From assembly GCF_002939305.1 (NCBI RefSeq), contig NZ_MVDI01000005.1:186001-250000 (forward strand): DNA of 64,000 nt. The letters run 5' to 3'. Below, piece after piece: positions 1 to 64,000 of this stretch. Source of the DNA: Chroococcidiopsis sp. TS-821 (GTDB taxonomy: Bacteria > Cyanobacteriota > Cyanobacteriia > Cyanobacteriales > Chroococcidiopsidaceae). The notes beneath the pieces were generated by a model. It had not been told where the DNA came from. It saw only the letters and a list, made by a program, of their open reading frames with translations, and ran no database searches. The stretch's first letter is position 1. Each line of letters starts with the position of its first letter. Made by a program: the position numbers and the translations under genes.

Positions 1-276
1 ATGAAGGTTCCTGGTACTCCGACAACGAGTGAATATTACTTGGGACAACCGCAAGGGAATATCTACGGTGCAAAGCTTACACCAAGGCAGGTAGGCTTAA
101 ATCGTCTGGGATATCACACTGAATTGCCAAATCTTTTCTTAGTGGGAGCTAGCGCAGGGTATCCCAGTGTACCTGGTGTCATTGGCAATGGCATGGATGT
201 GGTTGAACTGCTGACAGGGCAATCTATTTGGGATCGTCAAAATGCGATCGCATCTGAGGAGTTAGTACACCACTAA
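1..276 (+). CDS. C-terminal part of a phytoene desaturase/CrtO-like FAD-dependent oxidoreductase (cut by window edge)
   Basis: Only the last 91 codons are inside the window; the ATG at base 1 is internal to a longer gene, since this family is normally about 500 residues. The visible part has the C-terminal FAD-binding signature of the carotenoid desaturase/retinol saturase family (LPNLFLVGASAGYPSVPGV followed by GNGMDVVELL), where a glycine-rich turn contacts the flavin and the helix after it closes the domain. Proteins of this family oxidise, isomerise or saturate polyenes at membranes. Which substrate this one uses cannot be told from the tail. Confidence is good for the superfamily and low for a specific enzyme. 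Confidence 0.75.
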   Translation: MKVPGTPTTSEYYLGQPQGNIYGAKLTPRQVGLNRLGYHTELPNLFLVGASAGYPSVPGVIGNGMDVVELLTGQSIWDRQNAIASEELVHH

Positions 277-369
277 TTTTAAGTGCCATAGGTAGCTGAA
301 ACTCTTTATCTATAAACTTTTTTTAATCGTAAATCCCCAAGTGGATGGGGTTAATTTCCCCTACGATTC

Positions 370-388
370 AGTACATATGTACTATAAT
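370..388 (+). promoter_or_regulatory. Candidate LexA operator overlapping a promoter -10 element
   Basis: Bases 370-383 read AGTACATATGTACT, a perfect 14-bp palindrome that fits the published cyanobacterial LexA box RGTACNNNDGTWCB at every position. A TATAAT hexamer at 383-388 overlaps its last base, so a bound repressor would occlude the -10. The next gene downstream begins at 455. The palindrome and match are seen directly; binding by LexA is inferred. Confidence 0.55.
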
Positions 389-454
389 AGATAAAGTAGA
401 TTCATCGAGCCTCCGCATCAGCAATCAATGGCTCTACGGCGATACTAACCAAAG

Positions 455-739
455 ATGGACTCAAGCCCTATGACGAAACACTATCTTCTTAGCCTTAATC
501 CAACAGCCAAGCATGACTGGGATCGTTGCGCTTTACGCGATCCGATTACCGCTAAGCGCCCAGAGCTAGCAAAATTGATTGCCGAAGCTATTGGCGCAGA
601 ACCAGGCACTTATCTCGTATCTGTCAATATCGAAGTGAAAGTTTTGGAGCAGGCTCCTATGTATCAAACCGAGCAGCTACCAATTAACCCAACAGAGCGT
701 TCGTCCACCCACGCTCAATTGCAGGAAATAGCCGCATAA
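455..739 (+). CDS. Conserved cyanobacterial hypothetical protein (94 aa)
   Basis: A small soluble protein with no recognised domain. It has no signal peptide or membrane segment; the middle (residues about 28-60) is a mixed helix/strand stretch with the phrase SVNIEVKVLEQ, and the tail is polar and probably flexible. The start is ATG 455, but ATG 470 (product beginning MTKHYLLSLNP) is equally plausible and would give 89 residues. It lies just downstream of a LexA-like palindrome with an overlapping -10 box, so damage-dependent expression is possible. The next gene starts 34 bp downstream on the same strand and may be co-transcribed. Function unknown. Confidence 0.6.
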   Translation: MDSSPMTKHYLLSLNPTAKHDWDRCALRDPITAKRPELAKLIAEAIGAEPGTYLVSVNIEVKVLEQAPMYQTEQLPINPTERSSTHAQLQEIAA

Positions 740-773
740 ACGTACCCCTAACCCCTGACCTCTGATCCCTTGT

Positions 774-1151
774 ATGATGACAATGCAACTGAGTCATTAC
801 CCTGCGGCGATCGCCCAAGCTGCACAACGGGTAAACGAAATTGACTCGCAAATTATGGCGGTGCAACAACTGATTAACCGCGAAGAAGGCAATGCTGACA
901 CGCGTTCAGCTTTCGATCCAGAATTGAAAAATGACACGCAACGGCGATCGCGTCGCTTTGAGTTACTACTCGTCAATCAGGAATACCAAACCGCACTGAA
1001 TACATTAATTCAATTAAATGCAGAAAAAGCCAACGCGCTGGCGCACTTAGAATACCTCCGCAACCAGTTTAGCGTTGCCAAACTAGAATGTCGGCGAGCG
1101 ATCGCGCAACAACTCACCGATTTTGAATCGAGAGAATTAGTTGGTTTGTAA
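774..1151 (+). CDS. Small coiled-coil conserved hypothetical protein (125 aa)
   Basis: Almost wholly helical and charged, with long heptad-like runs (for example residues 10-35 and 70-115) that suggest a two-helix coiled coil. No catalytic motif or membrane segment is visible. Two adjacent ATG codons (774 and 777) can start it. It follows the 455-739 gene by 34 bp and is closed by a strong rho-independent terminator at 1208-1236, so the two probably form one short transcript. I do not recognise a characterised family. Confidence 0.6.
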   Translation: MMTMQLSHYPAAIAQAAQRVNEIDSQIMAVQQLINREEGNADTRSAFDPELKNDTQRRSRRFELLLVNQEYQTALNTLIQLNAEKANALAHLEYLRNQFSVAKLECRRAIAQQLTDFESRELVGL

Positions 1152-1207
1152 CTTTAAGTACAATCTGCTTGTAAGATCGCTAACAGCCTAGTCATAATAA
1201 TTCGTCA

Positions 1208-1236
1208 AGCAGTGAAGTAATCTTCGCTGCTTTTTT
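1208..1236 (+). terminator. Rho-independent terminator
   Basis: Inverted repeat AGCAGTGAAG / CTTCGCTGCT with a TAAT loop and one G-T pair, running into six T residues. It lies 57 bp after the stop of the 774-1151 gene. Confidence 0.8.
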
Positions 1237-1313
1237 GGCAGTTCCTGAAAATGAGGAATTGTCGAGCGCGCTTTCCTTCAATCACAATAAAGTAAGTTAA
1301 TTGCAATTGTTTC

Positions 1314-1688
1314 ATGACTCAAGTTACATCAGAAGACATTGCTAAATTTCGGGAGAAACTCCAAAATCCCGACGCCTCAGCTGCACTAGCAGAAATTGAA
1401 GATTGCGAGGGTAATCTCGAAGATGCCGCAATGGTACTAGCAATTCGAGTTGGGCAACAACCAGATATCGCCAACGCAGAGTGGTTAGATAGCTTAGCGA
1501 AGAAATGTCGAGCGATTATTTGTCGCGAAGAAAATAGAAATGCCTTACTTACCGAAGACTATGCTGCTGTAATGAGAGCCTTAGCTACAACAAGAATTTG
1601 CCCGCCACTTTTAGTTACTCCGGTATTGATGTACGTACTACAACAGGGTGTAGACAACTTTTGCGAACCACTCGACACCGTCTCATAG
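1314..1688 (+). CDS. Conserved cyanobacterial hypothetical protein (124 aa)
   Basis: A soluble, mostly helical acidic protein. Residues about 5-45 (EDIAKFREKLQNP, then LAEIEDCEGNLEDAAMVLA) look like a small UBA-like or helical-bundle module; the C-terminal third is a hydrophobic helix (LLVTPVLMYVLQQGV) that is too interrupted to be a clear membrane span. ATG 1314 is the only good start. It stands alone between two terminators (1208-1236 and 1737-1775), so it is probably monocistronic. Function not recognised. Confidence 0.6.
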   Translation: MTQVTSEDIAKFREKLQNPDASAALAEIEDCEGNLEDAAMVLAIRVGQQPDIANAEWLDSLAKKCRAIICREENRNALLTEDYAAVMRALATTRICPPLLVTPVLMYVLQQGVDNFCEPLDTVS

Positions 1689-1736
1689 AAGCTAATAAAA
1701 GTTAATACTGCGAATACTATCTGCACTGAAACTACT

Positions 1737-1775
1737 GAACACCTTAATTTTTATGTATCGACAGGTGTTCTTTTT
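1737..1775 (+). terminator. Rho-independent terminator
   Basis: GAACACCT at 1737-1744 pairs with AGGTGTTC at 1763-1770, followed directly by TTTTT. It lies 48 bp after the stop of the gene ending at 1688. Confidence 0.7.
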
Positions 1776-1952
1776 GTGATGAATATGGTATGGATAGTTG
1801 TTTCCTAAAGTATTATCAAACTCTTGAGCACTCGAGAATTGCAAATATTGCTATGCTTAAAAGTGCTCAATTTGAATTACATAGATAAAAATAAAAATCT
1901 CGCTTACATAATGAATTTTGTATTCAGCTGATTATATTTGGAGAAACATCCC

Positions 1953-2684
1953 ATGCCTTATATCGCTTTTATAAAAAAAATGGTTTTTGATAGTACGCAT
2001 TGTAAGGCAAAAACAGGCTTAATAAAAGAAACACCAAATGGGACTGATTGGTATATTTATAAGTCTAAAGCAGACTCTTTGCAAGTTGAAGTGATATTTG
2101 ATATAGGTGCTAACATAGGGCAAACAGCTATTAAATTTGCTCAAAGTTTTCCGCAAGCAAAAATCTTCTCTTTTGAGCCAGTCACAGCAACATTTAAACA
2201 GTTAAAAGAAAATACTAAAAATCTTTCTGGTATTAGTTGCTTTCAAATTGGTTTGGGTTCTGAATCAGGGAAGTATGACATCTTTTTAAAATCGAACTCT
2301 CAATGCAATTCTTTTGTATTTGATGCCAATAATTGTATAAGTAATGCCTCTGAAGAAGTTATCATTAAAACAGTTGCGGAGTTTTGTCAAGAAAATAATA
2401 TCCAGAAGATTGATATCTTAAAAACTGATACGGAAGGATTTGATTTACAGGTTATTCAAGGAGCCGAAGCTTTACTCAAAAAAAATCAAGTTCTATTTAT
2501 CTTATCTGAAGTTGGTTTTAATCCTTCAGATGCTTTACATACTAACTTCTTTAAACTCAAATCATATTTAGACACATTTAATTTTGAGTTCCTTGGTTTT
2601 TACGATTTTGGTTACTCAAGAAAAGGGAGCTTAAAATATTGCAATGCCTTATTTCACAATAGGTGTTTCATTCAAAATACATAG
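1953..2684 (+). CDS. FkbM-family SAM-dependent methyltransferase
   Basis: The FkbM fold is clear: SAM-binding motif I is VIFDIGANIGQTAIKFA (residues about 48-64), followed by the acidic SFEPV at the end of strand 2 and the DILKTDTEGFDLQVI motif typical of the family around residue 155. Such enzymes O-methylate sugars of polysaccharides, glycolipids or natural products. I chose ATG 1953 over the upstream TTG 1938 because GGAG at 1940-1943 is a well-spaced ribosome site for it. The gene is strikingly A+T-rich compared with neighbours, lacks HIP1 sites and has no glycan genes around it, which suggests recent acquisition. Substrate unknown. Confidence 0.85.
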   Translation: MPYIAFIKKMVFDSTHCKAKTGLIKETPNGTDWYIYKSKADSLQVEVIFDIGANIGQTAIKFAQSFPQAKIFSFEPVTATFKQLKENTKNLSGISCFQIGLGSESGKYDIFLKSNSQCNSFVFDANNCISNASEEVIIKTVAEFCQENNIQKIDILKTDTEGFDLQVIQGAEALLKKNQVLFILSEVGFNPSDALHTNFFKLKSYLDTFNFEFLGFYDFGYSRKGSLKYCNALFHNRCFIQNT

Positions 2685-2702
2685 AAGTATCAGTTTTTTT
2701 TA

Positions 2703-3395
2703 TCAAAGTGCGATCGATAACTGCTGTTGAGCTATCACTGCTTTTTGTAATTTTAAAAGGTGTTTGTCTTGAATGCCGTACTGCATTAAACCATCAATAG
2801 TTTGTGAAAGATAATCTGCACAAGTACCAAGTTTTCCGTTAGCCGTTGCTAGGCTGTTGACAACAACTTCAGAAGAAATATCGCCTGCGTACATAATATG
2901 GTTGTGGTTGATTGTGAAAGCGATCGCATCCCAGCGTTCTTTGCCATCAACAACTTTTACCCACCGCGGAGTATACGAACCAACAACCATTTCTCGCCGC
3001 CAGAGAATGAGTAATTCTGTAAGAACATCCTCTGCTGGAATGCGATAGGCAATACCGCGACAGCTACCTCCGCGATCGAGTCCTAACATTAAGCCTGGGT
3101 TTTCCGGCGTTCCTCGCCCCAGCGGTGTCCACAAACAAAAGCGGCGATGCCATCCATAAATTGTCCCCACACGGCGATCGCTAAACTTCACCGTTGGATT
3201 CCAAATCAACGAACCATAGGCAAAAATCCAGACATCCGAGTGCGATCGCCCCTTGAGAATATCTTGTATTGATTGCTCTAGTTCAGTTTCATTCAAAACA
3301 CGTAAATCTAACCCCGACTGTAAAACTAGCTCCTGTAATTTTCGCGACTCCAAGTAAGCACGAGTCAGCGCAATCATTCCTTGACCGTCACTCAT
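2703..3395 (-). CDS. ChaC-like gamma-glutamylcyclotransferase
   Basis: Contains the family hallmark YGSLIWNP near residue 60 (phosphate-binding loop), then a conserved RFCLW and RGTPENPGLMLGLD stretch, matching the ChaC branch that cleaves glutathione to 5-oxoproline and Cys-Gly in the cytosol. The catalytic Glu region (WRREM, residues about 140-145) is present. The first ATG is at 3395; a TTG six codons upstream would add a short tail, with no better ribosome site. Length (230 residues) suits the family. Transcribed alone, convergent with the methyltransferase. Role in glutathione turnover is from family knowledge. Confidence 0.85.
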   Translation of the reverse strand: MSDGQGMIALTRAYLESRKLQELVLQSGLDLRVLNETELEQSIQDILKGRSHSDVWIFAYGSLIWNPTVKFSDRRVGTIYGWHRRFCLWTPLGRGTPENPGLMLGLDRGGSCRGIAYRIPAEDVLTELLILWRREMVVGSYTPRWVKVVDGKERWDAIAFTINHNHIMYAGDISSEVVVNSLATANGKLGTCADYLSQTIDGLMQYGIQDKHLLKLQKAVIAQQQLSIAL

Positions 3396-3582
3396 GACAC
3401 ATCCATCAATCAATTATTTCAGCGCGTTCATTGCTGTACTTACAGCACTACTAGCCTTTTTCACAAAAAAACCTCAGCTATTGTCGTTGGTATATGCTTT
3501 GAACGCAGTATCAACGATAGCAAAACAGCTTTTTATAATCTAAGCACAAGTGATGAATTTTGAACTCAAAACTCTTTAAACT

Positions 3583-4314
3583 TCATCGACTCAAAGTACG
3601 CAAAAACCTTTGCATACTTGCAAAAATTCCAGATTTTTTTGCTTGTATAGTATCTCCAGGCTGCTGGAGACTTTTTCCTGACAAAATTAAGTCAAGTTCA
3701 TCACCCATCGGTTTCTTCGGTTGTTCAGCAATTAATTGATATTCGCCTTCTTTATTTTCTAGCCAAACTTGCCAAGGCGAGGGATAACAACGAAATACGG
3801 CTGCACCATCAAGTGGGCGTAAATGGTAACAAGATTCAATCGTATTGAGAAAACGCGCCCGTAACTGTCGCCCCGCGTAGCCGATACCAACAATCGAAAC
3901 ATCTTCTAGCCGAGGATTGAGGAGAATAAAAGGTCTTTCTCCCACAGCTTGATGCAACTTCTCTACCTGCGTGACTTCAACTGCAGAAGGTGCAACTAAC
4001 AAAAATGCTTCATCTTCAGGCAAAACTTGCTGATCGACAGGGACTCTCCCGGTGCCAATATCTAGAATTTTAAATGGTACTGATCCCCAATCACGACGCG
4101 CTAGCGCAGCAGCACCAGCATCAGGAAAGAAAACTTTAAGTTGACTGCCAAAAGAGTCTAATGCTGGAAGAAATTGCTCAGCAACTGGCATTGGGTTGAG
4201 TTCTGGGATAAGAATCTCAATTTGTAGTAAAGAGTAGCCATCAGCCATCGCTGCTTGGGTTGCGCCTTGGGCTTGGGCGATCGCCTGTTCCAGTGTTTTC
4301 GGAATTTCTGCCAT
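3583..4314 (-). CDS. DUF1995 domain protein (LPA3-like)
   Basis: A 243-residue soluble protein starting MAEIPKTLEQAIAQAQ, whose opening (SLLQIEILIPELN) and central KFKILDIGTG-like region match the DUF1995 family found in cyanobacteria and plastids; the plant homologue LPA3 assists photosystem II assembly. The region around residues 125-150 (VGERPFILLNPRLEDVSIVG) is the conserved core. The start is ATG 4314. The C-terminus is basic. No co-directional neighbour is close enough to imply an operon. The molecular role in cyanobacteria is not established, so the photosystem link is by homology only. Confidence 0.7.
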   Translation of the reverse strand: MAEIPKTLEQAIAQAQGATQAAMADGYSLLQIEILIPELNPMPVAEQFLPALDSFGSQLKVFFPDAGAAALARRDWGSVPFKILDIGTGRVPVDQQVLPEDEAFLLVAPSAVEVTQVEKLHQAVGERPFILLNPRLEDVSIVGIGYAGRQLRARFLNTIESCYHLRPLDGAAVFRCYPSPWQVWLENKEGEYQLIAEQPKKPMGDELDLILSGKSLQQPGDTIQAKKSGIFASMQRFLRTLSR

Positions 4315-4467
4315 GATCTCGTGTTTCCTTGCTGCTACGATCTAGCTTACATCGAGTCGAACAGGCATTTTAATTGTGCGATCGCCTCAAAATAGACACC
4401 CTGCAAGAATTGGTGCATCTAAGCAAATTCTATTTAGCAGGCAGTTCGGACTGACGCAAAAAGTCTA

Positions 4468-5889
4468 CTAATTCAGTAATTCCATTGTCATAACCGACGC
4501 GACCTTTGTTCCAAAGGGAATGGCATTGAGATCGACTTGAAAGTTACTGTTGTGGTTTGAGAACGGAACTGTTTTGCCTTCTGCTCTGGCTTTAGCAAAG
4601 AGCGCAGGTTCAGCGACACCGACGAAGACAAAGCCTACCTGAATATTTTTATTGTCGCCTTTAAGCAAATGAACATCTTCTGAGCCTGTCGTCCCTGGAA
4701 AATCAGCAATCAGTTTGTTGGCTCCAACTAAATTTGCTAATTGAGGATTGATGCGATCAATCACTGCTTTGTCATTCACTAGTGGAGTTGTACCACCTTT
4801 TGCAGTCAAGGTTGGCAATTGGTCCTCTGGCATTCCATAGGCACGCGCAATCGACTCATTAACAGACTTAATTCCCTGCACCATGATTTTCCGTACTTCT
4901 GGGTTGAACCAACGCAGACTGAGTCTAAGCAACGCTTCTCCTGGAATCACGTTATTCGCCTCTCCTGCCTGAACTGATCCCACCGTAATCACAGCGGCTT
5001 CTTGAGGATTGATCGCCCGTGCCACGATTGACTGATACTGTGTAATTGCGTGAGCAGCCATGAGAATCGGATCTTTGGCAAGATGAGGTGAGGAACCGTG
5101 TCCTCCCACACCTTTAAACACAATATCGATCGGATCGCTTCCTGCTGTTCGGATTCCTGGCACGCTGGCGATGATTCCTGTGGGACCAGGGGCACTGTGC
5201 ATTCCTAGCAAGAAGTCAGGGACAGGAACACCATGACGAGTGTAGAGACCATCTTCGACCATTGCCCTTGCGCCGGCAACTCCTTCTTCCGCAGGCTGCC
5301 CGACTAAAATAAGCGTCCCTTTCCAGTTAGATTTTAGGTTTACCATTGCCTTTGCCAGTCCCAACATCCAAACTGTATGGGCATCATGACCACAAGCGTG
5401 CATGACAGGTACTTCGCTACCATCTGGCATCTCCGCCCGCTTAGTACTGGCATAAGGAAGTCCTGTCGTTTCTTGTACAGGCAGCGCATCTAGATCTGCT
5501 CGATACATGACTTTAGGACCATCTCCATTTCGCAGAATTCCTACGACTCCAGTTTTGGCAATTCCTGTTTTGACCTCGTAGCCCAATGCTTTTAATTCCC
5601 TCGCCACGATCGCTGCTGTGCGAGTTTCCATGAACGCTAATTCTGGGTTCTGGTGGATGTCTTTGAACAGATTAATTAGGCGATCGCGATCTTTGTCTAT
5701 TGTTGCCTGCAAGCGATCGAAATAAGCTGGTTTTACGGCTGGTGTACCTGTAAAAGGCTTTTGTGCTTGAGCAGGATGCAAAGAAAGCAGCAGGGTTAAC
5801 CCAAGAACCAAGCTACTTGCAATTATCCCAATTGCCAATTTCATCGATTTTAACCATTGGTTAGGGAAGAAGTTACGGAAGCGGAGCAT
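4468..5889 (-). CDS. Exported M20-family amidohydrolase (N-acyl amino acid / IAA-conjugate hydrolase type)
   Basis: A classical M20D peptidase: PVMHACGHDAHT gives the first metal ligands, PAEEGVAGA the catalytic Glu pair, and GMHSAPGP and the terminal SEDVH motifs supply further metal ligands. These enzymes remove acyl groups from amino acids with two divalent metals. The N-terminus carries a signal peptide (MKLAIGIIASSLVLGLTLLLS followed by an AQA-type cleavage site), so the enzyme is expected in the periplasm. I chose ATG 5889; ATG 5844, which begins right at the signal peptide, is a good alternative, while the TTG at 5955 is less likely. A small gene ends 16 bp upstream. Confidence 0.85.
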   Translation of the reverse strand: MLRFRNFFPNQWLKSMKLAIGIIASSLVLGLTLLLSLHPAQAQKPFTGTPAVKPAYFDRLQATIDKDRDRLINLFKDIHQNPELAFMETRTAAIVARELKALGYEVKTGIAKTGVVGILRNGDGPKVMYRADLDALPVQETTGLPYASTKRAEMPDGSEVPVMHACGHDAHTVWMLGLAKAMVNLKSNWKGTLILVGQPAEEGVAGARAMVEDGLYTRHGVPVPDFLLGMHSAPGPTGIIASVPGIRTAGSDPIDIVFKGVGGHGSSPHLAKDPILMAAHAITQYQSIVARAINPQEAAVITVGSVQAGEANNVIPGEALLRLSLRWFNPEVRKIMVQGIKSVNESIARAYGMPEDQLPTLTAKGGTTPLVNDKAVIDRINPQLANLVGANKLIADFPGTTGSEDVHLLKGDNKNIQVGFVFVGVAEPALFAKARAEGKTVPFSNHNSNFQVDLNAIPFGTKVASVMTMELLN

Positions 5890-5905
5890 AGCGGTTACAG
5901 ATTCC

Positions 5906-6112
5906 TTAAACAATCTCAGTACGATCGAGCAAACAGGGAGTATTACCAAGGGCAATGGTTGGTGATGGGTTGCTTAGTTTAACAGCAGCAGTAGACATTG
6001 GCTTTATCAACAACAGGGATTGAGCCAAGAAATGAACGCCATGTTGAGACAAGGTATGCAGCGTGGCAGTCACACAACATGGACAAATAAATGATTCTGG
6101 AGAAGGCAGCAT
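5906..6112 (-). CDS. Small cysteine-containing hypothetical protein (68 aa)
   Basis: The ATG at 6112 is preceded at ideal distance by GAGG (6119-6122 on the complementary strand), the strongest reason to call this a gene. The product starts MLPSPESFICPCCVTATLH; the ICPCC cluster could bind metal or form disulphides, and the middle (FLAQSLLLIK) is weakly hydrophobic. It ends 16 bp before the exported M20 amidohydrolase and would share its transcript. No family recognised; it may be only a leader peptide. Confidence 0.4.
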   Translation of the reverse strand: MLPSPESFICPCCVTATLHTLSQHGVHFLAQSLLLIKPMSTAAVKLSNPSPTIALGNTPCLLDRTEIV

Positions 6113-6124
6113 AATGTGCCTCAA

Positions 6125-6473
6125 AAATTATAAGATTTCACAGAAATAATATAGTTCAAATGGAAATATTCACAATTTAATATATTTTTTCTTAATAAAA
6201 ATGCATCTATTTCTGATCTACTATTCGTTGTTATAAGATCGCGTTGCAATTTCATTGGCTTTACAATATGGTCTTTTAATAGTGTTAATAGCTTTTATGC
6301 AAAATCTTAACCGTAAAGAGTTTAAGAGACTATTGATTAAATTTTTATCTTCAGAGTTAAGTACTTTAAATAAACTTAGATTCTGCAACTAAGTTGAGCA
6401 TATTTTGAATATGTTTTGTTATGTAGAGTTAAACGCATTGATATAAAAACTTAACAAGAGAAAAATCGAGCTT
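6125..6473. other. AT-rich divergent intergenic region
   Basis: 349 bp separating the M20 operon (leftward) and the outer-membrane protein gene (rightward). Strongly A+T-rich; both promoters presumably lie here, but I see no clear operator or RNA structure. Confidence 0.5.
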
Positions 6474-7667
6474 ATGTTTAAAAGAAGAATAAAAAATAGT
6501 AGAAGTAGCCAATGCAGTCAAATAGATCTATTCTTTAGAGGCTATTTTCGAAAGCTGTGTTTGTTGTCTACCAGCAGTGCTTTATCGATCGCGCTTTCAG
6601 TGTCACCTACCTATGCAGAAAGCCAATTATCTATTTCTGACTCGACTGCTGCGCTCAACACCGTATCCGATCTAGAACAACATAGTCATTCTGCAAAAGC
6701 TCTAGAATTAGAAGCTGCCAGCTTTTTGCCTGAACCGGCAATTGAGTCTCGCATAGCAACAGAAGCAGCCTTCCCAATTTATGCAATTACCCAAGCAGAT
6801 ACTTCTACACCAGAGCTTTCTCAATTCACAGTAAGCGATCGCTGGCAATTTTCCGTCGAACCTTATATTTTTGTTCCCTTGCGAGTTCAAGCTGATGCCA
6901 CGGTTGCTGGACGGACTGCCTCGATTGATTTGGGATTGGGAAACATTTTAGATTTTGATCGTGCGTTTAATGCTGGAATTCGGTTACAAGCTCAAAAAAA
7001 TCGATTGGGGCTTATTCTTGACGGTTTCTATATTTCTGCACAGAATAGCGGAAATTTAGGAGTGACGTTTCCTCCAAACAGTTTGCCAGGTATCGGCGCA
7101 GATATTCCTATCCCAGTTCGGACAAGTGCCGACGCCAGCTTATCAATCCGCCAAGGGTTAATTGATTTGGCAGCATCCTACCGCATTGTCGATACAACGC
7201 TAGGTGATTCAGCAGCAGCGCCAAAATCCTTTCCTCGTCTAGTTTTTGCTCCGAGCCTGGGACTCCGAATTAATATTTTGAGTCAAAAGCTTGAGGTAGA
7301 TGACGTTCGCATCAACAATATTCCTGTCGGCAATCTTCCACTGCCAATTTTGCTTCCAGTGAACCAAGACTTTCGCCTAAATAGAACGACGGTTGAGCCA
7401 CTGATTGGCGCACAAATTGGATTAGACCTATCTGAACGTTGGACAGTCGATCTTCGAGGCGATGTGTCTGGGTTTAATCTCAATGCCGATACAAACTTGA
7501 CCTGGAATCTGCTAGTCGGCGCCCAGTATCAGTTATCTCCAAGCACATCAGTGCAACTTAGCTATCGCTTTAACGGTTTTGATTTTGAGGATGGATTGGG
7601 TCTCACGCGAGCCAAATTGAATTTGCGTCAGAATGGGCTGTTACTCGGTGCAACATTCCACTTCTAA
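6474..7667 (+). CDS. Outer-membrane beta-barrel protein, hypothetical
   Basis: 397 residues with a basic N-terminus, a hydrophobic export segment (LCLLSTSSALSIALSVSPTYA, residues about 29-49) and a mature part made of alternating polar/hydrophobic strands. It begins its barrel near WQFSVEPYIFVPLRVQADA and ends in LLLGATFHF, with the C-terminal phenylalanine expected of BAM-assembled outer-membrane proteins. Weak resemblance to OmpW/Opa-like 8- to 10-strand barrels; no ligand site can be assigned. Start ATG 6474 is the only one upstream of the signal. Flanked by long AT-rich spacers, so probably its own transcript. Confidence 0.7.
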   Translation: MFKRRIKNSRSSQCSQIDLFFRGYFRKLCLLSTSSALSIALSVSPTYAESQLSISDSTAALNTVSDLEQHSHSAKALELEAASFLPEPAIESRIATEAAFPIYAITQADTSTPELSQFTVSDRWQFSVEPYIFVPLRVQADATVAGRTASIDLGLGNILDFDRAFNAGIRLQAQKNRLGLILDGFYISAQNSGNLGVTFPPNSLPGIGADIPIPVRTSADASLSIRQGLIDLAASYRIVDTTLGDSAAAPKSFPRLVFAPSLGLRINILSQKLEVDDVRINNIPVGNLPLPILLPVNQDFRLNRTTVEPLIGAQIGLDLSERWTVDLRGDVSGFNLNADTNLTWNLLVGAQYQLSPSTSVQLSYRFNGFDFEDGLGLTRAKLNLRQNGLLLGATFHF

Positions 7668-8288
7668 TGTATTCAACAATATCCTAGCTCATAGATTGAC
7701 TTTATTAATAATAGATTTTATATATAAATTCTAGCAAATTGATGACTATTTTGAGTCAAATTAATGCAAAGTTGAAGTGTTTGACAGTCTTGCTACACTA
7801 TGAATTTAATATATCAATTTTCTCAAAATTTTGAATTTAAATAAAAAACATGACATTAAATATTAGCAAGCTTTTTTTAATGGCAATAATAACTCTGTAT
7901 GGTTGATATTTGAGATTGATTGATATAATATTTTACTAAGCCTCACTAGCTTCAGGAGAGCTACTAAAGTATTGTTAAGAATTAATTCTATCGTAAAAAG
8001 GTTGATTTAAAGGTGACTCGTGTTGTTAGTAACCTGATGTTTATATGTATATATTAAATTAACGCAATAAAATGCAATAGTATACTTAATTCCAGATCTT
8101 AAACCGAGAAGTACTAAAGGAAATTCAAATATTTTGAAAATAAAAAACTAAGTATGTAAACATTGATTGATTTAAACAGAATATATAAAAAATTATAAAT
8201 CATTAAATTTTGAGCTAAATTTCAACAAGAATTGAATGTTGATAAATATAGCTTTTAAATTTTATTTCTCTCTATTTACTCGACTTAT
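7668..8288. other. Long AT-rich intergenic spacer, no gene seen
   Basis: 621 bp that are very A+T-rich, with stops in all frames. The sequence just before 8289 should hold the promoter of the ADP-ribosylglycohydrolase. No repeat, RNA gene or decayed reading frame was recognised. Confidence 0.5.
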
Positions 8289-9206
8289 ATGAATTTATTG
8301 AATCGATTTCGAGGATGTTTATTAGGATTAGCTGTGGGTGATGCTGTAGGCACAACGGTTGAATTTCAACCTCGCGGCTCATTTTCACCTATGACTGATA
8401 TGGTAGGTGGCGGTCCGTTTGAGCTTCTTCCAGGTCAATGGACTGATGATACGTCGATGGCGTTGTGTCTAGCTACTAGCTTAGTTGAGGTGGGTAGATT
8501 TGATGCTGTCGATCAGATGAATCGTTACTGTGAGTGGCATGAGCGCGGTTATCTCAGCAGTACAGGAGAATGTTTTGATATCGGCAACACCGTAAGTCAA
8601 GCATTATACCAGTACAAAAAATCAGGCAACCCATTCAGCGGTTCTACGCATCCGAGGTCTGCGGGTAACGGTTGTTTGATGCGGCTAGCACCAGTACCGA
8701 TGTTTTACTTTCCAAATCGCGATCGCATTCTTCACTTTTGCGGTGAGAGTTCCCGAACAACGCATGGTGCAGCAGAATGTATTGACGCTAGCCGTCTGTT
8801 AGGACATATTTTGTGGCGTACCTTCTCAGGAGCTAGCAAAACAGAGATTTTGTTTGAGAATAGGCTAAAAGTCGCGTCTCAATCAATTCAGACTATTATT
8901 AATGGGGAATACCGAACTAAGACTATCGATGCTGTACGCGGTACTGGATACGTAGTTGAAAGTTTAGAAGCCGCACTATGGTGCTTTTGGCAAACTGATA
9001 CTTTTGAACAAGCAATTCTTACCGCAGCTAACCTAGGTGACGACGCGGACACAACTGCCGCAATTTGCGGTCAAGTCGCTGGAGCGTATTATGGAGAATC
9101 GGGCATCCCTACTCACTGGCTAAACCAACTAACAATGCGAAAAGAAATTGCTAAACTTGCCGAGCAACTATGTACTGTACAAATTAATGAAGATTGTTTT
9201 AGCTAA
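8289..9206 (+). CDS. ADP-ribosylglycohydrolase family protein (DraG-like)
   Basis: The DraG/ARH fold is visible from its metal-binding motifs: GLAVGDAVG and WTDDTSMAL (residues about 13-21 and 55-63) and the C-terminal GDDADTTAAICGQVAGAYYG (about 253-272), which together coordinate two Mg2+ or Mn2+ ions. Members remove ADP-ribose from proteins or hydrolyse ADP-ribose derivatives. Length (305) is normal and the start ATG 8289 is unambiguous. There is no nitrogenase or DraT gene nearby, so a role in nitrogenase control is not suggested; substrate unknown. Confidence 0.85.
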   Translation: MNLLNRFRGCLLGLAVGDAVGTTVEFQPRGSFSPMTDMVGGGPFELLPGQWTDDTSMALCLATSLVEVGRFDAVDQMNRYCEWHERGYLSSTGECFDIGNTVSQALYQYKKSGNPFSGSTHPRSAGNGCLMRLAPVPMFYFPNRDRILHFCGESSRTTHGAAECIDASRLLGHILWRTFSGASKTEILFENRLKVASQSIQTIINGEYRTKTIDAVRGTGYVVESLEAALWCFWQTDTFEQAILTAANLGDDADTTAAICGQVAGAYYGESGIPTHWLNQLTMRKEIAKLAEQLCTVQINEDCFS

Positions 9207-9363
9207 AGCGAGGACGTGCCGAGATGCGTACGCAATAGTGCAAAATGCTGCGGGAATTTCATAGAGAATGTATATTTTTGAACAGCTACTGATTTTACCA
9301 CCCACAATAAATTCTGGTTTTGTTGTTGGATTGCGCTTAAACTGCCATTATTAATTATCTCGA

Positions 9364-9411
9364 GCGACGATCCGCTTTTGATACTCCTTTGGTGACAAGA
9401 TCTAAAGTACT
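9364..9411 (-). pseudogene. Fragment duplicating the 3' end of def (peptide deformylase)
   Basis: These 48 bases match 11486-11535, the last codons of the intact def gene 2.1 kb away, at nearly every position except a 2-base net deletion and a few substitutions. In the def frame the fragment would read STLDLVT and then shift out of phase. No further def sequence is recognisable on either side. It is either the last trace of a second def gene or a partial duplication. Confidence 0.65.
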
Positions 9412-9588
9412 TAAGCTTGCAGCCTTGCGATGGCTCAACTGAAGCGTCAGCAGCATAATGGTTATATTGTACTAATTTCCTAAATGCTAGCTACAAATCA
9501 ATCTCCGCGTCTTTGCGTCAGCCATCTGTAGCAATCTTAAAGTGAATTGGTATGAGCCTGATGTGCTCACTTGATGACTCTACTGCTT

Positions 9589-10146
9589 CTAGAATTGCTT
9601 AATCGCATCGGCAAATAAAATAATGGCAGCTTGTAGTTCACCTGAGATTGCTGGGTCAGCCACAATTCCAGCTACATCCAAGTTTTTACCCAGTAGAGAA
9701 ACGGTGATGGAAGCTTCAGGAACAATTCGTCCTGCCATCGTGGTTACAATCTCGGTCAGTGCGGCTTGGGCGTGAATAGCTCGCGGTGATGCGTTAAACA
9801 ATGCAATCGGCTTCCTGACAAACTCTTCGCTGCTCACTAACCAATCGAGCGCATTCTTCAACACACTTGGTACACCATGCGCGTACTCTGGAGTTGAAAT
9901 AACCAAACCATCTGACCATTCTTGCGCCCGCAAATCTGTCACTGATGGCGGCTTTGTTGACTCAAGGTCAGCATTGAAATGCGGCAAATCACCGAGTCTA
10001 CAGTACAGTTTCATCTCAACGTTTTTAGATAATACTGCGATCGCCGCCTGAAGTAGAGCAGTATTAGATCAAGCCTGACGCAGGCTGCCTAAGAGCGCAA
10101 GGATATGTATAGTTTGAGATTGGCTTTTGATGTCTGCAAAAGTCAC
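9589..10146 (-). pseudogene. NADPH-dependent FMN reductase interrupted by a nonsense codon
   Basis: The open part from ATG 10014 lacks the flavin-phosphate loop, yet translation upstream in the same frame continues the family perfectly: ILALLGSLRQA, stop, SNTALLQAA, then KLYCRLGDLPHFN. The stop is TGA at 10071-10069. Without it the gene would run from GTG 10146 and give about 185 residues, the usual length. The downstream part keeps the SGLVISTPEYAHGVPSVLKN-like active-site region. The family signature SGSLR reads LGSLR here. Either a genuine nonsense mutation or a sequencing error; a truncated product from ATG 10014 would not bind FMN normally. Confidence 0.75.
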
Positions 10147-10426
10147 TGTTGTTTCTAATCTGTTCCTATCTGTAAGCACCTTAACCCTAATAAATTCACG
10201 ATGATTTCTCAACTTCATCTTGTTAAACTAAAACGCAACAAACTCGCTGAATTCCATCTGCAATCAAGCAACGAACACGCGTTCAGACCACACCCTAACG
10301 ACTAGAACGAAGTCAAGCTGACGGTGAAGTTAAGCGGTAGCAGATTATCTCTAACGCTAGACGCAATGACTCTCAACTATCCGCTCTATCGGTTGTTATG
10401 CGGTCTCAACTAAAGGTTTATGTAAA

Positions 10427-10810
10427 CTATGTTTGGTAGGAGATGAACTCCAAAAGAGAGCCATCCGGATCTTGAAAATAGGCGCTCATCCCCAGTCCCT
10501 TCTTGCCACATCGCTGGACTGGTTCAAGTTCAACTTCTACTCCATGTCTTTTTAGGTGCTTCTGCGCCTCGCTAATCGTACCAGGATAAATAAAATGAAG
10601 ATCGCTTCCTCCAGGCTGCACGGGAAGCTGTGCAACTGGCGTTCCTTGCACACCAGGGCCATGTAAGTTGAGTTGAGTCTCTCCAAAGCGGTATGACCAT
10701 CCAGAACCAACAGGGACAAGTTCAGCACCCAGTACGGCATGATAAAAAGTATTTGAACGTTCCCAGTCAGACACATGAATTACACAATGATCGAGCTTAA
10801 TGTTTGGCAT
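10427..10810 (-). CDS. VOC-superfamily (glyoxalase/dioxygenase fold) protein
   Basis: 127 residues comprising one pair of betaalphabetabetabeta modules. The opening LDHCVIHVSDWERSNTFYHAVLG and the closing YFQDPDGSLLEFISY are the standard VOC motifs; His 8 and the terminal Glu are in metal-ligand positions. Such proteins are lyases, dioxygenases or antibiotic-binding proteins, and the substrate is not predictable. It begins at ATG 10810, two bases after the toxin gene stop at 10813, so it is probably translated from the same message as the toxin-antitoxin pair. The odd partnership suggests a mobile or cassette origin. Confidence 0.8.
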   Translation of the reverse strand: MPNIKLDHCVIHVSDWERSNTFYHAVLGAELVPVGSGWSYRFGETQLNLHGPGVQGTPVAQLPVQPGGSDLHFIYPGTISEAQKHLKRHGVEVELEPVQRCGKKGLGMSAYFQDPDGSLLEFISYQT

Positions 10811-10812
10811 GG

Positions 10813-11154
10813 CTACTCTTTGTCTTCTTCAAGATTTTCTTCAAACCCCAACCAGAATCGCACTGTATCTTCAACTTTTACCATTTGCTCAGGCGTCAGA
10901 CGTCCTAATTTGCGTAGCAGCTTTGCATGAGGAATTGTAATGATGTTTTGTACGTCAAAGACTCCTTCTCGAAGGAACTGAGCTTTGATTTGCACCTCAA
11001 ACCGCGAACCACGTGGACTTGTTGTATGTGGAATTAGAGTTGCTAATGCACGGTCTTGATTAAGAGCAGGAATACTAATTACCAAACATGGTCTGACTTT
11101 TGCTACATAACCTAGGTCAACTAGCCAAACTTCGCGACGCTCAGGACTACTCAT
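10813..11154 (-). CDS. MazF/PemK-family toxin (endoribonuclease)
   Basis: Begins with the family signature RREVWLVDLGYVAKVRPCLVIS (residues about 6-27), where the Arg-Pro step and following strand form the SH3-like barrel core, and continues with ATLIPHTTSPRGSRFEV. MazF toxins cut mRNA at short motifs when the antitoxin is lost. The antitoxin gene overlaps its start by 8 bases, the usual translational coupling. The C-terminus (EENLEEDKE) is unusually acidic. Length 113 matches the family. Confidence 0.85.
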   Translation of the reverse strand: MSSPERREVWLVDLGYVAKVRPCLVISIPALNQDRALATLIPHTTSPRGSRFEVQIKAQFLREGVFDVQNIITIPHAKLLRKLGRLTPEQMVKVEDTVRFWLGFEENLEEDKE

Positions 11155-11338
11155 CTATGTTTTCCTGCTCATCCAACTCTAGAAAAAGCCCTTCAGCATT
11201 CTGGACTAAATCTTCATCAGATAAGGGCGGAAAATCGAAATCAACCGTCCGCTTTAGAATCTCCGATACAAGCTCTAACCGTTCTGAGTTTGTCAAGCGA
11301 TCAAAGGCATCTAAAAGTTCTTGTACTGAAGCAGTCAT
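11147..11338 (-). CDS. Antitoxin partner of the MazF-type toxin
   Basis: A 63-residue acidic protein starting MTASVQELLDAFDRLTNSERLEL, a helical N-terminus resembling the addiction-module antitoxins that pair with PemK-type toxins in cyanobacteria. The C-terminal half (PPLSDEDLVQNAEGLFLELDEQE) is the likely toxin-binding tail. It precedes and overlaps the toxin. An interrupted palindrome lies 18 bp upstream of its ATG, consistent with autorepression. No AbrB or RHH motif is obvious, so the DNA-binding type is unresolved. Confidence 0.7.
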   Translation of the reverse strand: MTASVQELLDAFDRLTNSERLELVSEILKRTVDFDFPPLSDEDLVQNAEGLFLELDEQENIDE

Positions 11339-11355
11339 AGCTGTTTACCTATATA

Positions 11356-11386
11356 ATGTTAATAACATATATAATGTTATTAACAT
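11356..11386. promoter_or_regulatory. Inverted-repeat operator of the toxin-antitoxin operon
   Basis: ATGTTAATAACAT at 11356-11368 and ATGTTATTAACAT at 11374-11386 are reverse complements of each other, separated by five A/T bases. The element lies immediately upstream of the antitoxin ATG (11338), where TA complexes bind their own promoter. The repeat is seen; the regulatory role is inferred. Confidence 0.6.
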
Positions 11387-11475
11387 AAATATAGACTTGG
11401 CAGGACTCTCAGCTATTGTTTGACAACGACAATAAATTTTAGATATATATTTGAAACTCGCCTAAACTTCCATCA

Positions 11476-12009
11476 CTATCCCGCAGCGACGATCCGCTTT
11501 TGATACTCTTGTTCAGTGACAAGATCTAAAGTACTCTCGATACGATCTAAAAACACAATGCCATCGAGGTGATCCAGTTCGTGTTGAAAAATGCGGGCAA
11601 CAAAATCTGTTAACTCTTGCTTTTGTTGCTTACCGTGGCGATCGCTATACTCCACCTCAATAATTTGATATCGCGGTACTAACCCCCGAATACCTGGAAT
11701 ACTCAAACAACCTTCCCAGTCTTTGACGACTTCCGTCGAGTGCGCTAAGATTTTGGGATTGATCATCGCAGTTGGTTCCATTGTTGGAGCATGAGGATAC
11801 CGAGGATTCGGGCGAGAAGCAACAATGAATAAGCGACACGCTTCGGCGACTTGTGGCGCAGCTATTCCTACACCGTTTGCTTGCCCAACAGTTGCGATTA
11901 AATCATCCACTAGATTTTGGATATGTTGCTCTTGAATATTCTCAACATATTGAGCTTGGGTGCGGAGTATAGGATGACCGAGTTGTACTATTTCTAAAAC
12001 TTCTCCCAT
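11476..12009 (-). CDS. def: Peptide deformylase
   Basis: All three deformylase motifs are present in order: GVGIAAPQVA (about residues 47-56), EGCLSIPGIRG (about 98-108, the Cys metal ligand) and FQHELDHLDGIVFLDR (about 141-156, two His ligands and the catalytic Glu). It removes the formyl group from nascent proteins using Fe2+ or Zn2+. Start ATG 12009, length 177, both usual. Monocistronic on the minus strand. Its last 50 bases are duplicated at 9364-9411. Confidence 0.95.
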   Translation of the reverse strand: MGEVLEIVQLGHPILRTQAQYVENIQEQHIQNLVDDLIATVGQANGVGIAAPQVAEACRLFIVASRPNPRYPHAPTMEPTAMINPKILAHSTEVVKDWEGCLSIPGIRGLVPRYQIIEVEYSDRHGKQQKQELTDFVARIFQHELDHLDGIVFLDRIESTLDLVTEQEYQKRIVAAG

Positions 12010-12128
12010 ATGTAATGATGCCTCGTCCCAGGTTAATTACCAACAATGTAGAGTAACTAGTACGACAAAATAATTACCAGTTACCCATTGCCAATTCCTT
12101 AGTGTAGTTATATTAGAGAGGATATAAA

Positions 12129-13424
12129 TTAACCTTCACTTTGTACAGGAAGATTTTCCAGCCGCACTGCTACTTGCTGAGATTGCCCATTGCGTTGAAC
12201 GCCAATTTGCATTTGACTACCAACCTGACTACCCGCAACTAAGCGTTGTACTTCCTCGGTTGTTGTGACAGGTTGATTGTTAATTGTTTGGATGACGTCA
12301 CCAGCGCGCAATCCAGCCCGTGCAGCAGGAGAATTAGGAACAACACGAATAATCAAAATTCCTTGTTCTGCGGTTACGTTAATCTCGCCACCCGATTCAA
12401 TTTCAAGTTGCTGCCTTACTTCTGGTGACAGTGTTACCATTTGTACGCCTAAATAAGCATGTTGTACTTCGCCAGTCGCAATCAGTTGTTGAGAAATATT
12501 TCGTACGGTATTGATGGGAATCGCAAATCCTAACCCTTGCGCGCCGCTGATAATTGCTGTATTCATACCAATAACTTCACCACGCGCATTGAGCAAAGGA
12601 CCGCCTGAGTTACCTGGATTAATTGCTGCATCGGTTTGAATCAAATCGACACGTTTATCCGAAACACCGATGTCACTCGTAGAGCGTTCAGTAGAACTAA
12701 TAATCCCTGCTGTTACTGTATTGTCTAGCCCCAACGGATTACCAATCGCAATTACCCATTCGCCTGGTTGTAGTAGTTCTGAATTACCAATAGGAACAAT
12801 AGGTAAGTTGCTGGCTTGAACTTGAATCACCGCCACATCTGTTACTAAATCTTGTCCTACGACTTCACCTTCAAACGTACGACCATCTTTGAGCGTGACA
12901 CTAACGCGATCGGCACCATCAACAACGTGCGCATTTGTCAAAATTTGACCTGATTCACTAATAATAAATCCTGACCCTGTACCGCGTACAACTCGCTGTC
13001 TCGGTTGCGCTGGATTCGGTTGAATTCCAAAGAATCTGCGTAAAATTGGGTCATCAAATTCTGCGGGTAGCTGTCGCGAGACTGTTCTTGCGGCATTAAT
13101 TCGCACCACCGCAGGACCTACCTTTTGGACGGCTGCGACAACAAAATTTGGATCTGTTGGGGCGATCGCAGTTGTTATGTTTGCCGCAGGTTGCTGTGGA
13201 GTTGGTTGTGCGTTCGATTGTTCGGTCTGCGTGATATTTCCAGGTCGCGCACACCCACTTAGACTTGCTAATCCGATTCCCGCGAGTAATGTTAAAAAAT
13301 AACCGATGTTTTGCTGCTGCCGTCGTCCTAATATATTACGTTTTCTATAGGACGTCTTACGATAATCGGAGCTTGTGTGAATATTTGTAGCTTCTGGTTC
13401 GGTATCGCGGCGGATTGTGCTCAT
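12129..13424 (-). CDS. Deg/HtrA-family periplasmic serine protease (HhoA/HhoB/HtrA type)
   Basis: Trypsin-like protease with the catalytic triad in [20 protein letters not shown] and [12 protein letters not shown], followed by one PDZ domain (residues about 310-420, [22 protein letters not shown]). The N-terminus has a basic cytosolic stretch, a hydrophobic segment ([18 protein letters not shown]) and a possible lipobox at LSGC, so the enzyme should sit in the periplasm or be lipid-anchored. It degrades or refolds damaged envelope proteins. ATG 13424 is preferred; a TTG seven codons upstream also opens the frame. Which of the three cyanobacterial Deg paralogues it is cannot be settled by eye. 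Divergent from dnaA. Confidence 0.9.
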
Positions 13425-13723
13425 TTGTTTTTGTGGTTTTCTCAAATATCAGCTTTTAGGAGTACCTTGCGGTGGAATTGTTAATATCTCAATATATTTA
13501 GTGTAGAAAACTAAGAAACAGCTAGCGCAGCTTGAGCAAAACATTTTACCTGTGTATCGTAAGTTTATAGTTAGTTTTAGCTAGTGCAAAGCGCTACGAT
13601 ATTCTTGAATAGCTATATGGCTAATCATACAAGCTACCGAAGATAGTTGCCAAGCTCGGTAGAGTAGATGCTAAATTGGTTGCCTATATGCGTTTTTTTT
13701 GCGAGCGGTAGAGGTGGTAAACA

Positions 13724-15094
13724 GTGGAACTTTCGCTGGAAAGTCTGTGGAGTCAGGTACTAGAGCGGCTACAGGAAAAGTTAACTCGCCCCACCTTCGA
13801 GACTTGGATCAAAACGGCTAGCGCGCAGCAACTCGAAAATAATTGCTTGGTTATTTGTACTCCCAACCCATTTGCGCGTAATTGGTTACAAAAGTATTAC
13901 ATCAAAACAATTGTCGATGTCGTTGCGGAAATTCTCGGTCATCCTGTCGAGGTTCAGATCACTGTAACTAAGGAAAATGGCGTAACTTCTGTAAGTGAAC
14001 CCGAAGTCGCTTGGCCAGCACCGATTGAACCAAGTGTACCGCTGCTCAACAATCGACCTAAACCAATCGAATTAAATCCTAAATATGTCTTTTCTCGCTT
14101 TGTCGTCGGTGCCAATAGTCGCATGGCACACGCTGCAGCTTTAGCTGTGGCTGAATCACCAGGGCGCGAATTCAATCCATTATTTTTGTGCGGTGGTGTT
14201 GGATTAGGAAAAACGCATTTGATGCAGGCGATCGGGCATTATCGGCTAGAAATTTCTCCTAATTCCCGGATTTTTTACGTCTCTACCGAGCAATTTACAA
14301 ACGATCTCATCGCCTCAATTCGCAAAGATAGCATGCAAAGCTTTCGCGAACATTATCGCGCCGCAGATGTCTTGTTAGTCGATGATATTCAGTTTATTGA
14401 AGGAAAAGAGTACACGCAAGAAGAATTTTTTCATACATTCAACACATTGCACGAAGCTGGTAAACAAGTTGTCTTGGCTTCCGATCGCCCGCCAAACCAA
14501 ATTCCGCGTTTACAAGAAAGACTGTGTTCGCGCTTCTCGATGGGCTTAATAGCGGATATTCAACCACCAGACTTAGAAACCCGAATGGCAATTTTGCAAA
14601 AGAAAGCTGAGTACGAAAATATGCGCTTACCAAGAGAGGTGATTGAGTACATTGCTTTTAACTATAAGTCCAATATTCGGGAACTAGAGGGAGCTTTAAT
14701 TCGGGCAGTTGCCTATATCTCGATTTCTGGATTATCGATGAATGTCGAAAACATTGCTCCAGTACTTAATCCACCCGTAGAAAAAGTAGAAGCTTTTCCC
14801 GATGCTGTACTTATGGTTGTGGCAGATGAGTTTGATGTTTCTGTCGAAGACCTTAAAGGTAACTCGCGCCGCCGCGAAATTAGCTGGGCGCGTCAGATTG
14901 GTATGTATTTGATGCGACAACACACTGATTTGAGTTTACCAAGAATTGGTGAAGAATTCGGCGGTAAAGATCATACAACCGTGCTCTATAGCTGTGACAA
15001 AATCGCGCAGCTACGCGAAAGTGATACAAATTTGGCTCAAACACTGAGACAGTTGAGCGATCGCATTAACCTCGCCAGTCGTCATTCTTCTTAA
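13724..15094 (+). CDS. dnaA: Chromosomal replication initiator protein DnaA
   Basis: Complete DnaA of 456 residues: domain I (1-75), short linker (about 85-115), AAA+ domain with Walker [11 protein letters not shown] near residue 157 and Walker B LLVDDIQF near 217, and C-terminal helix-turn-helix with the DnaA signature [15 protein letters not shown]. The start is GTG 13724, with GAGG at 13711 as ribosome site. The 280-bp upstream spacer shows only one near-match to a DnaA box (TTTTCTACA, read on the minus strand near 13502), so there is no visible origin, as is common where dnaA is not next to oriC in cyanobacteria. Confidence 0.97.
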
Positions 15095-15203
15095 GTTATT
15101 AATATAAATAACTCTAATTTTTCATTCCTGGATCCCGATCCCCGATCGCTGACTCGTTCTTAAACAGGTATAATTTCTCAGTAACTCCGACACTGCTAAC
15201 AGC

Positions 15204-15686
15204 GTGATTGCTATTTATCCTGGAAGCTTTGACCCAATTACTTTGGGACACCTTGATATTATTGAGCGTGGCTGTCGCCTCTTTGAGCGCGTCATTGTCG
15301 CTGTGTTACGTAACCCGAATAAAACACCATTGTTTTCAGTACAACAACGGTTGGAGCAGATCCGGATCTCAACATCCCATTTGGCGAATGTAGAAATAGA
15401 TAGCTTCGACGGCTTGACAGTAAAGTACGCCCAAATGCGACAAGCACAAGTTCTTTTGCGGGGTTTACGCGCAATTTCTGACTTTGAAGCGGAACTACAA
15501 ATGGCGCACACGAATAAAACACTTGCTGCGCATATCGAGACAGTCTTTTTGGCAACTTCTAATGAGCATAGTTTCTTAAGTAGTAGTGTGGTTAAAGAGA
15601 TTGCCAAATTCGGCGGTTCCGTCGATCATCTTGTTCCTCAGCACGTTGCCCTAGATATCTACCGATGTCACACCAAGAGCCCCTAA
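15204..15686 (+). CDS. coaD: Phosphopantetheine adenylyltransferase
   Basis: Starts [22 protein letters not shown], the nucleotidyltransferase T/HXGH motif (TLGH) that binds ATP, followed by [16 protein letters not shown] and the SSSVVKEIA motif near residue 128. It makes dephospho-CoA from phosphopantetheine in CoA synthesis. Length 160 is standard; the start is GTG 15204. The 3' end overlaps the next gene by 22 bases in another frame, indicating translational coupling. Confidence 0.95.
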
Positions 15687-16312
15687 AAATCGATCCTGAA
15701 CAGATTCCTCAGGAAACCAGAAATACAGATATCCAGGAGGCGTTGAACCGACTGGAAGAAATTATTCTTGCCAGTCCTCGCATTCCGCTAACGCGCAAAA
15801 CTTTAATTGACGAGGAAGTCCTGCTCGATCAACTCGATCGCATTCGCTTTAGTCTACCGACGGCATTTCAAGAAGCACAAGCAATTATCGAGCAAAAGAA
15901 AGAAATTTTGTTACAAGGAGAACAACACGCCCAAGAAATTATTCAAGCTGCAGAAGCTAAAGCAGCACAACTACTCAGTGAAACAACGATAGTGCGCCAA
16001 GCCGAAGCTGCTGCACAAGAAATTCGCCAGCAGGTTGAGCAAGATTGCATCGCTATTCAGCAACAAGTGCAAGCGGAAATCGATCAAATGCGCCATCAGG
16101 CTCAAGAGGAATTGTTACAAATTCGCGCCTCGGCGATCGCCGAAGCTGAAGACATTCAAAATGGCGCAGACGAGTATGCTGATAGCGTTCTTCGAAGTAT
16201 TGAGCAGCAACTTAACGATATGTTGCGTATTATTCGCAATGGCAGACAACAACTACAATCCCCAGGAAAAGCAATAGGAATACGCGATGAGGGACGAGCA
16301 ATTAAAGAGTAA
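15665..16312 (+). CDS. Coiled-coil protein coupled to coaD (DivIVA/ATP-synthase-b-like), function unknown
   Basis: After a 45-residue polar head the protein is one long coiled coil (about residues 70-195), rich in Ala, Gln and Glu with heptad spacing, giving superficial similarity to DivIVA and to ATP synthase subunit b. There is no membrane anchor, so it is not subunit b. The ATG lies 22 bases inside coaD, and this pairing is seen in other cyanobacteria. A structural or scaffold role is plausible but unproven. Confidence 0.75.
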
Positions 16313-16663
16313 TTTTAAGTATTATTACTTATTTGGTCGTAGGTAACTGGTCATTGGCGATCGGCAAGAATACCGCTCAACTTCCTATTACCAATTACCG
16401 CCCATAACAATAGGAGTCTTTAATCCTGTTCATTTAAGTAAGAAGCTTTGTTTTCGATACATTTGTTTCATTTAAAATTCTGATAACTAATTTGCATGAC
16501 TATTAAGGTTTTATTTTGCTACAGTCTTAACATAACGAAATAAAACTTTGCCCTGAGGTTGTAATTGTTTGCGTAACTCGCGTTTCGTGTATACTTTTAT
16601 TGCTATTTGGGTAAAGTATCTATAAAGATAGTCAAGAAACGTACACAGGTACGAGAGGCGGTT

Positions 16664-17356
16664 ATGGCTGTCGAATACGCCCAAACTCATGCATCATCGC
16701 AGGCTTTAAAACAGATCTTCCAGAGAGTTAATGCCCAAAGCTGCCCGCGACATTATAATTTTCATCTGCACACGGTTCACTCGGATGGTAAGCTGCAACC
16801 GGAAGAATTGATTCAGCAGGCGATCGCCATTGGTCTGCAAGGTCTAGCAATCACCGATCATCATACGGTTAGTGGTTATCAAGCCGCGCAACGCTACCTC
16901 AATGAACTAGAGTTGAGCAAACCTTATCTAAAATTTACTGTACCGCGCGTTTGGACGGGTGTAGAAATTAATGCCGATCTATTAGGTGTGGACGTTCACA
17001 TCTTAGGATATGCGTTTGACCATCAACATTTCAGCATCGCGCCTTATTTGCAACGAAAAATTACAACTGGAAAAATGTATCAAGCAGATCGGGTGATTGC
17101 GGCAATTCATCAAGCAGGTGGGTTAGCGGTTCTAGCGCATCCCGCACGTTATAAGCGATCGCCGCAAGACTTAATTCCTGCAGCAGCTTCGTTAGGAATT
17201 GATGGCGTCGAAACATTCTACGCCTACGACAATCCTCAGCCGTGGCGTCCTAGCGTGACAGAAACACAACGAGTGCAACAACTGGCAAAGCATCATAATT
17301 TATTAAGTACCTGCGGTACTGATACTCACGGTTTGAGCTTATTAAAGCGTCTCTAA
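16664..17356 (+). CDS. PHP-domain metal-dependent phosphoesterase
   Basis: The PHP motifs are in order: FHLHTVHSDGKL (first metal site, about residues 30-41), ITDHHTVSGY, VEINADLLGVDVHILGY, LAVLAHPARY and the closing CGTDTHG. These bind a trinuclear metal centre in phosphoesterases of nucleotides or small phosphates (TrpH/RNase AM type). ATG 16664 is chosen because AGAGG lies seven bases upstream; the TTG at 16607 would add a tail without a ribosome site. Length (230) suits a stand-alone PHP protein. A hairpin at 17379-17405 ends the transcript. Confidence 0.85.
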   Translation: MAVEYAQTHASSQALKQIFQRVNAQSCPRHYNFHLHTVHSDGKLQPEELIQQAIAIGLQGLAITDHHTVSGYQAAQRYLNELELSKPYLKFTVPRVWTGVEINADLLGVDVHILGYAFDHQHFSIAPYLQRKITTGKMYQADRVIAAIHQAGGLAVLAHPARYKRSPQDLIPAAASLGIDGVETFYAYDNPQPWRPSVTETQRVQQLAKHHNLLSTCGTDTHGLSLLKRL

Positions 17357-17378
17357 AAAGCAGTGGGCAAAACACAAA

Positions 17379-17405
17379 TACCCTGTTCTAATTTAAAACA
17401 GGGTA
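17379..17405. terminator. Bidirectional hairpin between convergent genes
   Basis: TACCCTGTT (17379-17387) pairs perfectly with AACAGGGTA (17397-17405), leaving a 9-base loop. The flanks are A/T-rich but without a long T run, so termination is likely yet not certain. It lies between the PHP gene and the small minus-strand gene at 17442-17537. Confidence 0.55.
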
Positions 17406-17441
17406 GATTAATGAATTATTAAAAAATATTAAATGTGGGAT

Positions 17442-17537
17442 TTAAAATACTGACATAATTGTAATTATGCCAGCACTTGTCAATACAAAAACGAAACCTA
17501 GAGCAATTGATTCGCCTAAGTGCTTGGTGACTTTCAT
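17442..17537 (-). CDS. Small single-span membrane protein (31 aa), candidate
   Basis: Encodes a 31-residue peptide: a charged head (MKVTKHLGESIA) followed by one hydrophobic helix (LGFVFVLTSAGIITIMSVF) and stop. The size and layout resemble the tiny thylakoid subunits of cyanobacterial photosystems, but the sequence matches none that I know. The ribosome site is weak (AAGAAG directly before ATG). It is followed by a hairpin at 17379-17405. Coding status is inferred from the clean one-helix design. Confidence 0.45.
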   Translation of the reverse strand: MKVTKHLGESIALGFVFVLTSAGIITIMSVF

Positions 17538-17896
17538 ACTTCTTGTTTATTAAGTGAGCCTAGCCTTTAATTTATCATTAACCTTGCATTTATCAACAAA
17601 TAGTAAGTAAAACTTAAAGCACTGCAAAACTTCTTAATGTAAGATTCAGAATTGCGTGCTTATCCGTTGTACCATTTCACTAAACAAAAACTACAAACCA
17701 TTTCTCCTGAAGCTGCCTATTTATAGAAAATTTCAAGCGAAACGGTATTACCCCAAATTCACAGTCATCGAGGGAAAAATGAAAACAGCATGAAAGTTCA
17801 GAGGCGCTATCTTGTAAAGTTTGCGCTAATCTTAAATGCTGCTCGAATGAGCTTTTAACCCTAACCTTGAACCGCCGATTTCTTCTGCTATACCAG
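17538..17896. other. Intergenic spacer, nothing recognised
   Basis: 359 bp between the small minus-strand membrane peptide gene and the 3' end of the response regulator. It is A+T-rich with no long frame, tandem repeat or clear terminator. Confidence 0.4.
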
Positions 17897-18586
17897 TTAT
17901 TTTGTTAATCCATGTTCTAGCGCGAAGCGAACGAGTTCAGTGCGACTATTTGTACCCGTTTTGCTAAATAAGCGACTAACGTACTTTTCGACATTCCGCA
18001 CGCTAGTTTGTAAGCGACGAGCAATTTCTTTATTCATTAGCCCTTCTGTGACAAGATTGAGAACGCTCTGTTCTCTCGGAGTTAAGTCAATTTTAATCGG
18101 AGCCGGAGTTGTTGCAATTCCTTGACGCTGGGTTAGCAGGGCTTTAATTTGAGCGATTTGATTGGCTAAATCGGCAATATCGGGTGTCTCGCCCGATTCG
18201 CTAGACTGTGTTGCGGTACGACGGGCAATTAAGTTTTCTACTATGGCAACTAATTCATCAGGATCAAATGGCTTGGGTAGATAAGCATCAACTCCTGCTT
18301 GATAACCTTGGATGCGGTCTGTCGTCATACCTTTTGCCGTCAGGAACACGACGGGTAAAGTTTGAAAACGAGGATCGTCGCGCATTTGTTTGAGGAACTG
18401 GTAGCCATCTACCTGTGGCATCATGATGTCAGAAATGACTAAATCGGGGGTAGTTTGCTGTAGCAATTCCCATCCTTCTTGGGCATTACTCGCCACCTGC
18501 ACCGTAAAACCACTTTCTTGCAAATAATCTTTCACAGCTTCTCGCAAACCTGGTTCATCGTCTACCAGTAAAAGTTGTGCGGACAT
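17897..18586 (-). CDS. NarL/LuxR-type response regulator (Rre1/Ycf29-like)
   Basis: Receiver domain (residues 1-120) with acidic pocket VDDE, phospho-acceptor Asp in DLVISDIMMPQVDGY, and Thr/Lys switch in FLTAKG and YLPKPF; then a linker and a LuxR-type HTH (LTPREQSVLNLVTEGLMNKEIARRL, about 168-225). The overall organisation fits the cyanobacterial Rre1/Ycf29 group, which controls stress-responsive genes with a Hik partner; assignment to that group is moderate. No kinase gene is adjacent. Start ATG 18586. Confidence 0.85.
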   Translation of the reverse strand: MSAQLLLVDDEPGLREAVKDYLQESGFTVQVASNAQEGWELLQQTTPDLVISDIMMPQVDGYQFLKQMRDDPRFQTLPVVFLTAKGMTTDRIQGYQAGVDAYLPKPFDPDELVAIVENLIARRTATQSSESGETPDIADLANQIAQIKALLTQRQGIATTPAPIKIDLTPREQSVLNLVTEGLMNKEIARRLQTSVRNVEKYVSRLFSKTGTNSRTELVRFALEHGLTK

Positions 18587-18746
18587 CTACTACGTTTCCC
18601 TTGACGCTATCTTCTTCAATGTAGCGAAAAAGAGGGCTAAAGGTACTCTTGGCATGCTTTAAGAGCAAATAAAACTTGGAAATTGCAATCGCGATCGCAA
18701 TCGAAGTATGTTATTTCCTAGCCACGAACCTCTAACCCTGAGTTTC

Positions 18747-20057
18747 CTAGCGGATGCTGATTGGTTTAAGTGGTTGATTGGGTGCTGTTTGAGCCAAGGA
18801 ATTGGTTCCTAGAACCGCGATCGCGCGGGCGTATTGGGGATCGTTTTGAGTACCCACTAAGTTTGGGTTACTGGCTAGCTGACGTACTTGTGCTTCTGTC
18901 AAATCAATTTTGACATCCGGTGTAATTCCCTTGTGGCTAATATCCGTACCCTTAGGAGTGTAGTAATGTGCAATTGTAATTGCCAAGCCAGAACCATCAG
19001 AAAGTGAATGCACGGATTGCACTAATGCTTTACCAAACGTTTGACTACCAACGACAACCGCTCGATTATTGTCTTTGAGTGCGCCTGCTAAGATTTCACT
19101 TGCGCTAGCTGAATTTCCATCCACGAGAACCGCGACAGGCTGCTTTACCAAAGCAGTACGATTTGCGGCAATTTTTTCACTTCTACCGCGTCGATCGACG
19201 GTACGAACAATATCACCCGTATCCAACCACATCCGCGCGATCTCAATACTCGCTTGCAATAGTCCACCAGGATTACCCCGCAAGTCTAAGACATAGCTAT
19301 CAACTTTTTGGCGATTGAGATCGTAAATTGCCCGCTGCATTTGTTCTGGAGCGTGCGCATTAAACTCTCTTAAGCTAATGTAACCAACTCGATGTTTGCC
19401 TTCTTGCTTGACAGAGTAGCGCACTGTGGGTACTTCGATCTTAGCCCGCGTAATTCTTATGTCTAAATTTTGTTGTCCAGAACGTCCAATTCTTAAATTA
19501 ACAGGCGTACCCGCTTTACCGCGAATCATATTAGAAGCTTCCTGAACATCTAACCCTTGAGTGGGTTTACCATCAATCGCCAAGATCTCGTCACCCGATT
19601 GAATTCCCGCTTTGAGTGCCGGAGAATTTTCGATAGCTTCTACTACAGTCAGACGCTTAGTTTGTTCGTTGACTTCCATGCGAATTCCGACGCCGGAAAG
19701 TTCTCCAGCAGTTTGATCCGTAAGTGCTGCAAATTGTTGCGGATCGAGAAAGCGCGTGTAGGGGTCGCCCAGTTTCTCTAGTTCCTGCCGAATTGCGTTA
19801 TAAGCTTGTTCCTTGGAGGTATAGTTTTTGCTTAAGAGGTTTTGTCGGCTAAGTTGCCAATTGACTTTGTTGAAGGTGCTATCGACGTACTCGCGGTTTA
19901 CTAGCTGCCAAACTTCGTCTACTAAAGCTTTTGGACTATCTTGAAGTGCGGCGCGGACAGAGCGTACTGGAAGTAAAGGCGCCGTTAACGTTGTGGCGAT
20001 CGCGCCGCTAAATAAAGCAAAATGGAGCAACGAGAAGCGTTTGGTATATTGCTGCAT
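18747..20057 (-). CDS. Carboxyl-terminal processing protease (S41 family, Ctp)
   Basis: Signal peptide (residues about 8-35, LLHFALFSGAIATTLTAPLLP), PDZ domain (about 115-195, with LSGVGIRMEVNE and ALKAGIQSGDEILAIDG) and S41 catalytic domain with the Ser in VDGNSASASEILAGALKDN and the Lys in GSQTFGKALVQ. It acts in the thylakoid lumen or periplasm; CtpA in this family matures the D1 protein of photosystem II, but cyanobacteria carry CtpA, CtpB and CtpC, and I cannot assign the paralogue by sight. Length 436 is standard, ATG 20057. Confidence 0.9.
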   Translation of the reverse strand: MQQYTKRFSLLHFALFSGAIATTLTAPLLPVRSVRAALQDSPKALVDEVWQLVNREYVDSTFNKVNWQLSRQNLLSKNYTSKEQAYNAIRQELEKLGDPYTRFLDPQQFAALTDQTAGELSGVGIRMEVNEQTKRLTVVEAIENSPALKAGIQSGDEILAIDGKPTQGLDVQEASNMIRGKAGTPVNLRIGRSGQQNLDIRITRAKIEVPTVRYSVKQEGKHRVGYISLREFNAHAPEQMQRAIYDLNRQKVDSYVLDLRGNPGGLLQASIEIARMWLDTGDIVRTVDRRGRSEKIAANRTALVKQPVAVLVDGNSASASEILAGALKDNNRAVVVGSQTFGKALVQSVHSLSDGSGLAITIAHYYTPKGTDISHKGITPDVKIDLTEAQVRQLASNPNLVGTQNDPQYARAIAVLGTNSLAQTAPNQPLKPISIR

Positions 20058-20321
20058 TGGGATTGGCGAAGTAATTTTTACAGTTAGATTTATTTTGACT
20101 CAGCGCTTGCATCTGTACACTGCGTGAGAGTTGCTATCGACTATACACCCAGTAAGTTTGTGATGACAGTAAAAACAGATAAAGTTTCATTGTAGTTTTA
20201 AACAATATTAGTTTCCACCCTACTTAGATTCCTCCTATATCTATCTACTATTTTGTGCCAGTTTTCGCAGTGTCCTCGAGAGGAGTGAGAAATTAGTGGT
20301 AAGTAGTGGTAATTTCTCTTA

Positions 20322-22679
20322 TTAACTTGAGTCGCGTACAATCGCTTGGATAGTAGCTAACGAAACAGTAGAAAAATATTGTTTTTGAAATTGTTCTTCT
20401 TGTACAGCCATTAAGAACTTTTCAATAGCTTGCAAACATTTATCTTCAAATACTGTGGCTTGTGGTTGCCAATTGACGATAAAACCTCGATCGACAGAAC
20501 TAATACTAAAACCAATACTACTAAGCGCTTGAAATCCTGATTTGAGTGTTTGGTCGCCGATTCCTAGTTTTTGACATAGTTGAAACCGCGTTACAGTTTG
20601 ACCAGTGCGACTAATATATTTTGCAATTCCTAGTAACGAAAGCCAAATTTGATTGGGTGAAATAAATTGTGGTTTTTTCCAGGCTAACACTAGCTGTTTT
20701 TTTTCGCCAAGCGATCGCTTAAACCAATTACGTAAATCGTCCCAACTATTTGGGCAAGTTTCCAGCAGCAAACTTGGTTGTTGAACAGTTAACTGAGTTA
20801 CGTTATCTTGATTTCGCCAGTCTAGGATCTGGCTTAGGTGACTTTGAACGGTACAGTTAACCGTAGTTTCAGTAGCGCGAACGGCAATTAACCGTACCTC
20901 ATATTGTGGCTTTTTGCCTTTATCTGAGTAGGAATTGTAGTCAAGTTCTACAATGACATCGCACCGCCCTGGAGGAATTTCTTCGCAGTAATGTCCCCAC
21001 CAAATACCAGGAAATCCTTTTGTAGTCGAATCATCACGAAGGATGAATTCTGTTTTGATGTATTTTACTTCTTTACCTTGTGCATCTCGAATATTACGAT
21101 GCCGAGCATTTTCAAACCAGCAATTTTGAATCAACAGTTTGGGTACAGGATTGCCCATACCGCACGGTTCGAGTAATTTTAATTCCCAAAAGAGATCTTT
21201 GCCTAAGTCTTGGACAGTACACGTCAAGTCTGCTTGAATTGTTGGTGTTGTTAGGCTACTACTTAAAGATTGTCGCAATCTTTGGTTAATCGCCTCAGAA
21301 AATAAAGGAATATTTTCGACGGCTAAACTCAATCCGGCGGCGAAAGGGTGTCCGCCAAAACGATGTAATAAATGTGCTTGGTCTTTGACTAACTGATATA
21401 AATCGATTTGATTAACCGAACGTGCTGAACCACGTGCTAAGAGGCTAGAGGTGTTTGTGCCTTCAGTAATTCCTTCGGTACTTAATAAAATTGTTGGGCG
21501 TCCAGTTTCTTGCGCTACCTGTCCAGCAACTAAACCTAAAACACCGGCAGACCACTGCGGATCTTCTAACACGATAACACTCGTCGTCGATAAGTCTAGC
21601 CGCTGTAATTTGGCTGTCACTTGTTTGGCAACGTCTTTCTGTAAAGATTTACGTCGAGAATTTGCAAGTTCTGTATCTTGTGCTAGCTGTTCGATACGGT
21701 GTAAATCGCGGCTTGTGAGTAATTCGACACAAAAACTCGCATCACCGCGAATGCGACTCACTGCATTGATGCGCGGACCTAAACCAAAAGAGATATCTGT
21801 CGGGCGATCGCCACTTTTCTGACACAGCTCTAATAATTTACCAACGCCTGGACGTCGCCGTTGTCCTTCTGGCTGCTTAAAGTCGCGTTGCATTTTAGCA
21901 ATTCCTAGCTGTGCCAAATAACGACAATCTCCTGAAAGTTGTACTAGGTCTGCGATTAAGCCAATTGCAACTAGATCGAGTAAGTCTTCTAACGGTTGTT
22001 GAGGAATATTGGGTAGTTTTTGGTACAAAGCTTCTACAAGTTTATACGCAACAGCAACGCCTGAAAGATGAAACAACTGATGTTTGTCTGGTAAATAGCG
22101 AGGATTGATAATTGCTACAACTGGTGGGCGTTCTGGTGGTAGTGTATGATGGTCTGTAACAATAACATCGATGCCGAGTTGTTGGGCGTATTCAATTTCT
22201 GTAATATTCGTGCTACCTGTATCGCAAGTAACAATTAACTGCGCTCCTCGTTGAGCAAGAATATCAATTCCTTGGCAGTTAAGACCGTGGGACTCGGTGA
22301 TGCGATTGGGTATGTAATAAAATAAATCAGTATTTTGGTGAAAAAACTGTCCTAAGCCATCCCAAAGCACTGCCGTGGAGGTAATGCCATCGGCGTCAAA
22401 GTCTCCCCAAATCGCGACTTTTTCGCGGCGATCGCGTGCTTGCTGCAATCGCGTTACCGCTTGATGCATTTCTTTGCCAAATTCAAACGGACTTGCGGCT
22501 TTATATGCTTGAGGACTGACAAATGTTTCTAAACTTTTTTGGTCTTGAATTCCACGTTGCCACATTAGCTGTGCAGCGAATTTACCCGACGAATTAGGAC
22601 AATAATTACTGACAGCTTGGATGAACCATTCAGGCGGTGATTCAACAGGTGGTAGCAGCCATTGTGGTTGTTCTGGCAT
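20322..22679 (-). CDS. recJ: Single-stranded-DNA-specific exonuclease RecJ
   Basis: DHH-family nuclease: VAIWGDFDADGITSTAVLW near residue 95, VIVTDHHTLPP (DHH motif, about 180) and the DHHA1 region RFGGHPFAAGLSL near 430. RecJ degrades 5' ssDNA ends in recombination and repair. At 785 residues it is longer than the E. coli enzyme, as in other cyanobacteria, because of an extra C-terminal domain (about 590-785) of unknown role. ATG 22679 is preferred over TTG 22700, which would add seven residues. Confidence 0.92.
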   Translation of the reverse strand: MPEQPQWLLPPVESPPEWFIQAVSNYCPNSSGKFAAQLMWQRGIQDQKSLETFVSPQAYKAASPFEFGKEMHQAVTRLQQARDRREKVAIWGDFDADGITSTAVLWDGLGQFFHQNTDLFYYIPNRITESHGLNCQGIDILAQRGAQLIVTCDTGSTNITEIEYAQQLGIDVIVTDHHTLPPERPPVVAIINPRYLPDKHQLFHLSGVAVAYKLVEALYQKLPNIPQQPLEDLLDLVAIGLIADLVQLSGDCRYLAQLGIAKMQRDFKQPEGQRRRPGVGKLLELCQKSGDRPTDISFGLGPRINAVSRIRGDASFCVELLTSRDLHRIEQLAQDTELANSRRKSLQKDVAKQVTAKLQRLDLSTTSVIVLEDPQWSAGVLGLVAGQVAQETGRPTILLSTEGITEGTNTSSLLARGSARSVNQIDLYQLVKDQAHLLHRFGGHPFAAGLSLAVENIPLFSEAINQRLRQSLSSSLTTPTIQADLTCTVQDLGKDLFWELKLLEPCGMGNPVPKLLIQNCWFENARHRNIRDAQGKEVKYIKTEFILRDDSTTKGFPGIWWGHYCEEIPPGRCDVIVELDYNSYSDKGKKPQYEVRLIAVRATETTVNCTVQSHLSQILDWRNQDNVTQLTVQQPSLLLETCPNSWDDLRNWFKRSLGEKKQLVLAWKKPQFISPNQIWLSLLGIAKYISRTGQTVTRFQLCQKLGIGDQTLKSGFQALSSIGFSISSVDRGFIVNWQPQATVFEDKCLQAIEKFLMAVQEEQFQKQYFSTVSLATIQAIVRDSS

Positions 22680-22780
22680 AGGAGAGAGGTTAGGGGTCAA
22701 AGGTCAGGGAATTTTAGGGCACAGGGGTTGGAGAAACCAGGTGAGAAATACTACATATGAACTTCTCTTTCACTACTTTC

Positions 22781-22808
22781 ACTAACTACTAGCCACTAGC
22801 TACTCACC
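22781..22808. repeat. Heptameric short tandem repeat (STRR)
   Basis: Four consecutive 7-mers ACTAACT, ACTAGCC, ACTAGCT, ACTCACC in the spacer between recJ and the acetyltransferase gene. Degenerate 7-bp arrays of this sort are typical of cyanobacterial spacers. Confidence 0.7.
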
Positions 22809-22809
22809 C

Positions 22810-23442
22810 CTAATCACTATTTTCGTCTACTAGAGAATTGAGAGCAACCTCACCAGCAATACCTTCGGGTTTGCGCGATAAGACAGCCGGACGCGATCGC
22901 CGATAACCTGCTCTTTCTGCTTTTTGCCGTTCGTAAGCAATCAGCCTACCATAGTATTCATTTTTACTTAAATTCATCGATAAGAAGATGTGCTGACGGC
23001 TGTTACCAAAGCCCTTACGTTGAAAAAATTTTACCGCAGGTGTATTTGCCGGGTCGGTATCAACGAGCATAAACCGCGCCCCATCTTCAATCATGCGTTC
23101 GATGAGTTTGTCTACCAAAGTGTCACCAACTCCACGACGTTGAAAATTAGGGTCAACTCCTAACCAAATAATATAACCGTATGTCCAAGAACCTTTTGTA
23201 ATAACGGTACCTAAGATAAATCCTGCTAGTTTGCCGTCAATTTCCGCAACGAGACAGTATTCAGGATCGGTGTTATAAAGTCCGATAACTTCCCACTCGT
23301 CCCACGTACGATATAAGTAAGGATACAAATCGCTAGTAAATAGCTTTTCTCCCAAGTGATAGACAGGAGCAAGGTCATCAATTTCGAGTTCGCGGACATA
23401 AACTGAGGATGTATGCTCCGGGTCTTTTGTGTCATGCGTCAT
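22810..23442 (-). CDS. GNAT-family N-acetyltransferase
   Basis: A single GNAT domain: VRELEIDDLAPVYHLGE at the start, the acetyl-CoA-binding loop in VDPNFQRRGVGDTLVD (Q/R-x-x-G-x-G/A, about residue 105) and NTPAVKFFQRKGF near 145. The last 40 residues are basic and Arg/Lys-rich, which might bind nucleic acid. ATG 23442 has an AGGAAG ribosome site; the longer frame reaching 23559 overlaps the next gene and starts without one. The substrate is unknown. It is 22 bp from the nuclease gene upstream, so the two are probably co-transcribed. Confidence 0.85.
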   Translation of the reverse strand: MTHDTKDPEHTSSVYVRELEIDDLAPVYHLGEKLFTSDLYPYLYRTWDEWEVIGLYNTDPEYCLVAEIDGKLAGFILGTVITKGSWTYGYIIWLGVDPNFQRRGVGDTLVDKLIERMIEDGARFMLVDTDPANTPAVKFFQRKGFGNSRQHIFLSMNLSKNEYYGRLIAYERQKAERAGYRRSRPAVLSRKPEGIAGEVALNSLVDENSD

Positions 23443-23464
23443 AACTAACTTCCTATGCCGTCCT

Positions 23465-24244
23465 TTACAAAGGGACTTCTTGAATATTGACAAGATTTGG
23501 TAGCAAGTGCTGCAAAGAAGTAACTTCGTCGTAGCGATCGCGGTGACAGCGCGTTGCATACTGACAAAGATCGCAAAACTTGCTACCTAGTGGCACTTGA
23601 GGAAATGGTTCGCCGCGTTCGTAACGTTGTAACCATTGCGTGAGTTGACTTAAGAGAGCGTTGAGTTGTTGTGCCGTTTTTTCGTGCTGAGCATTGTTAT
23701 AAATGAATTTCAGACTTTGTGGTCGATCTTCAGATTGAATAAACCAGTAAGTCATTGATAGCTGTTCGGGTACGTAGTCGCTTGTTTCAGCTAGCACGTA
23801 CAAATAAAGACGTGTTTGCCAATTTTGTTGTAAAGCGCGGCGATTTTGTGGTTTAGGGTAAGTCTTCCAATCGAGAATTTGGGCTTGGCGATCGTCGGCA
23901 ATCAATAAATCGTAAATTACCGTGAGTATATACCCTTGAACTTGCAATGTACGGCAGTGTTCGCTTTCGCGGAAAACTTGGCTAGTAATATCTGGTGTTA
24001 AAATTTCTGGTGCAACACTTGCAAAAGCATTTATCCAACGCTGTAGTTGGGCATCTTCTTGTAGCAAAGATTGAATTGGTAAACCAAGTTCGCGCTGCTG
24101 CATCAGCAAGTGAAAGCGACTTCCCCAATTTAGGCGCTCTTGTTGCTCTAAACTGGTAGGAGATGTGAGTTGCTCTAAATAAGTGTGTTGAAATTGACGC
24201 GGGCAACGTTCGAGTAAGTTGAGTTGCCCTTGAGATAAACGCAT
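23465..24244 (-). CDS. PD-(D/E)XK nuclease family protein (RecB/Cas4-like)
   Basis: 259 residues starting MRLSQGQLNLLERCPRQFQHTYLEQL, the amino-terminal signature of RecB-type nucleases. The catalytic core is ILDWKTYPKP (Asp, then x-Lys, about residue 140) with a downstream QTRLYLYVLAE helix. It ends with CDLCQYATRC, and the Cys near residue 12 with these three can ligate an iron-sulphur cluster, as in AddB/Cas4. There are no cas genes nearby, so a DNA repair role is more likely. Confidence 0.85.
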   Translation of the reverse strand: MRLSQGQLNLLERCPRQFQHTYLEQLTSPTSLEQQERLNWGSRFHLLMQQRELGLPIQSLLQEDAQLQRWINAFASVAPEILTPDITSQVFRESEHCRTLQVQGYILTVIYDLLIADDRQAQILDWKTYPKPQNRRALQQNWQTRLYLYVLAETSDYVPEQLSMTYWFIQSEDRPQSLKFIYNNAQHEKTAQQLNALLSQLTQWLQRYERGEPFPQVPLGSKFCDLCQYATRCHRDRYDEVTSLQHLLPNLVNIQEVPL

Positions 24245-24390
24245 AGAGCTATAAATAAGTAGCTTTATTTTATTTTAGGCTCCCTTACTTAATATATAAA
24301 ACTTTGATGCTGCTTTACACAATCACATGAAGTATCGCACCTTAGCTCATCAATGGAATGAAGTTGAGTTAATAAGATTGGTAAGATATT

Positions 24391-24775
24391 GTGGTTTCTT
24401 TATATAAGATTGCTGCATTATTAAGTATTGCTTGTACCCACGCCAGCGATAGCAGAGTTAATGTTAGTAGGTCAGTCTAATAATGGAATGATTTGATCGT
24501 TCATTGATACAGACTCAATTAATCGATTGGGTAAGAATGTTTCGTTTGTTGAAATAATAAAACAATCAGTTCCTAATGAGTGGGGTGCTTCAGTTATACT
24601 TTCTCGTAACACGGTAAATTGCGATTTTGGTAAGGTAGATATACATCGCATATCTGGCGTAACACAATTAGGACAATTGGTCTACGATAGCAAATATAAC
24701 GATCCAAACCCAATGGCTCTTCTCCCAGGCACTGTTGGTGGCTCTGTATTTGAATTTATCTGTTACGAGTATTAG
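24391..24775 (+). pseudogene. Decayed small secreted protein (surface-adhesin-E-like)
   Basis: The 3' part (from about 24497) reads FIDTDSINRLGKNVSF and later LLPGTVGGSVFEFICYEY, like a family of small exported cyanobacterial proteins. The matching N-terminus lies upstream in another frame: GTG 24391 opens MVSLYKIAALLSIACTHAS, a signal peptide, up to RVNVS. A +1 shift near 24465 then gives GQSNNGMI, followed by an in-frame TGA at 24494-24496 before FIDTDSI. One frameshift and one nonsense codon therefore separate the halves. Family assignment is from memory and moderate; the disruption is seen directly. Confidence 0.6.
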
Positions 24776-24792
24776 TAATTGGCGATCGCTAG

Positions 24793-25377
24793 CTAAACTT
24801 TACTCAACACGTAGACACTACCTTCGTTACCGCGTCCGATGCGTAAATCACTATCAAGATAAGTAATATCTAACCATCCTTGTTGTTCGCGGCTATCTAA
24901 CCGAAAATCAACGGCGGCAAATCTTTTACCAGCTTCAATCTGCGAAATAAACTCTCCTGGAGACTTGTAACTTACTAGGCGTTGTAATCCAATAATCGAG
25001 CGCTCGAATTTGACTTGTACGCGGCGATCGCTCAGTGGTGCAAACCGCGCACTAACCGCTACCATACCTTCTAAAAAAGGAATGCCATAAACTTCTGCTA
25101 TGTTGTATACGCTATTTGTTGCTACGCGAATACATTGATAAATTTGACCAAGCTTAAACAATGGCAGTTGGTCAATATTTAATAATCCTTTACTTGTGGT
25201 GTAGAGAAGTCGCCAGTCACCATTAAGAAGTTCCCCAGCTTCTATCGGACGAGGAGTAGGGTTGCGATCTTCTAATCGCGCGATCGCAATTAATATCGCT
25301 TGTTTGTCTTGTTCTGTTGCGAGTAATCCTCGATTCTTTCCAGCGATCGCTTCTAATAGTGTTGACTTATCTACCAT
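24793..25377 (-). CDS. PAP/fibrillin family lipid-associated protein
   Basis: 194 residues with the plastid-lipid-associated protein core: LLEAIAGKNRG at the start, NGDWRLLYTTSKGLLNIDQLPLFKLG (about 48-75), and the closing DITYLDSDLRIGRGNEGSVYVL. Fibrillins coat thylakoid or plastoglobule lipids and are linked to photoprotection; cyanobacterial members are thylakoid-associated. No transit or signal peptide is expected or seen. Start ATG 25377. Stands alone on the minus strand. Confidence 0.85.
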   Translation of the reverse strand: MVDKSTLLEAIAGKNRGLLATEQDKQAILIAIARLEDRNPTPRPIEAGELLNGDWRLLYTTSKGLLNIDQLPLFKLGQIYQCIRVATNSVYNIAEVYGIPFLEGMVAVSARFAPLSDRRVQVKFERSIIGLQRLVSYKSPGEFISQIEAGKRFAAVDFRLDSREQQGWLDITYLDSDLRIGRGNEGSVYVLSKV

Positions 25378-25778
25378 CGCACCCTTGCCTTTTTTAGCCG
25401 ATTGCTAATTTCTACAACATCAACTTTTGTAGTATTGAGGTTGATGACTGATTGCAGAGGTCAGAGTTAAATTTACCGCGTTTATACGGCGAACGCTCTT
25501 CCACCAAAGTTTAACAAAGCCTATACTGTTCACTTGGAACAATAATGCTCAGCCTCTGCGATTTTGCCCTAACTATATTGACCATTGTGAGTTATGCCAA
25601 CTATTCTCTGTTGATTGCGTCGCTGGTGGTTAATAAGTTTTTTGACAATTATCAGAATTACGCGAGCTGTACTAGTTATAGGTGCGATCGCCACTATACT
25701 TAACAAAGGTGTCCAGCGATTTGTTAGTATTGATAAACTTGAAAAGTATAGTTAGCTTGATTTCAAAAAACTTGCATT
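25378..25778. other. Divergent intergenic region, no gene seen
   Basis: 401 bp between the fibrillin gene (leftward) and the DUF3134 gene (rightward). Both promoters should lie here. No inverted repeat or decayed frame stood out. Confidence 0.4.
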
Positions 25779-26012
25779 ATGCGTAACTCTGCTCTGCGTG
25801 AAGAACCTCGCGATCAACCGGCTGGCGTCATTCCTTTGAAGAACGAATCCTCGTTACTCGATTGGTTGGAGTCATCAGGTCGCTTGATAGCGCGTGATAA
25901 CCAAGAGCCAGATTATTTAGACGATGAAGAAGAAATTGCAGGTTTGATGGATCCGGACGATATGTCCTACGATCTTGATGATGACGATGATATCGTCGAG
26001 GTTGAAGATTAA
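25779..26012 (+). CDS. DUF3134-type small acidic cyanobacterial protein
   Basis: 77 residues beginning MRNSALREEPRDQPAGVIPLK, then LLDWLESSGRLIARD and a very acidic tail rich in Asp and Glu (DDEEEIAGLMDPDDMS onward). This pattern matches the cyanobacteria-specific DUF3134 family, whose function is unknown. The tail could bind cations or a basic partner. Two hairpins follow at 26120-26140 and 26177-26194 before mraY. Confidence 0.75.
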   Translation: MRNSALREEPRDQPAGVIPLKNESSLLDWLESSGRLIARDNQEPDYLDDEEEIAGLMDPDDMSYDLDDDDDIVEVED

Positions 26013-26119
26013 CATTGTGCCGCTACAACCTGCGCTGGTACACAAATCTCCAACTAAGTTTGCAGCTTCTTGCCCTCAATCTTCCACGTGTGGGAGACTT
26101 AAAGTCGAACTTCTTAAAG

Positions 26120-26140
26120 TTGGGCAGCTAGTCTGCCCAA
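26120..26140. repeat. Perfect stem-loop upstream of mraY
   Basis: TTGGGCAG pairs with CTGCCCAA around a five-base loop (CTAGT). There is no T run, so it is not a standard terminator. It may end the DUF3134 message or be part of the mraY leader. Confidence 0.55.
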
Positions 26141-26176
26141 AAGAGTTTCCCAATAATACAAACTCGTGTGCGTTGG

Positions 26177-26194
26177 GCGGCAAAAGCTTGCCGC
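26177..26194. repeat. Second perfect stem-loop upstream of mraY
   Basis: GCGGCAA pairs with TTGCCGC around AAGC, 37 bases after the first hairpin. Like that one it has no following T run. Confidence 0.55.
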
Positions 26195-26375
26195 AATACT
26201 GAGTGATTTTTGCTAATACGAATCGAATTACTCGAAAAACCTTCACAGCAATTTTGTTTGACGGCAAATCAAACACCCTTTAAACTCTATGCTGGTTACT
26301 CCAGTTTTGTGGTGAAGCGCTCGCCATTGAGACAAGGTGTAAAAGCTCAAACATTTGGTGTTGTGAGGGATTTTC

Positions 26376-27470
26376 GTGGAAGCTAAATCATCTTCGGAAT
26401 CTTCGTTTTATTTATCTGGTACTAATCTACTTGTATTATTGAGTGTGGCACTCAGTGTTGCTGCATTCGTTTTAGATTGGAGTGCAAATCGATCGTGGCA
26501 AGTAACTTCGCTGAGCCTACCTCTGATTATCTGTGGAGTTGTTACTGCGGGAATAGGATATGGTGTCGTACCGTTGCTAGTTAGGTTAAAGACTGGGCAA
26601 GTCATTCGCGAAGATGGTCCCCAAGCTCATTTAAAAAAAGCAGGCACGCCAACGATGGGAGGCGTGTTTTTTATACCTGTTGGGATTATCTGCGCGGCAA
26701 TTTTGTCGAGTTTTGCAGCAAACGTTGTTGCAGTTTGTTTGTTAGCGTTAGGCTATGCAGCGATCGGTTGGCTTGATGATTGGCAAATTCTCCGACGTAA
26801 ATCGAATAAGGGAATTTCGCCGCGCATGAAGTTGGCTTTACAAATTGGATTAGCAGTGGTGTTCTGTTTGTGGCTGTGGTGGAGTCAAGCAAGCAGTATT
26901 ACCACAGTAAACTTACCTTTTGATTATACTTTGCCGTTAGGTTTGCTATTTTGGTTGTTAGCAGTTTTCGTACTAGTAGCAGAGAGTAATGCGACTAACC
27001 TGACAGATGGTGTTGATGGCTTAGCTGGAGGAACAGTTGCGATCGCATTCTTAGGATTAGGAGCCTTAGTTGCACCTACATCACCCGAATTAATGATTTT
27101 CTGTGCTTGTATGAGTGGTAGCTGTTTAGGCTTCTTAGTGCACAACCGCAATCCCGCCCGCGTATTTATGGGAGATACAGGTTCGCTTGCCTTAGGAGGT
27201 GCTTTAGCTGCTGTTGGACTACTGAGTAACTTGCTTTGGGCGTTATTCGTTCTCAGTGGTATCTTTTTTGTCGAAACGCTCTCTGTGATGGCACAAGTTG
27301 GTTACTACAAAGCAACCAAAGATGACAAAGGTGTAGGCAAGCGTTTATTCAAAATGGCACCTTTACACCATCATTTAGAACTTTCCGGTTGGTCAGAGTT
27401 ACAAGTTGTTGCTGTTTTTTATGCGGTCAACATTATTTTAGTTGGATTATGTTTGTGGCTCAGTCGTTAG
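26376..27470 (+). CDS. mraY: Phospho-N-acetylmuramoyl-pentapeptide-transferase
   Basis: A polytopic membrane enzyme of 364 residues with the MraY catalytic signatures: KKAGTPTMGGVFFI (about 86-99), WLDDWQ (aspartates near 128-131), NLTDGVDGLAGG (about 208-219) and the HHH motif PLHHHLELSGW near 328. It transfers phospho-MurNAc-pentapeptide to undecaprenyl phosphate, forming lipid I. The start is GTG 26376. It is not within a dcw cluster here. Confidence 0.95.
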   Translation: MEAKSSSESSFYLSGTNLLVLLSVALSVAAFVLDWSANRSWQVTSLSLPLIICGVVTAGIGYGVVPLLVRLKTGQVIREDGPQAHLKKAGTPTMGGVFFIPVGIICAAILSSFAANVVAVCLLALGYAAIGWLDDWQILRRKSNKGISPRMKLALQIGLAVVFCLWLWWSQASSITTVNLPFDYTLPLGLLFWLLAVFVLVAESNATNLTDGVDGLAGGTVAIAFLGLGALVAPTSPELMIFCACMSGSCLGFLVHNRNPARVFMGDTGSLALGGALAAVGLLSNLLWALFVLSGIFFVETLSVMAQVGYYKATKDDKGVGKRLFKMAPLHHHLELSGWSELQVVAVFYAVNIILVGLCLWLSR

Positions 27471-27497
27471 CGAACTGTTATTTCCCATCGCTAACTA

Positions 27498-28010
27498 TTA
27501 ACCTTGATTTCCTCGAATTTGGCTAACGAGGTGAACGAGTTCGGGTAAAATTAACTGCTGCATTCCTAGTTTGACCGCGTTAGAAGAACCAGGGAGCGAG
27601 AAAATCAGTTTGTTTTGATATACGCCAGCGATCGCGCGCGAGGCGATCGCCCGCGAGCCAATTTCTTGGTAACTTAAATAGCGAAACAACTCTCCAAAAC
27701 CAGGAAGCGTTTTTTCTAAGAGGTTGGAGATCGCATCGTAAGTCGTATCTCTAGGGGCGATTCCAGTACCGCCATTGCAAATCACTGCATCTAAATCAGC
27801 GTTACTTGCTAAACTTTGCAATTGATTTTGAATTTGCCTTGGTTCATCTGGAATAATTATGTACGCCCCCACAGTATGAGCCGCATCCAAAAGTAGCTGT
27901 TTGATAAGTTGACCGCTTTTGTCGGTTGCAAACGCGCGCGTGTCACTTATCGTAATTACAGCACAATTGACTGTGATGCTCGTTGGGTCGGGATGTGGCT
28001 GATGTGCCAT
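27498..28010 (-). CDS. moaB: Molybdenum cofactor biosynthesis protein MoaB/MogA family
   Basis: 170 residues with the molybdopterin-binding fold: VITISDTRAFATDKSG at the start, VICNGGTGIAPRDTTYDAI near residue 80 (the MPT-binding GGTG loop) and LPGSSNAVKLGMQQL near 140. The family adenylylates molybdopterin or is a close homologue of that enzyme. Start ATG 28010. The nearest co-directional gene, psb28, ends 155 bp away across an STRR array, so they are separate units. Confidence 0.88.
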   Translation of the reverse strand: MAHQPHPDPTSITVNCAVITISDTRAFATDKSGQLIKQLLLDAAHTVGAYIIIPDEPRQIQNQLQSLASNADLDAVICNGGTGIAPRDTTYDAISNLLEKTLPGFGELFRYLSYQEIGSRAIASRAIAGVYQNKLIFSLPGSSNAVKLGMQQLILPELVHLVSQIRGNQG

Positions 28011-28070
28011 TCAAGTTGAAACGAATAAATTTAGATCGAATCCGGTTAATTACTGATAATTCAAGTGGCT

Positions 28071-28134
28071 AGTAATTAGTAGTTAGTGGTTCGTGAAAGA
28101 TTGACTAGCAACTAATAACTAGCAACTAGTAACT
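28071..28134. repeat. STRR array in two opposed blocks
   Basis: AGTAATT, AGTAGTT, AGTGGTT at 28071-28091 and ACTAGCA, ACTAATA, ACTAGCA, ACTAGTA at 28104-28131. The second block resembles the reverse complement of the first, so the transcript could fold back on itself. Confidence 0.7.
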
Positions 28135-28165
28135 CAATAGCTTAGTTTTTTAACCGGAGAGAATA

Positions 28166-28501
28166 TTACGACTTGTTAAATTCTAAACCGTGAGTTTCTG
28201 CGTAACGTTGCATAAAACGCAAAAAGCGATCCCATTCATCAGGCGATTTCATCAAATAGAAGACTTCTAGGGCTTCTGGCTTACCGTTGACGAATTTACC
28301 TTTGACTTCGCGAGTTGTGATTGTCCCTTCTTCGTCAATCATGTACATACCAGTAATTTCTTCTGTTGCTTCGCTGCTAAGCGCTTGGGGATTTTGGAAG
28401 TAAAAAGTTGCTGTCCCGTTACTGCCATCGCGCGATCGCGTTAACCGCACATCAGGAACTACTTCTTCATCGACGCCTCTAAAAAACTGGATTTGAGCCA
28501 T
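28166..28501 (-). CDS. psb28: Photosystem II assembly protein Psb28
   Basis: 111 residues with the diagnostic start [26 protein letters not shown] and the conserved GMYMIDEEG and [10 protein letters not shown] stretches. Psb28 is a soluble protein that binds the cytoplasmic side of the CP47 assembly intermediate of photosystem II during biogenesis and repair. Full length, with a clear ATG at 28501. It lies on the same strand as dtd, 120 bp downstream of it. Confidence 0.95.
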
Positions 28502-28621
28502 AACAATTTGCGACTAAACTTCATTTGCTTTCATCTGTAACTTCATATTTTCTCATTTTTTTGAGAATTGGTAATTAGCGCTCGGTGAGTTTAGGCAATT
28601 TACTCCGCGCCAGTGCTGACT

Positions 28622-29095
28622 TTAGGGGAAATTTTCCGATTCAGTACGTTCTTTGTCAAGTAAAAGAGTTACTGGACCATCATTTTCGATCGAAACTTGC
28701 ATCATTGCACCAAATATCCCAGTTTCTACCCTCAAACCACTTTGCCGTAGCTTGCTCACAAACGAATCATACAAATCTACAGCAACTTTAGGCGGTGCAG
28801 AACGGTCAAAAGAGGGACGACGACCTTTGCGACAGTCACCATAAAGCGTAAACTGACTTACGACTAATAATTCACCGCCGATTTCCTGCACGGATTTGGA
28901 AAAGCGATCGCTACTAGATTCGTCGTCAGGAAAAATGCGCAACTCTAAGCATTTGCGCGCCATCCATTCGAGTTCGGCTTCTGTATCAGTATCAGCAATA
29001 CCGACAAGTAAATTCAGCCCTCGCCCAATTTTCCCAACAATTTCACCATCAACGCTTACTTGCGAAGATTTGACTCGTTGAATAATAACACGCAT
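28622..29095 (-). CDS. dtd: D-aminoacyl-tRNA deacylase
   Basis: 157 residues beginning [33 protein letters not shown], with the [17 protein letters not shown] motif (about 78-95) and the GPVTLLLD ending (the cross-subunit Gly-cisPro motif). It removes D-amino acids and glycine mischarged onto tRNA. ATG 29095. Likely monocistronic; an independent terminator for the upstream CobW gene lies at 29247-29284. Confidence 0.95.
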
Positions 29096-29246
29096 ATTTA
29101 TTAAGGAATGGCGATAAAAATGGTGGCGCGAGTAACTAGATTATCAGTAGAAGTAGTGCAACAGTTGGCAGGCGGTCTTGGTCGGGGTTAATAAAAGGCG
29201 ATCGCCTAATTCTAGCTACTTGGTGCTACAGCCATTTAAAAAAGTA

Positions 29247-29284
29247 AGAGTTAAGAATTCTTTCTAAAGAAAGATCTTAACTCT
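29247..29284 (-). terminator. Rho-independent terminator of the CobW gene
   Basis: AGAGTTAAGA (29247-29256) pairs with TCTTAACTCT (29275-29284), with an inner TTCTTTCT/AGAAAGA stem; on the minus strand it runs into TTACTTTTTT. Confidence 0.8.
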
Positions 29285-29291
29285 CTTGTGT

Positions 29292-30377
29292 TTACTTACT
29301 GAAACCTTTACCACGCGATACCGAAGGAAGAGTGACGCAGTTTTCTAATTGAGCGCGCAGAGTTTCGCGGTCGAGATTCTGTCCAATCAGTACTAACTGA
29401 TTTTTGCGATCGCCATTCCATTCTTCATCATCAATGCTAAAACGCTTGCCACACAAGTGGAAAATATGGCGTTTGGGGCTTTCGTCAAACCACAAAATAC
29501 CTTTGGCACGGAACACAGTTTCAGGTAACTGATTATCTAAGAAGTACTGAAACTTGCGAATCGATAGCGGTTTATCACTTTGAAACGATATCGACGTGAA
29601 ACCATCGTTTTCTAAGTGATGCGAGTGATGGTGATGCTCGTGGTGGTCGCAATCATGGTCGTGATGGTGATGTTCGTGGTCGTGGTCGTGGTGGTGATGC
29701 TCGTGTTTATTTTCAGCATCAAAATACTTATCCGACTCGAATAAACCAACACTGAGAATTAATGGTAGCGGAACTTGCGATCGCGTCGTTCGCAAAATTC
29801 TAGCACCTTCTTTAACTTCGCGAATTTTACCTTCTAAGCGCTCTAACTCAGCTTCGTCTACTAAATCAGTTTTGTTCAGGAGAATTACATCTCCATAAGC
29901 AATCTGACTTTGCGCAGCTTGCGAAGTGAATAAATCTAAACTGTAATTTGCCGCGTCTACCAGAGTAATAATGGAATCCAAGCGAGTTAAATCGCGTAAC
30001 TCAGTTCCTAAAAAAGTTAATGCTACGGGTAAGGGATCGGCAAGACCAGTGGTTTCCACTACTAGATAATCAAGCTTGTCTTGACGTTCAAGAACTTTAT
30101 AAACTGCTTCTACAAGATCGTTATTGATGGTACAGCAGATGCAACCATTGCTGAGTTCCACCATATCATCGCCAGTTTGGATAATTAGCTCGTTATCGAT
30201 GCCAATTTCACCAAACTCATTGACTAAAACCGCAGTTTTCAATCCTTGCTGATTTGCCAGGATATGATTGAGTAGAGTTGTTTTACCGCTACCTAAAAAA
30301 CCCGTAATAATAGTAACCGGCAAGCCGCGCTTTGGAGCGTCCATTGCTTGATAATCGGAAGTTGCTGTAGATTGCAT
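29292..30377 (-). CDS. CobW/COG0523-family GTPase with histidine-rich linker (metal chaperone)
   Basis: Walker A GFLGSGKTTLL (about residues 26-36), the metal-binding CxCC in LSNGCICCTINND (about 75-87), Walker B EFGEIG and the NKTD base-specificity motif; a C-terminal CobW domain covers about 255-355. Between them (about 225-260) is a run of some 20 His residues mixed with Asp and Glu, which should buffer zinc or another metal. COG0523 proteins deliver zinc to client enzymes or support metal starvation. ATG 30377 is preferred over a TTG eight codons upstream. Divergent from cysS. Confidence 0.9.
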   Translation of the reverse strand: MQSTATSDYQAMDAPKRGLPVTIITGFLGSGKTTLLNHILANQQGLKTAVLVNEFGEIGIDNELIIQTGDDMVELSNGCICCTINNDLVEAVYKVLERQDKLDYLVVETTGLADPLPVALTFLGTELRDLTRLDSIITLVDAANYSLDLFTSQAAQSQIAYGDVILLNKTDLVDEAELERLEGKIREVKEGARILRTTRSQVPLPLILSVGLFESDKYFDAENKHEHHHHDHDHEHHHHDHDCDHHEHHHHSHHLENDGFTSISFQSDKPLSIRKFQYFLDNQLPETVFRAKGILWFDESPKRHIFHLCGKRFSIDDEEWNGDRKNQLVLIGQNLDRETLRAQLENCVTLPSVSRGKGFSK

Positions 30378-30512
30378 AGCTGTGAGGAAAGAAAATGTCA
30401 AAAAATAGGAATATAGAGTTACAGGGCGATCAAAGCTACTTTCTTAAGATTGCTAGCTGACACATTCCACTATCTCCTATTATTGCCGAAAAGCTCATTT
30501 CACCATTTTGTC

Positions 30513-31958
30513 ATGACCCTAACGCTGTACAACACGCTTACCCGTCAAAAAGAAATCTTTACGCCGCTGCAAGCAGGCAAGGTAAAAATGTATTACTGTG
30601 GTGTCACAGTTTATGATTACTGCCACTTGGGTCATGCGCGGGCATGTATTGTATGGGATGTCGTTCGTCGATACCTGCAATGGCGTGGTTATGAAGTCAA
30701 GTATATCCAAAATTTCACAGACATTGACGACAAAATCCTCAATCGGGCGCGCGAAGAAGGATCGACGATGCAAGCCGTTGCCGAACGTTACATCCAAGCG
30801 TATTTTGAGGATATGGATCGGTTGAACGTCAAACGAGCCGATGCTTACCCCCGTGCAACGCATACGCTCGATGGCATTAAGCGCTTGGTATACGAGTTAG
30901 AACAAAAAGGCTACGCCTACCCAGTTAATGGCGACGTGTACTATGCAGTGCGTCAATTTAATGCCTACGGTAAGCTTTCGGGGCGCAAATTAGAAGATTT
31001 GCAAGCGGGCGCAAGCGATCGCGTCGACGTCGAAGATCCGGAGTATCAAAAGAAAAAAGATCCCTTCGATTTTGCATTGTGGAAAGCTGCAAAACCTGGA
31101 GAACCCGCCTGGGAGTCGCCTTGGGGCGCAGGACGTCCTGGTTGGCATATCGAATGTTCGGCAATGGTACGGGACAATTTGGGCGAGACAATTGATATTC
31201 ACGCTGGCGGTGCTGATTTAATTTTTCCGCATCATGAAAATGAAATCGCTCAAAGTGAAGCCGTTACAGGTAAACCGCTAGCCAATTACTGGATGCACAA
31301 TGGCATGGTGACGGTCAATGGCGAAAAGATGTCCAAGTCTTTGGGTAACTTTATCACAATTCGGGAATTGTTGAACCGCCCAACAGACCCGATGGCAGTG
31401 CGACTGTTTGTATTAACTGCGCAGTATCGCAAACCAATCGATTTTACCGATGAAGCGATCGCCGCCGCGACGAATGGTTGGCATACCCTCAAAGAAGGAC
31501 TGCTGTTTGGCTATCATTATGGCAAGCAACTAGGATGGAAAGAGCAAGAAAGTTCTTTAATCCCAGAAGTTGTGCAGCGCTTCCAGGACGAAGTCGATGA
31601 TGATTTCAATTTTCCTGGAGGGTTGGCGGTTCTGTTTGAGTTAGCTAAAGAATTGCGCCGTGAGGGAAATCTTTTGGTACATCAAGGCAAAACGGAAACT
31701 CCGCCAGAACAACTAAAACAACAATGGCAGACGCTGGTGACTTTGGCGCAAGTTTTAGGGTTTGAAGCCGAACCAGAAACAGAAACAACTGTTGATGGGA
31801 TCAGCGATCGGGAAATTGAAAATTTGATACAGATGCGACTTGCAGCCAAGAAAGCGAAGAATTTTGCTGAGGCGGATCGGATTCGTAATCAACTGCAAAA
31901 TCAGGGTATCACGTTAATTGACCAGCCCGGTGGTGTAACGCGATGGCATCGCAACTAA
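30513..31958 (+). CDS. cysS: Cysteinyl-tRNA synthetase
   Basis: Class I synthetase with HIGH-type motif HLGHA (about residue 32) and [11 protein letters not shown] (about 265-275); the zinc ligands lie in YYCGVTVYD and the WHIECSAM segment. ATG 30513 ([14 protein letters not shown]) matches the family start; the frame is open further upstream to a TTG at 30450, which I reject. The last 16 bases overlap the next gene. Length 481 is normal. Confidence 0.96.
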
Positions 31959-33046
31959 ATCGCAATCGTGCATTTGTAACAAACCTGCTACTAGTTGTCG
32001 CCACAGGTTTTCTGATACTGCTGTTGTGGCAATTGCGGAGTTTACTTGTAACGGTGATGATTGCAGTCGTCATTGCAACGGCGATCGCACCTGTTACCGA
32101 AAAAGCAGAAAAACTCCGCATACCGCGCTGGTTAGCAGTCATTAGCGTTTATCTGACGTTACTTGCGATCGTCATTGGTGCAGGATTAATTATTGGTCCT
32201 ACTGTTGCTGAACAACTGCAAACTTTAGTAAGTTTAATTCCAGTTTACCTCGATAATCTCCGTACTTTAGCAGAAAACGTTGCTTTGAGGCTAGGCACTG
32301 AACAACCTGAATTTATTGACCGCTTTTTTGATACGCAAGCCTTGACAAGCTGGATTATTGGTTCAGGTCAACAACTTATCGTACGCTCTTATGGCTTTAC
32401 GCGCAGCATTATTGATGGCGTACTAAGCTTAATCTTAGCGCTGTTGATTTCTGGCTACATGGTTGCTGGGCGCGAAAATTTAATCAAAGGAATTGTTAAT
32501 TTGTTTCCCCACCCCTGGGATAAACGGCTTGACGCGCAAGTGATCCCAATCAGTCAGAGAATGGGGGGCTACATTCAAGGTCGAGTTTTAGTATCTGGAA
32601 TTTTAGGAATTGCCATAACTCTGGGTTTAGGAATTTTAGGATTATCAGAGTTTGCCTTAGCTTTAGGCGTCATCGCAGGCTTTACTAATTTAATTCCTTT
32701 TATTGGACCTATATTAGGTGCAGTTCCTGCTTTAATTGTGGCACTGTCACAAGGTGGTTTAACATTTGTTTGGGTACTTCTATTATTTGTCATCATCCAA
32801 AATTTGGAAACGTATGTACTCGATCCTTTGTTAGTCGGTTCTTCAGTACAAGTTCACCCACTGTATCAACTTTTGGCAGTCTTAGGAGGAACTCAAGTTT
32901 TAGGTATTATCGGCGCTGTCATTGTTCCACCTTGGATAGCAGGGGCTTCAGTACTATTAGAAAACCTTTATTTGCAACCAAAGCGCTTAGCTGAAGGGAA
33001 AGAAGCGAGTGATAATGTGGTGAAGACGCAGCAATCAAGTATTTAA
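31943..33046 (+). CDS. AI-2E family transporter (PerM-like membrane protein)
   Basis: 367 residues with about eight hydrophobic helices, among them FVTNLLLVVATGFLILLLW at the start, SLLVTVMIAVVIATAIAP, and the conserved LIPFIGPILGAVPALIVAL (about 249-267). This is the AI-2E/PerM permease fold; members export small molecules or act in Na+/H+ exchange, and the substrate here is unknown. The ATG overlaps cysS by 16 bases, suggesting coupled translation. Confidence 0.85.
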   Translation: MASQLNRNRAFVTNLLLVVATGFLILLLWQLRSLLVTVMIAVVIATAIAPVTEKAEKLRIPRWLAVISVYLTLLAIVIGAGLIIGPTVAEQLQTLVSLIPVYLDNLRTLAENVALRLGTEQPEFIDRFFDTQALTSWIIGSGQQLIVRSYGFTRSIIDGVLSLILALLISGYMVAGRENLIKGIVNLFPHPWDKRLDAQVIPISQRMGGYIQGRVLVSGILGIAITLGLGILGLSEFALALGVIAGFTNLIPFIGPILGAVPALIVALSQGGLTFVWVLLLFVIIQNLETYVLDPLLVGSSVQVHPLYQLLAVLGGTQVLGIIGAVIVPPWIAGASVLLENLYLQPKRLAEGKEASDNVVKTQQSSI

Positions 33047-33562
33047 TTTACAGCGTATTTCGGGTTTATGAGGTACAGTAACAAAAGTTTGTCAGCCAGT
33101 TCAAATGTATAGGATTAATCATAGCAAGTGCAGTTGCGATCGGAATATTAACCCTGAAGGCAGTAGTGGGAAAAAAGGAGCCAAGAAAAGCTTTTATTTC
33201 AATAAGACGGGAGTCAGGGAAATAGGGTAACTGATGAAGAATGTTTGCGTCCCGTGATTGAACTAAAGATTCTATTTCTCTCGTTATAACAACTACTACA
33301 GCAGCCAAGTAGAATTGCAATAGTAAACAAAGTCATCACAGCTAATACTTCTCTTTTGTACTAATTGTCCCAATAACTGTTACTTTGTTGTCTCAGTTCT
33401 GCATGACCTTGAGTCACATTCATCGCAATGAACTTTTGGACAAAACTTTGCAATTATTAACACGCAATCGCGTCACGACTTCATCTTTGCTAAAATTCAA
33501 AGTAATATCCACTATGGCGATTAAGGGCTTTTAGTCAAAATACGAATAAAAATTTTACGTCA
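33047..33562. other. Intergenic spacer without a convincing gene
   Basis: 516 bp. A minus-strand frame (33066-33320) opens with TTG, has no ribosome site and is probably non-coding, although its VNIPIATALAMINP phrase recalls BASS/ACR3 transporters. The sequence just before 33563 should carry the promoter of the pentapeptide gene. Confidence 0.4.
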
Positions 33563-33568
33563 GTGATC

Positions 33569-34102
33569 ATGATGCGATCGCCAATAATCAAACTCATTCA
33601 AAAAATCCTAGTGCGTCTACTCGGTATCATATTGATTTTGTGCCTTGCTTGGTTATGGGTACTTTTAGCCGCCAAGCCTGCCTTGGCTCAAGACAATACA
33701 ATCAACTACAGTAATACACATCTAGAAAATCGTGACTTCTCTAACGCCAACTTGGTAGGTGGAGTCTTTGTCGCAGCCGAAATGCGCGAAGCAAACTTTC
33801 AAGGCGCAGATCTCACAAACGCCATTCTTACCAAAGGTGTTTTACTCCGCGCCAACTTAGAAGGTGCTAACCTTACAGGTGCATTAGTTGACCGCGTTAC
33901 TTTAGATGAAGCCAATTTAAAAAATGCTATCTTGCAAGAAGCAATCTTAACGCGATCGCGGCTTTTTGATGCGGATATTACAGGGGCTGACTTTACTGAT
34001 GCATTGATCGATCGCTATCAAGTTTCTTTGTTGTGCGATCGCGCTGATGGTGTCAATCCTGTCACGGGTGTATCTACGCGCGAAAGCTTAGGTTGTCGCT
34101 AA
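33569..34102 (+). CDS. Exported pentapeptide-repeat protein
   Basis: A signal peptide with basic head and hydrophobic core ([21 protein letters not shown], ending AKPALAQ) is followed by about 16 pentapeptide repeats of the A(D/N)LXX type (residues about 55-150, for example [13 protein letters not shown] and [13 protein letters not shown]) forming a right-handed quadrilateral helix. The C-terminus carries two Cys residues (LLCDRAD, ESLGCR) that may pair in the lumen. Similar lumenal pentapeptide proteins occur in thylakoids. Starts GTG 33563, ATG 33569 and ATG 33572 are all possible. Function unknown. Confidence 0.8.
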
Positions 34103-34137
34103 CTTTAGAAAGTTTGAACCTAATCCTTGAATAATAT

Positions 34138-34163
34138 GGTGGTTGCATTGCAACTGTACCACC
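34138..34163. terminator. Hairpin after the pentapeptide gene
   Basis: GGTGGT and ACCACC close a stem that contains the perfect palindrome GTTGCATTGCAAC. It lies 36 bp after the stop; no T run follows. Confidence 0.45.
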
Positions 34164-34167
34164 CGCA

Positions 34168-34458
34168 TCAGATTAACAAAAATATATTGAAATTAAAGTG
34201 CATGCATTGTTTTACGATTAATGCCATTACAGCAATGCAGCGACTAGACGCAATAGTAGGCTCGATTGTCTCTATTGTTAAAAATACTGGTAGCAAAGTT
34301 GCATAAACCGTTGCTGTTCTACCCAAATACGTAGTAGTCAATAAGATTAATCTGGTGTAGAGATAACCAAATACCTATTCTACAGGTGTTGCCAACTCTA
34401 AAATCAACACCACGAGAAACAAACCAACAATCCACCACAGCGATCTTGCGCGTAGCAT
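34168..34458 (-). pseudogene. N-terminal remnant of a membrane sensor (histidine-kinase-type)
   Basis: From ATG 34458 the frame reads MLRARSLWWIVGLFLVVLIL, ELATPVE, then TAG (34377-34375), and continues in the same frame as VFGYLYTRLILL and VYATLLPVFLTIE until a TGA at 34170. The layout (two or more membrane helices with LELATP and VFGYLYT) is what I know from the input domain of cyanobacterial sensor histidine kinases. No kinase domain remains. One in-frame nonsense codon plus the lost 3' end makes it a relic. Confidence 0.5.
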
Positions 34459-34815
34459 TTTGTAAGAAGAGTTAATTGGGTGCTGTAGCGATCGCAACAA
34501 CATTCGATTTTTAGCAGATTTTACTTTGGATTTTAAAACAACTCATTATAGATGACAGCAGCCCAAATACTCTTTGACTATAAATATAAACTTATATACC
34601 GCTTAGCTAAAATATACCGCTTGATATAGTAGTTTATGCATCATGTATATATCTAGCAGCTAGTTTAGCCTAGCCATTTTTATTAACGACTTTATATATT
34701 CAATTAGTTGCCGATTTATGACCGCAATCGAGATAATTTTTGTTAAAAATAAAGACTATTAATTGCTTCTGAAACTGTATTAACACAAGTTAAAAGTAAA
34801 CTTATTAAGCAACAT
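34459..34815. other. Upstream region of the kdp operon
   Basis: 357 bp, very A+T-rich near kdpA, presumably holding the K+-responsive kdp promoter. I could not recognise a KdpE operator or riboswitch; a c-di-AMP riboswitch (ydaO) is not apparent by eye. Confidence 0.4.
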
Positions 34816-36501
34816 ATGCTACAAGGATTCTTTCAAATTGCGTTGACACTTGTCATATTAGTCGCCATTACACCAATCTTTGGTAAGTATATGGCGCGCG
34901 TGTTTCTTGAAAAGAACATACTGCTCAATCGAGTTCTTAATCCTATAGAAAGAGCTATTTTCATTATTACTGGAACGCGCTCTAAAGATAACATGACTGG
35001 TAGGCAGTACATTCAAGCTGTCATTATCAGTAATTTCGTCATGGGTATTTTTGTCTTTTTAATACTCATGCTACAAGGTATTCTTCCTTTAAATCCTACA
35101 GAGTTAAATTCACCTACTTGGGACTTAGCGTTGCATACAACTATTTCTTTTATCACCAATACAAATCAGCAGCATTATTCTGGAGAAACGACATATAGTT
35201 ATGCTAGTCAAATGTTAGCGCTAGGCTTTTTAATGTTCACTTCTGCTGCTACTGGGCTAGCTGTAGGAATTGCATTTATTCGAGGTTTAACTGGTAGACC
35301 ATTAGGTAACTTTTACGTTGATTTAACTCTAGCAATTACACGAATTTTATTACCCATATCAATCATTGGAGCCTTAATATTATTAATTGCTGGCGTACCA
35401 GAAACTTTAGCTTCCCCAGTAACAGTAACAACACTCGAAGGTGCAACACAGACGATCGCACGAGGTCCCGTTGCCCATTTTGAAATAATTAAGCAGTTAG
35501 GAGAAAACGGCGGTGGCTTTTTTGGAACTAACTCAGCACACCCCTTCGAGAATCCAAATACTTTTACGAATTTATTAGCAACGCTTGCCATGCTATCTAT
35601 TCCTATGGCATTAATTTTTACCTATGGTGTATTTGCTAATAACATGAAACAAGCTTGGTTATTGTTTTGGATGGTATTTATTATATTTGTCATTTTGATA
35701 GGTATAACGGCGATTGGTGAGTATCAAGGTAATCCACTTGTTAACAATACAATTTTTGGTGGAGAACAACCAAATTTAGAAGGCAAAGAAGTTCGCTTTG
35801 GTTGGGCGCAAACAGCATTATGGGCAGTTAGTACAACAGCAACAATGTGTGGTGCAGTGAATGGAATGCACGATTCTTTAATGCCTAATGGTGGCTTTGC
35901 AACTCTATTTAATATGTTTTTGCAAATTATTTGGGGTGGACAAGGAACGGGGACAGCTTATCTCTTTATTTATCTTATTCTAACGGTGTTTATCACAGGT
36001 TTAATGGTAGGCAGAACGCCAGAATTTTTAGGTCGTAAAATTGAGAAAAGAGAGATTGTTCTAGCAAGTGCCGTACTACTCGTTCACCCAATCTTTGTTC
36101 TAATTCCAAGTGCGATCGCGCTATCTTTTCCTGACACATTAGCGGGAATTAGTAACCCAGGCTTTCACGGTTTATCGCAAGTTGTTTATGAATACACCTC
36201 TGCGAGTGCGAACAATGGTTCTGGTTTTGAAGGATTAGGAGACAATACACTTTGGTGGAACCTAAGTACAAGCATTAGCCTTTTAGGAGGACGCTACATT
36301 CCCATCATTGCTTTACTACTTTTAGCTGATAGCATGGCACGCAAACAACCCGTACCCGAAACGGCTGGAACTCTCCGCACTGATACTGTGTTATTCACCA
36401 GCGTTACAGCAGGAGTCATTTTAATATTAGGAGTTTTAACATTCTTCCCTGTTCTAGCATTAGGACCGATCGCCGAAGGCTTTCAACTGCTGAAAAATTA
36501 G
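34816..36501 (+). CDS. kdpA: Potassium-transporting ATPase subunit A (K+ channel-like)
   Basis: 561-residue polytopic protein with the selectivity-filter segments of the Kdp/Trk superfamily, for example [12 protein letters not shown] (about 112-123), [19 protein letters not shown] (about 231-249) and the repeat near [20 protein letters not shown]. KdpA selects K+ and passes it to KdpB. ATG 34816 has little ribosome-site support but is family-conserved. First gene of kdpA-kdpB-kdpF-kdpC-kdpD. Confidence 0.96.
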
Positions 36502-36532
36502 TAATTAGCAATTACCCATTACCAATTACCAA
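36498..36532. repeat. STRR array forming the kdpA-kdpB spacer
   Basis: Five 7-mers TTAGTAA, TTAGCAA, TTACCCA, TTACCAA, TTACCAA begin at the kdpA stop codon and end 13 bp before kdpB. Confidence 0.75.
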
Positions 36533-36545
36533 ATCCCCCTCCTAA

Positions 36546-38648
36546 ATGGATTCTACAACTTCTTCACCCATAAACCCGCGCCCGCGTCCTAGTGGTCCTC
36601 GTGAAGGGCGCAAGCACACACCAAAAGTTAGCAGAAAAGGACTTTACCAACGAGCTATCCGCGATGCGTTTGCCAAGCTGACTTTGCGACAAATGGTAAA
36701 AAATCCGGTGATGTTTTTGGTGTGGGTAGGTACGATAATTACCGCATTACTCACAATTGATCCTGCACTGTTTGGTACTGTACCAGGTGAAAATTTGCGG
36801 GTGTTCAATGGCTTGATTACAGTTATTCTATTTTTTACAGTTTTGTTTGCCAATTTTGCCGAAGCTGTCGCCGAAGGGCGCGGAAAAGCGCAAGCTGATG
36901 CTTTACGTACAACCAAATCAGATACCTTGGCGCGGAAAATTTTAAACGATGGTTCAACGCAGGAAGTTTCTTCTACTACTTTACGGCGGGGCGATCGCGT
37001 CAAAGTGATTGCTGGGGGTTTCATTCCCGCCGATGGCGAAGTGATCGCGGGAGTTGCTTCGGTTGACGAATCCGCCATTACTGGAGAATCAGCACCTGTC
37101 TTAAAAGAACCTGGTTCCGATGTCGCAAGTTCAGTCACAGGCGGTACGCAAGTGATATCTGATGAACTCACGATTCAAATTACCGCCGATCCTGGTAAAG
37201 GTTTTATCGATCGCATGATTTCGCTGGTAGAAGGTGCTGAACGCAGCAAAACCCCGAATGAAATTGCCCTCACCGTCTTACTTGCAGTGCTGACATTGGT
37301 GTTTTTGTTAGTTGTGGCAACGCTACCACCACTTGCTAATTATGTCCAAAGTCCGGTCAGTGTGGCAATTTTGATTGCTTTATTAGTCGCACTCATTCCC
37401 ACAACGATCGGTGGATTATTAAGCGCAATTGGTATTGCAGGTATGGATCGCGTCGCTCAATTTAACGTCATTGCGACCTCTGGCAGGGCAGTAGAGGCGT
37501 GTGGCGATGTGAATACGCTTGTTTTGGACAAAACGGGGACTATCACGCTAGGAAACCGTCTAGCTGAGGAATTTATTCCGGTCAATGGTCATTCTGTAGA
37601 CGATGTTGCTAAGGTTGCTTTTGCAGCAAGTGTCTTCGACCAAACACCCGAAGGTAAGTCTATCATCCGGTTGGCAAATAAACTCGGAGCATCACTGGAG
37701 TTTGACTGGAGTAAGGCTGAAGCAGTTGACTTTTCTGCTAAAACGCGCATGAGTGGAACAAACTTACCGCATGGGGTGGAGGTGCGTAAAGGTGCGGTAG
37801 AAGCAATTAAAGGCTTTGTGCGATCGCGTAACGGTCAAATTCCTTCAGATCTTGATGCTGCTTACGAACGTGTTTCTCGTTTGGGCGGTACACCCCTAGC
37901 TGTGGCGCTTAATGGCGATATTTATGGCGTTATCTATCTCAAAGATATTATCAAACCTGGTATTAAAGAACGTTTTGACCAGCTACGACGCATGGGCGTG
38001 CGAACGATTATGCTAACGGGTGATAATCACATTACCGCAGCAGTGATTGCCCAAGAAGCAGGTGTCGATGATTTTATTGCTGAAGCGACTCCCGAAGATA
38101 AAATCGCTGTTATTCAACGCGAACAAGCCGCAGGTAAATTAGTCGCGATGACGGGGGATGGAACAAATGATGCTCCCGCACTCGCACAAGCCAATGTGGG
38201 TGTAGCAATGAATTCGGGAACTCAAGCAGCAAAAGAAGCCGCGAATATGGTTGACTTGGATTCCGACCCGACGAAGTTGATTGATATTGTGGCGATCGGC
38301 AAACAATTATTGATTACGCGCGGCGCGTTGACGACTTTTTCGATCGCAAATGACATTGCCAAGTATTTTGCTATTATTCCGGTTATTTTTACGGCTGCGG
38401 GTATTGGTAGGTTGAATATTATGAATTTGGCAAGTACCCAATCGGCGGTTTTGTCTGCACTGATTTACAACGCTTTGATTATTCCGGCGTTAATTCCTTT
38501 GGCGTTGACCGGAGTGAAGTTTAGACCATTGAGCGCGAATCAACTTTTGCAGCGGAATATTTTACTTTATGGCTTGGGTGGGGTTGTGGCTCCCTTTATT
38601 GCGATTAAGGTGATTGATGTGGTTATTGCAGCGGTAGGTTTGGGGTAG
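36546..38648 (+). CDS. kdpB: Potassium-transporting ATPase subunit B (P-type ATPase)
   Basis: P-type ATPase with TGES in [11 protein letters not shown] (about 178), phosphorylation site [11 protein letters not shown] (Asp near 327), and [12 protein letters not shown] near 540. It hydrolyses ATP to drive K+ uptake through KdpA. 700 residues, the N-terminus ([15 protein letters not shown]) basic and slightly longer than in E. coli. It follows kdpA by 44 bp, most of that an STRR array. Confidence 0.97.
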
Positions 38649-38731
38649 AAGTAAACGAACCGAACTTCGGCGCAGAGAACGCAAAGAGAAGAGATTGTGA
38701 GAGGTTTTTGTAAGTGAGTTGGGGTTAGTGT

Positions 38732-38977
38732 ATGAAGATTTTGGTGATGGATGTATGGAATGGTGTTTCTTTTGTTTGGGTGCGATGGCGCAGACAAAAG
38801 TTACCTTTACAGCTTTTGATTGCATTGTGTTTGAATTTAGCGATCGCACCAGCGGTTTATGCGGCGGTTGATGGCGTGCAACGTCGTCAAGCTTGGGCAA
38901 TTGGTTTACTTGGGTTGGTTACTTTGAGTTTAATAATTTATTTGTTTGATGTCATTTTTCGACCGGAGCGCTATTAG
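38732..38977 (+). CDS. kdpF: Potassium-transporting ATPase subunit F, extended cyanobacterial form
   Basis: 81 residues. The last 25 (LGLVTLSLIIYLFDVIFRPERY) are the classical KdpF single helix, but it is preceded by a further hydrophobic helix (LPLQLLIALCLNLAIAPAVYA, about 25-45) and a basic head. KdpF stabilises the KdpFABC complex; enterobacterial KdpF is about 29 residues. It sits between kdpB and kdpC rather than before kdpA. The kdpC ATG follows at +3. Confidence 0.85.
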   Translation: MKILVMDVWNGVSFVWVRWRRQKLPLQLLIALCLNLAIAPAVYAAVDGVQRRQAWAIGLLGLVTLSLIIYLFDVIFRPERY

Positions 38978-38979
38978 TT

Positions 38980-39597
38980 ATGTCTATAGTGCGCGATATT
39001 ACAAGATCGATTCGCATCACTTTTGTGCTGTGGCTGCTAACCGCAGTGATTTATCCCACAATTATGATAGTTGTTGGTCAAGTTTTCTTTCCGTTTCAAG
39101 CTAACGGAAGTATCGTCCAAAACTTGGAGGGACAAAATGTCGGTTCAGCATTAATTGGGCAAGTCTTTACATCACCGCAATATTTCCAAAGTCGCCCTAG
39201 TGCGGTAAACTACAGCAGCTTTTCACAACAAGAACGCGATCCAGAAAATATCGGACAAAAAACAGGAGTATCGGGCGCGAGTAACTTGGCTCCGAGCAAT
39301 CCCGATCTACTCGCACGCATTAATGACACTGTTGCACAGTTAGAAGAACGCGCGATTGCACCTACGGCGGATCTCGTTTATGCTTCGGGTTCTGGCTTAG
39401 ATCCGCATATTACTGTAGAAGCCGCATTTAATCAGCTAGAACGAGTTGCTCAGGCGCGTAATTTATCTCCTGAGGAAATTGCTCCTTTGATTGCTAAACA
39501 CACGCAAGGTAGATTTCTATGGGTTTTTGGCGAACCAGGAGTCAATGTGTTGAATTTAAATCGCGAGCTAGACGTTTTACAAGCTCCGCTAGAGTAG
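38980..39597 (+). CDS. kdpC: Potassium-transporting ATPase subunit C
   Basis: One N-terminal transmembrane helix (residues about 13-35, LWLLTAVIYPTIMIVVGQVFF) and a soluble domain with family landmarks GSALIGQVFTSPQYFQSRPSAVNY, SGSGLDPHITVEAA and GEPGVNVLNLN at the C-terminus. KdpC assists ATP binding by KdpB. It begins two bases after kdpF stops. Confidence 0.95.
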   Translation: MSIVRDITRSIRITFVLWLLTAVIYPTIMIVVGQVFFPFQANGSIVQNLEGQNVGSALIGQVFTSPQYFQSRPSAVNYSSFSQQERDPENIGQKTGVSGASNLAPSNPDLLARINDTVAQLEERAIAPTADLVYASGSGLDPHITVEAAFNQLERVAQARNLSPEEIAPLIAKHTQGRFLWVFGEPGVNVLNLNRELDVLQAPLE

Positions 39598-39644
39598 CAT
39601 ACCTTTGGTTAAGTTGATTGCATTCAAGTCTTTAACTAAGATCT

Positions 39645-39804
39645 ATGCAAGTGTTTACCGCTATTGTTGAAGAAAGATTCAAATACTAACCTTTACGTAG
39701 GTTAAATACCTGGATTTCCTGGAGCACACTCTCAAGGAGAAATCTTGGACGAGTTACACAAGAATTTGCATGAGGTAATTGAAATGCTCTTAGAAGACAA
39801 ATAA
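39645..39804 (+). pseudogene. HicB-family antitoxin pseudogene
   Basis: ATG 39645 opens MQVFTAIVEERFKY and then a stop. One base further on the next frame continues the family: NLYVG, TAA (39703-39705), IPGFPGAHSQGEILDELHKN, LHEVIEMLLEDK. This is the HicB beta-strand plus GxTLDEL helix, broken by a +1 shift and one nonsense codon. A short downstream frame ends NRDVHKSLA and might be a HicA trace, but it is too short to call. Sits between kdpC and kdpD. Confidence 0.65.
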
Positions 39805-39885
39805 CCATCTCCTTTATCAATGCAATCGCGATGTCCACAAATCTCTTGCTTAACTTTAGTGTACCTGTGCGCACTTTGTTGAAGT

Positions 39886-39913
39886 AGCCCTGACTTCAGT
39901 CGTAGGGCTTTGT
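39886..39913. terminator. Hairpin in the kdpC-kdpD spacer
   Basis: AGCCCT pairs with AGGGCT, with an inner GACT/AGTC stem, followed by TTGTT. It lies 42 bp upstream of kdpD and could terminate or attenuate the kdp message. Confidence 0.5.
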
Positions 39914-39954
39914 TACATTGAGCGAATTTACGTTGATACAAGGCAAAGCTTGCA

Positions 39955-41127
39955 GTGAACAAGACTGAAGAACCTGTACTGTCTGACAACACTAAGATTC
40001 GCCCACCCCGTAAAGGTAAGCACAAAATCTTTATTGGGATGGCTCCAGGAGTTGGTAAAACTTATCGAATGCTCGAAGAAGCCCACGCACTCAAACAAGA
40101 AGGTATTGATGTTGTGATTGGGTTACTCGAAACTCACGGACGTCAGGAAACTGCACAAAAAGCTGAGGGATTAGAACTTGTCCCGCGTAAAGAAATTGTG
40201 CGGGGCGGGTTGACGTTAACGGAAATGGATACGGAGGCAATTTTAGCGCGATCGCCACAACTCGTACTCATCGACGAATTAGCACATACGAATGTTCCTG
40301 GATCTGAACGCGAAAAGCGCTATCAAGATGTGGAAGTTATTCTAGCTGCGGGTATTGACGTTTACTCAACGGTAAATATTCAGCACATCGAAAGTCTCAA
40401 TGACTTGGTAGCGAGAATTACAGGTGTCGTCGTTAGAGAACGCGTTCCCGATCGCTTAATTGAGGAAGCTGATGAAGTTGTCGTTATTGACGTCACTCCA
40501 GAAACTTTGGAAGAACGCTTACTTGAAGGGAAAATTTACGCTCCCGAAAAAATTCAGCAAGCACTTGCTAATTTTTTTCAACGCCGCAACTTAGTTGCTT
40601 TACGCGAACTCGCACTGCGCGAAGTTGCTGATAATGTTGAAGAAGACGCGATCGCACTCAATGCTAATTTCCTCAATGAGCAACTCGCAGGACAAACTTG
40701 TAATATCCACGAGCGTGTTTTAGTCTGCGTCTCTACCTATCCCAATTCAATACAGTTACTACGTCGCGGGGCGCGGCTAGCAGGTTATATGAATGCTCCT
40801 TTGTACGCTGTTTTTGTGGCGAATCCGGATCGCTTCTTAACTAAAACAGAAAGTTTACACCTCGAAACTTGCGAACGTCTGTGTCAAGAATTTGGCGGGA
40901 CGTTTATTCGCGTCACAAACCACAATATCCCACAAGCGATCGCCGATGTTGCTAAACAATACCGCATTACCCAAATCGTCATCGGCGCAAGTCAGCGATC
41001 GCGTTGGAAAATTCTTTTGCGTGGTTCTCTAACGCAACAATTAGTACGGTTGCTCAAAAACATTGATATTCATATTATTAGCTCGGAGAAAAACGCTGAG
41101 TTTAATGGTGTGGCTCCAGTAGGATAA
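39955..41127 (+). CDS. kdpD: KdpD N-terminal sensor without a kinase domain
   Basis: 390 residues covering only the cytoplasmic N-terminus of KdpD: Walker A in FIGMAPGVGKTYRML (about 24-38), Walker B VLIDELAHTNVPGSE (about 103-117), then a universal-stress-protein domain (about 255-375, for example QIVIGASQRSRWKILLRGS). The four membrane helices, GAF and histidine kinase of the ~890-residue enterobacterial protein are absent. Cyanobacterial short KdpD proteins are known. In KdpD the USP domain binds c-di-AMP in some species. The start is GTG 39955. Not within a kdpE pair here. Confidence 0.9.
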   Translation: MNKTEEPVLSDNTKIRPPRKGKHKIFIGMAPGVGKTYRMLEEAHALKQEGIDVVIGLLETHGRQETAQKAEGLELVPRKEIVRGGLTLTEMDTEAILARSPQLVLIDELAHTNVPGSEREKRYQDVEVILAAGIDVYSTVNIQHIESLNDLVARITGVVVRERVPDRLIEEADEVVVIDVTPETLEERLLEGKIYAPEKIQQALANFFQRRNLVALRELALREVADNVEEDAIALNANFLNEQLAGQTCNIHERVLVCVSTYPNSIQLLRRGARLAGYMNAPLYAVFVANPDRFLTKTESLHLETCERLCQEFGGTFIRVTNHNIPQAIADVAKQYRITQIVIGASQRSRWKILLRGSLTQQLVRLLKNIDIHIISSEKNAEFNGVAPVG

Positions 41128-41174
41128 AGATACAGAAAGGCGGGCATAATTAAATATCATGCGTAACATTGTCG

Positions 41175-41202
41175 GGTAATCGGTAATCGGTAATTGGTAA
41201 TA
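41175..41202. repeat. STRR array upstream of anmK
   Basis: Four 7-mers GGTAATC, GGTAATC, GGTAATT, GGTAATA. Confidence 0.75.
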
Positions 41203-41284
41203 GATATTCTTTTCAATGACCAATGACCAGTTACCAGCCCTTAAATTATCTTTATTTTTACTCACTTACTTAGTTGATAAATTA

Positions 41285-42439
41285 ATGCTTGTAATTGGCT
41301 TAATCAGCGGTACTTCAGTTGATGGCATTGATGCTGCTTTAGTTGATATTTCTGGTACAGGTACCGAGCTCAAAGTCGAGTTCTTAGCAGGAGAAACTTA
41401 TCCGTATCCTGCTGATTTAAGAAAAAAAATCCTCGCCGTCTGTGCGGGAGAAGCCATATCAATGGCACAATTAGCAGAATTAGACGACGCGATCGCCCAA
41501 ACTTTTGCTCAAGCAGCACAACAGTTGCAAATCAATCATCCTTCCGTAGAACTCATTGGTTCGCACGGTCAAACCGTTTATCATCGACCACCGAAGAGAA
41601 GAGGTGAAGGCTTTTTTGCGCTAGGCTATAGTCTGCAACTAGGACGCGGTGCTGTCATTGCCGAATTAACTCGAATTCCCACAGTGAGTAACTTTCGCGC
41701 AGGTGATATTGCTGCTAAAGGTCATGGTGCGCCTTTAGTTCCCCGTGTCGATGCGTATCTTCTAAGTCATCCCCACGAGGCGCGTTGCGTGCAAAATATT
41801 GGCGGAATTGGTAACGTTGCTTATTTACCGCCGCGGTCGCATCCCGACTGGTTGGAAAAAGTGCGCGGTTGGGATACAGGACCTGGAAATTCGCTGTTAG
41901 ATTTGGCAGTACAGCATTTTACAGATGGTACTCAGACTTACGATGCTAACGGTGATTGGGCAGCTAGTGGCACTCCTTGTCATACATTAGTAGAAAAATG
42001 GCTCAGTCAAGACTACTTTCAAATTCCACCACCAAAATCGACAGGAAGGGAACTATTCGGCTGGGACTATTTACAAGATTGTCTAGCTGACACAACAGCA
42101 CTGAATTTAAGCGCCGCTGATACTTTAGCAACTCTCACCGAATTAACCGCTGTCTCAATCGTCCACAGTTATCAAACATTTCTACCACAGTTACCTGGTT
42201 GCGTATTACTATGCGGTGGCGGTAGTCAAAATCTCTATCTCAAACGCCGATTACAAGAATTGTTAGCACCAATTCCGGTACAAACGACAGACGAAGTTGG
42301 GCTAAGTGCCAATTTTAAAGAAGCGATCGCCTTTGCTGTTCTTGCATACTGGAGAATGCTCAACCTCCCTGGTAACTTACCGCAAGCAACTGGTGCAACG
42401 CAACCAGTACTCCTCGGTGAAGTGCATTTACCAATATAA
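41285..42439 (+). CDS. anmK: Anhydro-N-acetylmuramic acid kinase
   Basis: Starts [20 protein letters not shown], the ATP-binding motif of AnmK, and has [43 protein letters not shown] and LLCGGGSQN in order. It phosphorylates 1,6-anhydroMurNAc to MurNAc-6-P in cell-wall recycling. ATG 41285 fits family starts; the frame upstream to 41216 is not needed. 384 residues, normal. Confidence 0.95.
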
Positions 42440-42717
42440 AAAGAGTCAAGGGTGCAGAGAACACTCACCACTATTCACTTGCTCCTGGTCACTATCGCCT
42501 AGTCAAGTACCAAACCCTGCTAACTTCTCAGTATAATCCCGCTTGGAAATTCATCGCGACCAAGGTTAAAGTTTGTCTTGTAATTGGTCTGTGTAGTGCT
42601 TTTCAGTTATTGTTGGTTGGCTAAATTATCAATCCAACCCGTACTTAGATGTTCTTGATTACACAGCCAATACTGGCTGGTACCATGAAACCCTATCACT
42701 GGTCGATTTAACTTCGT

Positions 42718-44238
42718 ATGACAGATCCCAACATTGGTCGCTTAATTGCTCAGCGGTATCAACTTCAAGAACTCATTGGAACAGGAGCGATGGGTCAAGT
42801 TTATCTCGCCAATGACCTATTGTTGGGTGGTGTACCTGTTGCCATTAAATTTCTAGCGCTTTCGATTCAAAACAACAAAATTAGAGTGCAAGAACGGTTT
42901 GAACGCGAAGCTAAAACTTGCGCGCTTCTTGGTCAAAAAAGTATTCACATTGTGCGTGTCATGGACTACGGCGTAGACGAAAATCGAACTCCGTATTACG
43001 TTATGGAATACTTGCAAGGAGAAAGCCTTAGTGACATCGTTCGACTACAACCACTGACTTTGACAAGATTTCTGAGTTTTGCACGTCAACTCTGCTTAGG
43101 ACTGCAAGCAGCGCATGATGGTATTCCGGTTGATGGAGAACTTTGCCCAATTATTCACCGCGATATCAAACCTAGCAATGTTTTAGTCACGCCCAACCCT
43201 AGTTTTGGGGAGTTAGTCAAGATCCTCGATTTTGGGATTGCAAAACTACTTCAATCAGATAGTTCTCAAACCAACTACTACTTGGGAACATGGGCGTATT
43301 CCTCCCCTGAACAAATTGAGGGGAAAGAACTCGATAATCGCTCAGACATCTATAGTTTGGGCGTGATGATGTTCGAGATGTTGACAGGTAAGATGCCTAT
43401 ACAAGCAAATACTAACTCTTTTGGCGGCTGGTACAAGGCACATCATTTTCATCCACCACGTTCCTTTAGCGAAACTATTCCGCAATTGGAGTTACCACAG
43501 GAGTTAGAAAATTTAGTGATGCGCTGTTTGGCTAAAAACCCCAGCGATCGCCCCCAAAATATTAGTGAGATGCTGCAAACGATTACATCTCTAGAACAAC
43601 ACGCTCCAGTAAACCTTAGACCCCAGGAGCGAGATACTGATAATATAGCTTCTTTACACGCCAATGCTACTAGTACGCTTGAGAAGTATTCAATTACTGC
43701 TGCGGGTATTGATGAATCACCTTCTTGGCCAAAAAATAAACCAATCGCGGATATTGTTTTTCCGCATCCGATTCGCGTGCAAAATCAACTAACACCTACT
43801 TTATGGGTAATGCTACCAAAACACGAGATCGAAAAACGGCTACAAGGTACGCGTTACAATCAATTTTTATTTCTCAATGCTCCACATCCAATGATTTTAT
43901 GGGTTACTGTTTTACATAACCGCGAACATACTCCGAAATGGCTACCTTACTACATAGACTTAAAATCTTCTCAAGGTATAGAATTAGCAAAACTCTTACT
44001 CGAATTTGGATACTATAAAATCCTACTGTTTACCCGCGAATGTCCGCAACGTGCTTTTGCTTGTCTGCAAGCTGAGATTGCACCTGCACAACGCCAACTC
44101 TTACAACAGTGGATCGCTATGAGTCACACTATAGTTTCTACAGCCTCTCCGCAGCTAAGTCGCGGTCTTCTGAAAAAAGAGCTAGAGAAAATTAAGCCAC
44201 AAGTAATGATGAAGTTAGCAGCAGTTTACAATAGTTGA
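42718..44238 (+). CDS. Serine/threonine protein kinase with C-terminal cyanobacterial domain
   Basis: Hanks-type kinase domain (residues about 14-285): Gly-rich loop GTGAMGQVYLA, VAIKFL lysine, catalytic HRDIKPSN, metal DFG in ILDFGIAK and YSSPEQ at the activation loop. The remaining ~220 residues carry no membrane helix; the tail has a conserved-looking core with KLLLEFGYYKILLF, of unknown role. Soluble kinase. Near nblA and a PP2C phosphatase, but transcribed separately from them. Confidence 0.92.
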   Translation: MTDPNIGRLIAQRYQLQELIGTGAMGQVYLANDLLLGGVPVAIKFLALSIQNNKIRVQERFEREAKTCALLGQKSIHIVRVMDYGVDENRTPYYVMEYLQGESLSDIVRLQPLTLTRFLSFARQLCLGLQAAHDGIPVDGELCPIIHRDIKPSNVLVTPNPSFGELVKILDFGIAKLLQSDSSQTNYYLGTWAYSSPEQIEGKELDNRSDIYSLGVMMFEMLTGKMPIQANTNSFGGWYKAHHFHPPRSFSETIPQLELPQELENLVMRCLAKNPSDRPQNISEMLQTITSLEQHAPVNLRPQERDTDNIASLHANATSTLEKYSITAAGIDESPSWPKNKPIADIVFPHPIRVQNQLTPTLWVMLPKHEIEKRLQGTRYNQFLFLNAPHPMILWVTVLHNREHTPKWLPYYIDLKSSQGIELAKLLLEFGYYKILLFTRECPQRAFACLQAEIAPAQRQLLQQWIAMSHTIVSTASPQLSRGLLKKELEKIKPQVMMKLAAVYNS

Positions 44239-44725
44239 TTAGTTGCTTGTGCATTATTATCAAGCGCTCATGAGTTGCGAGTTGATCGACCAATTTCAAA
44301 AATCATTACACAAAAACTTTTTGGAACGCTGAACGCTTTTTCGTATAGTAAACATTTTGATGCCAGTTGTATCTCCAGGAAAACTTCTACCCGTAACTAC
44401 TTTCCTTGGTGATGCGTTTTTGAGACTAAAGTTTACTTAAAGCCAGTTTGAAGTGAAAACTAAAGGATTGTATCTATAAATATAGCTTTTTATCGCGTAT
44501 AACGAGTTTTTTCTAGCTTTGTGTATTCTCTTTAGAATATATATTTTTTTGCAAGGCTTTCTCTTGTCTTGGCTTAAGTTAACTTTGTCAAGCTCAGATA
44601 GTGGTTTTAGAAGTTTTCACATTGTTATTTGTTCGGAGTTGACGCCCCAACACCCCCAGTTCTTTTCCCTGCTGGAACCGAGCAAGAGATGGAGGTCGCC
44701 TACTGCGACATTAAGGTAGTACGAA
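44239..44725. other. Spacer between convergent kinase and nblA genes
   Basis: 487 bp, mostly A+T-rich. Near 44695 GTCGC and GCGAC can form a small hairpin close to the nblA 3' end. No gene is visible. Confidence 0.4.
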
Positions 44726-44920
44726 TTAAGCCCAGCTACCTCCTTCTAGTCCCCAGTGATGCTTTAGCAGTTGCTTGTAGGTTGCTTCGCGCATCACCAT
44801 TTGCTGATAGAGCTTCACTAAGAAGTCTTTGGCTTGCTCGTGGCTCATGTTTTGTACTTGTGTTTCAAAGGAGCGGATACTGAACTGTTGTTCTAAAGAA
44901 AGTTCGATTGGCTGATCCAT
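44726..44920 (-). CDS. nblA: Phycobilisome degradation protein NblA
   Basis: 64 residues matching NblA through the core LEQQFSIRSFETQVQNMS, followed by HEQAKDFLVKLYQQMV and the C-terminal LLKHHWG. NblA is a small helical adaptor that links phycobiliproteins to the Clp protease when nitrogen or sulphur is scarce. ATG 44920 has GGAG six bases upstream; the TTG 44932 is rejected. Monocistronic. Confidence 0.95.
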   Translation of the reverse strand: MDQPIELSLEQQFSIRSFETQVQNMSHEQAKDFLVKLYQQMVMREATYKQLLKHHWGLEGGSWA

Positions 44921-45289
44921 AGCTAACTCCAAACAAGATAATCAAGGTATTGGTTGATCTATCTAACTAAAGTAGGAGTAAATGTTGTACTCTCTACATT
45001 TAGATTCATTTTTACAAAATATAACAAATAGTTGACAAGTTGCACATACTCCTCGATGAGTAGTTATTCTAATCAAAAGAAATAACCTTAACCTCGGTGG
45101 ATTCCAGGAAGGCTCCAGTTATTTTTATCAAGTTACAAAAAGTAAAAATGCTCAAACTGAACAAATAATAAGTATATATACCTAAAAATATTTTGGGTTT
45201 GAGGACAAAAATTATTAGTTATATTGATAATTGCCCAAAGATGGTCATCCTCAGGAGCCTTCAGGAGCGCAGATATCTAACGAAAACTC
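44921..45289. other. nblA upstream region
   Basis: 369 bp with the nblA promoter. I looked for the NtcA box GTA-N8-TAC: the closest, near 44979, has N7 spacing, so it is not counted. No other element recognised. Confidence 0.4.
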
Positions 45290-46012
45290 TTACTCAAGTT
45301 CGACGATTGCTACGGTGATATTATCATGACCACCGCTTGCCAGTGCAGCTTTCACTAAGGCAGCAGCAGCTTTCTCGATTGGGGGGTTGGATTGCAGCTG
45401 AAAAGCAATTTGTTCGTCAGAGAGTTCTTCAGTCAGTCCGTCAGAGCAGAGTAGCAAGCGATCGCCACTTTGAACGGCGAGCGTTTGTAGATCGACTTGG
45501 TCTAACTCCTCGCGACCCAAACAGCGCGAGAGGATGTGTCTCCAGGGATGAACGCGGGCTTCTTCAGGCGTAATATCGCCTTGGTGTAAAGCCATGTTGA
45601 CCCAGGTATGATCTGCGGTAACTTGTTGTAATGTTGAGTCACGAAACAGATACAAGCGGGAGTCCCCAACGTGCGCGATTGTTGGTTGTTGGTTGCGAAA
45701 AACAACTGCGACAGCGGTTGTTCCCATATCACTGCATTGCGGCTGTCGTTTTTGTTCTCGGACGATTGTGAGATTAGCCTGCTTGAAAGCATTGTCTAAT
45801 AAGTCTTTTGTTGCAAGATCGCTCTTCCAATGCTGCAACAGATAGTCGCGAATGACGTGTATTGCAATCCGACTTGCCTCTTCGCCGCCAGTATGACCGC
45901 CCATACCGTCAGCGACAATAAAAAATCGCCCTTCCGGATCGATGTAGTAAGCATCCTGATTCGAGAAGCGTACCAACCCTGGGTTACTAAGACCCGTGAA
46001 GCGCAGTTTCAT
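45290..46012 (-). CDS. PP2C-family Ser/Thr phosphatase (Stp/PphA-type)
   Basis: Single PP2C domain from LRFTGLSNPGLVRFSNQDA to GGHDNITVAIVELE. Metal-binding residues lie in VADGMGGHTGG (about 33-43), SDGLTEELSD (about 193) and GGHDN at the end. Bacterial relatives dephosphorylate Hanks-kinase substrates; in cyanobacteria PphA acts on the PII protein. ATG 46012 is chosen over TTG 46033. 17 bp after the AarF gene, so both are probably in one transcript. Confidence 0.92.
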   Translation of the reverse strand: MKLRFTGLSNPGLVRFSNQDAYYIDPEGRFFIVADGMGGHTGGEEASRIAIHVIRDYLLQHWKSDLATKDLLDNAFKQANLTIVREQKRQPQCSDMGTTAVAVVFRNQQPTIAHVGDSRLYLFRDSTLQQVTADHTWVNMALHQGDITPEEARVHPWRHILSRCLGREELDQVDLQTLAVQSGDRLLLCSDGLTEELSDEQIAFQLQSNPPIEKAAAALVKAALASGGHDNITVAIVELE

Positions 46013-46029
46013 AGTTGCCTGAGAAAATA

Positions 46030-47766
46030 TCAATACATTCGGTCGTATCGGTCAAGGCGCATGAGCAGTCGTATAAGCGCTACCCCTACTACTGCAGCGA
46101 TCGCTGCTGCAACAATTGCCAACCATATATAATGATTGACGAATAATAGCGTAGCGGACAGGGTAAAAGCACTGATCATTATCGCGTAGTTTGTTCCTAG
46201 TTGCAGGCTACTGTGCCGACGTAATAGCCGCTCGGTTTCGATTGAACGTACGCGCACGCGAATATCACCCCGCTCTAGCTTTTCTAGTGTATCCTCTAAA
46301 CGTCTTGGCAGTCCAAAGGCCGTGCTACCCACCTGTGCTGCTTGGCGACCTAACTCGTTCAAGAAGCTATTACCTTCAATACCGTTGCCGTTTGTCATAA
46401 GATCCATTGCAAAAGGTTTAGCAACTTCCATAAAATTAAATTCTGGATCTAAGCCCTTACCAACACCCTCTAGCGTCGAGAAAGCCCGCATCACAAACGT
46501 AAAAGTTGCAGGAAAGCGGAAGGGCTGACCGTAAGCAATTTCGTATAGATCGTCACTAATTGCCGCCACTGATTGATTTTCAAATGGCTTATCCATAAAG
46601 TGATCCAGCATATACTGAATTGAGCGCCGTACAGGTCCCATATCATCGGTGGGTACCAACGCTCCTAACGCAACTAAAGAGTCGATAACTTGTTGCGCAT
46701 CTTTTTGGGCGATACCAAACAGCGTCTTCATGAGTTGTTCGCGGACGCTCGTTTTAATCTGACCCATCATGCCAAAATCGTAGAAGATCAGCGCTCCCTC
46801 TGGACTGACCGCAATGTTACCTGGGTGGGGATCGGCATGAAAGAAACCATCATTGAGTAGCTGTTGTAAATAAGCCTCAGCACCTTGACGTGCTACCAAT
46901 TTTCTGTCAATTCCTGCTGCTTCTAGCGCTTCATAGTGGCTAATCTTAATTCCAGGTACGTATTCTAAAGTCAGTACTCTAGAAGATGTATAGCGCCAGT
47001 AGACTCTGGGAACTTTTACCCAATCGTAAGCGCGAAAATTGCGCCGAAAAGTATCTGCATTCCGCCCTTCGTTGATATATTCAATTTCTTCCCATAAAAT
47101 GCGGCAGCACTCTTCATAAATTCCTATCCAGTCGCGACCGCGTCCCCATTTAGGATGATTTTGGAAGTATTGCGTAATTCCTCGGAGAATTTTTAAATCA
47201 ATTTCAAAAAGCTTACGCAATCCTGGGCGTTGTACCTTAACAACAACAATTTCGCCTGAATGCAGTTGTGCTTTATGAACTTGACCTAAGCTGGCGGCGG
47301 CGATGGGAATTGGTTCAAAACTTGTGAAGAGCTCAGGAATTTTTTTGCCGAGTTCTTGCTCAATGATTGTTTCTACTTGCGCATAACTAAAAGCGGGTAC
47401 TTTATCTTGGAGTTTGGCAAGTTCTTCAACGTATTCACTCGGAAATAGATCGGCTCGCGTCGAAAATAACTGCCCTACTTTAATAAAAGTTGGTCCTAAG
47501 TCTAATAGTTTATTGCGAATCCAAATAGCCTGTCGTTTGCGTCGCGCACTGCGCTTAGCATCAGTAACGCCGCCTGCATAACTCCACGATTTGTTGTTGT
47601 ACCAAAAACCAGCCAGCAATCGAATGACAAACAGCCAGATGTCAACAAAACGGCGTTTGCTTGAGTAATTTTCCCGATTCCAACGGTAGGACTTTTCTTT
47701 ATAGCCCGTCTCCAGATTATTGGTATACCGTAGGGTTTTCACAGAGTTAGCAGGAAGAACAGACAC
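46030..47766 (-). CDS. AarF/ABC1/UbiB kinase family protein
   Basis: ABC1 kinase with the family marker KVGQLFSTRAD (KxGQ, about residues 97-108), VVKVQRPGLRK lysine, and HADPHPGNIAV and FYDFGMMGQ as the catalytic and metal-binding loops. The C-terminus has two hydrophobic helices (about 525-570), so the protein is membrane-anchored. Members support quinone synthesis and plastoglobule-type photoprotection. Start GTG 47766, length 578. Upstream of the PP2C gene in the same direction. Confidence 0.92.
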   Translation of the reverse strand: MSVLPANSVKTLRYTNNLETGYKEKSYRWNRENYSSKRRFVDIWLFVIRLLAGFWYNNKSWSYAGGVTDAKRSARRKRQAIWIRNKLLDLGPTFIKVGQLFSTRADLFPSEYVEELAKLQDKVPAFSYAQVETIIEQELGKKIPELFTSFEPIPIAAASLGQVHKAQLHSGEIVVVKVQRPGLRKLFEIDLKILRGITQYFQNHPKWGRGRDWIGIYEECCRILWEEIEYINEGRNADTFRRNFRAYDWVKVPRVYWRYTSSRVLTLEYVPGIKISHYEALEAAGIDRKLVARQGAEAYLQQLLNDGFFHADPHPGNIAVSPEGALIFYDFGMMGQIKTSVREQLMKTLFGIAQKDAQQVIDSLVALGALVPTDDMGPVRRSIQYMLDHFMDKPFENQSVAAISDDLYEIAYGQPFRFPATFTFVMRAFSTLEGVGKGLDPEFNFMEVAKPFAMDLMTNGNGIEGNSFLNELGRQAAQVGSTAFGLPRRLEDTLEKLERGDIRVRVRSIETERLLRRHSSLQLGTNYAIMISAFTLSATLLFVNHYIWLAIVAAAIAAVVGVALIRLLMRLDRYDRMY

Positions 47767-47889
47767 TCAATGTTCCTAAGTTTGTTTGCTAGAAATTCTT
47801 CAAACTTTTACAGGGAATTTTTAGTCAGGTTATGACTGCGATCGCCTGAGTTGCGCTTCTACCCTGCGAAAGCTACAACTTTACGAATT

Positions 47890-48228
47890 TTAGGTGCTTG
47901 TGCCAGAATTACTGCGATAGCGCTGTATTTCTGTCCGTAACAAAGCAATTTCAGCGCGAAGATCGTCGATCATTGCTTGTGTATCGACAGGTTGCGTATT
48001 TGGCGTAACAACTGTTGTCCCTCTACCCCTAGAGGTCATTTCCATTTCCATTTCCCGATTTGCCCGTTCCATGACTTCATCCGAAAATTGGCGCATTTGC
48101 TCTCGGAGTTCAGCATCGAGTTTACCTAGTTCGCTGAGCGCGTCGGTTAGGGCATTTTCTAGCTGCTCATTGAAGATTTCAGCAACAGCTCTGCCAACAA
48201 AAAAAGCTTTTACAAAAGGATTACTCAT
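47890..48228 (-). CDS. Conserved small cyanobacterial protein (112 aa), hypothetical
   Basis: Starts MSNPFVKAFFVGRAVAEIF, then a long helical run (residues about 20-62, EQLENALTDALSELGKLDAE) and a second helix near the C-terminus (MIDDLRAEIALLRTEIQRYR) likely to make a coiled coil. Conserved in cyanobacteria; I recall it as an uncharacterised family. The middle is Thr/Gly-rich and flexible. 123 bp upstream of the AarF gene start, possibly co-transcribed. Confidence 0.7.
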   Translation of the reverse strand: MSNPFVKAFFVGRAVAEIFNEQLENALTDALSELGKLDAELREQMRQFSDEVMERANREMEMEMTSRGRGTTVVTPNTQPVDTQAMIDDLRAEIALLRTEIQRYRSNSGTST

Positions 48229-48368
48229 AAATATTTGTTTACATGCCTCCGCAAAAATTATAACTTGCTTGTTTGCTCTGCTGCTGTTGGTATTATTGGT
48301 TTGCGATTTTTGTGGAAGTGAAGATCCTCTGAGTATTGACCAAGAAGCAATAAGTTTAGCTTATTTTT

Positions 48369-51122
48369 TTATTGCGGGTAGCGGTTTTGAACAAACGCGA
48401 TCGCCCACTGACGACGTTCTTCAGGATTTGCATTGCGCTCAATCGCACCATCGAGCGTCGCGGCTAATAAATCATCTAAAATGACGCGGTATATTGGTCC
48501 TGGTTTGTAACCTAAAGCTTTTAGGTCATTTCCATTTAAGGGTGGTTCAACCATTCTCCAGAAGTTGAAATATTGCCAAATTAAACGTCTAACTCTTTGA
48601 TTGGTACGAATGGCGATTAAAATTAGCGTTGGTATGTCATAACAACGAAGTAACTGTACAATTTGACTTGGTTGCTGATAGGAAGGTAATAATTGTTCAA
48701 TTTTGGTTTGTACCTCACTTAATGCTCCGAGACGTTTGATACTATCCTCAGAAAGCTGTAAATGCGTGGCAACCTGCGCGCGATATTCTGGTGAGAGGTA
48801 CGCGACGATCGCTTCGAGTCGCAATAGCCAATGATGTAAGTTTTGTTGCCAGTCAAGTTTTTGTTGCAAACAGCGTTCTAACAAACGCAGTTGTCGCCAT
48901 AATTCGCGATCGAGTTCTAAAGTTGGGTGAATGCACTTGAGTGCGCCTAAATCGGAAAGTAGCTTTAATGCCCGCTGCCAATAAGGTGCTTCTAAAATAT
49001 ACTTCAGTTCGCCTTTGAGCCGCGCAGACAGTGCAGGAGTTTTATTGCCTTGAAGGCGGTTATAGATACCACTAGCGATGCAGTAGCGAATATAGCTTTC
49101 GGTTTCGGGTTCAATCGTAAAATCTAGCCGTACTGCAAACCTCACCGCCCGGTAAATCCGCGTGGGATCTTCAATAAAACTATTGGCGTGCAGAACGCGA
49201 ATTTGCTTGGCTTGTAGATCGAGAAAACCACCAAAGAAATCTAATAACTCTCCGGCGCGCGGCGATGTCAGTCGAATTGCTAAAGCATTAATTGTAAAGT
49301 CTCGCCGATACAAATCTTGGCGAATTGAACTTGCTTCCACCTCAGGGTTAGCTGCGGGGTAGGGATAAAATTCGGTTCTTGCGGTGGCAATATCTACCCA
49401 TAAAGAATCAAAAACTGGGTCTTTGTGCCATAAAAGTGCTGCAGTTTGAAACGCGCCGTGAACTTCTAAACGAGCATTGGGATAGATTTGCTGTAATTCT
49501 CGTGCAAGTTGGACGCCTGCACCGTTACCATTGTTGGCAACAGGACCATCTACGACTAAGTCAAGATCGGTTAGAAGTGCGGAATTATCTTGGAAAGAGC
49601 TTTTATCTGAGCCATACTTGTCATGTCGAAAGTATGTCAACAGCAAGTCGCGGACAGCACCACCAACAAGATATAAATGCCAACCTCGTTGTTCAGCGTG
49701 AGTCGCCGCTTTGATGAGTAATTCCCAAAGTTGCGGGGCTAAGCGATCGCGTAAAAGTTGATATGCACCTTGTCGATAGTTGGGTAAAATACTATCTCTA
49801 GTTGTTTGTTCTCGGCTGGTTTCTTCTTGATGAATTTCGCGCAGTACGTCGGTACGCGTTACAATTCCCACTAATTCATTGCTATCTAAAACGGGAAGAC
49901 GTCCAATATCGTATGTCACCATAAGTGACTCGATTTCGGGTAGTGTTGTTGTTGGGGTAATTGTTTTAAGATTTGTTTTCATGTATCCCTTGACGGGTGC
50001 ATGACTAAAGCCATGATGCAGCGCAATATCAAGATCGCGGCGGGAAACAATACCGACAAGTTGACCTTCAGAATCGGCAACGCATAAGCCCGAATGACCA
50101 TAGCGTAAAAGAATCCGCTGTGCTTCGCCAATCGTTGTTTCAGGTCGAATTGTGCGCACGGGTGAAGACATTAAATCGCGGGCAATCGGTGGTGTAGGAG
50201 TTTGTTTTTTCAGCCTGTTTAAGATTGCCGTTAAGGTTTGCTTAGCATCGACACCACGCAGCGAAATGGATGCTGCTTGCGAATGTCCGCCACCACCAAA
50301 TTCTTGAAAGACTTGATTGAGGTTTGTTCCTGGAATTCGCGATCGCCCGATAATTGTCAACCGTTCGTCGTCTAAAGAATGCTGTGCGGCTAAAATTAGC
50401 GCATCGCTTTCGGTAATTTCCATTAACTGCGAAGCCAAGCTAGATAAACCCATGACATAACCTGAGGTTTCTAGCAGTACCCAAGCTATGTTGTAGCCGC
50501 TGATAATTTCGGTTTGCAGATTGGCTAAAGCTGTTGTGAGTAATTCTTGTAACTCTGGTGATAATCCTGGGTCGATATAATCGCGAATGACACGTAAATT
50601 TGCCCCTTGCTCCATCAACCACGATAAGGCGATCGCATCGCGGGCGGTTGCTTGGGCAAAGGTAAGCGAACCGGTATCAACATGAATTCCTAATGCCATC
50701 ACTGTGGCTTCAATTGAGTTAAGGCTAATGTTTTGTTGCTGCAGTTCTTCGACGACTAAAGTTGTTGCTGCGCCAACAGAGGCAATTCGAGTTTGCGTTG
50801 CGGGAATATCTGTCGCAACATCTACGTGATGATCGTATACGCAAATCGCTTCTAATTGCGGTAAATCTAACCACTCGGCTGCTTTACCCAAGCGATCGCG
50901 CTTTTGTGTATCTACTACCACTAAAGAACGAATTTGTTCGGGATGAACCGCACGGCGTTCGATTAAGGGATACTCGTCGCGATGTAACGCCAAAAAATCA
51001 CGCACCGCTGGATGGCTACCACCTGTTAGGACGATTTTTGCCCCAGGAAGCAACCGCGCAACGCCGACAGCTGCACCTAGCGCATCAAAATCTGCTGTTG
51101 TATGACACAAAATTAAATCCAT
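48369..51122 (-). CDS. Fusion of DHH phosphoesterase, CBS pair and CCA-adding/poly(A) polymerase
   Basis: A 917-residue three-part protein. Residues 1-300: DHH phosphatase with FDALGAAVGVA, CVYDHHVD and GGGGHSQAAS (DHHA1). About 310-430: two CBS domains (SPVRTIRPETTIGEA and LKTITPTTTLPEI), which usually bind adenosine nucleotides. About 455-end: class II nucleotidyltransferase with LYLVGGAVRDLLL and LTDLDLVVDG. The last part adds CCA to tRNA or A-tails; the first may hydrolyse oligonucleotides or cyclic dinucleotides. ATG 51122. Such fusions are known in cyanobacteria; their combined role is not established. Confidence 0.92.
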   Translation of the reverse strand: MDLILCHTTADFDALGAAVGVARLLPGAKIVLTGGSHPAVRDFLALHRDEYPLIERRAVHPEQIRSLVVVDTQKRDRLGKAAEWLDLPQLEAICVYDHHVDVATDIPATQTRIASVGAATTLVVEELQQQNISLNSIEATVMALGIHVDTGSLTFAQATARDAIALSWLMEQGANLRVIRDYIDPGLSPELQELLTTALANLQTEIISGYNIAWVLLETSGYVMGLSSLASQLMEITESDALILAAQHSLDDERLTIIGRSRIPGTNLNQVFQEFGGGGHSQAASISLRGVDAKQTLTAILNRLKKQTPTPPIARDLMSSPVRTIRPETTIGEAQRILLRYGHSGLCVADSEGQLVGIVSRRDLDIALHHGFSHAPVKGYMKTNLKTITPTTTLPEIESLMVTYDIGRLPVLDSNELVGIVTRTDVLREIHQEETSREQTTRDSILPNYRQGAYQLLRDRLAPQLWELLIKAATHAEQRGWHLYLVGGAVRDLLLTYFRHDKYGSDKSSFQDNSALLTDLDLVVDGPVANNGNGAGVQLARELQQIYPNARLEVHGAFQTAALLWHKDPVFDSLWVDIATARTEFYPYPAANPEVEASSIRQDLYRRDFTINALAIRLTSPRAGELLDFFGGFLDLQAKQIRVLHANSFIEDPTRIYRAVRFAVRLDFTIEPETESYIRYCIASGIYNRLQGNKTPALSARLKGELKYILEAPYWQRALKLLSDLGALKCIHPTLELDRELWRQLRLLERCLQQKLDWQQNLHHWLLRLEAIVAYLSPEYRAQVATHLQLSEDSIKRLGALSEVQTKIEQLLPSYQQPSQIVQLLRCYDIPTLILIAIRTNQRVRRLIWQYFNFWRMVEPPLNGNDLKALGYKPGPIYRVILDDLLAATLDGAIERNANPEERRQWAIAFVQNRYPQ

Positions 51123-51136
51123 GTTTTTATAGCAGG

Positions 51137-51164
51137 GGTCAAAGGTCAGCGGTCAAAGGTTAGG
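51137..51164. repeat. STRR array
   Basis: GGTCAAA, GGTCAGC, GGTCAAA, GGTTAGG directly upstream of the CBS/CCA gene start; a shorter version (GGTCAAAGGTCAGG) precedes recJ near 22695. Confidence 0.7.
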
Positions 51165-51396
51165 GAAAGAAGAATTATGAGCATTTACAATGTCCTAACC
51201 GTATTGACCATTGCTATGAATTCAAACAGCGAGGCTACGATCTTATTGTCCTACTTGCCGCTTGTCTTAAGTTCGTTACCTAAAGCGATCGCCCGATCTG
51301 GATCTGATAGCGTACAAATAAGGAATAATCAAAAGTATAGTCAGCTTTACGCTCAACAATTTTGTCCACCTTGTTGCTGTTTTGGGAGAAGCACCA

Positions 51397-51588
51397 ATGC
51401 TCACAATTTTATTTCAAATTGCTTTAGTTGCTCTGGTGATCGTGTCGTTTGCTATGCTCATTGGCGTTCCTGTTGCGTATGCTACGCCGCAGAACTGGGT
51501 TGAATCCAAAAGGCTACTGTGGATAGGTTCGATTACTTGGATTGCTCTCGTCTTTTTAGTCGGCGCGCTAAACTTTCTCGTTGTTTAG
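51397..51588 (+). CDS. psbZ: Photosystem II reaction center protein PsbZ (Ycf9)
   Basis: Begins [20 protein letters not shown] and comprises two membrane helices joined by [19 protein letters not shown], the PsbZ loop. 63 residues, the usual 62. It sits at the photosystem II periphery and helps bind antenna. ATG 51397, with GGGAG at 51384-51388 as ribosome site; the TTG at 51382 is rejected. Monocistronic, in its own AT-rich context. Confidence 0.95.
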
Positions 51589-51743
51589 AATATTGCGACA
51601 AGACTCTACTAGCAATATCAAGATACACTAGTACTCTATGGGGGCAATGACTATATTGCCCCTATGTTGTCAAAGTAGCGCTGCATGAAGATGAAGCAGT
51701 GATTTCATTAAGACATCAACATATGAGATTTTGATTTATAGTT

Positions 51744-52319
51744 ATGGCAGTTTTTGAGGGTACTTTTGCGCAAACTGAGCCATTACGCTTGGCAATAGTT
51801 ATTGGGCGATTCAACGATCTAATTACAAATAAGTTACTGGAGGGATGCCAGGATTGCTTAAAACGTCATGGTGTTGATATCAATCCGCATGGTAACCAAG
51901 TAGATTATGTCTGGGTTCCAGGAAGTTTTGAAGTTCCAGTCGTTGCGCATCAACTCGCGCAATCACGACGTTACGACGCGATCATTTGCTTGGGGGCTGT
52001 GATTCGCGGGCAAACTCCGCATTTCGATTATGTTGCGGGTGAAGTTGCGAAAGGTATTGCTGCCGCTGGCTTTCAAACTGGAGTGCCTGTTGTTTTTGGC
52101 ATTTTGACGGCAGACAATATGCAGCAAGCATTAGAAAGGGCAGGCATCAAAAGTAATAAAGGCTGGGATTACGCGATGAATGCTTTGGAAATGGGTAATT
52201 TGATGCGTCAACTACACTCGCGACTCGAAGTCGAATCGTATCGAGATCCACAACTCCCTGTAGCCCTCAAAAGCGCGCAAGCCTCAGATGTTTCAGTTGC
52301 TCCCGAAGCAATGGGTTAA
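51744..52319 (+). CDS. ribH: 6,7-dimethyl-8-ribityllumazine synthase
   Basis: Conserved RIVIGRFND-like start, then [11 protein letters not shown] (about 57-67), [21 protein letters not shown] (about 82-102) with the catalytic His, and [11 protein letters not shown]. It condenses 5-amino-6-ribitylaminouracil with dihydroxybutanone phosphate in riboflavin synthesis. 191 residues because of a C-terminal extension after residue 160. ATG 51744. Confidence 0.95.
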
Positions 52320-52388
52320 ACATATTCCCTCGCAATGGGGGTTGACAAATCATGATTAAATTGCAATGATAAAAATTGCACAAGTTTT

Positions 52389-52460
52389 GCGGGTATAGCT
52401 CAGTGGTAGAGCGTCACCTTGCCAAGGTGAATGTCGCGCGTTCGAATCGCGTTACCCGCT
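52389..52460 (+). tRNA. tRNA-Gly (anticodon GCC)
   Basis: Full cloverleaf: acceptor GCGGGTA pairs with TACCCGC, D arm GCTC...GAGC, anticodon stem CACCTTGCCAAGGTG with GCC in the loop, T arm with GTTCGAATC. Discriminator base T at 52460; CCA is not encoded. Confidence 0.95.
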
Positions 52461-52663
52461 TTTATAAAGATTCAATACGGTATCTATTGTAAGATGCGGG
52501 CAAAAACTCATAGGATAGATCGTAGAGTTGTCCGTGAAACTATGCGTAAGGATGGGTAAAGTAAAAATAGAAAAATAGATCCAACCAATAAATATAGTTG
52601 GTCATCTTGGATTAGATTTAGATACACTCGTGGAATAGCTACTTTTTGCTTCTACTAGTCGCT

Positions 52664-53074
52664 GTGCAAGCTCAAAAGGGAAAAAAAATTGATCTCAGTT
52701 CAGACTATCCGTGTCCGTGTCGCAGACGCGGGCGTTTAGTCCCGATTACCTTGACAGAAGCATTCGGGTGCGATCGCTGTCAGCAACTATTTGTCGTGGA
52801 AGATAAAGGTTACTTGTTAGAGCAACTTTCGACAACTTATCCATACAAACGGGCGTGGCGCTGGATGGGCGGTCGTTGGGTTGTTGCTCAACCACGCTTC
52901 GGACAGACCTACTTACCGATAGCTTTGGGCATTATTTTAGTGTTACTCGTGGTTTGGTTGCCTTTGGCGCTGAGGTCGAACAATACAAACACAAATATTC
53001 TCGTTTGGGCAATGGTCGCAGTACTATTAGCTGTATTACCAGCGCTAATGGTATGGCTTACTTATAGACGTTGA
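52664..53074 (+). CDS. Zinc-ribbon-like membrane protein, conserved hypothetical
   Basis: A small ribbon with CPCRRRG (about residues 17-23) and FGCDRCQQLFVV (about 34-45) supplies four Cys as in zinc ribbons; two hydrophobic helices (about 84-105 and 113-132) follow. The start is not settled: GTG 52664 and TTG 52646 are both in frame, with no clear ribosome site. Five bases separate its stop from proA, so the genes are probably coupled. Function unknown. Confidence 0.65.
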   Translation: MQAQKGKKIDLSSDYPCPCRRRGRLVPITLTEAFGCDRCQQLFVVEDKGYLLEQLSTTYPYKRAWRWMGGRWVVAQPRFGQTYLPIALGIILVLLVVWLPLALRSNNTNTNILVWAMVAVLLAVLPALMVWLTYRR

Positions 53075-53079
53075 TATAA

Positions 53080-54342
53080 ATGATTGATGCTTTTGATATA
53101 GCCCCTGATGCGATCGCCGTTGCAAGCCGCGCCTATCAAGCTTCCTTAACACTAGGTACTACCAAAGGAACTGAACGAAGTAGCGCTGTACTGGCCATGG
53201 CAAAAGCACTACAGCATTCATTTGATGACATTCTGGAAGCAAATACGCTGGATTTGGAAGCTAGCCGCGAAATGGCAGTTCCCGATTTAATTTTAGATTG
53301 GCTAAAACTAACGCCGAAACGTTTGCAAGCCGCAGTAGAAATTTTAGAACGCCTCGCAGAATTATCCGATCCAATTCGGCGCGTGCGCAATGCTGACTAT
53401 CAATTACTAGACTCGCAAACGTACTGCCAACTCGTACCTTTGGGAGTTATTGCGTTGATATATGAGGCATTTCCTGAGTTAGCAGCGATCGCAGCAGGAT
53501 TGTGCATCAAAACAGGTAATAGCTTAATCTTGAAAGGCGGTAGCGAAGCGAGTAATTCTAATGCAGCAATTGTCAATGCTTTACAACTAGCGCTAGAAGA
53601 AACAGGTTTACCTCACGGATGTCTGGATTTATTACCAGTCGACCGCGGTGGCATTATCCGCGATTTGGTTACTCAAGATCAGTATTTGAATCTTGTGATT
53701 CCCTACGGGCGTCCTAGCTTGGTACAACAAGTTACTAAAGTCGCGACTGCTCCAGTCTTGCGTTCGGCAATGGGTAATTGTTACCTTTACTGGTCAGCGT
53801 CAGGAAGTCTGGATATGACGCGCACCATTATTATAGACAGCCATCAAAGCGAACCCGATCCAGTTAATGCGATCGAGAAAGTCCTCGTTCATCGTGCGAG
53901 TAAGCCTTCGTATTTAGTTAGCCTCTGGAACAACTTGCAAGAAAAAGGTTTCAAGATCAAAGGCGATGCAGAGTTAGTTGCAGCATTTCCAGAGTTACAG
54001 CTCGCAGCGGAATCGGAATGGGCGTGTCCTTACTTGGATCGAACCGTGGCATTTAAAGTTGTCGATCGCTTGGAAGAAGCGATCGCATGGATTAATCGAT
54101 ATAGCAGTGGTCACGCCGACTGCATTGTCACCGAATCTTACCAAGAAAGTCGCCACTTTGCCTTAGGAGTAAATAGCGCCTCAACGTACATTAATGCTTC
54201 TCCACGCTTTTCGCGTAATCCCGCGCAAGGCGATGCTGTATTTTTGGGTATGTCAAATCAAAAAGGACAAAGACGAGGTTTTATTAGCTTAGAAACGCTA
54301 ACAACCGTCAAGCACATTGTTCAAGGTAATGGCAAGTTTTGA
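53080..54342 (+). CDS. proA: Glutamate-5-semialdehyde dehydrogenase homologue (ProA) lacking the catalytic Cys
   Basis: 420 residues of the ALDH fold. PLGVIALIYEAFPELAAIAAG (about 122-142), LILKGGSEASNSN and the closing PRFSRNPAQGDAVFLGMSNQKG match gamma-glutamyl phosphate reductase. However, where ProA has C-N-A-x-E (catalytic Cys), this protein reads PVNAIEKVLVH near 265-275: the Cys is Val. Cyanobacteria often carry two ProA paralogues; this may be the non-catalytic one. ATG 53080. The call is by fold; activity as ProA is doubtful. Confidence 0.85.
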   Translation: MIDAFDIAPDAIAVASRAYQASLTLGTTKGTERSSAVLAMAKALQHSFDDILEANTLDLEASREMAVPDLILDWLKLTPKRLQAAVEILERLAELSDPIRRVRNADYQLLDSQTYCQLVPLGVIALIYEAFPELAAIAAGLCIKTGNSLILKGGSEASNSNAAIVNALQLALEETGLPHGCLDLLPVDRGGIIRDLVTQDQYLNLVIPYGRPSLVQQVTKVATAPVLRSAMGNCYLYWSASGSLDMTRTIIIDSHQSEPDPVNAIEKVLVHRASKPSYLVSLWNNLQEKGFKIKGDAELVAAFPELQLAAESEWACPYLDRTVAFKVVDRLEEAIAWINRYSSGHADCIVTESYQESRHFALGVNSASTYINASPRFSRNPAQGDAVFLGMSNQKGQRRGFISLETLTTVKHIVQGNGKF

Positions 54343-54352
54343 TTGAGTTCCT

Positions 54353-54484
54353 TTAGGGAAGTTGTTGAGAGTACATCACCATCATAAATATTGTGACGCC
54401 TAATCCGCAGATTAGCAGTAGTAGAGAACCCCAACTGGCTGAATGCTCTGTCATTTGTTGCCATATTCGATTACGGGTTGCCAT
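54353..54484 (-). CDS. Small single-span membrane protein (43 aa)
   Basis: Product MATRNRIWQQMTEHSASWGS followed by one hydrophobic helix (LLLLICGLGVTIFMMVMY) and SQQLP. ATG 54484 has GAGGA eight bases upstream, a strong ribosome site, and the codon stops cleanly, so it is probably expressed. It faces proA head-on, stops 11 bp apart. Sequence not recognised; topology N-in, one helix. Confidence 0.6.
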   Translation of the reverse strand: MATRNRIWQQMTEHSASWGSLLLLICGLGVTIFMMVMYSQQLP

Positions 54485-54763
54485 AAGACTGTCCTCTATA
54501 TCCCTGTAATTTTTAATTTATCGCTAAGGAATCGGTAATCTTTAATGAGAAAAGAAAATTAACAGTACGGGGATCAAAGAGATATCAGAGGTTAGAAAAA
54601 ACCAATTAATGCGATTTAGGGGGAAATTTAACTGCGACAAATCAGCCTTCTGGATTAGGGGATTCAGGGGGACTTCAAATTCAGAAACTTTCGAGAGTAG
54701 AGAGCTAAGCCAGCCCTTAGGGATTTTCCTCATTCTAAGAACTGGGGTGCGTTGGGGGACAGT

Positions 54764-55088
54764 TTAAACAACTATAAATCCGTTTTCAGATAAATTCAGC
54801 TTACCTGCTTCGACAAGTTGCATTACCGCGATCGAGGAGTGACTTGACGCTGATTTAGATCGGCAATACCATAACCACGCAGATATACAGCGCGATCGCC
54901 TTCAACAATTCCTAACGCTAAGCCTGGGTCTGCAATGGCTGCATTTCCGATTGCCCATATTGATCGAGCGCTTCTGAGGTTTCGGTTTGTGAAGATGAAG
55001 CGGGTTGACTAGCAGCACTTACTGCCGTCAGGCACCTTACCCAAAGCGTAAGACAGATAATACTTAACTATTGTTCAGGTTTTGTCAT
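54764..55088 (-). pseudogene. Serine hydrolase / class C beta-lactamase-like pseudogene
   Basis: On the minus strand the frame starts with ATG ACA AAA CCT (55088), meets TAG, then resumes as IICLTLWVRCLTAVSAASQP (signal-peptide-like) and SSSQTETSEALDQY; after a shift it reads AIADPGLALGIVEGDRAVYL, RGYGIADLNQRQVTP; and after a deletion VMQLVEAGKLNLSENGFIVV, stop. These are the N-terminal strands of the beta-lactamase/esterase family, with the active-site SxxK lost in the deletion. The 5' end lies inside the direct repeat at 55050-55245. Confidence 0.6.
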
Positions 55089-55245
55089 TCAGCTTTACTA
55101 AAGCAATATAACGACAATGACTCTACCTGTGTCATTGAAGTGGCTCCTCTGTCTTAAGGTAAAATCTCGCTTACCTCAAGAAAGACCTTAAGACTTGTTT
55201 CATTGAATCTTAAATACTGGGGTATAAGCTTCAAAAACTGCTTAT
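55050..55245. repeat. Left copy of the diverged direct repeat flanking the sbt island
   Basis: Matches 58330-58542 over its whole length with roughly four bases in five identical by eye, including AGACAGATAA, TACTTAACTATTGTT, the TTCAGCTT...CTAAAGCAA block and GCTTCAAAAACTGCTTA. The copy contains the 5' end of the serine-hydrolase pseudogene. Confidence 0.75.
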
Positions 55246-55287
55246 ACCAACTATCTGGGAAGTTGCACTTAATATGAAGATGTACTC

Positions 55288-55521
55288 CTAACCACCGAGA
55301 GAGCTAACAACGTCAACTGTGATGCTTTTCAGCACTTTGTCTGGTTCGCGTCGCGACTCATGGAGCGTCTTACATGAGTCCCAAGCTAAGGCTTGCTTGA
55401 GGTGTTGCCAAAGCTCAATTGGATTAAGTTCAGAACTGTGAACCACCTGAAAAATGGGTATGACATTAGCCGGAAATAGCACAGATGCAGATTTGTGGAA
55501 GCTGCCATTATCTATCTGCAC
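55288..55521 (-). pseudogene. C-terminal fragment of an IS630/Tc1-like transposase
   Basis: Reads MQIDNGSFHKSASVLFPANV followed by HSSELNPIELWQHLKQALAW: the DNG...H-K pattern holds the second Asp and SxELNPIE the Glu of the DDE triad as in IS630 transposases. Only about 78 residues remain, with the N-terminal two-thirds missing or scrambled upstream (55521-55760). Indicates past insertion next to sbtA. Confidence 0.75.
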
Positions 55522-55789
55522 AAGGTTAAGTGGGTCTAGAAACGTTTAAAAGGTTCTCGCTCATCCTGGCATTTTACGCCCCAGGCGCAGGGAATTCACT
55601 CGCAGAGATTGAACTAATCTGCCCCATAGAGCAAAATTTTCGCGTGAAAGCATATTTATTCTTTGGTGAGAAATCGTCGTTTTCAATCGTTGGTTCATCA
55701 AGCTTGTCTGGAAGATGCAGACTTTGACATAGCCGCCACGTTGGTCGCTAGTCAAGGGAACACTGGCAGAGACCGCGACCTGTCTGGAA

Positions 55790-56947
55790 TTAATTACCCA
55801 TCAGCGCCTGGGCGAGCCCAATGTATAGCGGTATTCCCAAGGCGATCGCAACTGGCGTGCCAACGGCTGTGGAAGCACCTACGTAGGCTGAGGGATTTGC
55901 TGACGGGATACCGGCTCGTAAAGTAGGCGGACCTGAGATGTCTGAACTGGAGCAGGCAATGACGGCTAGGATCGCGACGCCACCAAGGCTGAATCCCGTG
56001 GCAAAGTGGGCAATCATACCGAAACCAAAGGCTATGAGCCCATGTAGCAGCGGCGCCACCACAGCATATACAGCGTACCAGTGGGCGACCTTGCGCAACT
56101 CGCTAAGCCTTGCCGTGGCCTCCATACCCATTACCAGCATCAGTATCGAAAGCAGTCCGCGGAAGAGGGGTTCGTAGAAGCTTTCAAAGACACTTTCCGG
56201 TCTGGTTAACAAGCCCAAAGCGAGACCAAGGAGCAGTGCCGACAGCGCAGAACCCTGGAGGCTTTCCTTCACAATAGGCCATATCTTGACCTGCTTACTT
56301 GTGATGCCGCGCGGCTTGCTGGGATACTCACATACGATACCGCGTGGCTCACTAGGATACTTACCTACGGTACCGCGCGGCTCACTGGGATACTCGCCTG
56401 CGATAACGGGCTGCATGCTGAGATATTCCTGCTTGCTGAGATACTCTTCTTTGATAGCGCGCCGCTTACTAAGATAAACGCTGGCCAAGACGATCGCAGT
56501 TACAAGTGCAGGGATGTCCATGAAGGGATAGAGTGCGGCGGCCCAAGCCTCGTATTCGATGCCTTGCTCTTGCAGTAGAGATAGGGCGGCGGCGAGGGTA
56601 GAGCCACTCACGGCACCGAACAAGCCCGCAGTCGCGATGGCATCCACGGTTTTGACGTTCGGTAGCTTAGCCAACGTGTAGCGCCCGATAAACACGATAA
56701 GAACCCCCATGACCATGGCAAACACCGCAGGCAACAGCATCTCCGCCAGATTAGCATTGCGGATCGCAATGCCACCTTGCAGGCCGACTTTTACAAGCAG
56801 CATGAAGACGACAAACTGATAGATCGCATCTGGAACTTGCAGTCGGCTATTAACGGCGGCAACGACCATACCACCAATCAGAAAGCCGAGTGTCGGGGAC
56901 TGTAACTGCGCCAGGAAGCGCATCAAGAAATCGGACAAGAAATCCAC
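55790..56947 (-). CDS. sbtA: Sodium-dependent bicarbonate transporter SbtA
   Basis: A ten-helix inner-membrane transporter with the two halves typical of SbtA: VNSRLQVPDAIYQFVVFMLLVKVG (about 33-56) and MGMEATARLSEL, ending ASTAVGTPVAIALGIPLYIGLAQ. It imports bicarbonate with Na+ for carbon concentration. Start GTG 56947 has a perfect AAGGAGGT ribosome site. The cytoplasmic loop (about residues 165-216) contains a repeat EYPSEPRG-x-V-G three times with two degenerate copies. Likely controlled by SbtB, here divergent at 57961. Confidence 0.93.
   Translation of the reverse strand: MDFLSDFLMRFLAQLQSPTLGFLIGGMVVAAVNSRLQVPDAIYQFVVFMLLVKVGLQGGIAIRNANLAEMLLPAVFAMVMGVLIVFIGRYTLAKLPNVKTVDAIATAGLFGAVSGSTLAAALSLLQEQGIEYEAWAAALYPFMDIPALVTAIVLASVYLSKRRAIKEEYLSKQEYLSMQPVIAGEYPSEPRGTVGKYPSEPRGIVCEYPSKPRGITSKQVKIWPIVKESLQGSALSALLLGLALGLLTRPESVFESFYEPLFRGLLSILMLVMGMEATARLSELRKVAHWYAVYAVVAPLLHGLIAFGFGMIAHFATGFSLGGVAILAVIACSSSDISGPPTLRAGIPSANPSAYVGASTAVGTPVAIALGIPLYIGLAQALMGN
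56303..56434. repeat. 33-bp minisatellite inside sbtA
   Basis: Units 56303-56335, 56336-56368 and 56369-56401 are 33 bases each and differ at only a few positions; 56402-56434 is a degenerate fourth, with a more decayed stretch up to about 56470. They encode the 11-residue repeat (G/C)(E/K)YPS(E/K)PRG(T/I)(V/T). Confidence 0.85.
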
Positions 56948-58275
<1,328 letters not shown>

Positions 58276-58329
58276 CTCAAAACTCCTTAGTGGTGCAGAA
58301 AACTCTGTCGTTTGCGATCAATGGTCTCT

Positions 58330-58542
58330 AAGACAGATAAAACTTAACTATTGTTTGGGTTTTGTTATTCAGCTTCACTAAAGCAACAAAAGACAAATAC
58401 CTCACCTATAGTATTGAAGTGACTCCTCAGTCTTAGAGTAGAATCTTGCCCACCTCATAAAGAACCTTAAGGCTTGTTTCACCAATAACCTTAAGGTCGT
58501 TTCATCTTAAATACTGAAGAATAAGCTTCAAAAACTGCTTAG
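58330..58542. repeat. Right copy of the direct repeat flanking the sbt island
   Basis: Homologous to 55050-55245 in the same orientation. At the position of the serine-hydrolase ATG it reads ATA, and the following codons match only to about 58330, so here the gene is lost. Confidence 0.75.
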
Positions 58543-58711
58543 CTGTATGACAATTTTTTCACAACTTATGAGGGTTGGAAACTAAATATAGCAATCGATG
58601 GGAAGGTAAGACATTCTAAAAGCTCAAAAACCTTCTCCTGGTTAGCTTTTAGCCCTGACCTCTGCTATAGCAGTAGTTTTGTGCTTAACTTCGATCTTTG
58701 ACCTTTGAGTA

Positions 58712-59536
58712 TTAGTTTAAGGATTCTTTTGGTGCTAACTTGACTTTAGTTGCCAGTCCCAAGGTTTGTAGCAATTGAATTGTCATCCACGTAAGGTCAA
58801 TTTCCCACCACTGCAAGCCGTGACGGGCAGAGTATTGAAACGCATGATGGTTGTTGTGCCAACCTTCGCCGTAGGTAACTAAAGCAACCCACCAACAATT
58901 TTTTGAGTTATCGTTTGATTCGTAGGTACTATAACCAAAAATATGGCTAGCACTATTCACAAACCAAGTGCAGTGCCAAACTAGAACGAGACGGACAAAA
59001 ATTCCCCAAACGACGAAAGACCAGCCACCGATGAAGAACAGTAGAAGTCCTAGGGCAAACTGGATAGGAATAAAATATTTATTAAAAAATTGATACACTG
59101 GGTCATCCGCAATGTCTTTGATGTAGCGGGGAATTTCAGATTCTACGGGGGTGTGAAACAACATCCAACCTATATGGCTCCACCAAAAGCCTTGGTTAGA
59201 ATCGTGGGGATCTAGCTTTTGATCCGAATACAAGTGATGTAGTCGATGTAGTCCCACCCAGTCAAACACTCCTCCTTGGCAAGCAAGCGTACCGCAGAAG
59301 ACAAAAAAATACTCCAACCATTTGGGAGTTTGAAAGCTGCGGTGGGTTACCAAGCGATGAAATCCTAGTGTAATTCCTAACCCACCGGTGATCCAATGGA
59401 GTAATAAAGCTAAACCTAAGGCACTCCAATTAAAATTGCTAGGTAGTAAGGCAAACGCAGCGCCGATGTGAACAAAGGCAATAAAAATGATAAACGCCCA
59501 ATTCAGGGAAGGTTTGGTTGAGTTGGCAATGGTCAT
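58712..59536 (-). CDS. desC: Acyl-lipid delta-9 desaturase (DesC-type)
   Basis: 274 residues with the three His boxes HRLVTHRSF (about 60-68), HRLHHLYSD (about 97-105) and HNNHHAFQYS (about 229-238), eight or nine His coordinating di-iron. Four membrane helices. DesC introduces the first double bond at position 9 of membrane fatty acids, using ferredoxin. ATG 59536. The gene stops 170 bp past the right repeat and lies outside the island. Confidence 0.9.
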   Translation of the reverse strand: MTIANSTKPSLNWAFIIFIAFVHIGAAFALLPSNFNWSALGLALLLHWITGGLGITLGFHRLVTHRSFQTPKWLEYFFVFCGTLACQGGVFDWVGLHRLHHLYSDQKLDPHDSNQGFWWSHIGWMLFHTPVESEIPRYIKDIADDPVYQFFNKYFIPIQFALGLLLFFIGGWSFVVWGIFVRLVLVWHCTWFVNSASHIFGYSTYESNDNSKNCWWVALVTYGEGWHNNHHAFQYSARHGLQWWEIDLTWMTIQLLQTLGLATKVKLAPKESLN

Positions 59537-59611
59537 GCAATTATCTCGTATAGGTCAGCTTAATTTCGGCAATAATAAACACCGCGTAGAAAATTAAAGT
59601 ATGAGGTGTTA

Positions 59612-60844
59612 ATGAATAGCGCTGAACAGCTACAAGCAGCCGAACAGGCACTATCTCCGATTTTTTCTGGAATTGACGCTGCAGTCAAGCAAAATTTACA
59701 ACGCGTGCTGAGAGCATTTCGCAATCAGCGTGTTGGAACACACCATTTTGCTTCGGTGAGTGGTTATGGTCACGACGACTTAGGACGTGATGTTTTAGAC
59801 CGCGTTTTTGCAGAAGTCATGCAAGCCGAAGCTGCAGCAGTACGGGTGCAATTTGTTTCAGGAACTCATGCGATCGCTTGTGCGTTATATGGTGTCCTCC
59901 GTCCTGGAGACGAAATGTTAGCCGTTGTGGGTTCCCCGTATGACACGTTAGAAGAAGTCATTGGATTGCGTTCTCCTGGTCAAGGTTCCCTTCTTGAGTT
60001 TGGCATCCGTTACCGCGAATTATCTCTAACCGATGAGGGAACTATCGATTGGAACAGGTTAGAAAACGCCATTAAAGATGATACCCGTTTGGTGTTAATT
60101 CAGCGATCGTGTGGTTATTCTTGGCGTGCTAGTTTAGCGATCGCCGAAATTGAAAAAATTATCCGCATTGTTAAACAGCAAAATCCCGACACGGTTTGCT
60201 TTGTTGATAACTGCTACGGTGAGTTTATTGAAGATCGCGAACCAACCGCTGTTGGTGCAGATTTAATTGCGGGTTCGTTGATTAAAAACCCTGGGGGTAC
60301 AATTGTCACTGCTGGCGGTTATGTTGCTGGAAAAGCCGAATTGGTAGAAGCAGCAGCTTGTCGCTTAACAGCGCCAGGAATTGGCACTGCTGGAGGAGCA
60401 ACGTTCGATCAAAATCGTCTGTTGTATCAAGGGTTGTTTCTTGCGCCGCAAATGGTGGGAGAAGCAATGAAAGGCAATCACCTGACGGCGTATGTCTTCG
60501 ATCAGTTGGGGTATCCTGTGAATCCTGCACCGTTTGCACCCCGCCGCGATGTGATTCAAGCAATTAAGTTAGGTTCGCCGCAAAAGTTGATTGCGTTTTG
60601 CCGGGCAATTCAACAAAATTCCCCTGTTGGTTCTTATCTCGATCCGGTTCCTGCAGCAATGCACGGTTATGAAAGCCAGTTGGTAATGGCGGGTGGGACG
60701 TTTATTGATGGCAGTACGTCGGAATTTTCAGCGGATGGTCCATTACGAGAACCATATATCGTCTTTTGTCAAGGGGGGACGCATTGGACGCATGTAGCGA
60801 TCGCGCTTGAAGCGGCGATTGAGGCAGTGCAGGCGGTTGACTAG
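59612..60844 (+). CDS. PLP-dependent methionine gamma-lyase family protein (aluminium resistance type)
   Basis: Fold-type I PLP enzyme: FASVSGYGHDDLGRDVLD at the start, VSGTHAIACALYGVLRPGDE, and the cofactor Lys in LIAGSLIKNPGGTIV (about 222-236). The family, often labelled aluminium resistance protein, is thought to cleave sulphur amino acids; its substrate is uncertain. ATG 59612 is preferred, with GAGG 6 bases upstream; GTG 59606 is two codons earlier. 410 residues, normal. Confidence 0.85.
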   Translation: MNSAEQLQAAEQALSPIFSGIDAAVKQNLQRVLRAFRNQRVGTHHFASVSGYGHDDLGRDVLDRVFAEVMQAEAAAVRVQFVSGTHAIACALYGVLRPGDEMLAVVGSPYDTLEEVIGLRSPGQGSLLEFGIRYRELSLTDEGTIDWNRLENAIKDDTRLVLIQRSCGYSWRASLAIAEIEKIIRIVKQQNPDTVCFVDNCYGEFIEDREPTAVGADLIAGSLIKNPGGTIVTAGGYVAGKAELVEAAACRLTAPGIGTAGGATFDQNRLLYQGLFLAPQMVGEAMKGNHLTAYVFDQLGYPVNPAPFAPRRDVIQAIKLGSPQKLIAFCRAIQQNSPVGSYLDPVPAAMHGYESQLVMAGGTFIDGSTSEFSADGPLREPYIVFCQGGTHWTHVAIALEAAIEAVQAVD

Positions 60845-60918
60845 TAGAGAATTCTTCATTTTGTAGGATTAAGGTGGTGATGACATAATTATTGAGACTA
60901 ACGAACCACATTGGCGTA

Positions 60919-60937
60919 GCCTTCCCGCAGGGTAGGC
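60919..60937. repeat. Short palindromic interspersed repeat
   Basis: GCCTTCCCGCAGGGTAGGC forms a hairpin with one T-T mismatch. Such GCCTTCC...GGGTAGGC motifs recur across cyanobacterial genomes as interspersed repeats. Confidence 0.5.
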
Positions 60938-61000
60938 ACAAAGGTTGTCCAGAATTAATAATTACTAGAATTACAAAAGTACTTGATTAGGTTTTGTGTT

Positions 61001-61543
61001 GTGAATAAAGCTATAAAAGTGCCAACGGAGGTTTCTTTTAAAGAGGCGATTGATTTAACTCAGTTATTGCTGGAACAAGCTGATGCTAGGCAATTGCCAG
61101 AATCGGAAGTTAAAGCGGTTGTCTCTGATTTGGTGAGAACGCAAAACGGTGCTAGAGGTTTTTTTGTTACTTATTTGACGTCTGATTCACCAGTAGTCGA
61201 TCGCTTAATGCATTCAGTTGTTGAAGCTTTGCGATCGCATCCTGAAACTGTTGCAGAATTGTTGGTGAAAAATGTGGCAATGTCCGCAGCCCAAGCTATT
61301 TACCATCAACGCAATCAAGCTGAGGAAATGGTACAAAGTTCTTTACGAGTTCAACAGCGTACGCAAAAGTTAATTCAATTACTTAATCTTACTGCTGTAA
61401 CTCAATACGCTCAGGACTTATTAAACACTGCCACAAGTGGAGAAGGTAGCTACAAGGATTTTCTCAATCGCTGGGGCTACGATACTGAACAAAGACAAGT
61501 TATTTGCCAAGCACTACAACAAGTCTTATCTCACGCTGGTTAA
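61001..61543 (+). CDS. Conserved cyanobacterial hypothetical protein (180 aa)
   Basis: A helix-rich soluble protein with a long amphipathic region (about 25-120) and a C-terminal coiled segment (AEEMVQSSLRVQQRTQKLIQL). The pattern FKEAIDLTQLLLEQADA near the start looks like a helical bundle. I do not recognise the family. GTG 61001 is chosen; TTG 60983 is also in frame. No operon partner. Confidence 0.6.
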   Translation: MNKAIKVPTEVSFKEAIDLTQLLLEQADARQLPESEVKAVVSDLVRTQNGARGFFVTYLTSDSPVVDRLMHSVVEALRSHPETVAELLVKNVAMSAAQAIYHQRNQAEEMVQSSLRVQQRTQKLIQLLNLTAVTQYAQDLLNTATSGEGSYKDFLNRWGYDTEQRQVICQALQQVLSHAG

Positions 61544-61676
61544 GTCGCGTCGTCAATTTCACTCCATAATTTACGATTTCTAGCTGCATTAAGGAATCAG
61601 TTTTCAGAGTTTCCACATATCCAAAAACAGCAGATTCATTGGAAATGTTCTGACCTCCGACCCCTAGCAAATTCAA

Positions 61677-61787
61677 CTAGCCGCTGAATCCGACTAAGAA
61701 TACCGCGATCGCACCAGCGACTGCCAAGATTGAAAGTACCAATCCAGCATTGGGACTGCCTTTAAAGGAATAGTTTTTGTCTTTCAT
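61677..61787 (-). CDS. Small single-span membrane protein (36 aa)
   Basis: MKDKNYSFKGSPNAG followed by one hydrophobic helix (LVLSILAVAGAIAVFLVGFSG) and stop. TAGGT seven bases upstream of ATG 61787 serves as ribosome site. Design and size match the tiny subunits of thylakoid complexes, but I cannot name it. Lies 84 bp downstream of tspO on the same strand. Confidence 0.55.
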   Translation of the reverse strand: MKDKNYSFKGSPNAGLVLSILAVAGAIAVFLVGFSG

Positions 61788-61871
61788 AGAAGTACCTACG
61801 TGTTAAGCTTCTATAGATATTGTTACATTTAGTAACTGATTTTTCATAAATGATAACAAACTAAATAGTAA

Positions 61872-62354
61872 CTAGACGCCTCCTGCGCCAGGGTTAAGCT
61901 GAATGAGTACCCAAGTGAGATATGTACCAATTGGTCCCCAAAGCATGTAGGGTAAAAGTAGCCAAGACGCGGTTGTTGATATCTTACGGACAGAAATCGC
62001 CACAACATAAGCTAATATTGTTGCTAATCCACCGAAGATCAGCCCGCCAACGAGGCTGCGGAGTTCAACAACAACAGGGCTATAGAGTGTAGTTAAAAGA
62101 GCGATCGCAATATACAAGCCCATGAATAGCCACGGGCGATCGCGTCTTTGACGGCGAGATTGTTCCCAGACTAGAATTGCTGAGATTGTCCCACAAATCC
62201 AAACCACTGCCCAAATTAAGGGAATTAATGATTCAAAGGTTAACCATCCAGGGCGAGTTAAGTTTTGAAACCAAGGGTCTTGCAGTGAAGTTAGTAGATT
62301 TCCTCCAAAAAAAATAGCTACGGAAACGGCAAGTATTATCCATCTAGCTTTCAT
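61872..62354 (-). CDS. TspO/MBR family protein
   Basis: 160 residues with five hydrophobic helices and the family motifs FQNLTRPGWLTFESLIPLIWAVVW (about 29-52) and LLLPYMLWGPIGTYLTW near the C-terminus. TspO binds tetrapyrroles and sterols and modulates tetrapyrrole stress in photosynthetic bacteria. ATG 62354. Loop L1 is short, as in bacterial members. Confidence 0.88.
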   Translation of the reverse strand: MKARWIILAVSVAIFFGGNLLTSLQDPWFQNLTRPGWLTFESLIPLIWAVVWICGTISAILVWEQSRRQRRDRPWLFMGLYIAIALLTTLYSPVVVELRSLVGGLIFGGLATILAYVVAISVRKISTTASWLLLPYMLWGPIGTYLTWVLIQLNPGAGGV

Positions 62355-62358
62355 AGTT

Positions 62359-62386
62359 ATTAGTAATTGATAATTGGTAATTGGTA
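62359..62386. repeat. STRR array upstream of tspO
   Basis: ATTAGTA, ATTGATA, ATTGGTA, ATTGGTA in tandem just before the TspO start. Confidence 0.7.
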
Positions 62387-62437
62387 TAGTTCGATCTTAT
62401 CTATTACCTAATTACTCGATTGATTTTTGTTGATAAG

Positions 62438-63196
62438 CTATTTAACCATAGCTTTAGCAAAAGTTATAATGTGTTGATTTGGTAGAGATTCGTTGGTGTT
62501 TTGCCATTGCAATCCGATCAATGCCATTTCTTTTTTTACTTGATTTAGAGTCATTTTATGTAATCCCTTAATTGGAATAAAAGGATTTTCTTTGCGGTAT
62601 TCAACTAAGACGACTCTTCCCCCAGGTTTGAGTGCTTTTGTAATACCTTGCATAACTTCATATGGGAAGGAAAATTCATGATAGGCATCTACCATTAGAG
62701 CTAAATCAATGCTATTCTCAGGCAAGTTAGGATTAGTAACAGTGCCTAAGATGGTTTCAACATTGGTAAGTCCTGTCTCTTTTTTCAGAAACTCAATAAT
62801 ATCCAACATTTCTGGCTGAATATCGACAGCTAGTACTTTTCCCTGGAGGAGCTTTTGAGCTATCCGAAAGCTAAAGTAACCTGTACCCGCACCAATATCG
62901 GCGACCACATCTGTAGGTTGCAGATTCAGTGCATCTAATACTTTTTGTGGTTGTTCTTCTCTTTCTCGACTTGGGCGTTCTAGCCATAGTGCTTCAGTAT
63001 GTCCCATAACTTTCGCAATTTCACGCCCTTGATAAAATTTGCCGATACCATCAGGGCTATGTATGGTGCGATACTGGTAAGTTGAGTGATTATCTACAGA
63101 TGAAGTTGCAGCGATTGGCGTGCAACTTATCAAAACTGTGCAACATATAAATACAAGCAGTTGTAATAGTTTCTGTTTGAGTTGGTTCCAAAGCAT
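62438..63196 (-). CDS. Exported class I SAM-dependent methyltransferase
   Basis: Motif I is VADIGAGTGYFSFRIAQKL (about 91-109) with VDIQPEML and DLALMVDAYHEF later, so the Rossmann SAM fold is intact. Unusually, it begins with a strong export segment (KLLQLLVFICCTVLISCTP), ending at a lipobox-like LISC, which implies a lipid-anchored periplasmic protein, while SAM is cytosolic. I chose ATG 63196; ATG 63256 would add 20 residues. The head and body could belong to separate functions, but nothing is frameshifted. Confidence 0.8.
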   Translation of the reverse strand: MLWNQLKQKLLQLLVFICCTVLISCTPIAATSSVDNHSTYQYRTIHSPDGIGKFYQGREIAKVMGHTEALWLERPSREREEQPQKVLDALNLQPTDVVADIGAGTGYFSFRIAQKLLQGKVLAVDIQPEMLDIIEFLKKETGLTNVETILGTVTNPNLPENSIDLALMVDAYHEFSFPYEVMQGITKALKPGGRVVLVEYRKENPFIPIKGLHKMTLNQVKKEMALIGLQWQNTNESLPNQHIITFAKAMVK

Positions 63197-63353
63197 AATT
63201 TCAGAAATATTAGCGACGAGATAATGGTGGCTTGATACAATTACACGTCTTGTCATAACGATATCGTCTACCTTGTGATAGAAACGGCAGCATCTGTGGC
63301 TGAACTAATATCAAGACAAAGTAGTTTAGATTACAATCAGGCTACAAAAGCTT

Positions 63354-64000
63354 ATGAATCAAGACGATCGCACAAATAATCTTAATCCGACAGATGTCAC
63401 TGAAGCAGAAGAACGAGAAACGACTCAAGCTGCGGAACAAAAAGCTAGTAGCGTTGCCAATGTCGTATCACCAGAAACACTCGTTGTCAACGAACCACCA
63501 CCAAAACCGGATTATCCTCGCTACCGAGTCAGCCCAGATGAACGCATTAGACTCGCGGATATTAACCCCGATGCTTGCGAACACTACAAAAAAAAGAAAG
63601 ATGTTGAACACGAACTAGAAATTCAAAGGAAGCGACTAGCAGTGTTACAAGAACGCTTATACGCGGAAAATAAACGTAGTGTTTTGATTGTATTGCAAGC
63701 AATGGATACAGGTGGAAAGGATGGTACAATTAAGCACGTTTTTCGAGGAATTAATCCGCAAGGTTGTCAAGTTTGGTCTTTCAAAAAACCTACTGATGAA
63801 GAACTGAGTCATGACTTTTTGTGGCGCTATCATCGCCGCGCACCACGTCGAGGAATGATTACGATTTTCAACCGATCGCACTACGAAGATGTCCTGATTG
63901 TACGTGTAAAAGACTTAGTTCCTGAACAAGTATGGCGTCAGCGCTATCGTGTCATCAATGAGTTTGAGCAAATGCTGACATTGGATAATATTGTTATTAT
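63354..64000 (+). CDS. Polyphosphate kinase 2 (PPK2) family, N-terminal part (runs off the window)
   Basis: From ATG 63354 the frame stays open to the window end. After a 55-residue acidic head it reads LADINPDACEHYKKKKDVEH, then Walker A VLIVLQAMDTGGKDGTIKHV (about residues 107-126), INPQGCQVWSFKKPT, and RRAPRRGMITIFNRSHYEDV. This is the PPK2 fold, which moves phosphate between polyphosphate and nucleotides. The C-terminal half with Walker B and the lid lies beyond the window, so the subclass cannot be settled. Confidence 0.92.
   Translation, partial: MNQDDRTNNLNPTDVTEAEERETTQAAEQKASSVANVVSPETLVVNEPPPKPDYPRYRVSPDERIRLADINPDACEHYKKKKDVEHELEIQRKRLAVLQERLYAENKRSVLIVLQAMDTGGKDGTIKHVFRGINPQGCQVWSFKKPTDEELSHDFLWRYHRRAPRRGMITIFNRSHYEDVLIVRVKDLVPEQVWRQRYRVINEFEQMLTLDNIVI

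Follow-up and report, generated by a model that had tools for sequence, protein, structure and literature searches.

In-frame tandem repeats in the cytoplasmic loop between TM5 and TM6 of the cyanobacterial bicarbonate transporter SbtA

The closest described system is the SbtA of Synechocystis PCC 6803 (Slr1512; PDB 7CYE, 7CYF, 7EGK, 7EGL, and 8ZOR), an elevator transporter with a moving core formed by TM3-5 and TM8-10 and a fixed gate formed by TM1-2 and TM6-7, in which the connector between TM5 and TM6 is missing from the structure (PMC8352866, describing one structure). A variable size of this 5/6 loop has already been reported (Price 2011 and Du 2014), the loop being 35-40 residues shorter in transitional strains according to the excerpted text of PMC4275256. 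The same excerpts term the role of the loop undetermined in 2014 and list SbtA with other bicarbonate transporters envisaged for crop chloroplasts, and the available passages of later literature name no function for this loop. The SbtA analyzed here is encoded in a 64-kb stretch of the genome of Chroococcidiopsis sp. TS-821 (the whole of this stretch is referred to as the window). It belongs to the same family as the Synechocystis protein and aligns with it over the full length, both having a long connector at the same TM5-TM6 position. The difference lies within this connector, since the Synechocystis loop contains one AGDYGDQTDYPRTRQEYLSQQ segment where the window SbtA has three 11-residue units and no RQEY tail.

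The sbtA gene and its 33-bp array

The annotated features of the locus are, in window coordinates:

55790..56947, minus strand: sbtA, Na+-dependent bicarbonate transporter of 385 aa with a GTG start (Pfam Sbt_1, E 1e-93; Slr1512/SbtA in PDB, E 1.7e-159)
56291..56473, minus strand: cytoplasmic TM5-TM6 connector of 61 aa, residues 159-219 (delimited by anchors in an alignment of 171 SbtA; gap in the SbtA structure; low pLDDT)
56411..56446, minus strand: 18-bp pair EYLSKQ/EYLSMQ, residues 168-179 (in-frame reading; 6-aa periods in other loops)
56366..56398, minus strand: 33-bp unit 1, GEYPSEPRGTV, residues 184-194 (TRF; in-frame reading; 29/33 bases shared with unit 1 of the SbtA locus L045)
56333..56365, minus strand: 33-bp unit 2, GKYPSEPRGIV, residues 195-205 (28/33 bases shared with unit 1; 21/33 with L045 unit 2)
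56300..56332, minus strand: 33-bp unit 3, CEYPSKPRGIT, residues 206-216 (25 and 24/33 bases shared with units 1 and 2; 27/33 with L045 unit 3)
57961..58275, plus strand: sbtB, encoding the PII-like partner of 104 aa, in divergent orientation to sbtA (Pfam P-II; SbtB structures, E ~1e-40)

The Sbt_1 match (PF05982) spans residues 18-380, so that the whole protein is Sbt_1 (TC 2.A.83), and the only PDB matches to its predicted fold at E <0.001 were the five SbtA entries (Foldseek). Residues F110, G111, A112, S114, Y140, A331, S333, S335, and S338 are invariant among 31 SbtA sequences; the roles of SbtA residues in the Na+/HCO3- site are those described in PMC8352866, the Synechocystis numbers being shifted by 11 after the loop. 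The AlphaFold2 model of the protein has a modest mean pLDDT of 58 and served only to show how confidence falls in the loop compared to the rest, residues 171-230 showing the lowest values of the model (25-39), with all other ten-residue blocks but one at 50 or above.

Running TRF on the 64-kb window returned a repeat at 56303-56405 with a period of 33, 3.1 copies, 80% matches, and a score of 136, the highest among the 12 rows obtained for the window. The array is made of head-to-tail DNA copies with a period that is a multiple of three, and is thus a coding minisatellite. The original prediction, made from the sequence alone, had described three near-identical 33-bp units accompanied by degenerate ones. 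Three units of 33 bp and 11 residues are indeed found (56300-56398), but they are similar rather than near-identical, sharing 28, 25, and 24 of 33 bases in pairwise comparisons (73-85%), and the degenerate units could not be confirmed, as positions 56399-56434 contain no clear 33-bp unit and overlap the EYLSKQ/EYLSMQ pair. This pair, located directly before the 33-bp units, is a second type of repeat which is common in SbtA loops. Misassembly of the array is unlikely, since its ~100 bp are below the size of ordinary reads.

The composition of SbtA loops is biased (S, Q, K, A, E, G, and R) and the window units are merely 73-85% alike, which could speak for a chance or low-complexity artefact with no true duplication, a reading to which we assign a negligible probability. 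Each loop was scored by the best ungapped match of its DNA with itself at lags of 9-75, with 200 composition-keeping codon shuffles as the null. The window loop scored 50 in frame, at lag 33, a value reached by 0 of the 200 shuffles, and there was no signal at its off-frame lags (best score 7, p 0.53); together with the TRF period, these scores bear out the predicted in-frame coding repeat in the loop that joins the SbtA halves. Where the window units share a residue, the codon is identical in 14 of 23 pairs, whereas codon usage, taken from 29 long reading frames, predicts 7.7 (p 0.008), and this excess implies that the units arose as copies at the DNA level. Chance or composition is ruled out as the source of the array by the shuffles and the same-codon test taken together. 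Considering the whole loop at its own period, codon identity at same-residue pairs is 0.50 in the window versus 0.36 expected, compared to 0.68-1.00 (0.33-0.54 expected) for the other 27 of the 28 top-scoring loops; having the lowest codon agreement of them all, the window array has therefore decayed and is not freshly homogenized.

Tandem repeats of such size exist as dispersed families in cyanobacterial genomes, a point in favor of a mobile or dispersed repeat having been inserted into sbtA, although we give this origin practically no credence either. No second copy of the 33-bp array was found in the 5.23-Mb genome (72 contigs), the match to itself having an E of 2.7e-48 and the next three an E >1, and a search with a 21-bp array in five genomes matched nothing but sbtA, once per genome. 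With no further copies of the units outside sbtA in these six genomes (33-bp array n=1, 21-bp array n=5), a dispersed-repeat origin is ruled out in them at the sensitivity of the search.

The sbtA-sbtB pair is carried by an insert of ~4.06 kb (window 54632-58688) flanked by proA and a desaturase gene. Two other genomes of this genus have 78 bases between the corresponding flanks (window up to 54631 and 58689 onwards), with proA and the desaturase gene as neighbors, and their sbtA-sbtB is found elsewhere. Two direct repeats (55049-55244 and 58329-58541; 75% identical overall, with two pieces at 83% and 92%) bracket sbtA-sbtB, and no copies beyond these two were found in the genome at E 0.001. 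On the minus strand, the insert also contains a degraded piece similar to the end of a DDE_3 transposase, presumably of the IS630 type (55288-55545; Pfam E 0.023, below the curated cut-off), and a weak match to the Beta-lactamase family that looks like a gene remnant (54823-55008; Pfam E 0.0065, also below the curated cut-off). Identity to the genus is 96% for proA and 94% for the desaturase, and the SbtA core is 84.5% identical to that of G001 and 91.1% to that of G052, which belongs to another family. This arrangement suggests that sbtA-sbtB is a cassette that was acquired or has moved. By itself, the protein tree is no proof that sbtA was transferred into the family from outside: forcing six chosen rows into one clade was rejected (p 2.2e-5), with a set that omitted interleaved rows, and forcing all nine rows into one clade was not (p 0.21), so the tree settles nothing in this respect.

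Loop length and repeats across SbtA proteins

Sequences for comparison came from 60 relatives, from 17 genomes picked among the 179 (out of 388 of the order) that gave a match at E 1e-40, from the best 80 of 244 confirmed loci, and from 60 more stretches matched in the 388 genomes. The fetched loci contained 234 reading frames of 50% identity or more; 172 were distinct, and exclusion of a partial one (L065b) left 171. Only part of the matches in the 388 genomes was taken and, for this reason, the sample is uneven and weighted to the neighborhood of the window.

Among these 171 full-length distinct SbtA proteins, the TM5-TM6 loop goes from 11 to 97 aa (median 52, 5th-95th percentile 37-78), whereas the flanking halves are nearly constant (145-152 aa for the N-half and 164-175 aa for the C-half). 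Among pairs with a core identity of at least 93%, loop length differs in 165 out of 199. The comparison of loop lengths in other SbtA proteins, which had been proposed as a check together with the original prediction, thus agrees with the fast-evolving loop suggested there. In-frame repetition above all 200 codon shuffles was detected in 114 of the 171 loops, and at off-frame lags in none of them; a lag score of at least 35 was reached by 28 loops, and by no N-half or C-half of the same 171 proteins. The best period of these 28 arrays is 11 residues in 14 cases (e.g., L110, L066, L003, L068, L220, L045, and the window), seven in eight (STAGASF and kin, as in L028, L027, L026, L030, L031, and Chlorogloeopsis fritschii L129), six in four (e.g., L126 and L008), and 24 and 17 in one case each. 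On a FastTree tree calculated without the loop, no fewer than 18 changes of state are required to explain the 28 arrays, and no fewer than 11 for the 16 strongest, in counts that pool gains, losses, and transfer.

Very close relatives can differ in copy number. L028 and L030 (97.8% identical) are 14 residues apart, which corresponds to two 7-residue units, and L018 and L123 (99.1%) are six residues apart, corresponding to one EYLSKQ. These differences are seen between species and hold for the loop family as a whole; for the 33-bp array itself, a close array-bearing relative was not found among the 171 SbtA. Judging from such comparisons between species, copy-number change may be continuing. 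Some motifs recur in most loops (YP in 151 of 171, SK[QE] in 142, and [RK][QK]EY in 114, the last pattern catching also the hexad KQEY), and the recurring composition and motifs suggest some constraint rather than pure neutrality. One genome carries two sbtA genes ~3 kb apart on the same contig (G230:C100:1919-3061 and 6007-7149; L042 and L179). A distant SbtA paralogue in the genome of the window (G000:C2:245568-246479) matches in two pieces, residues 16-160 and 220-376, skipping the loop nearly exactly, and the SbtA fold may not need it.

Regarding the three units of the window, the nearest SbtA by core identity is the already mentioned one of G052, with a loop of 11 residues (LSKQRGTADKR). 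In the 171-row tree the window sits with two Calothrix-type sequences (L037 and L038, support 0.80), the loops of which have one YPSEP and then EY[PS]TTRQEYLSGQ. A fresh expansion from one to three units in the window was initially favored from the single YPSEP of these two loops, and dropped on the positional matches to L045. L045 and L039 are further off in the tree and have 61-residue loops with the same length and the same 11-residue register as the window, against the repeat expansion that had been proposed for this genome; L183, another near neighbor, contains degenerate segments in this register. Compared by position, the window and L045 share 29/33 bases in unit 1 and 27/33 in unit 3, versus 25/33 between units 1 and 3 of the window, and unit 2 of the window shares 28/33 with its own unit 1 and 21/33 with unit 2 of L045. 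Similar agreement with window unit 1 is shown by units of L110 and L063 (28 and 29 of 33). With 33 bases per unit, these values are no more than suggestive, and what they suggest is an older 11-residue register. Units 1 and 3 would be inherited, as each of them matches L045 by position better than they match each other, and unit 2 would be a local copy of unit 1.

A probable flexible tether, SbtB, and phosphorylation

The best explanation, which we consider probable, is a recurrent and lineage-labile coding minisatellite in a disordered TM5-TM6 tether that tolerates slippage, the 33-bp array being a single instance of it. The connector would be an intrinsically disordered cytoplasmic tether going from TM5 in the core to TM6 in the gate, and would have to flex. 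Short polar segments (EYLSKQ, xGYPSxQxITA, or STAGASF) would be duplicated or lost by replication slippage, which repetitive polar codons would invite, or by unequal recombination, and the only survivors would be changes in multiples of three. Since the tether would have no fixed structure, any length above a small minimum would be tolerated and length would be nearly neutral. With a disordered tether subject to slippage, it would be understandable that the arrays stay within the loop, that they come in multiples of three and in several unit types, and that no clear effect on SbtB is seen. Loop size was unrelated to the Na+ need or the uptake kinetics of six SbtA homologs, as stated in the excerpts of PMC4275256.

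The original prediction had gone further, proposing that the copy number of the loop repeats tunes the inhibition by SbtB, something that we regard as very improbable. A point in its favor is that loop and SbtB are both on the cytoplasmic face (PMC8352866), but none of the five SbtA structures, of which four are SbtB complexes, seems to have the loop modelled, their chains being listed by Foldseek with 326-335 residues of a 374-residue sequence. SbtA1 and SbtB co-occur in the identical 31 of 60 genomes whatever the loop, 12 more genomes appearing in the SbtA search only with matches weaker than E 1e-20. Even beside the 11-residue loop of G052, an SbtB with a canonical T-loop is retained, adjoining sbtA and being the closest to that of the window (92%). 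Across 116 SbtA-SbtB pairs, the mean column conservation of SbtB is 0.88 in the T-loop versus 0.84 in the whole protein. The SbtB of the window ends in HAHKF, without the C-terminal CGPxGC R-loop (redox loop), a motif present in 42 and absent in 74 of these 116 pairs, and there is no clear difference in SbtA loop length between the two groups (medians 52 vs. 52.5). Within the 74 pairs without R-loop, differences in loop length correlate weakly with those of the T-loop (Mantel rho 0.12, p 0.034) and do not correlate with core divergence (rho 0.04). Regarding published experiments, the excerpts of PMC4275256 report uptake inhibited by SbtB in four of five SbtA-SbtB pairs. Three of the five came from strains with the loop 35-40 residues shorter; one of them, 6307, was the sole uninhibited pair, a point in favor of tuning, but the other two were inhibited, and SbtA with a c-Myc tag inserted in the loop still co-purified with SbtB. 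The claim that the loop alters SbtB inhibition is thus unsupported by chain lengths, by the canonical SbtB of G052, and by the pairs and tag of that work as excerpted, the weak correlation with the T-loop standing against its complete dismissal.

A different role, unlikely in our opinion and still with more in its favor than tuning by SbtB, would be the multiplication of short linear motifs by the repeats (Ser/Thr/Tyr phospho-acceptors or docking sites for a kinase, SbtC, or another partner), so that copy number would be the valency of an SbtB-independent regulatory tail. According to excerpts of PMC4379935, Thr189 in the loop of Synechocystis SbtA is phosphorylated (peptide QPVAAGDYGDQpTDYPR), less so under nitrogen starvation in one experiment out of two, and a passage of a 2026 review describes the reactivation of SbtA in the light as believed to occur through phosphorylation (PMC13249358). 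However, when this position was located by its text pattern, Ser or Thr was found in only one of 30 loops of the AGDY...[DE]YP type, which discards a conserved phosphosite there. Ser and Thr account for 18% of the residues in the loops, and longer loops have more of them (rho 0.74), although this would be expected from composition alone. The YPS, SKQ, and TAG motifs are common to units of different loops, and the net charge of the loop (mean +2.3, sd 2.1) is nearly independent of its length (rho 0.12), both consistent with a regulatory tail; against it, the loop is lost in the closest relative (G052) and the kinetics of the six homologs mentioned above did not follow loop size, at least as excerpted. 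Somewhat more doubtful still is the connector as a fast-evolving regulatory array, in which slippage would alter the number of phospho-acceptor or docking motifs and give each lineage a quickly adjustable, SbtB-independent control of bicarbonate uptake, like the contingency repeats in surface proteins.

SbtA arrays among known loops and repeats

Variation in the size of the SbtA loop was known, and the present results add tandem in-frame repeats across cyanobacterial SbtA loops and a natural near-deletion. We found no report of tandem repeats in SbtA in the open-licence literature, a body that misses most subscription papers. The variable loop of Price 2011 and Du 2014 is described, in the available excerpts, as a possible partial deletion at horizontal transfer and not in terms of tandem repeats, in contrast to the in-frame repetition of several unit types seen here in many loops.

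With natural loops spanning 11 to 97 residues, and a near-loopless transporter that keeps SbtB among them, the choice between a passive tether and a control segment becomes directly testable. For design work, this natural range suggests that the loop could be shortened or tagged at little risk to the control by SbtB.

The usual setting of bacterial in-frame coding minisatellites (VNTRs) is surface proteins. The SbtA arrays share with them units in multiples of three, copies made at the DNA level, and differences in loop length among closely related members, which in one pair amount to whole units. Unlike the usual VNTRs, they are located in the cytoplasmic tether of an inner-membrane transporter, and their variation is known here between species.
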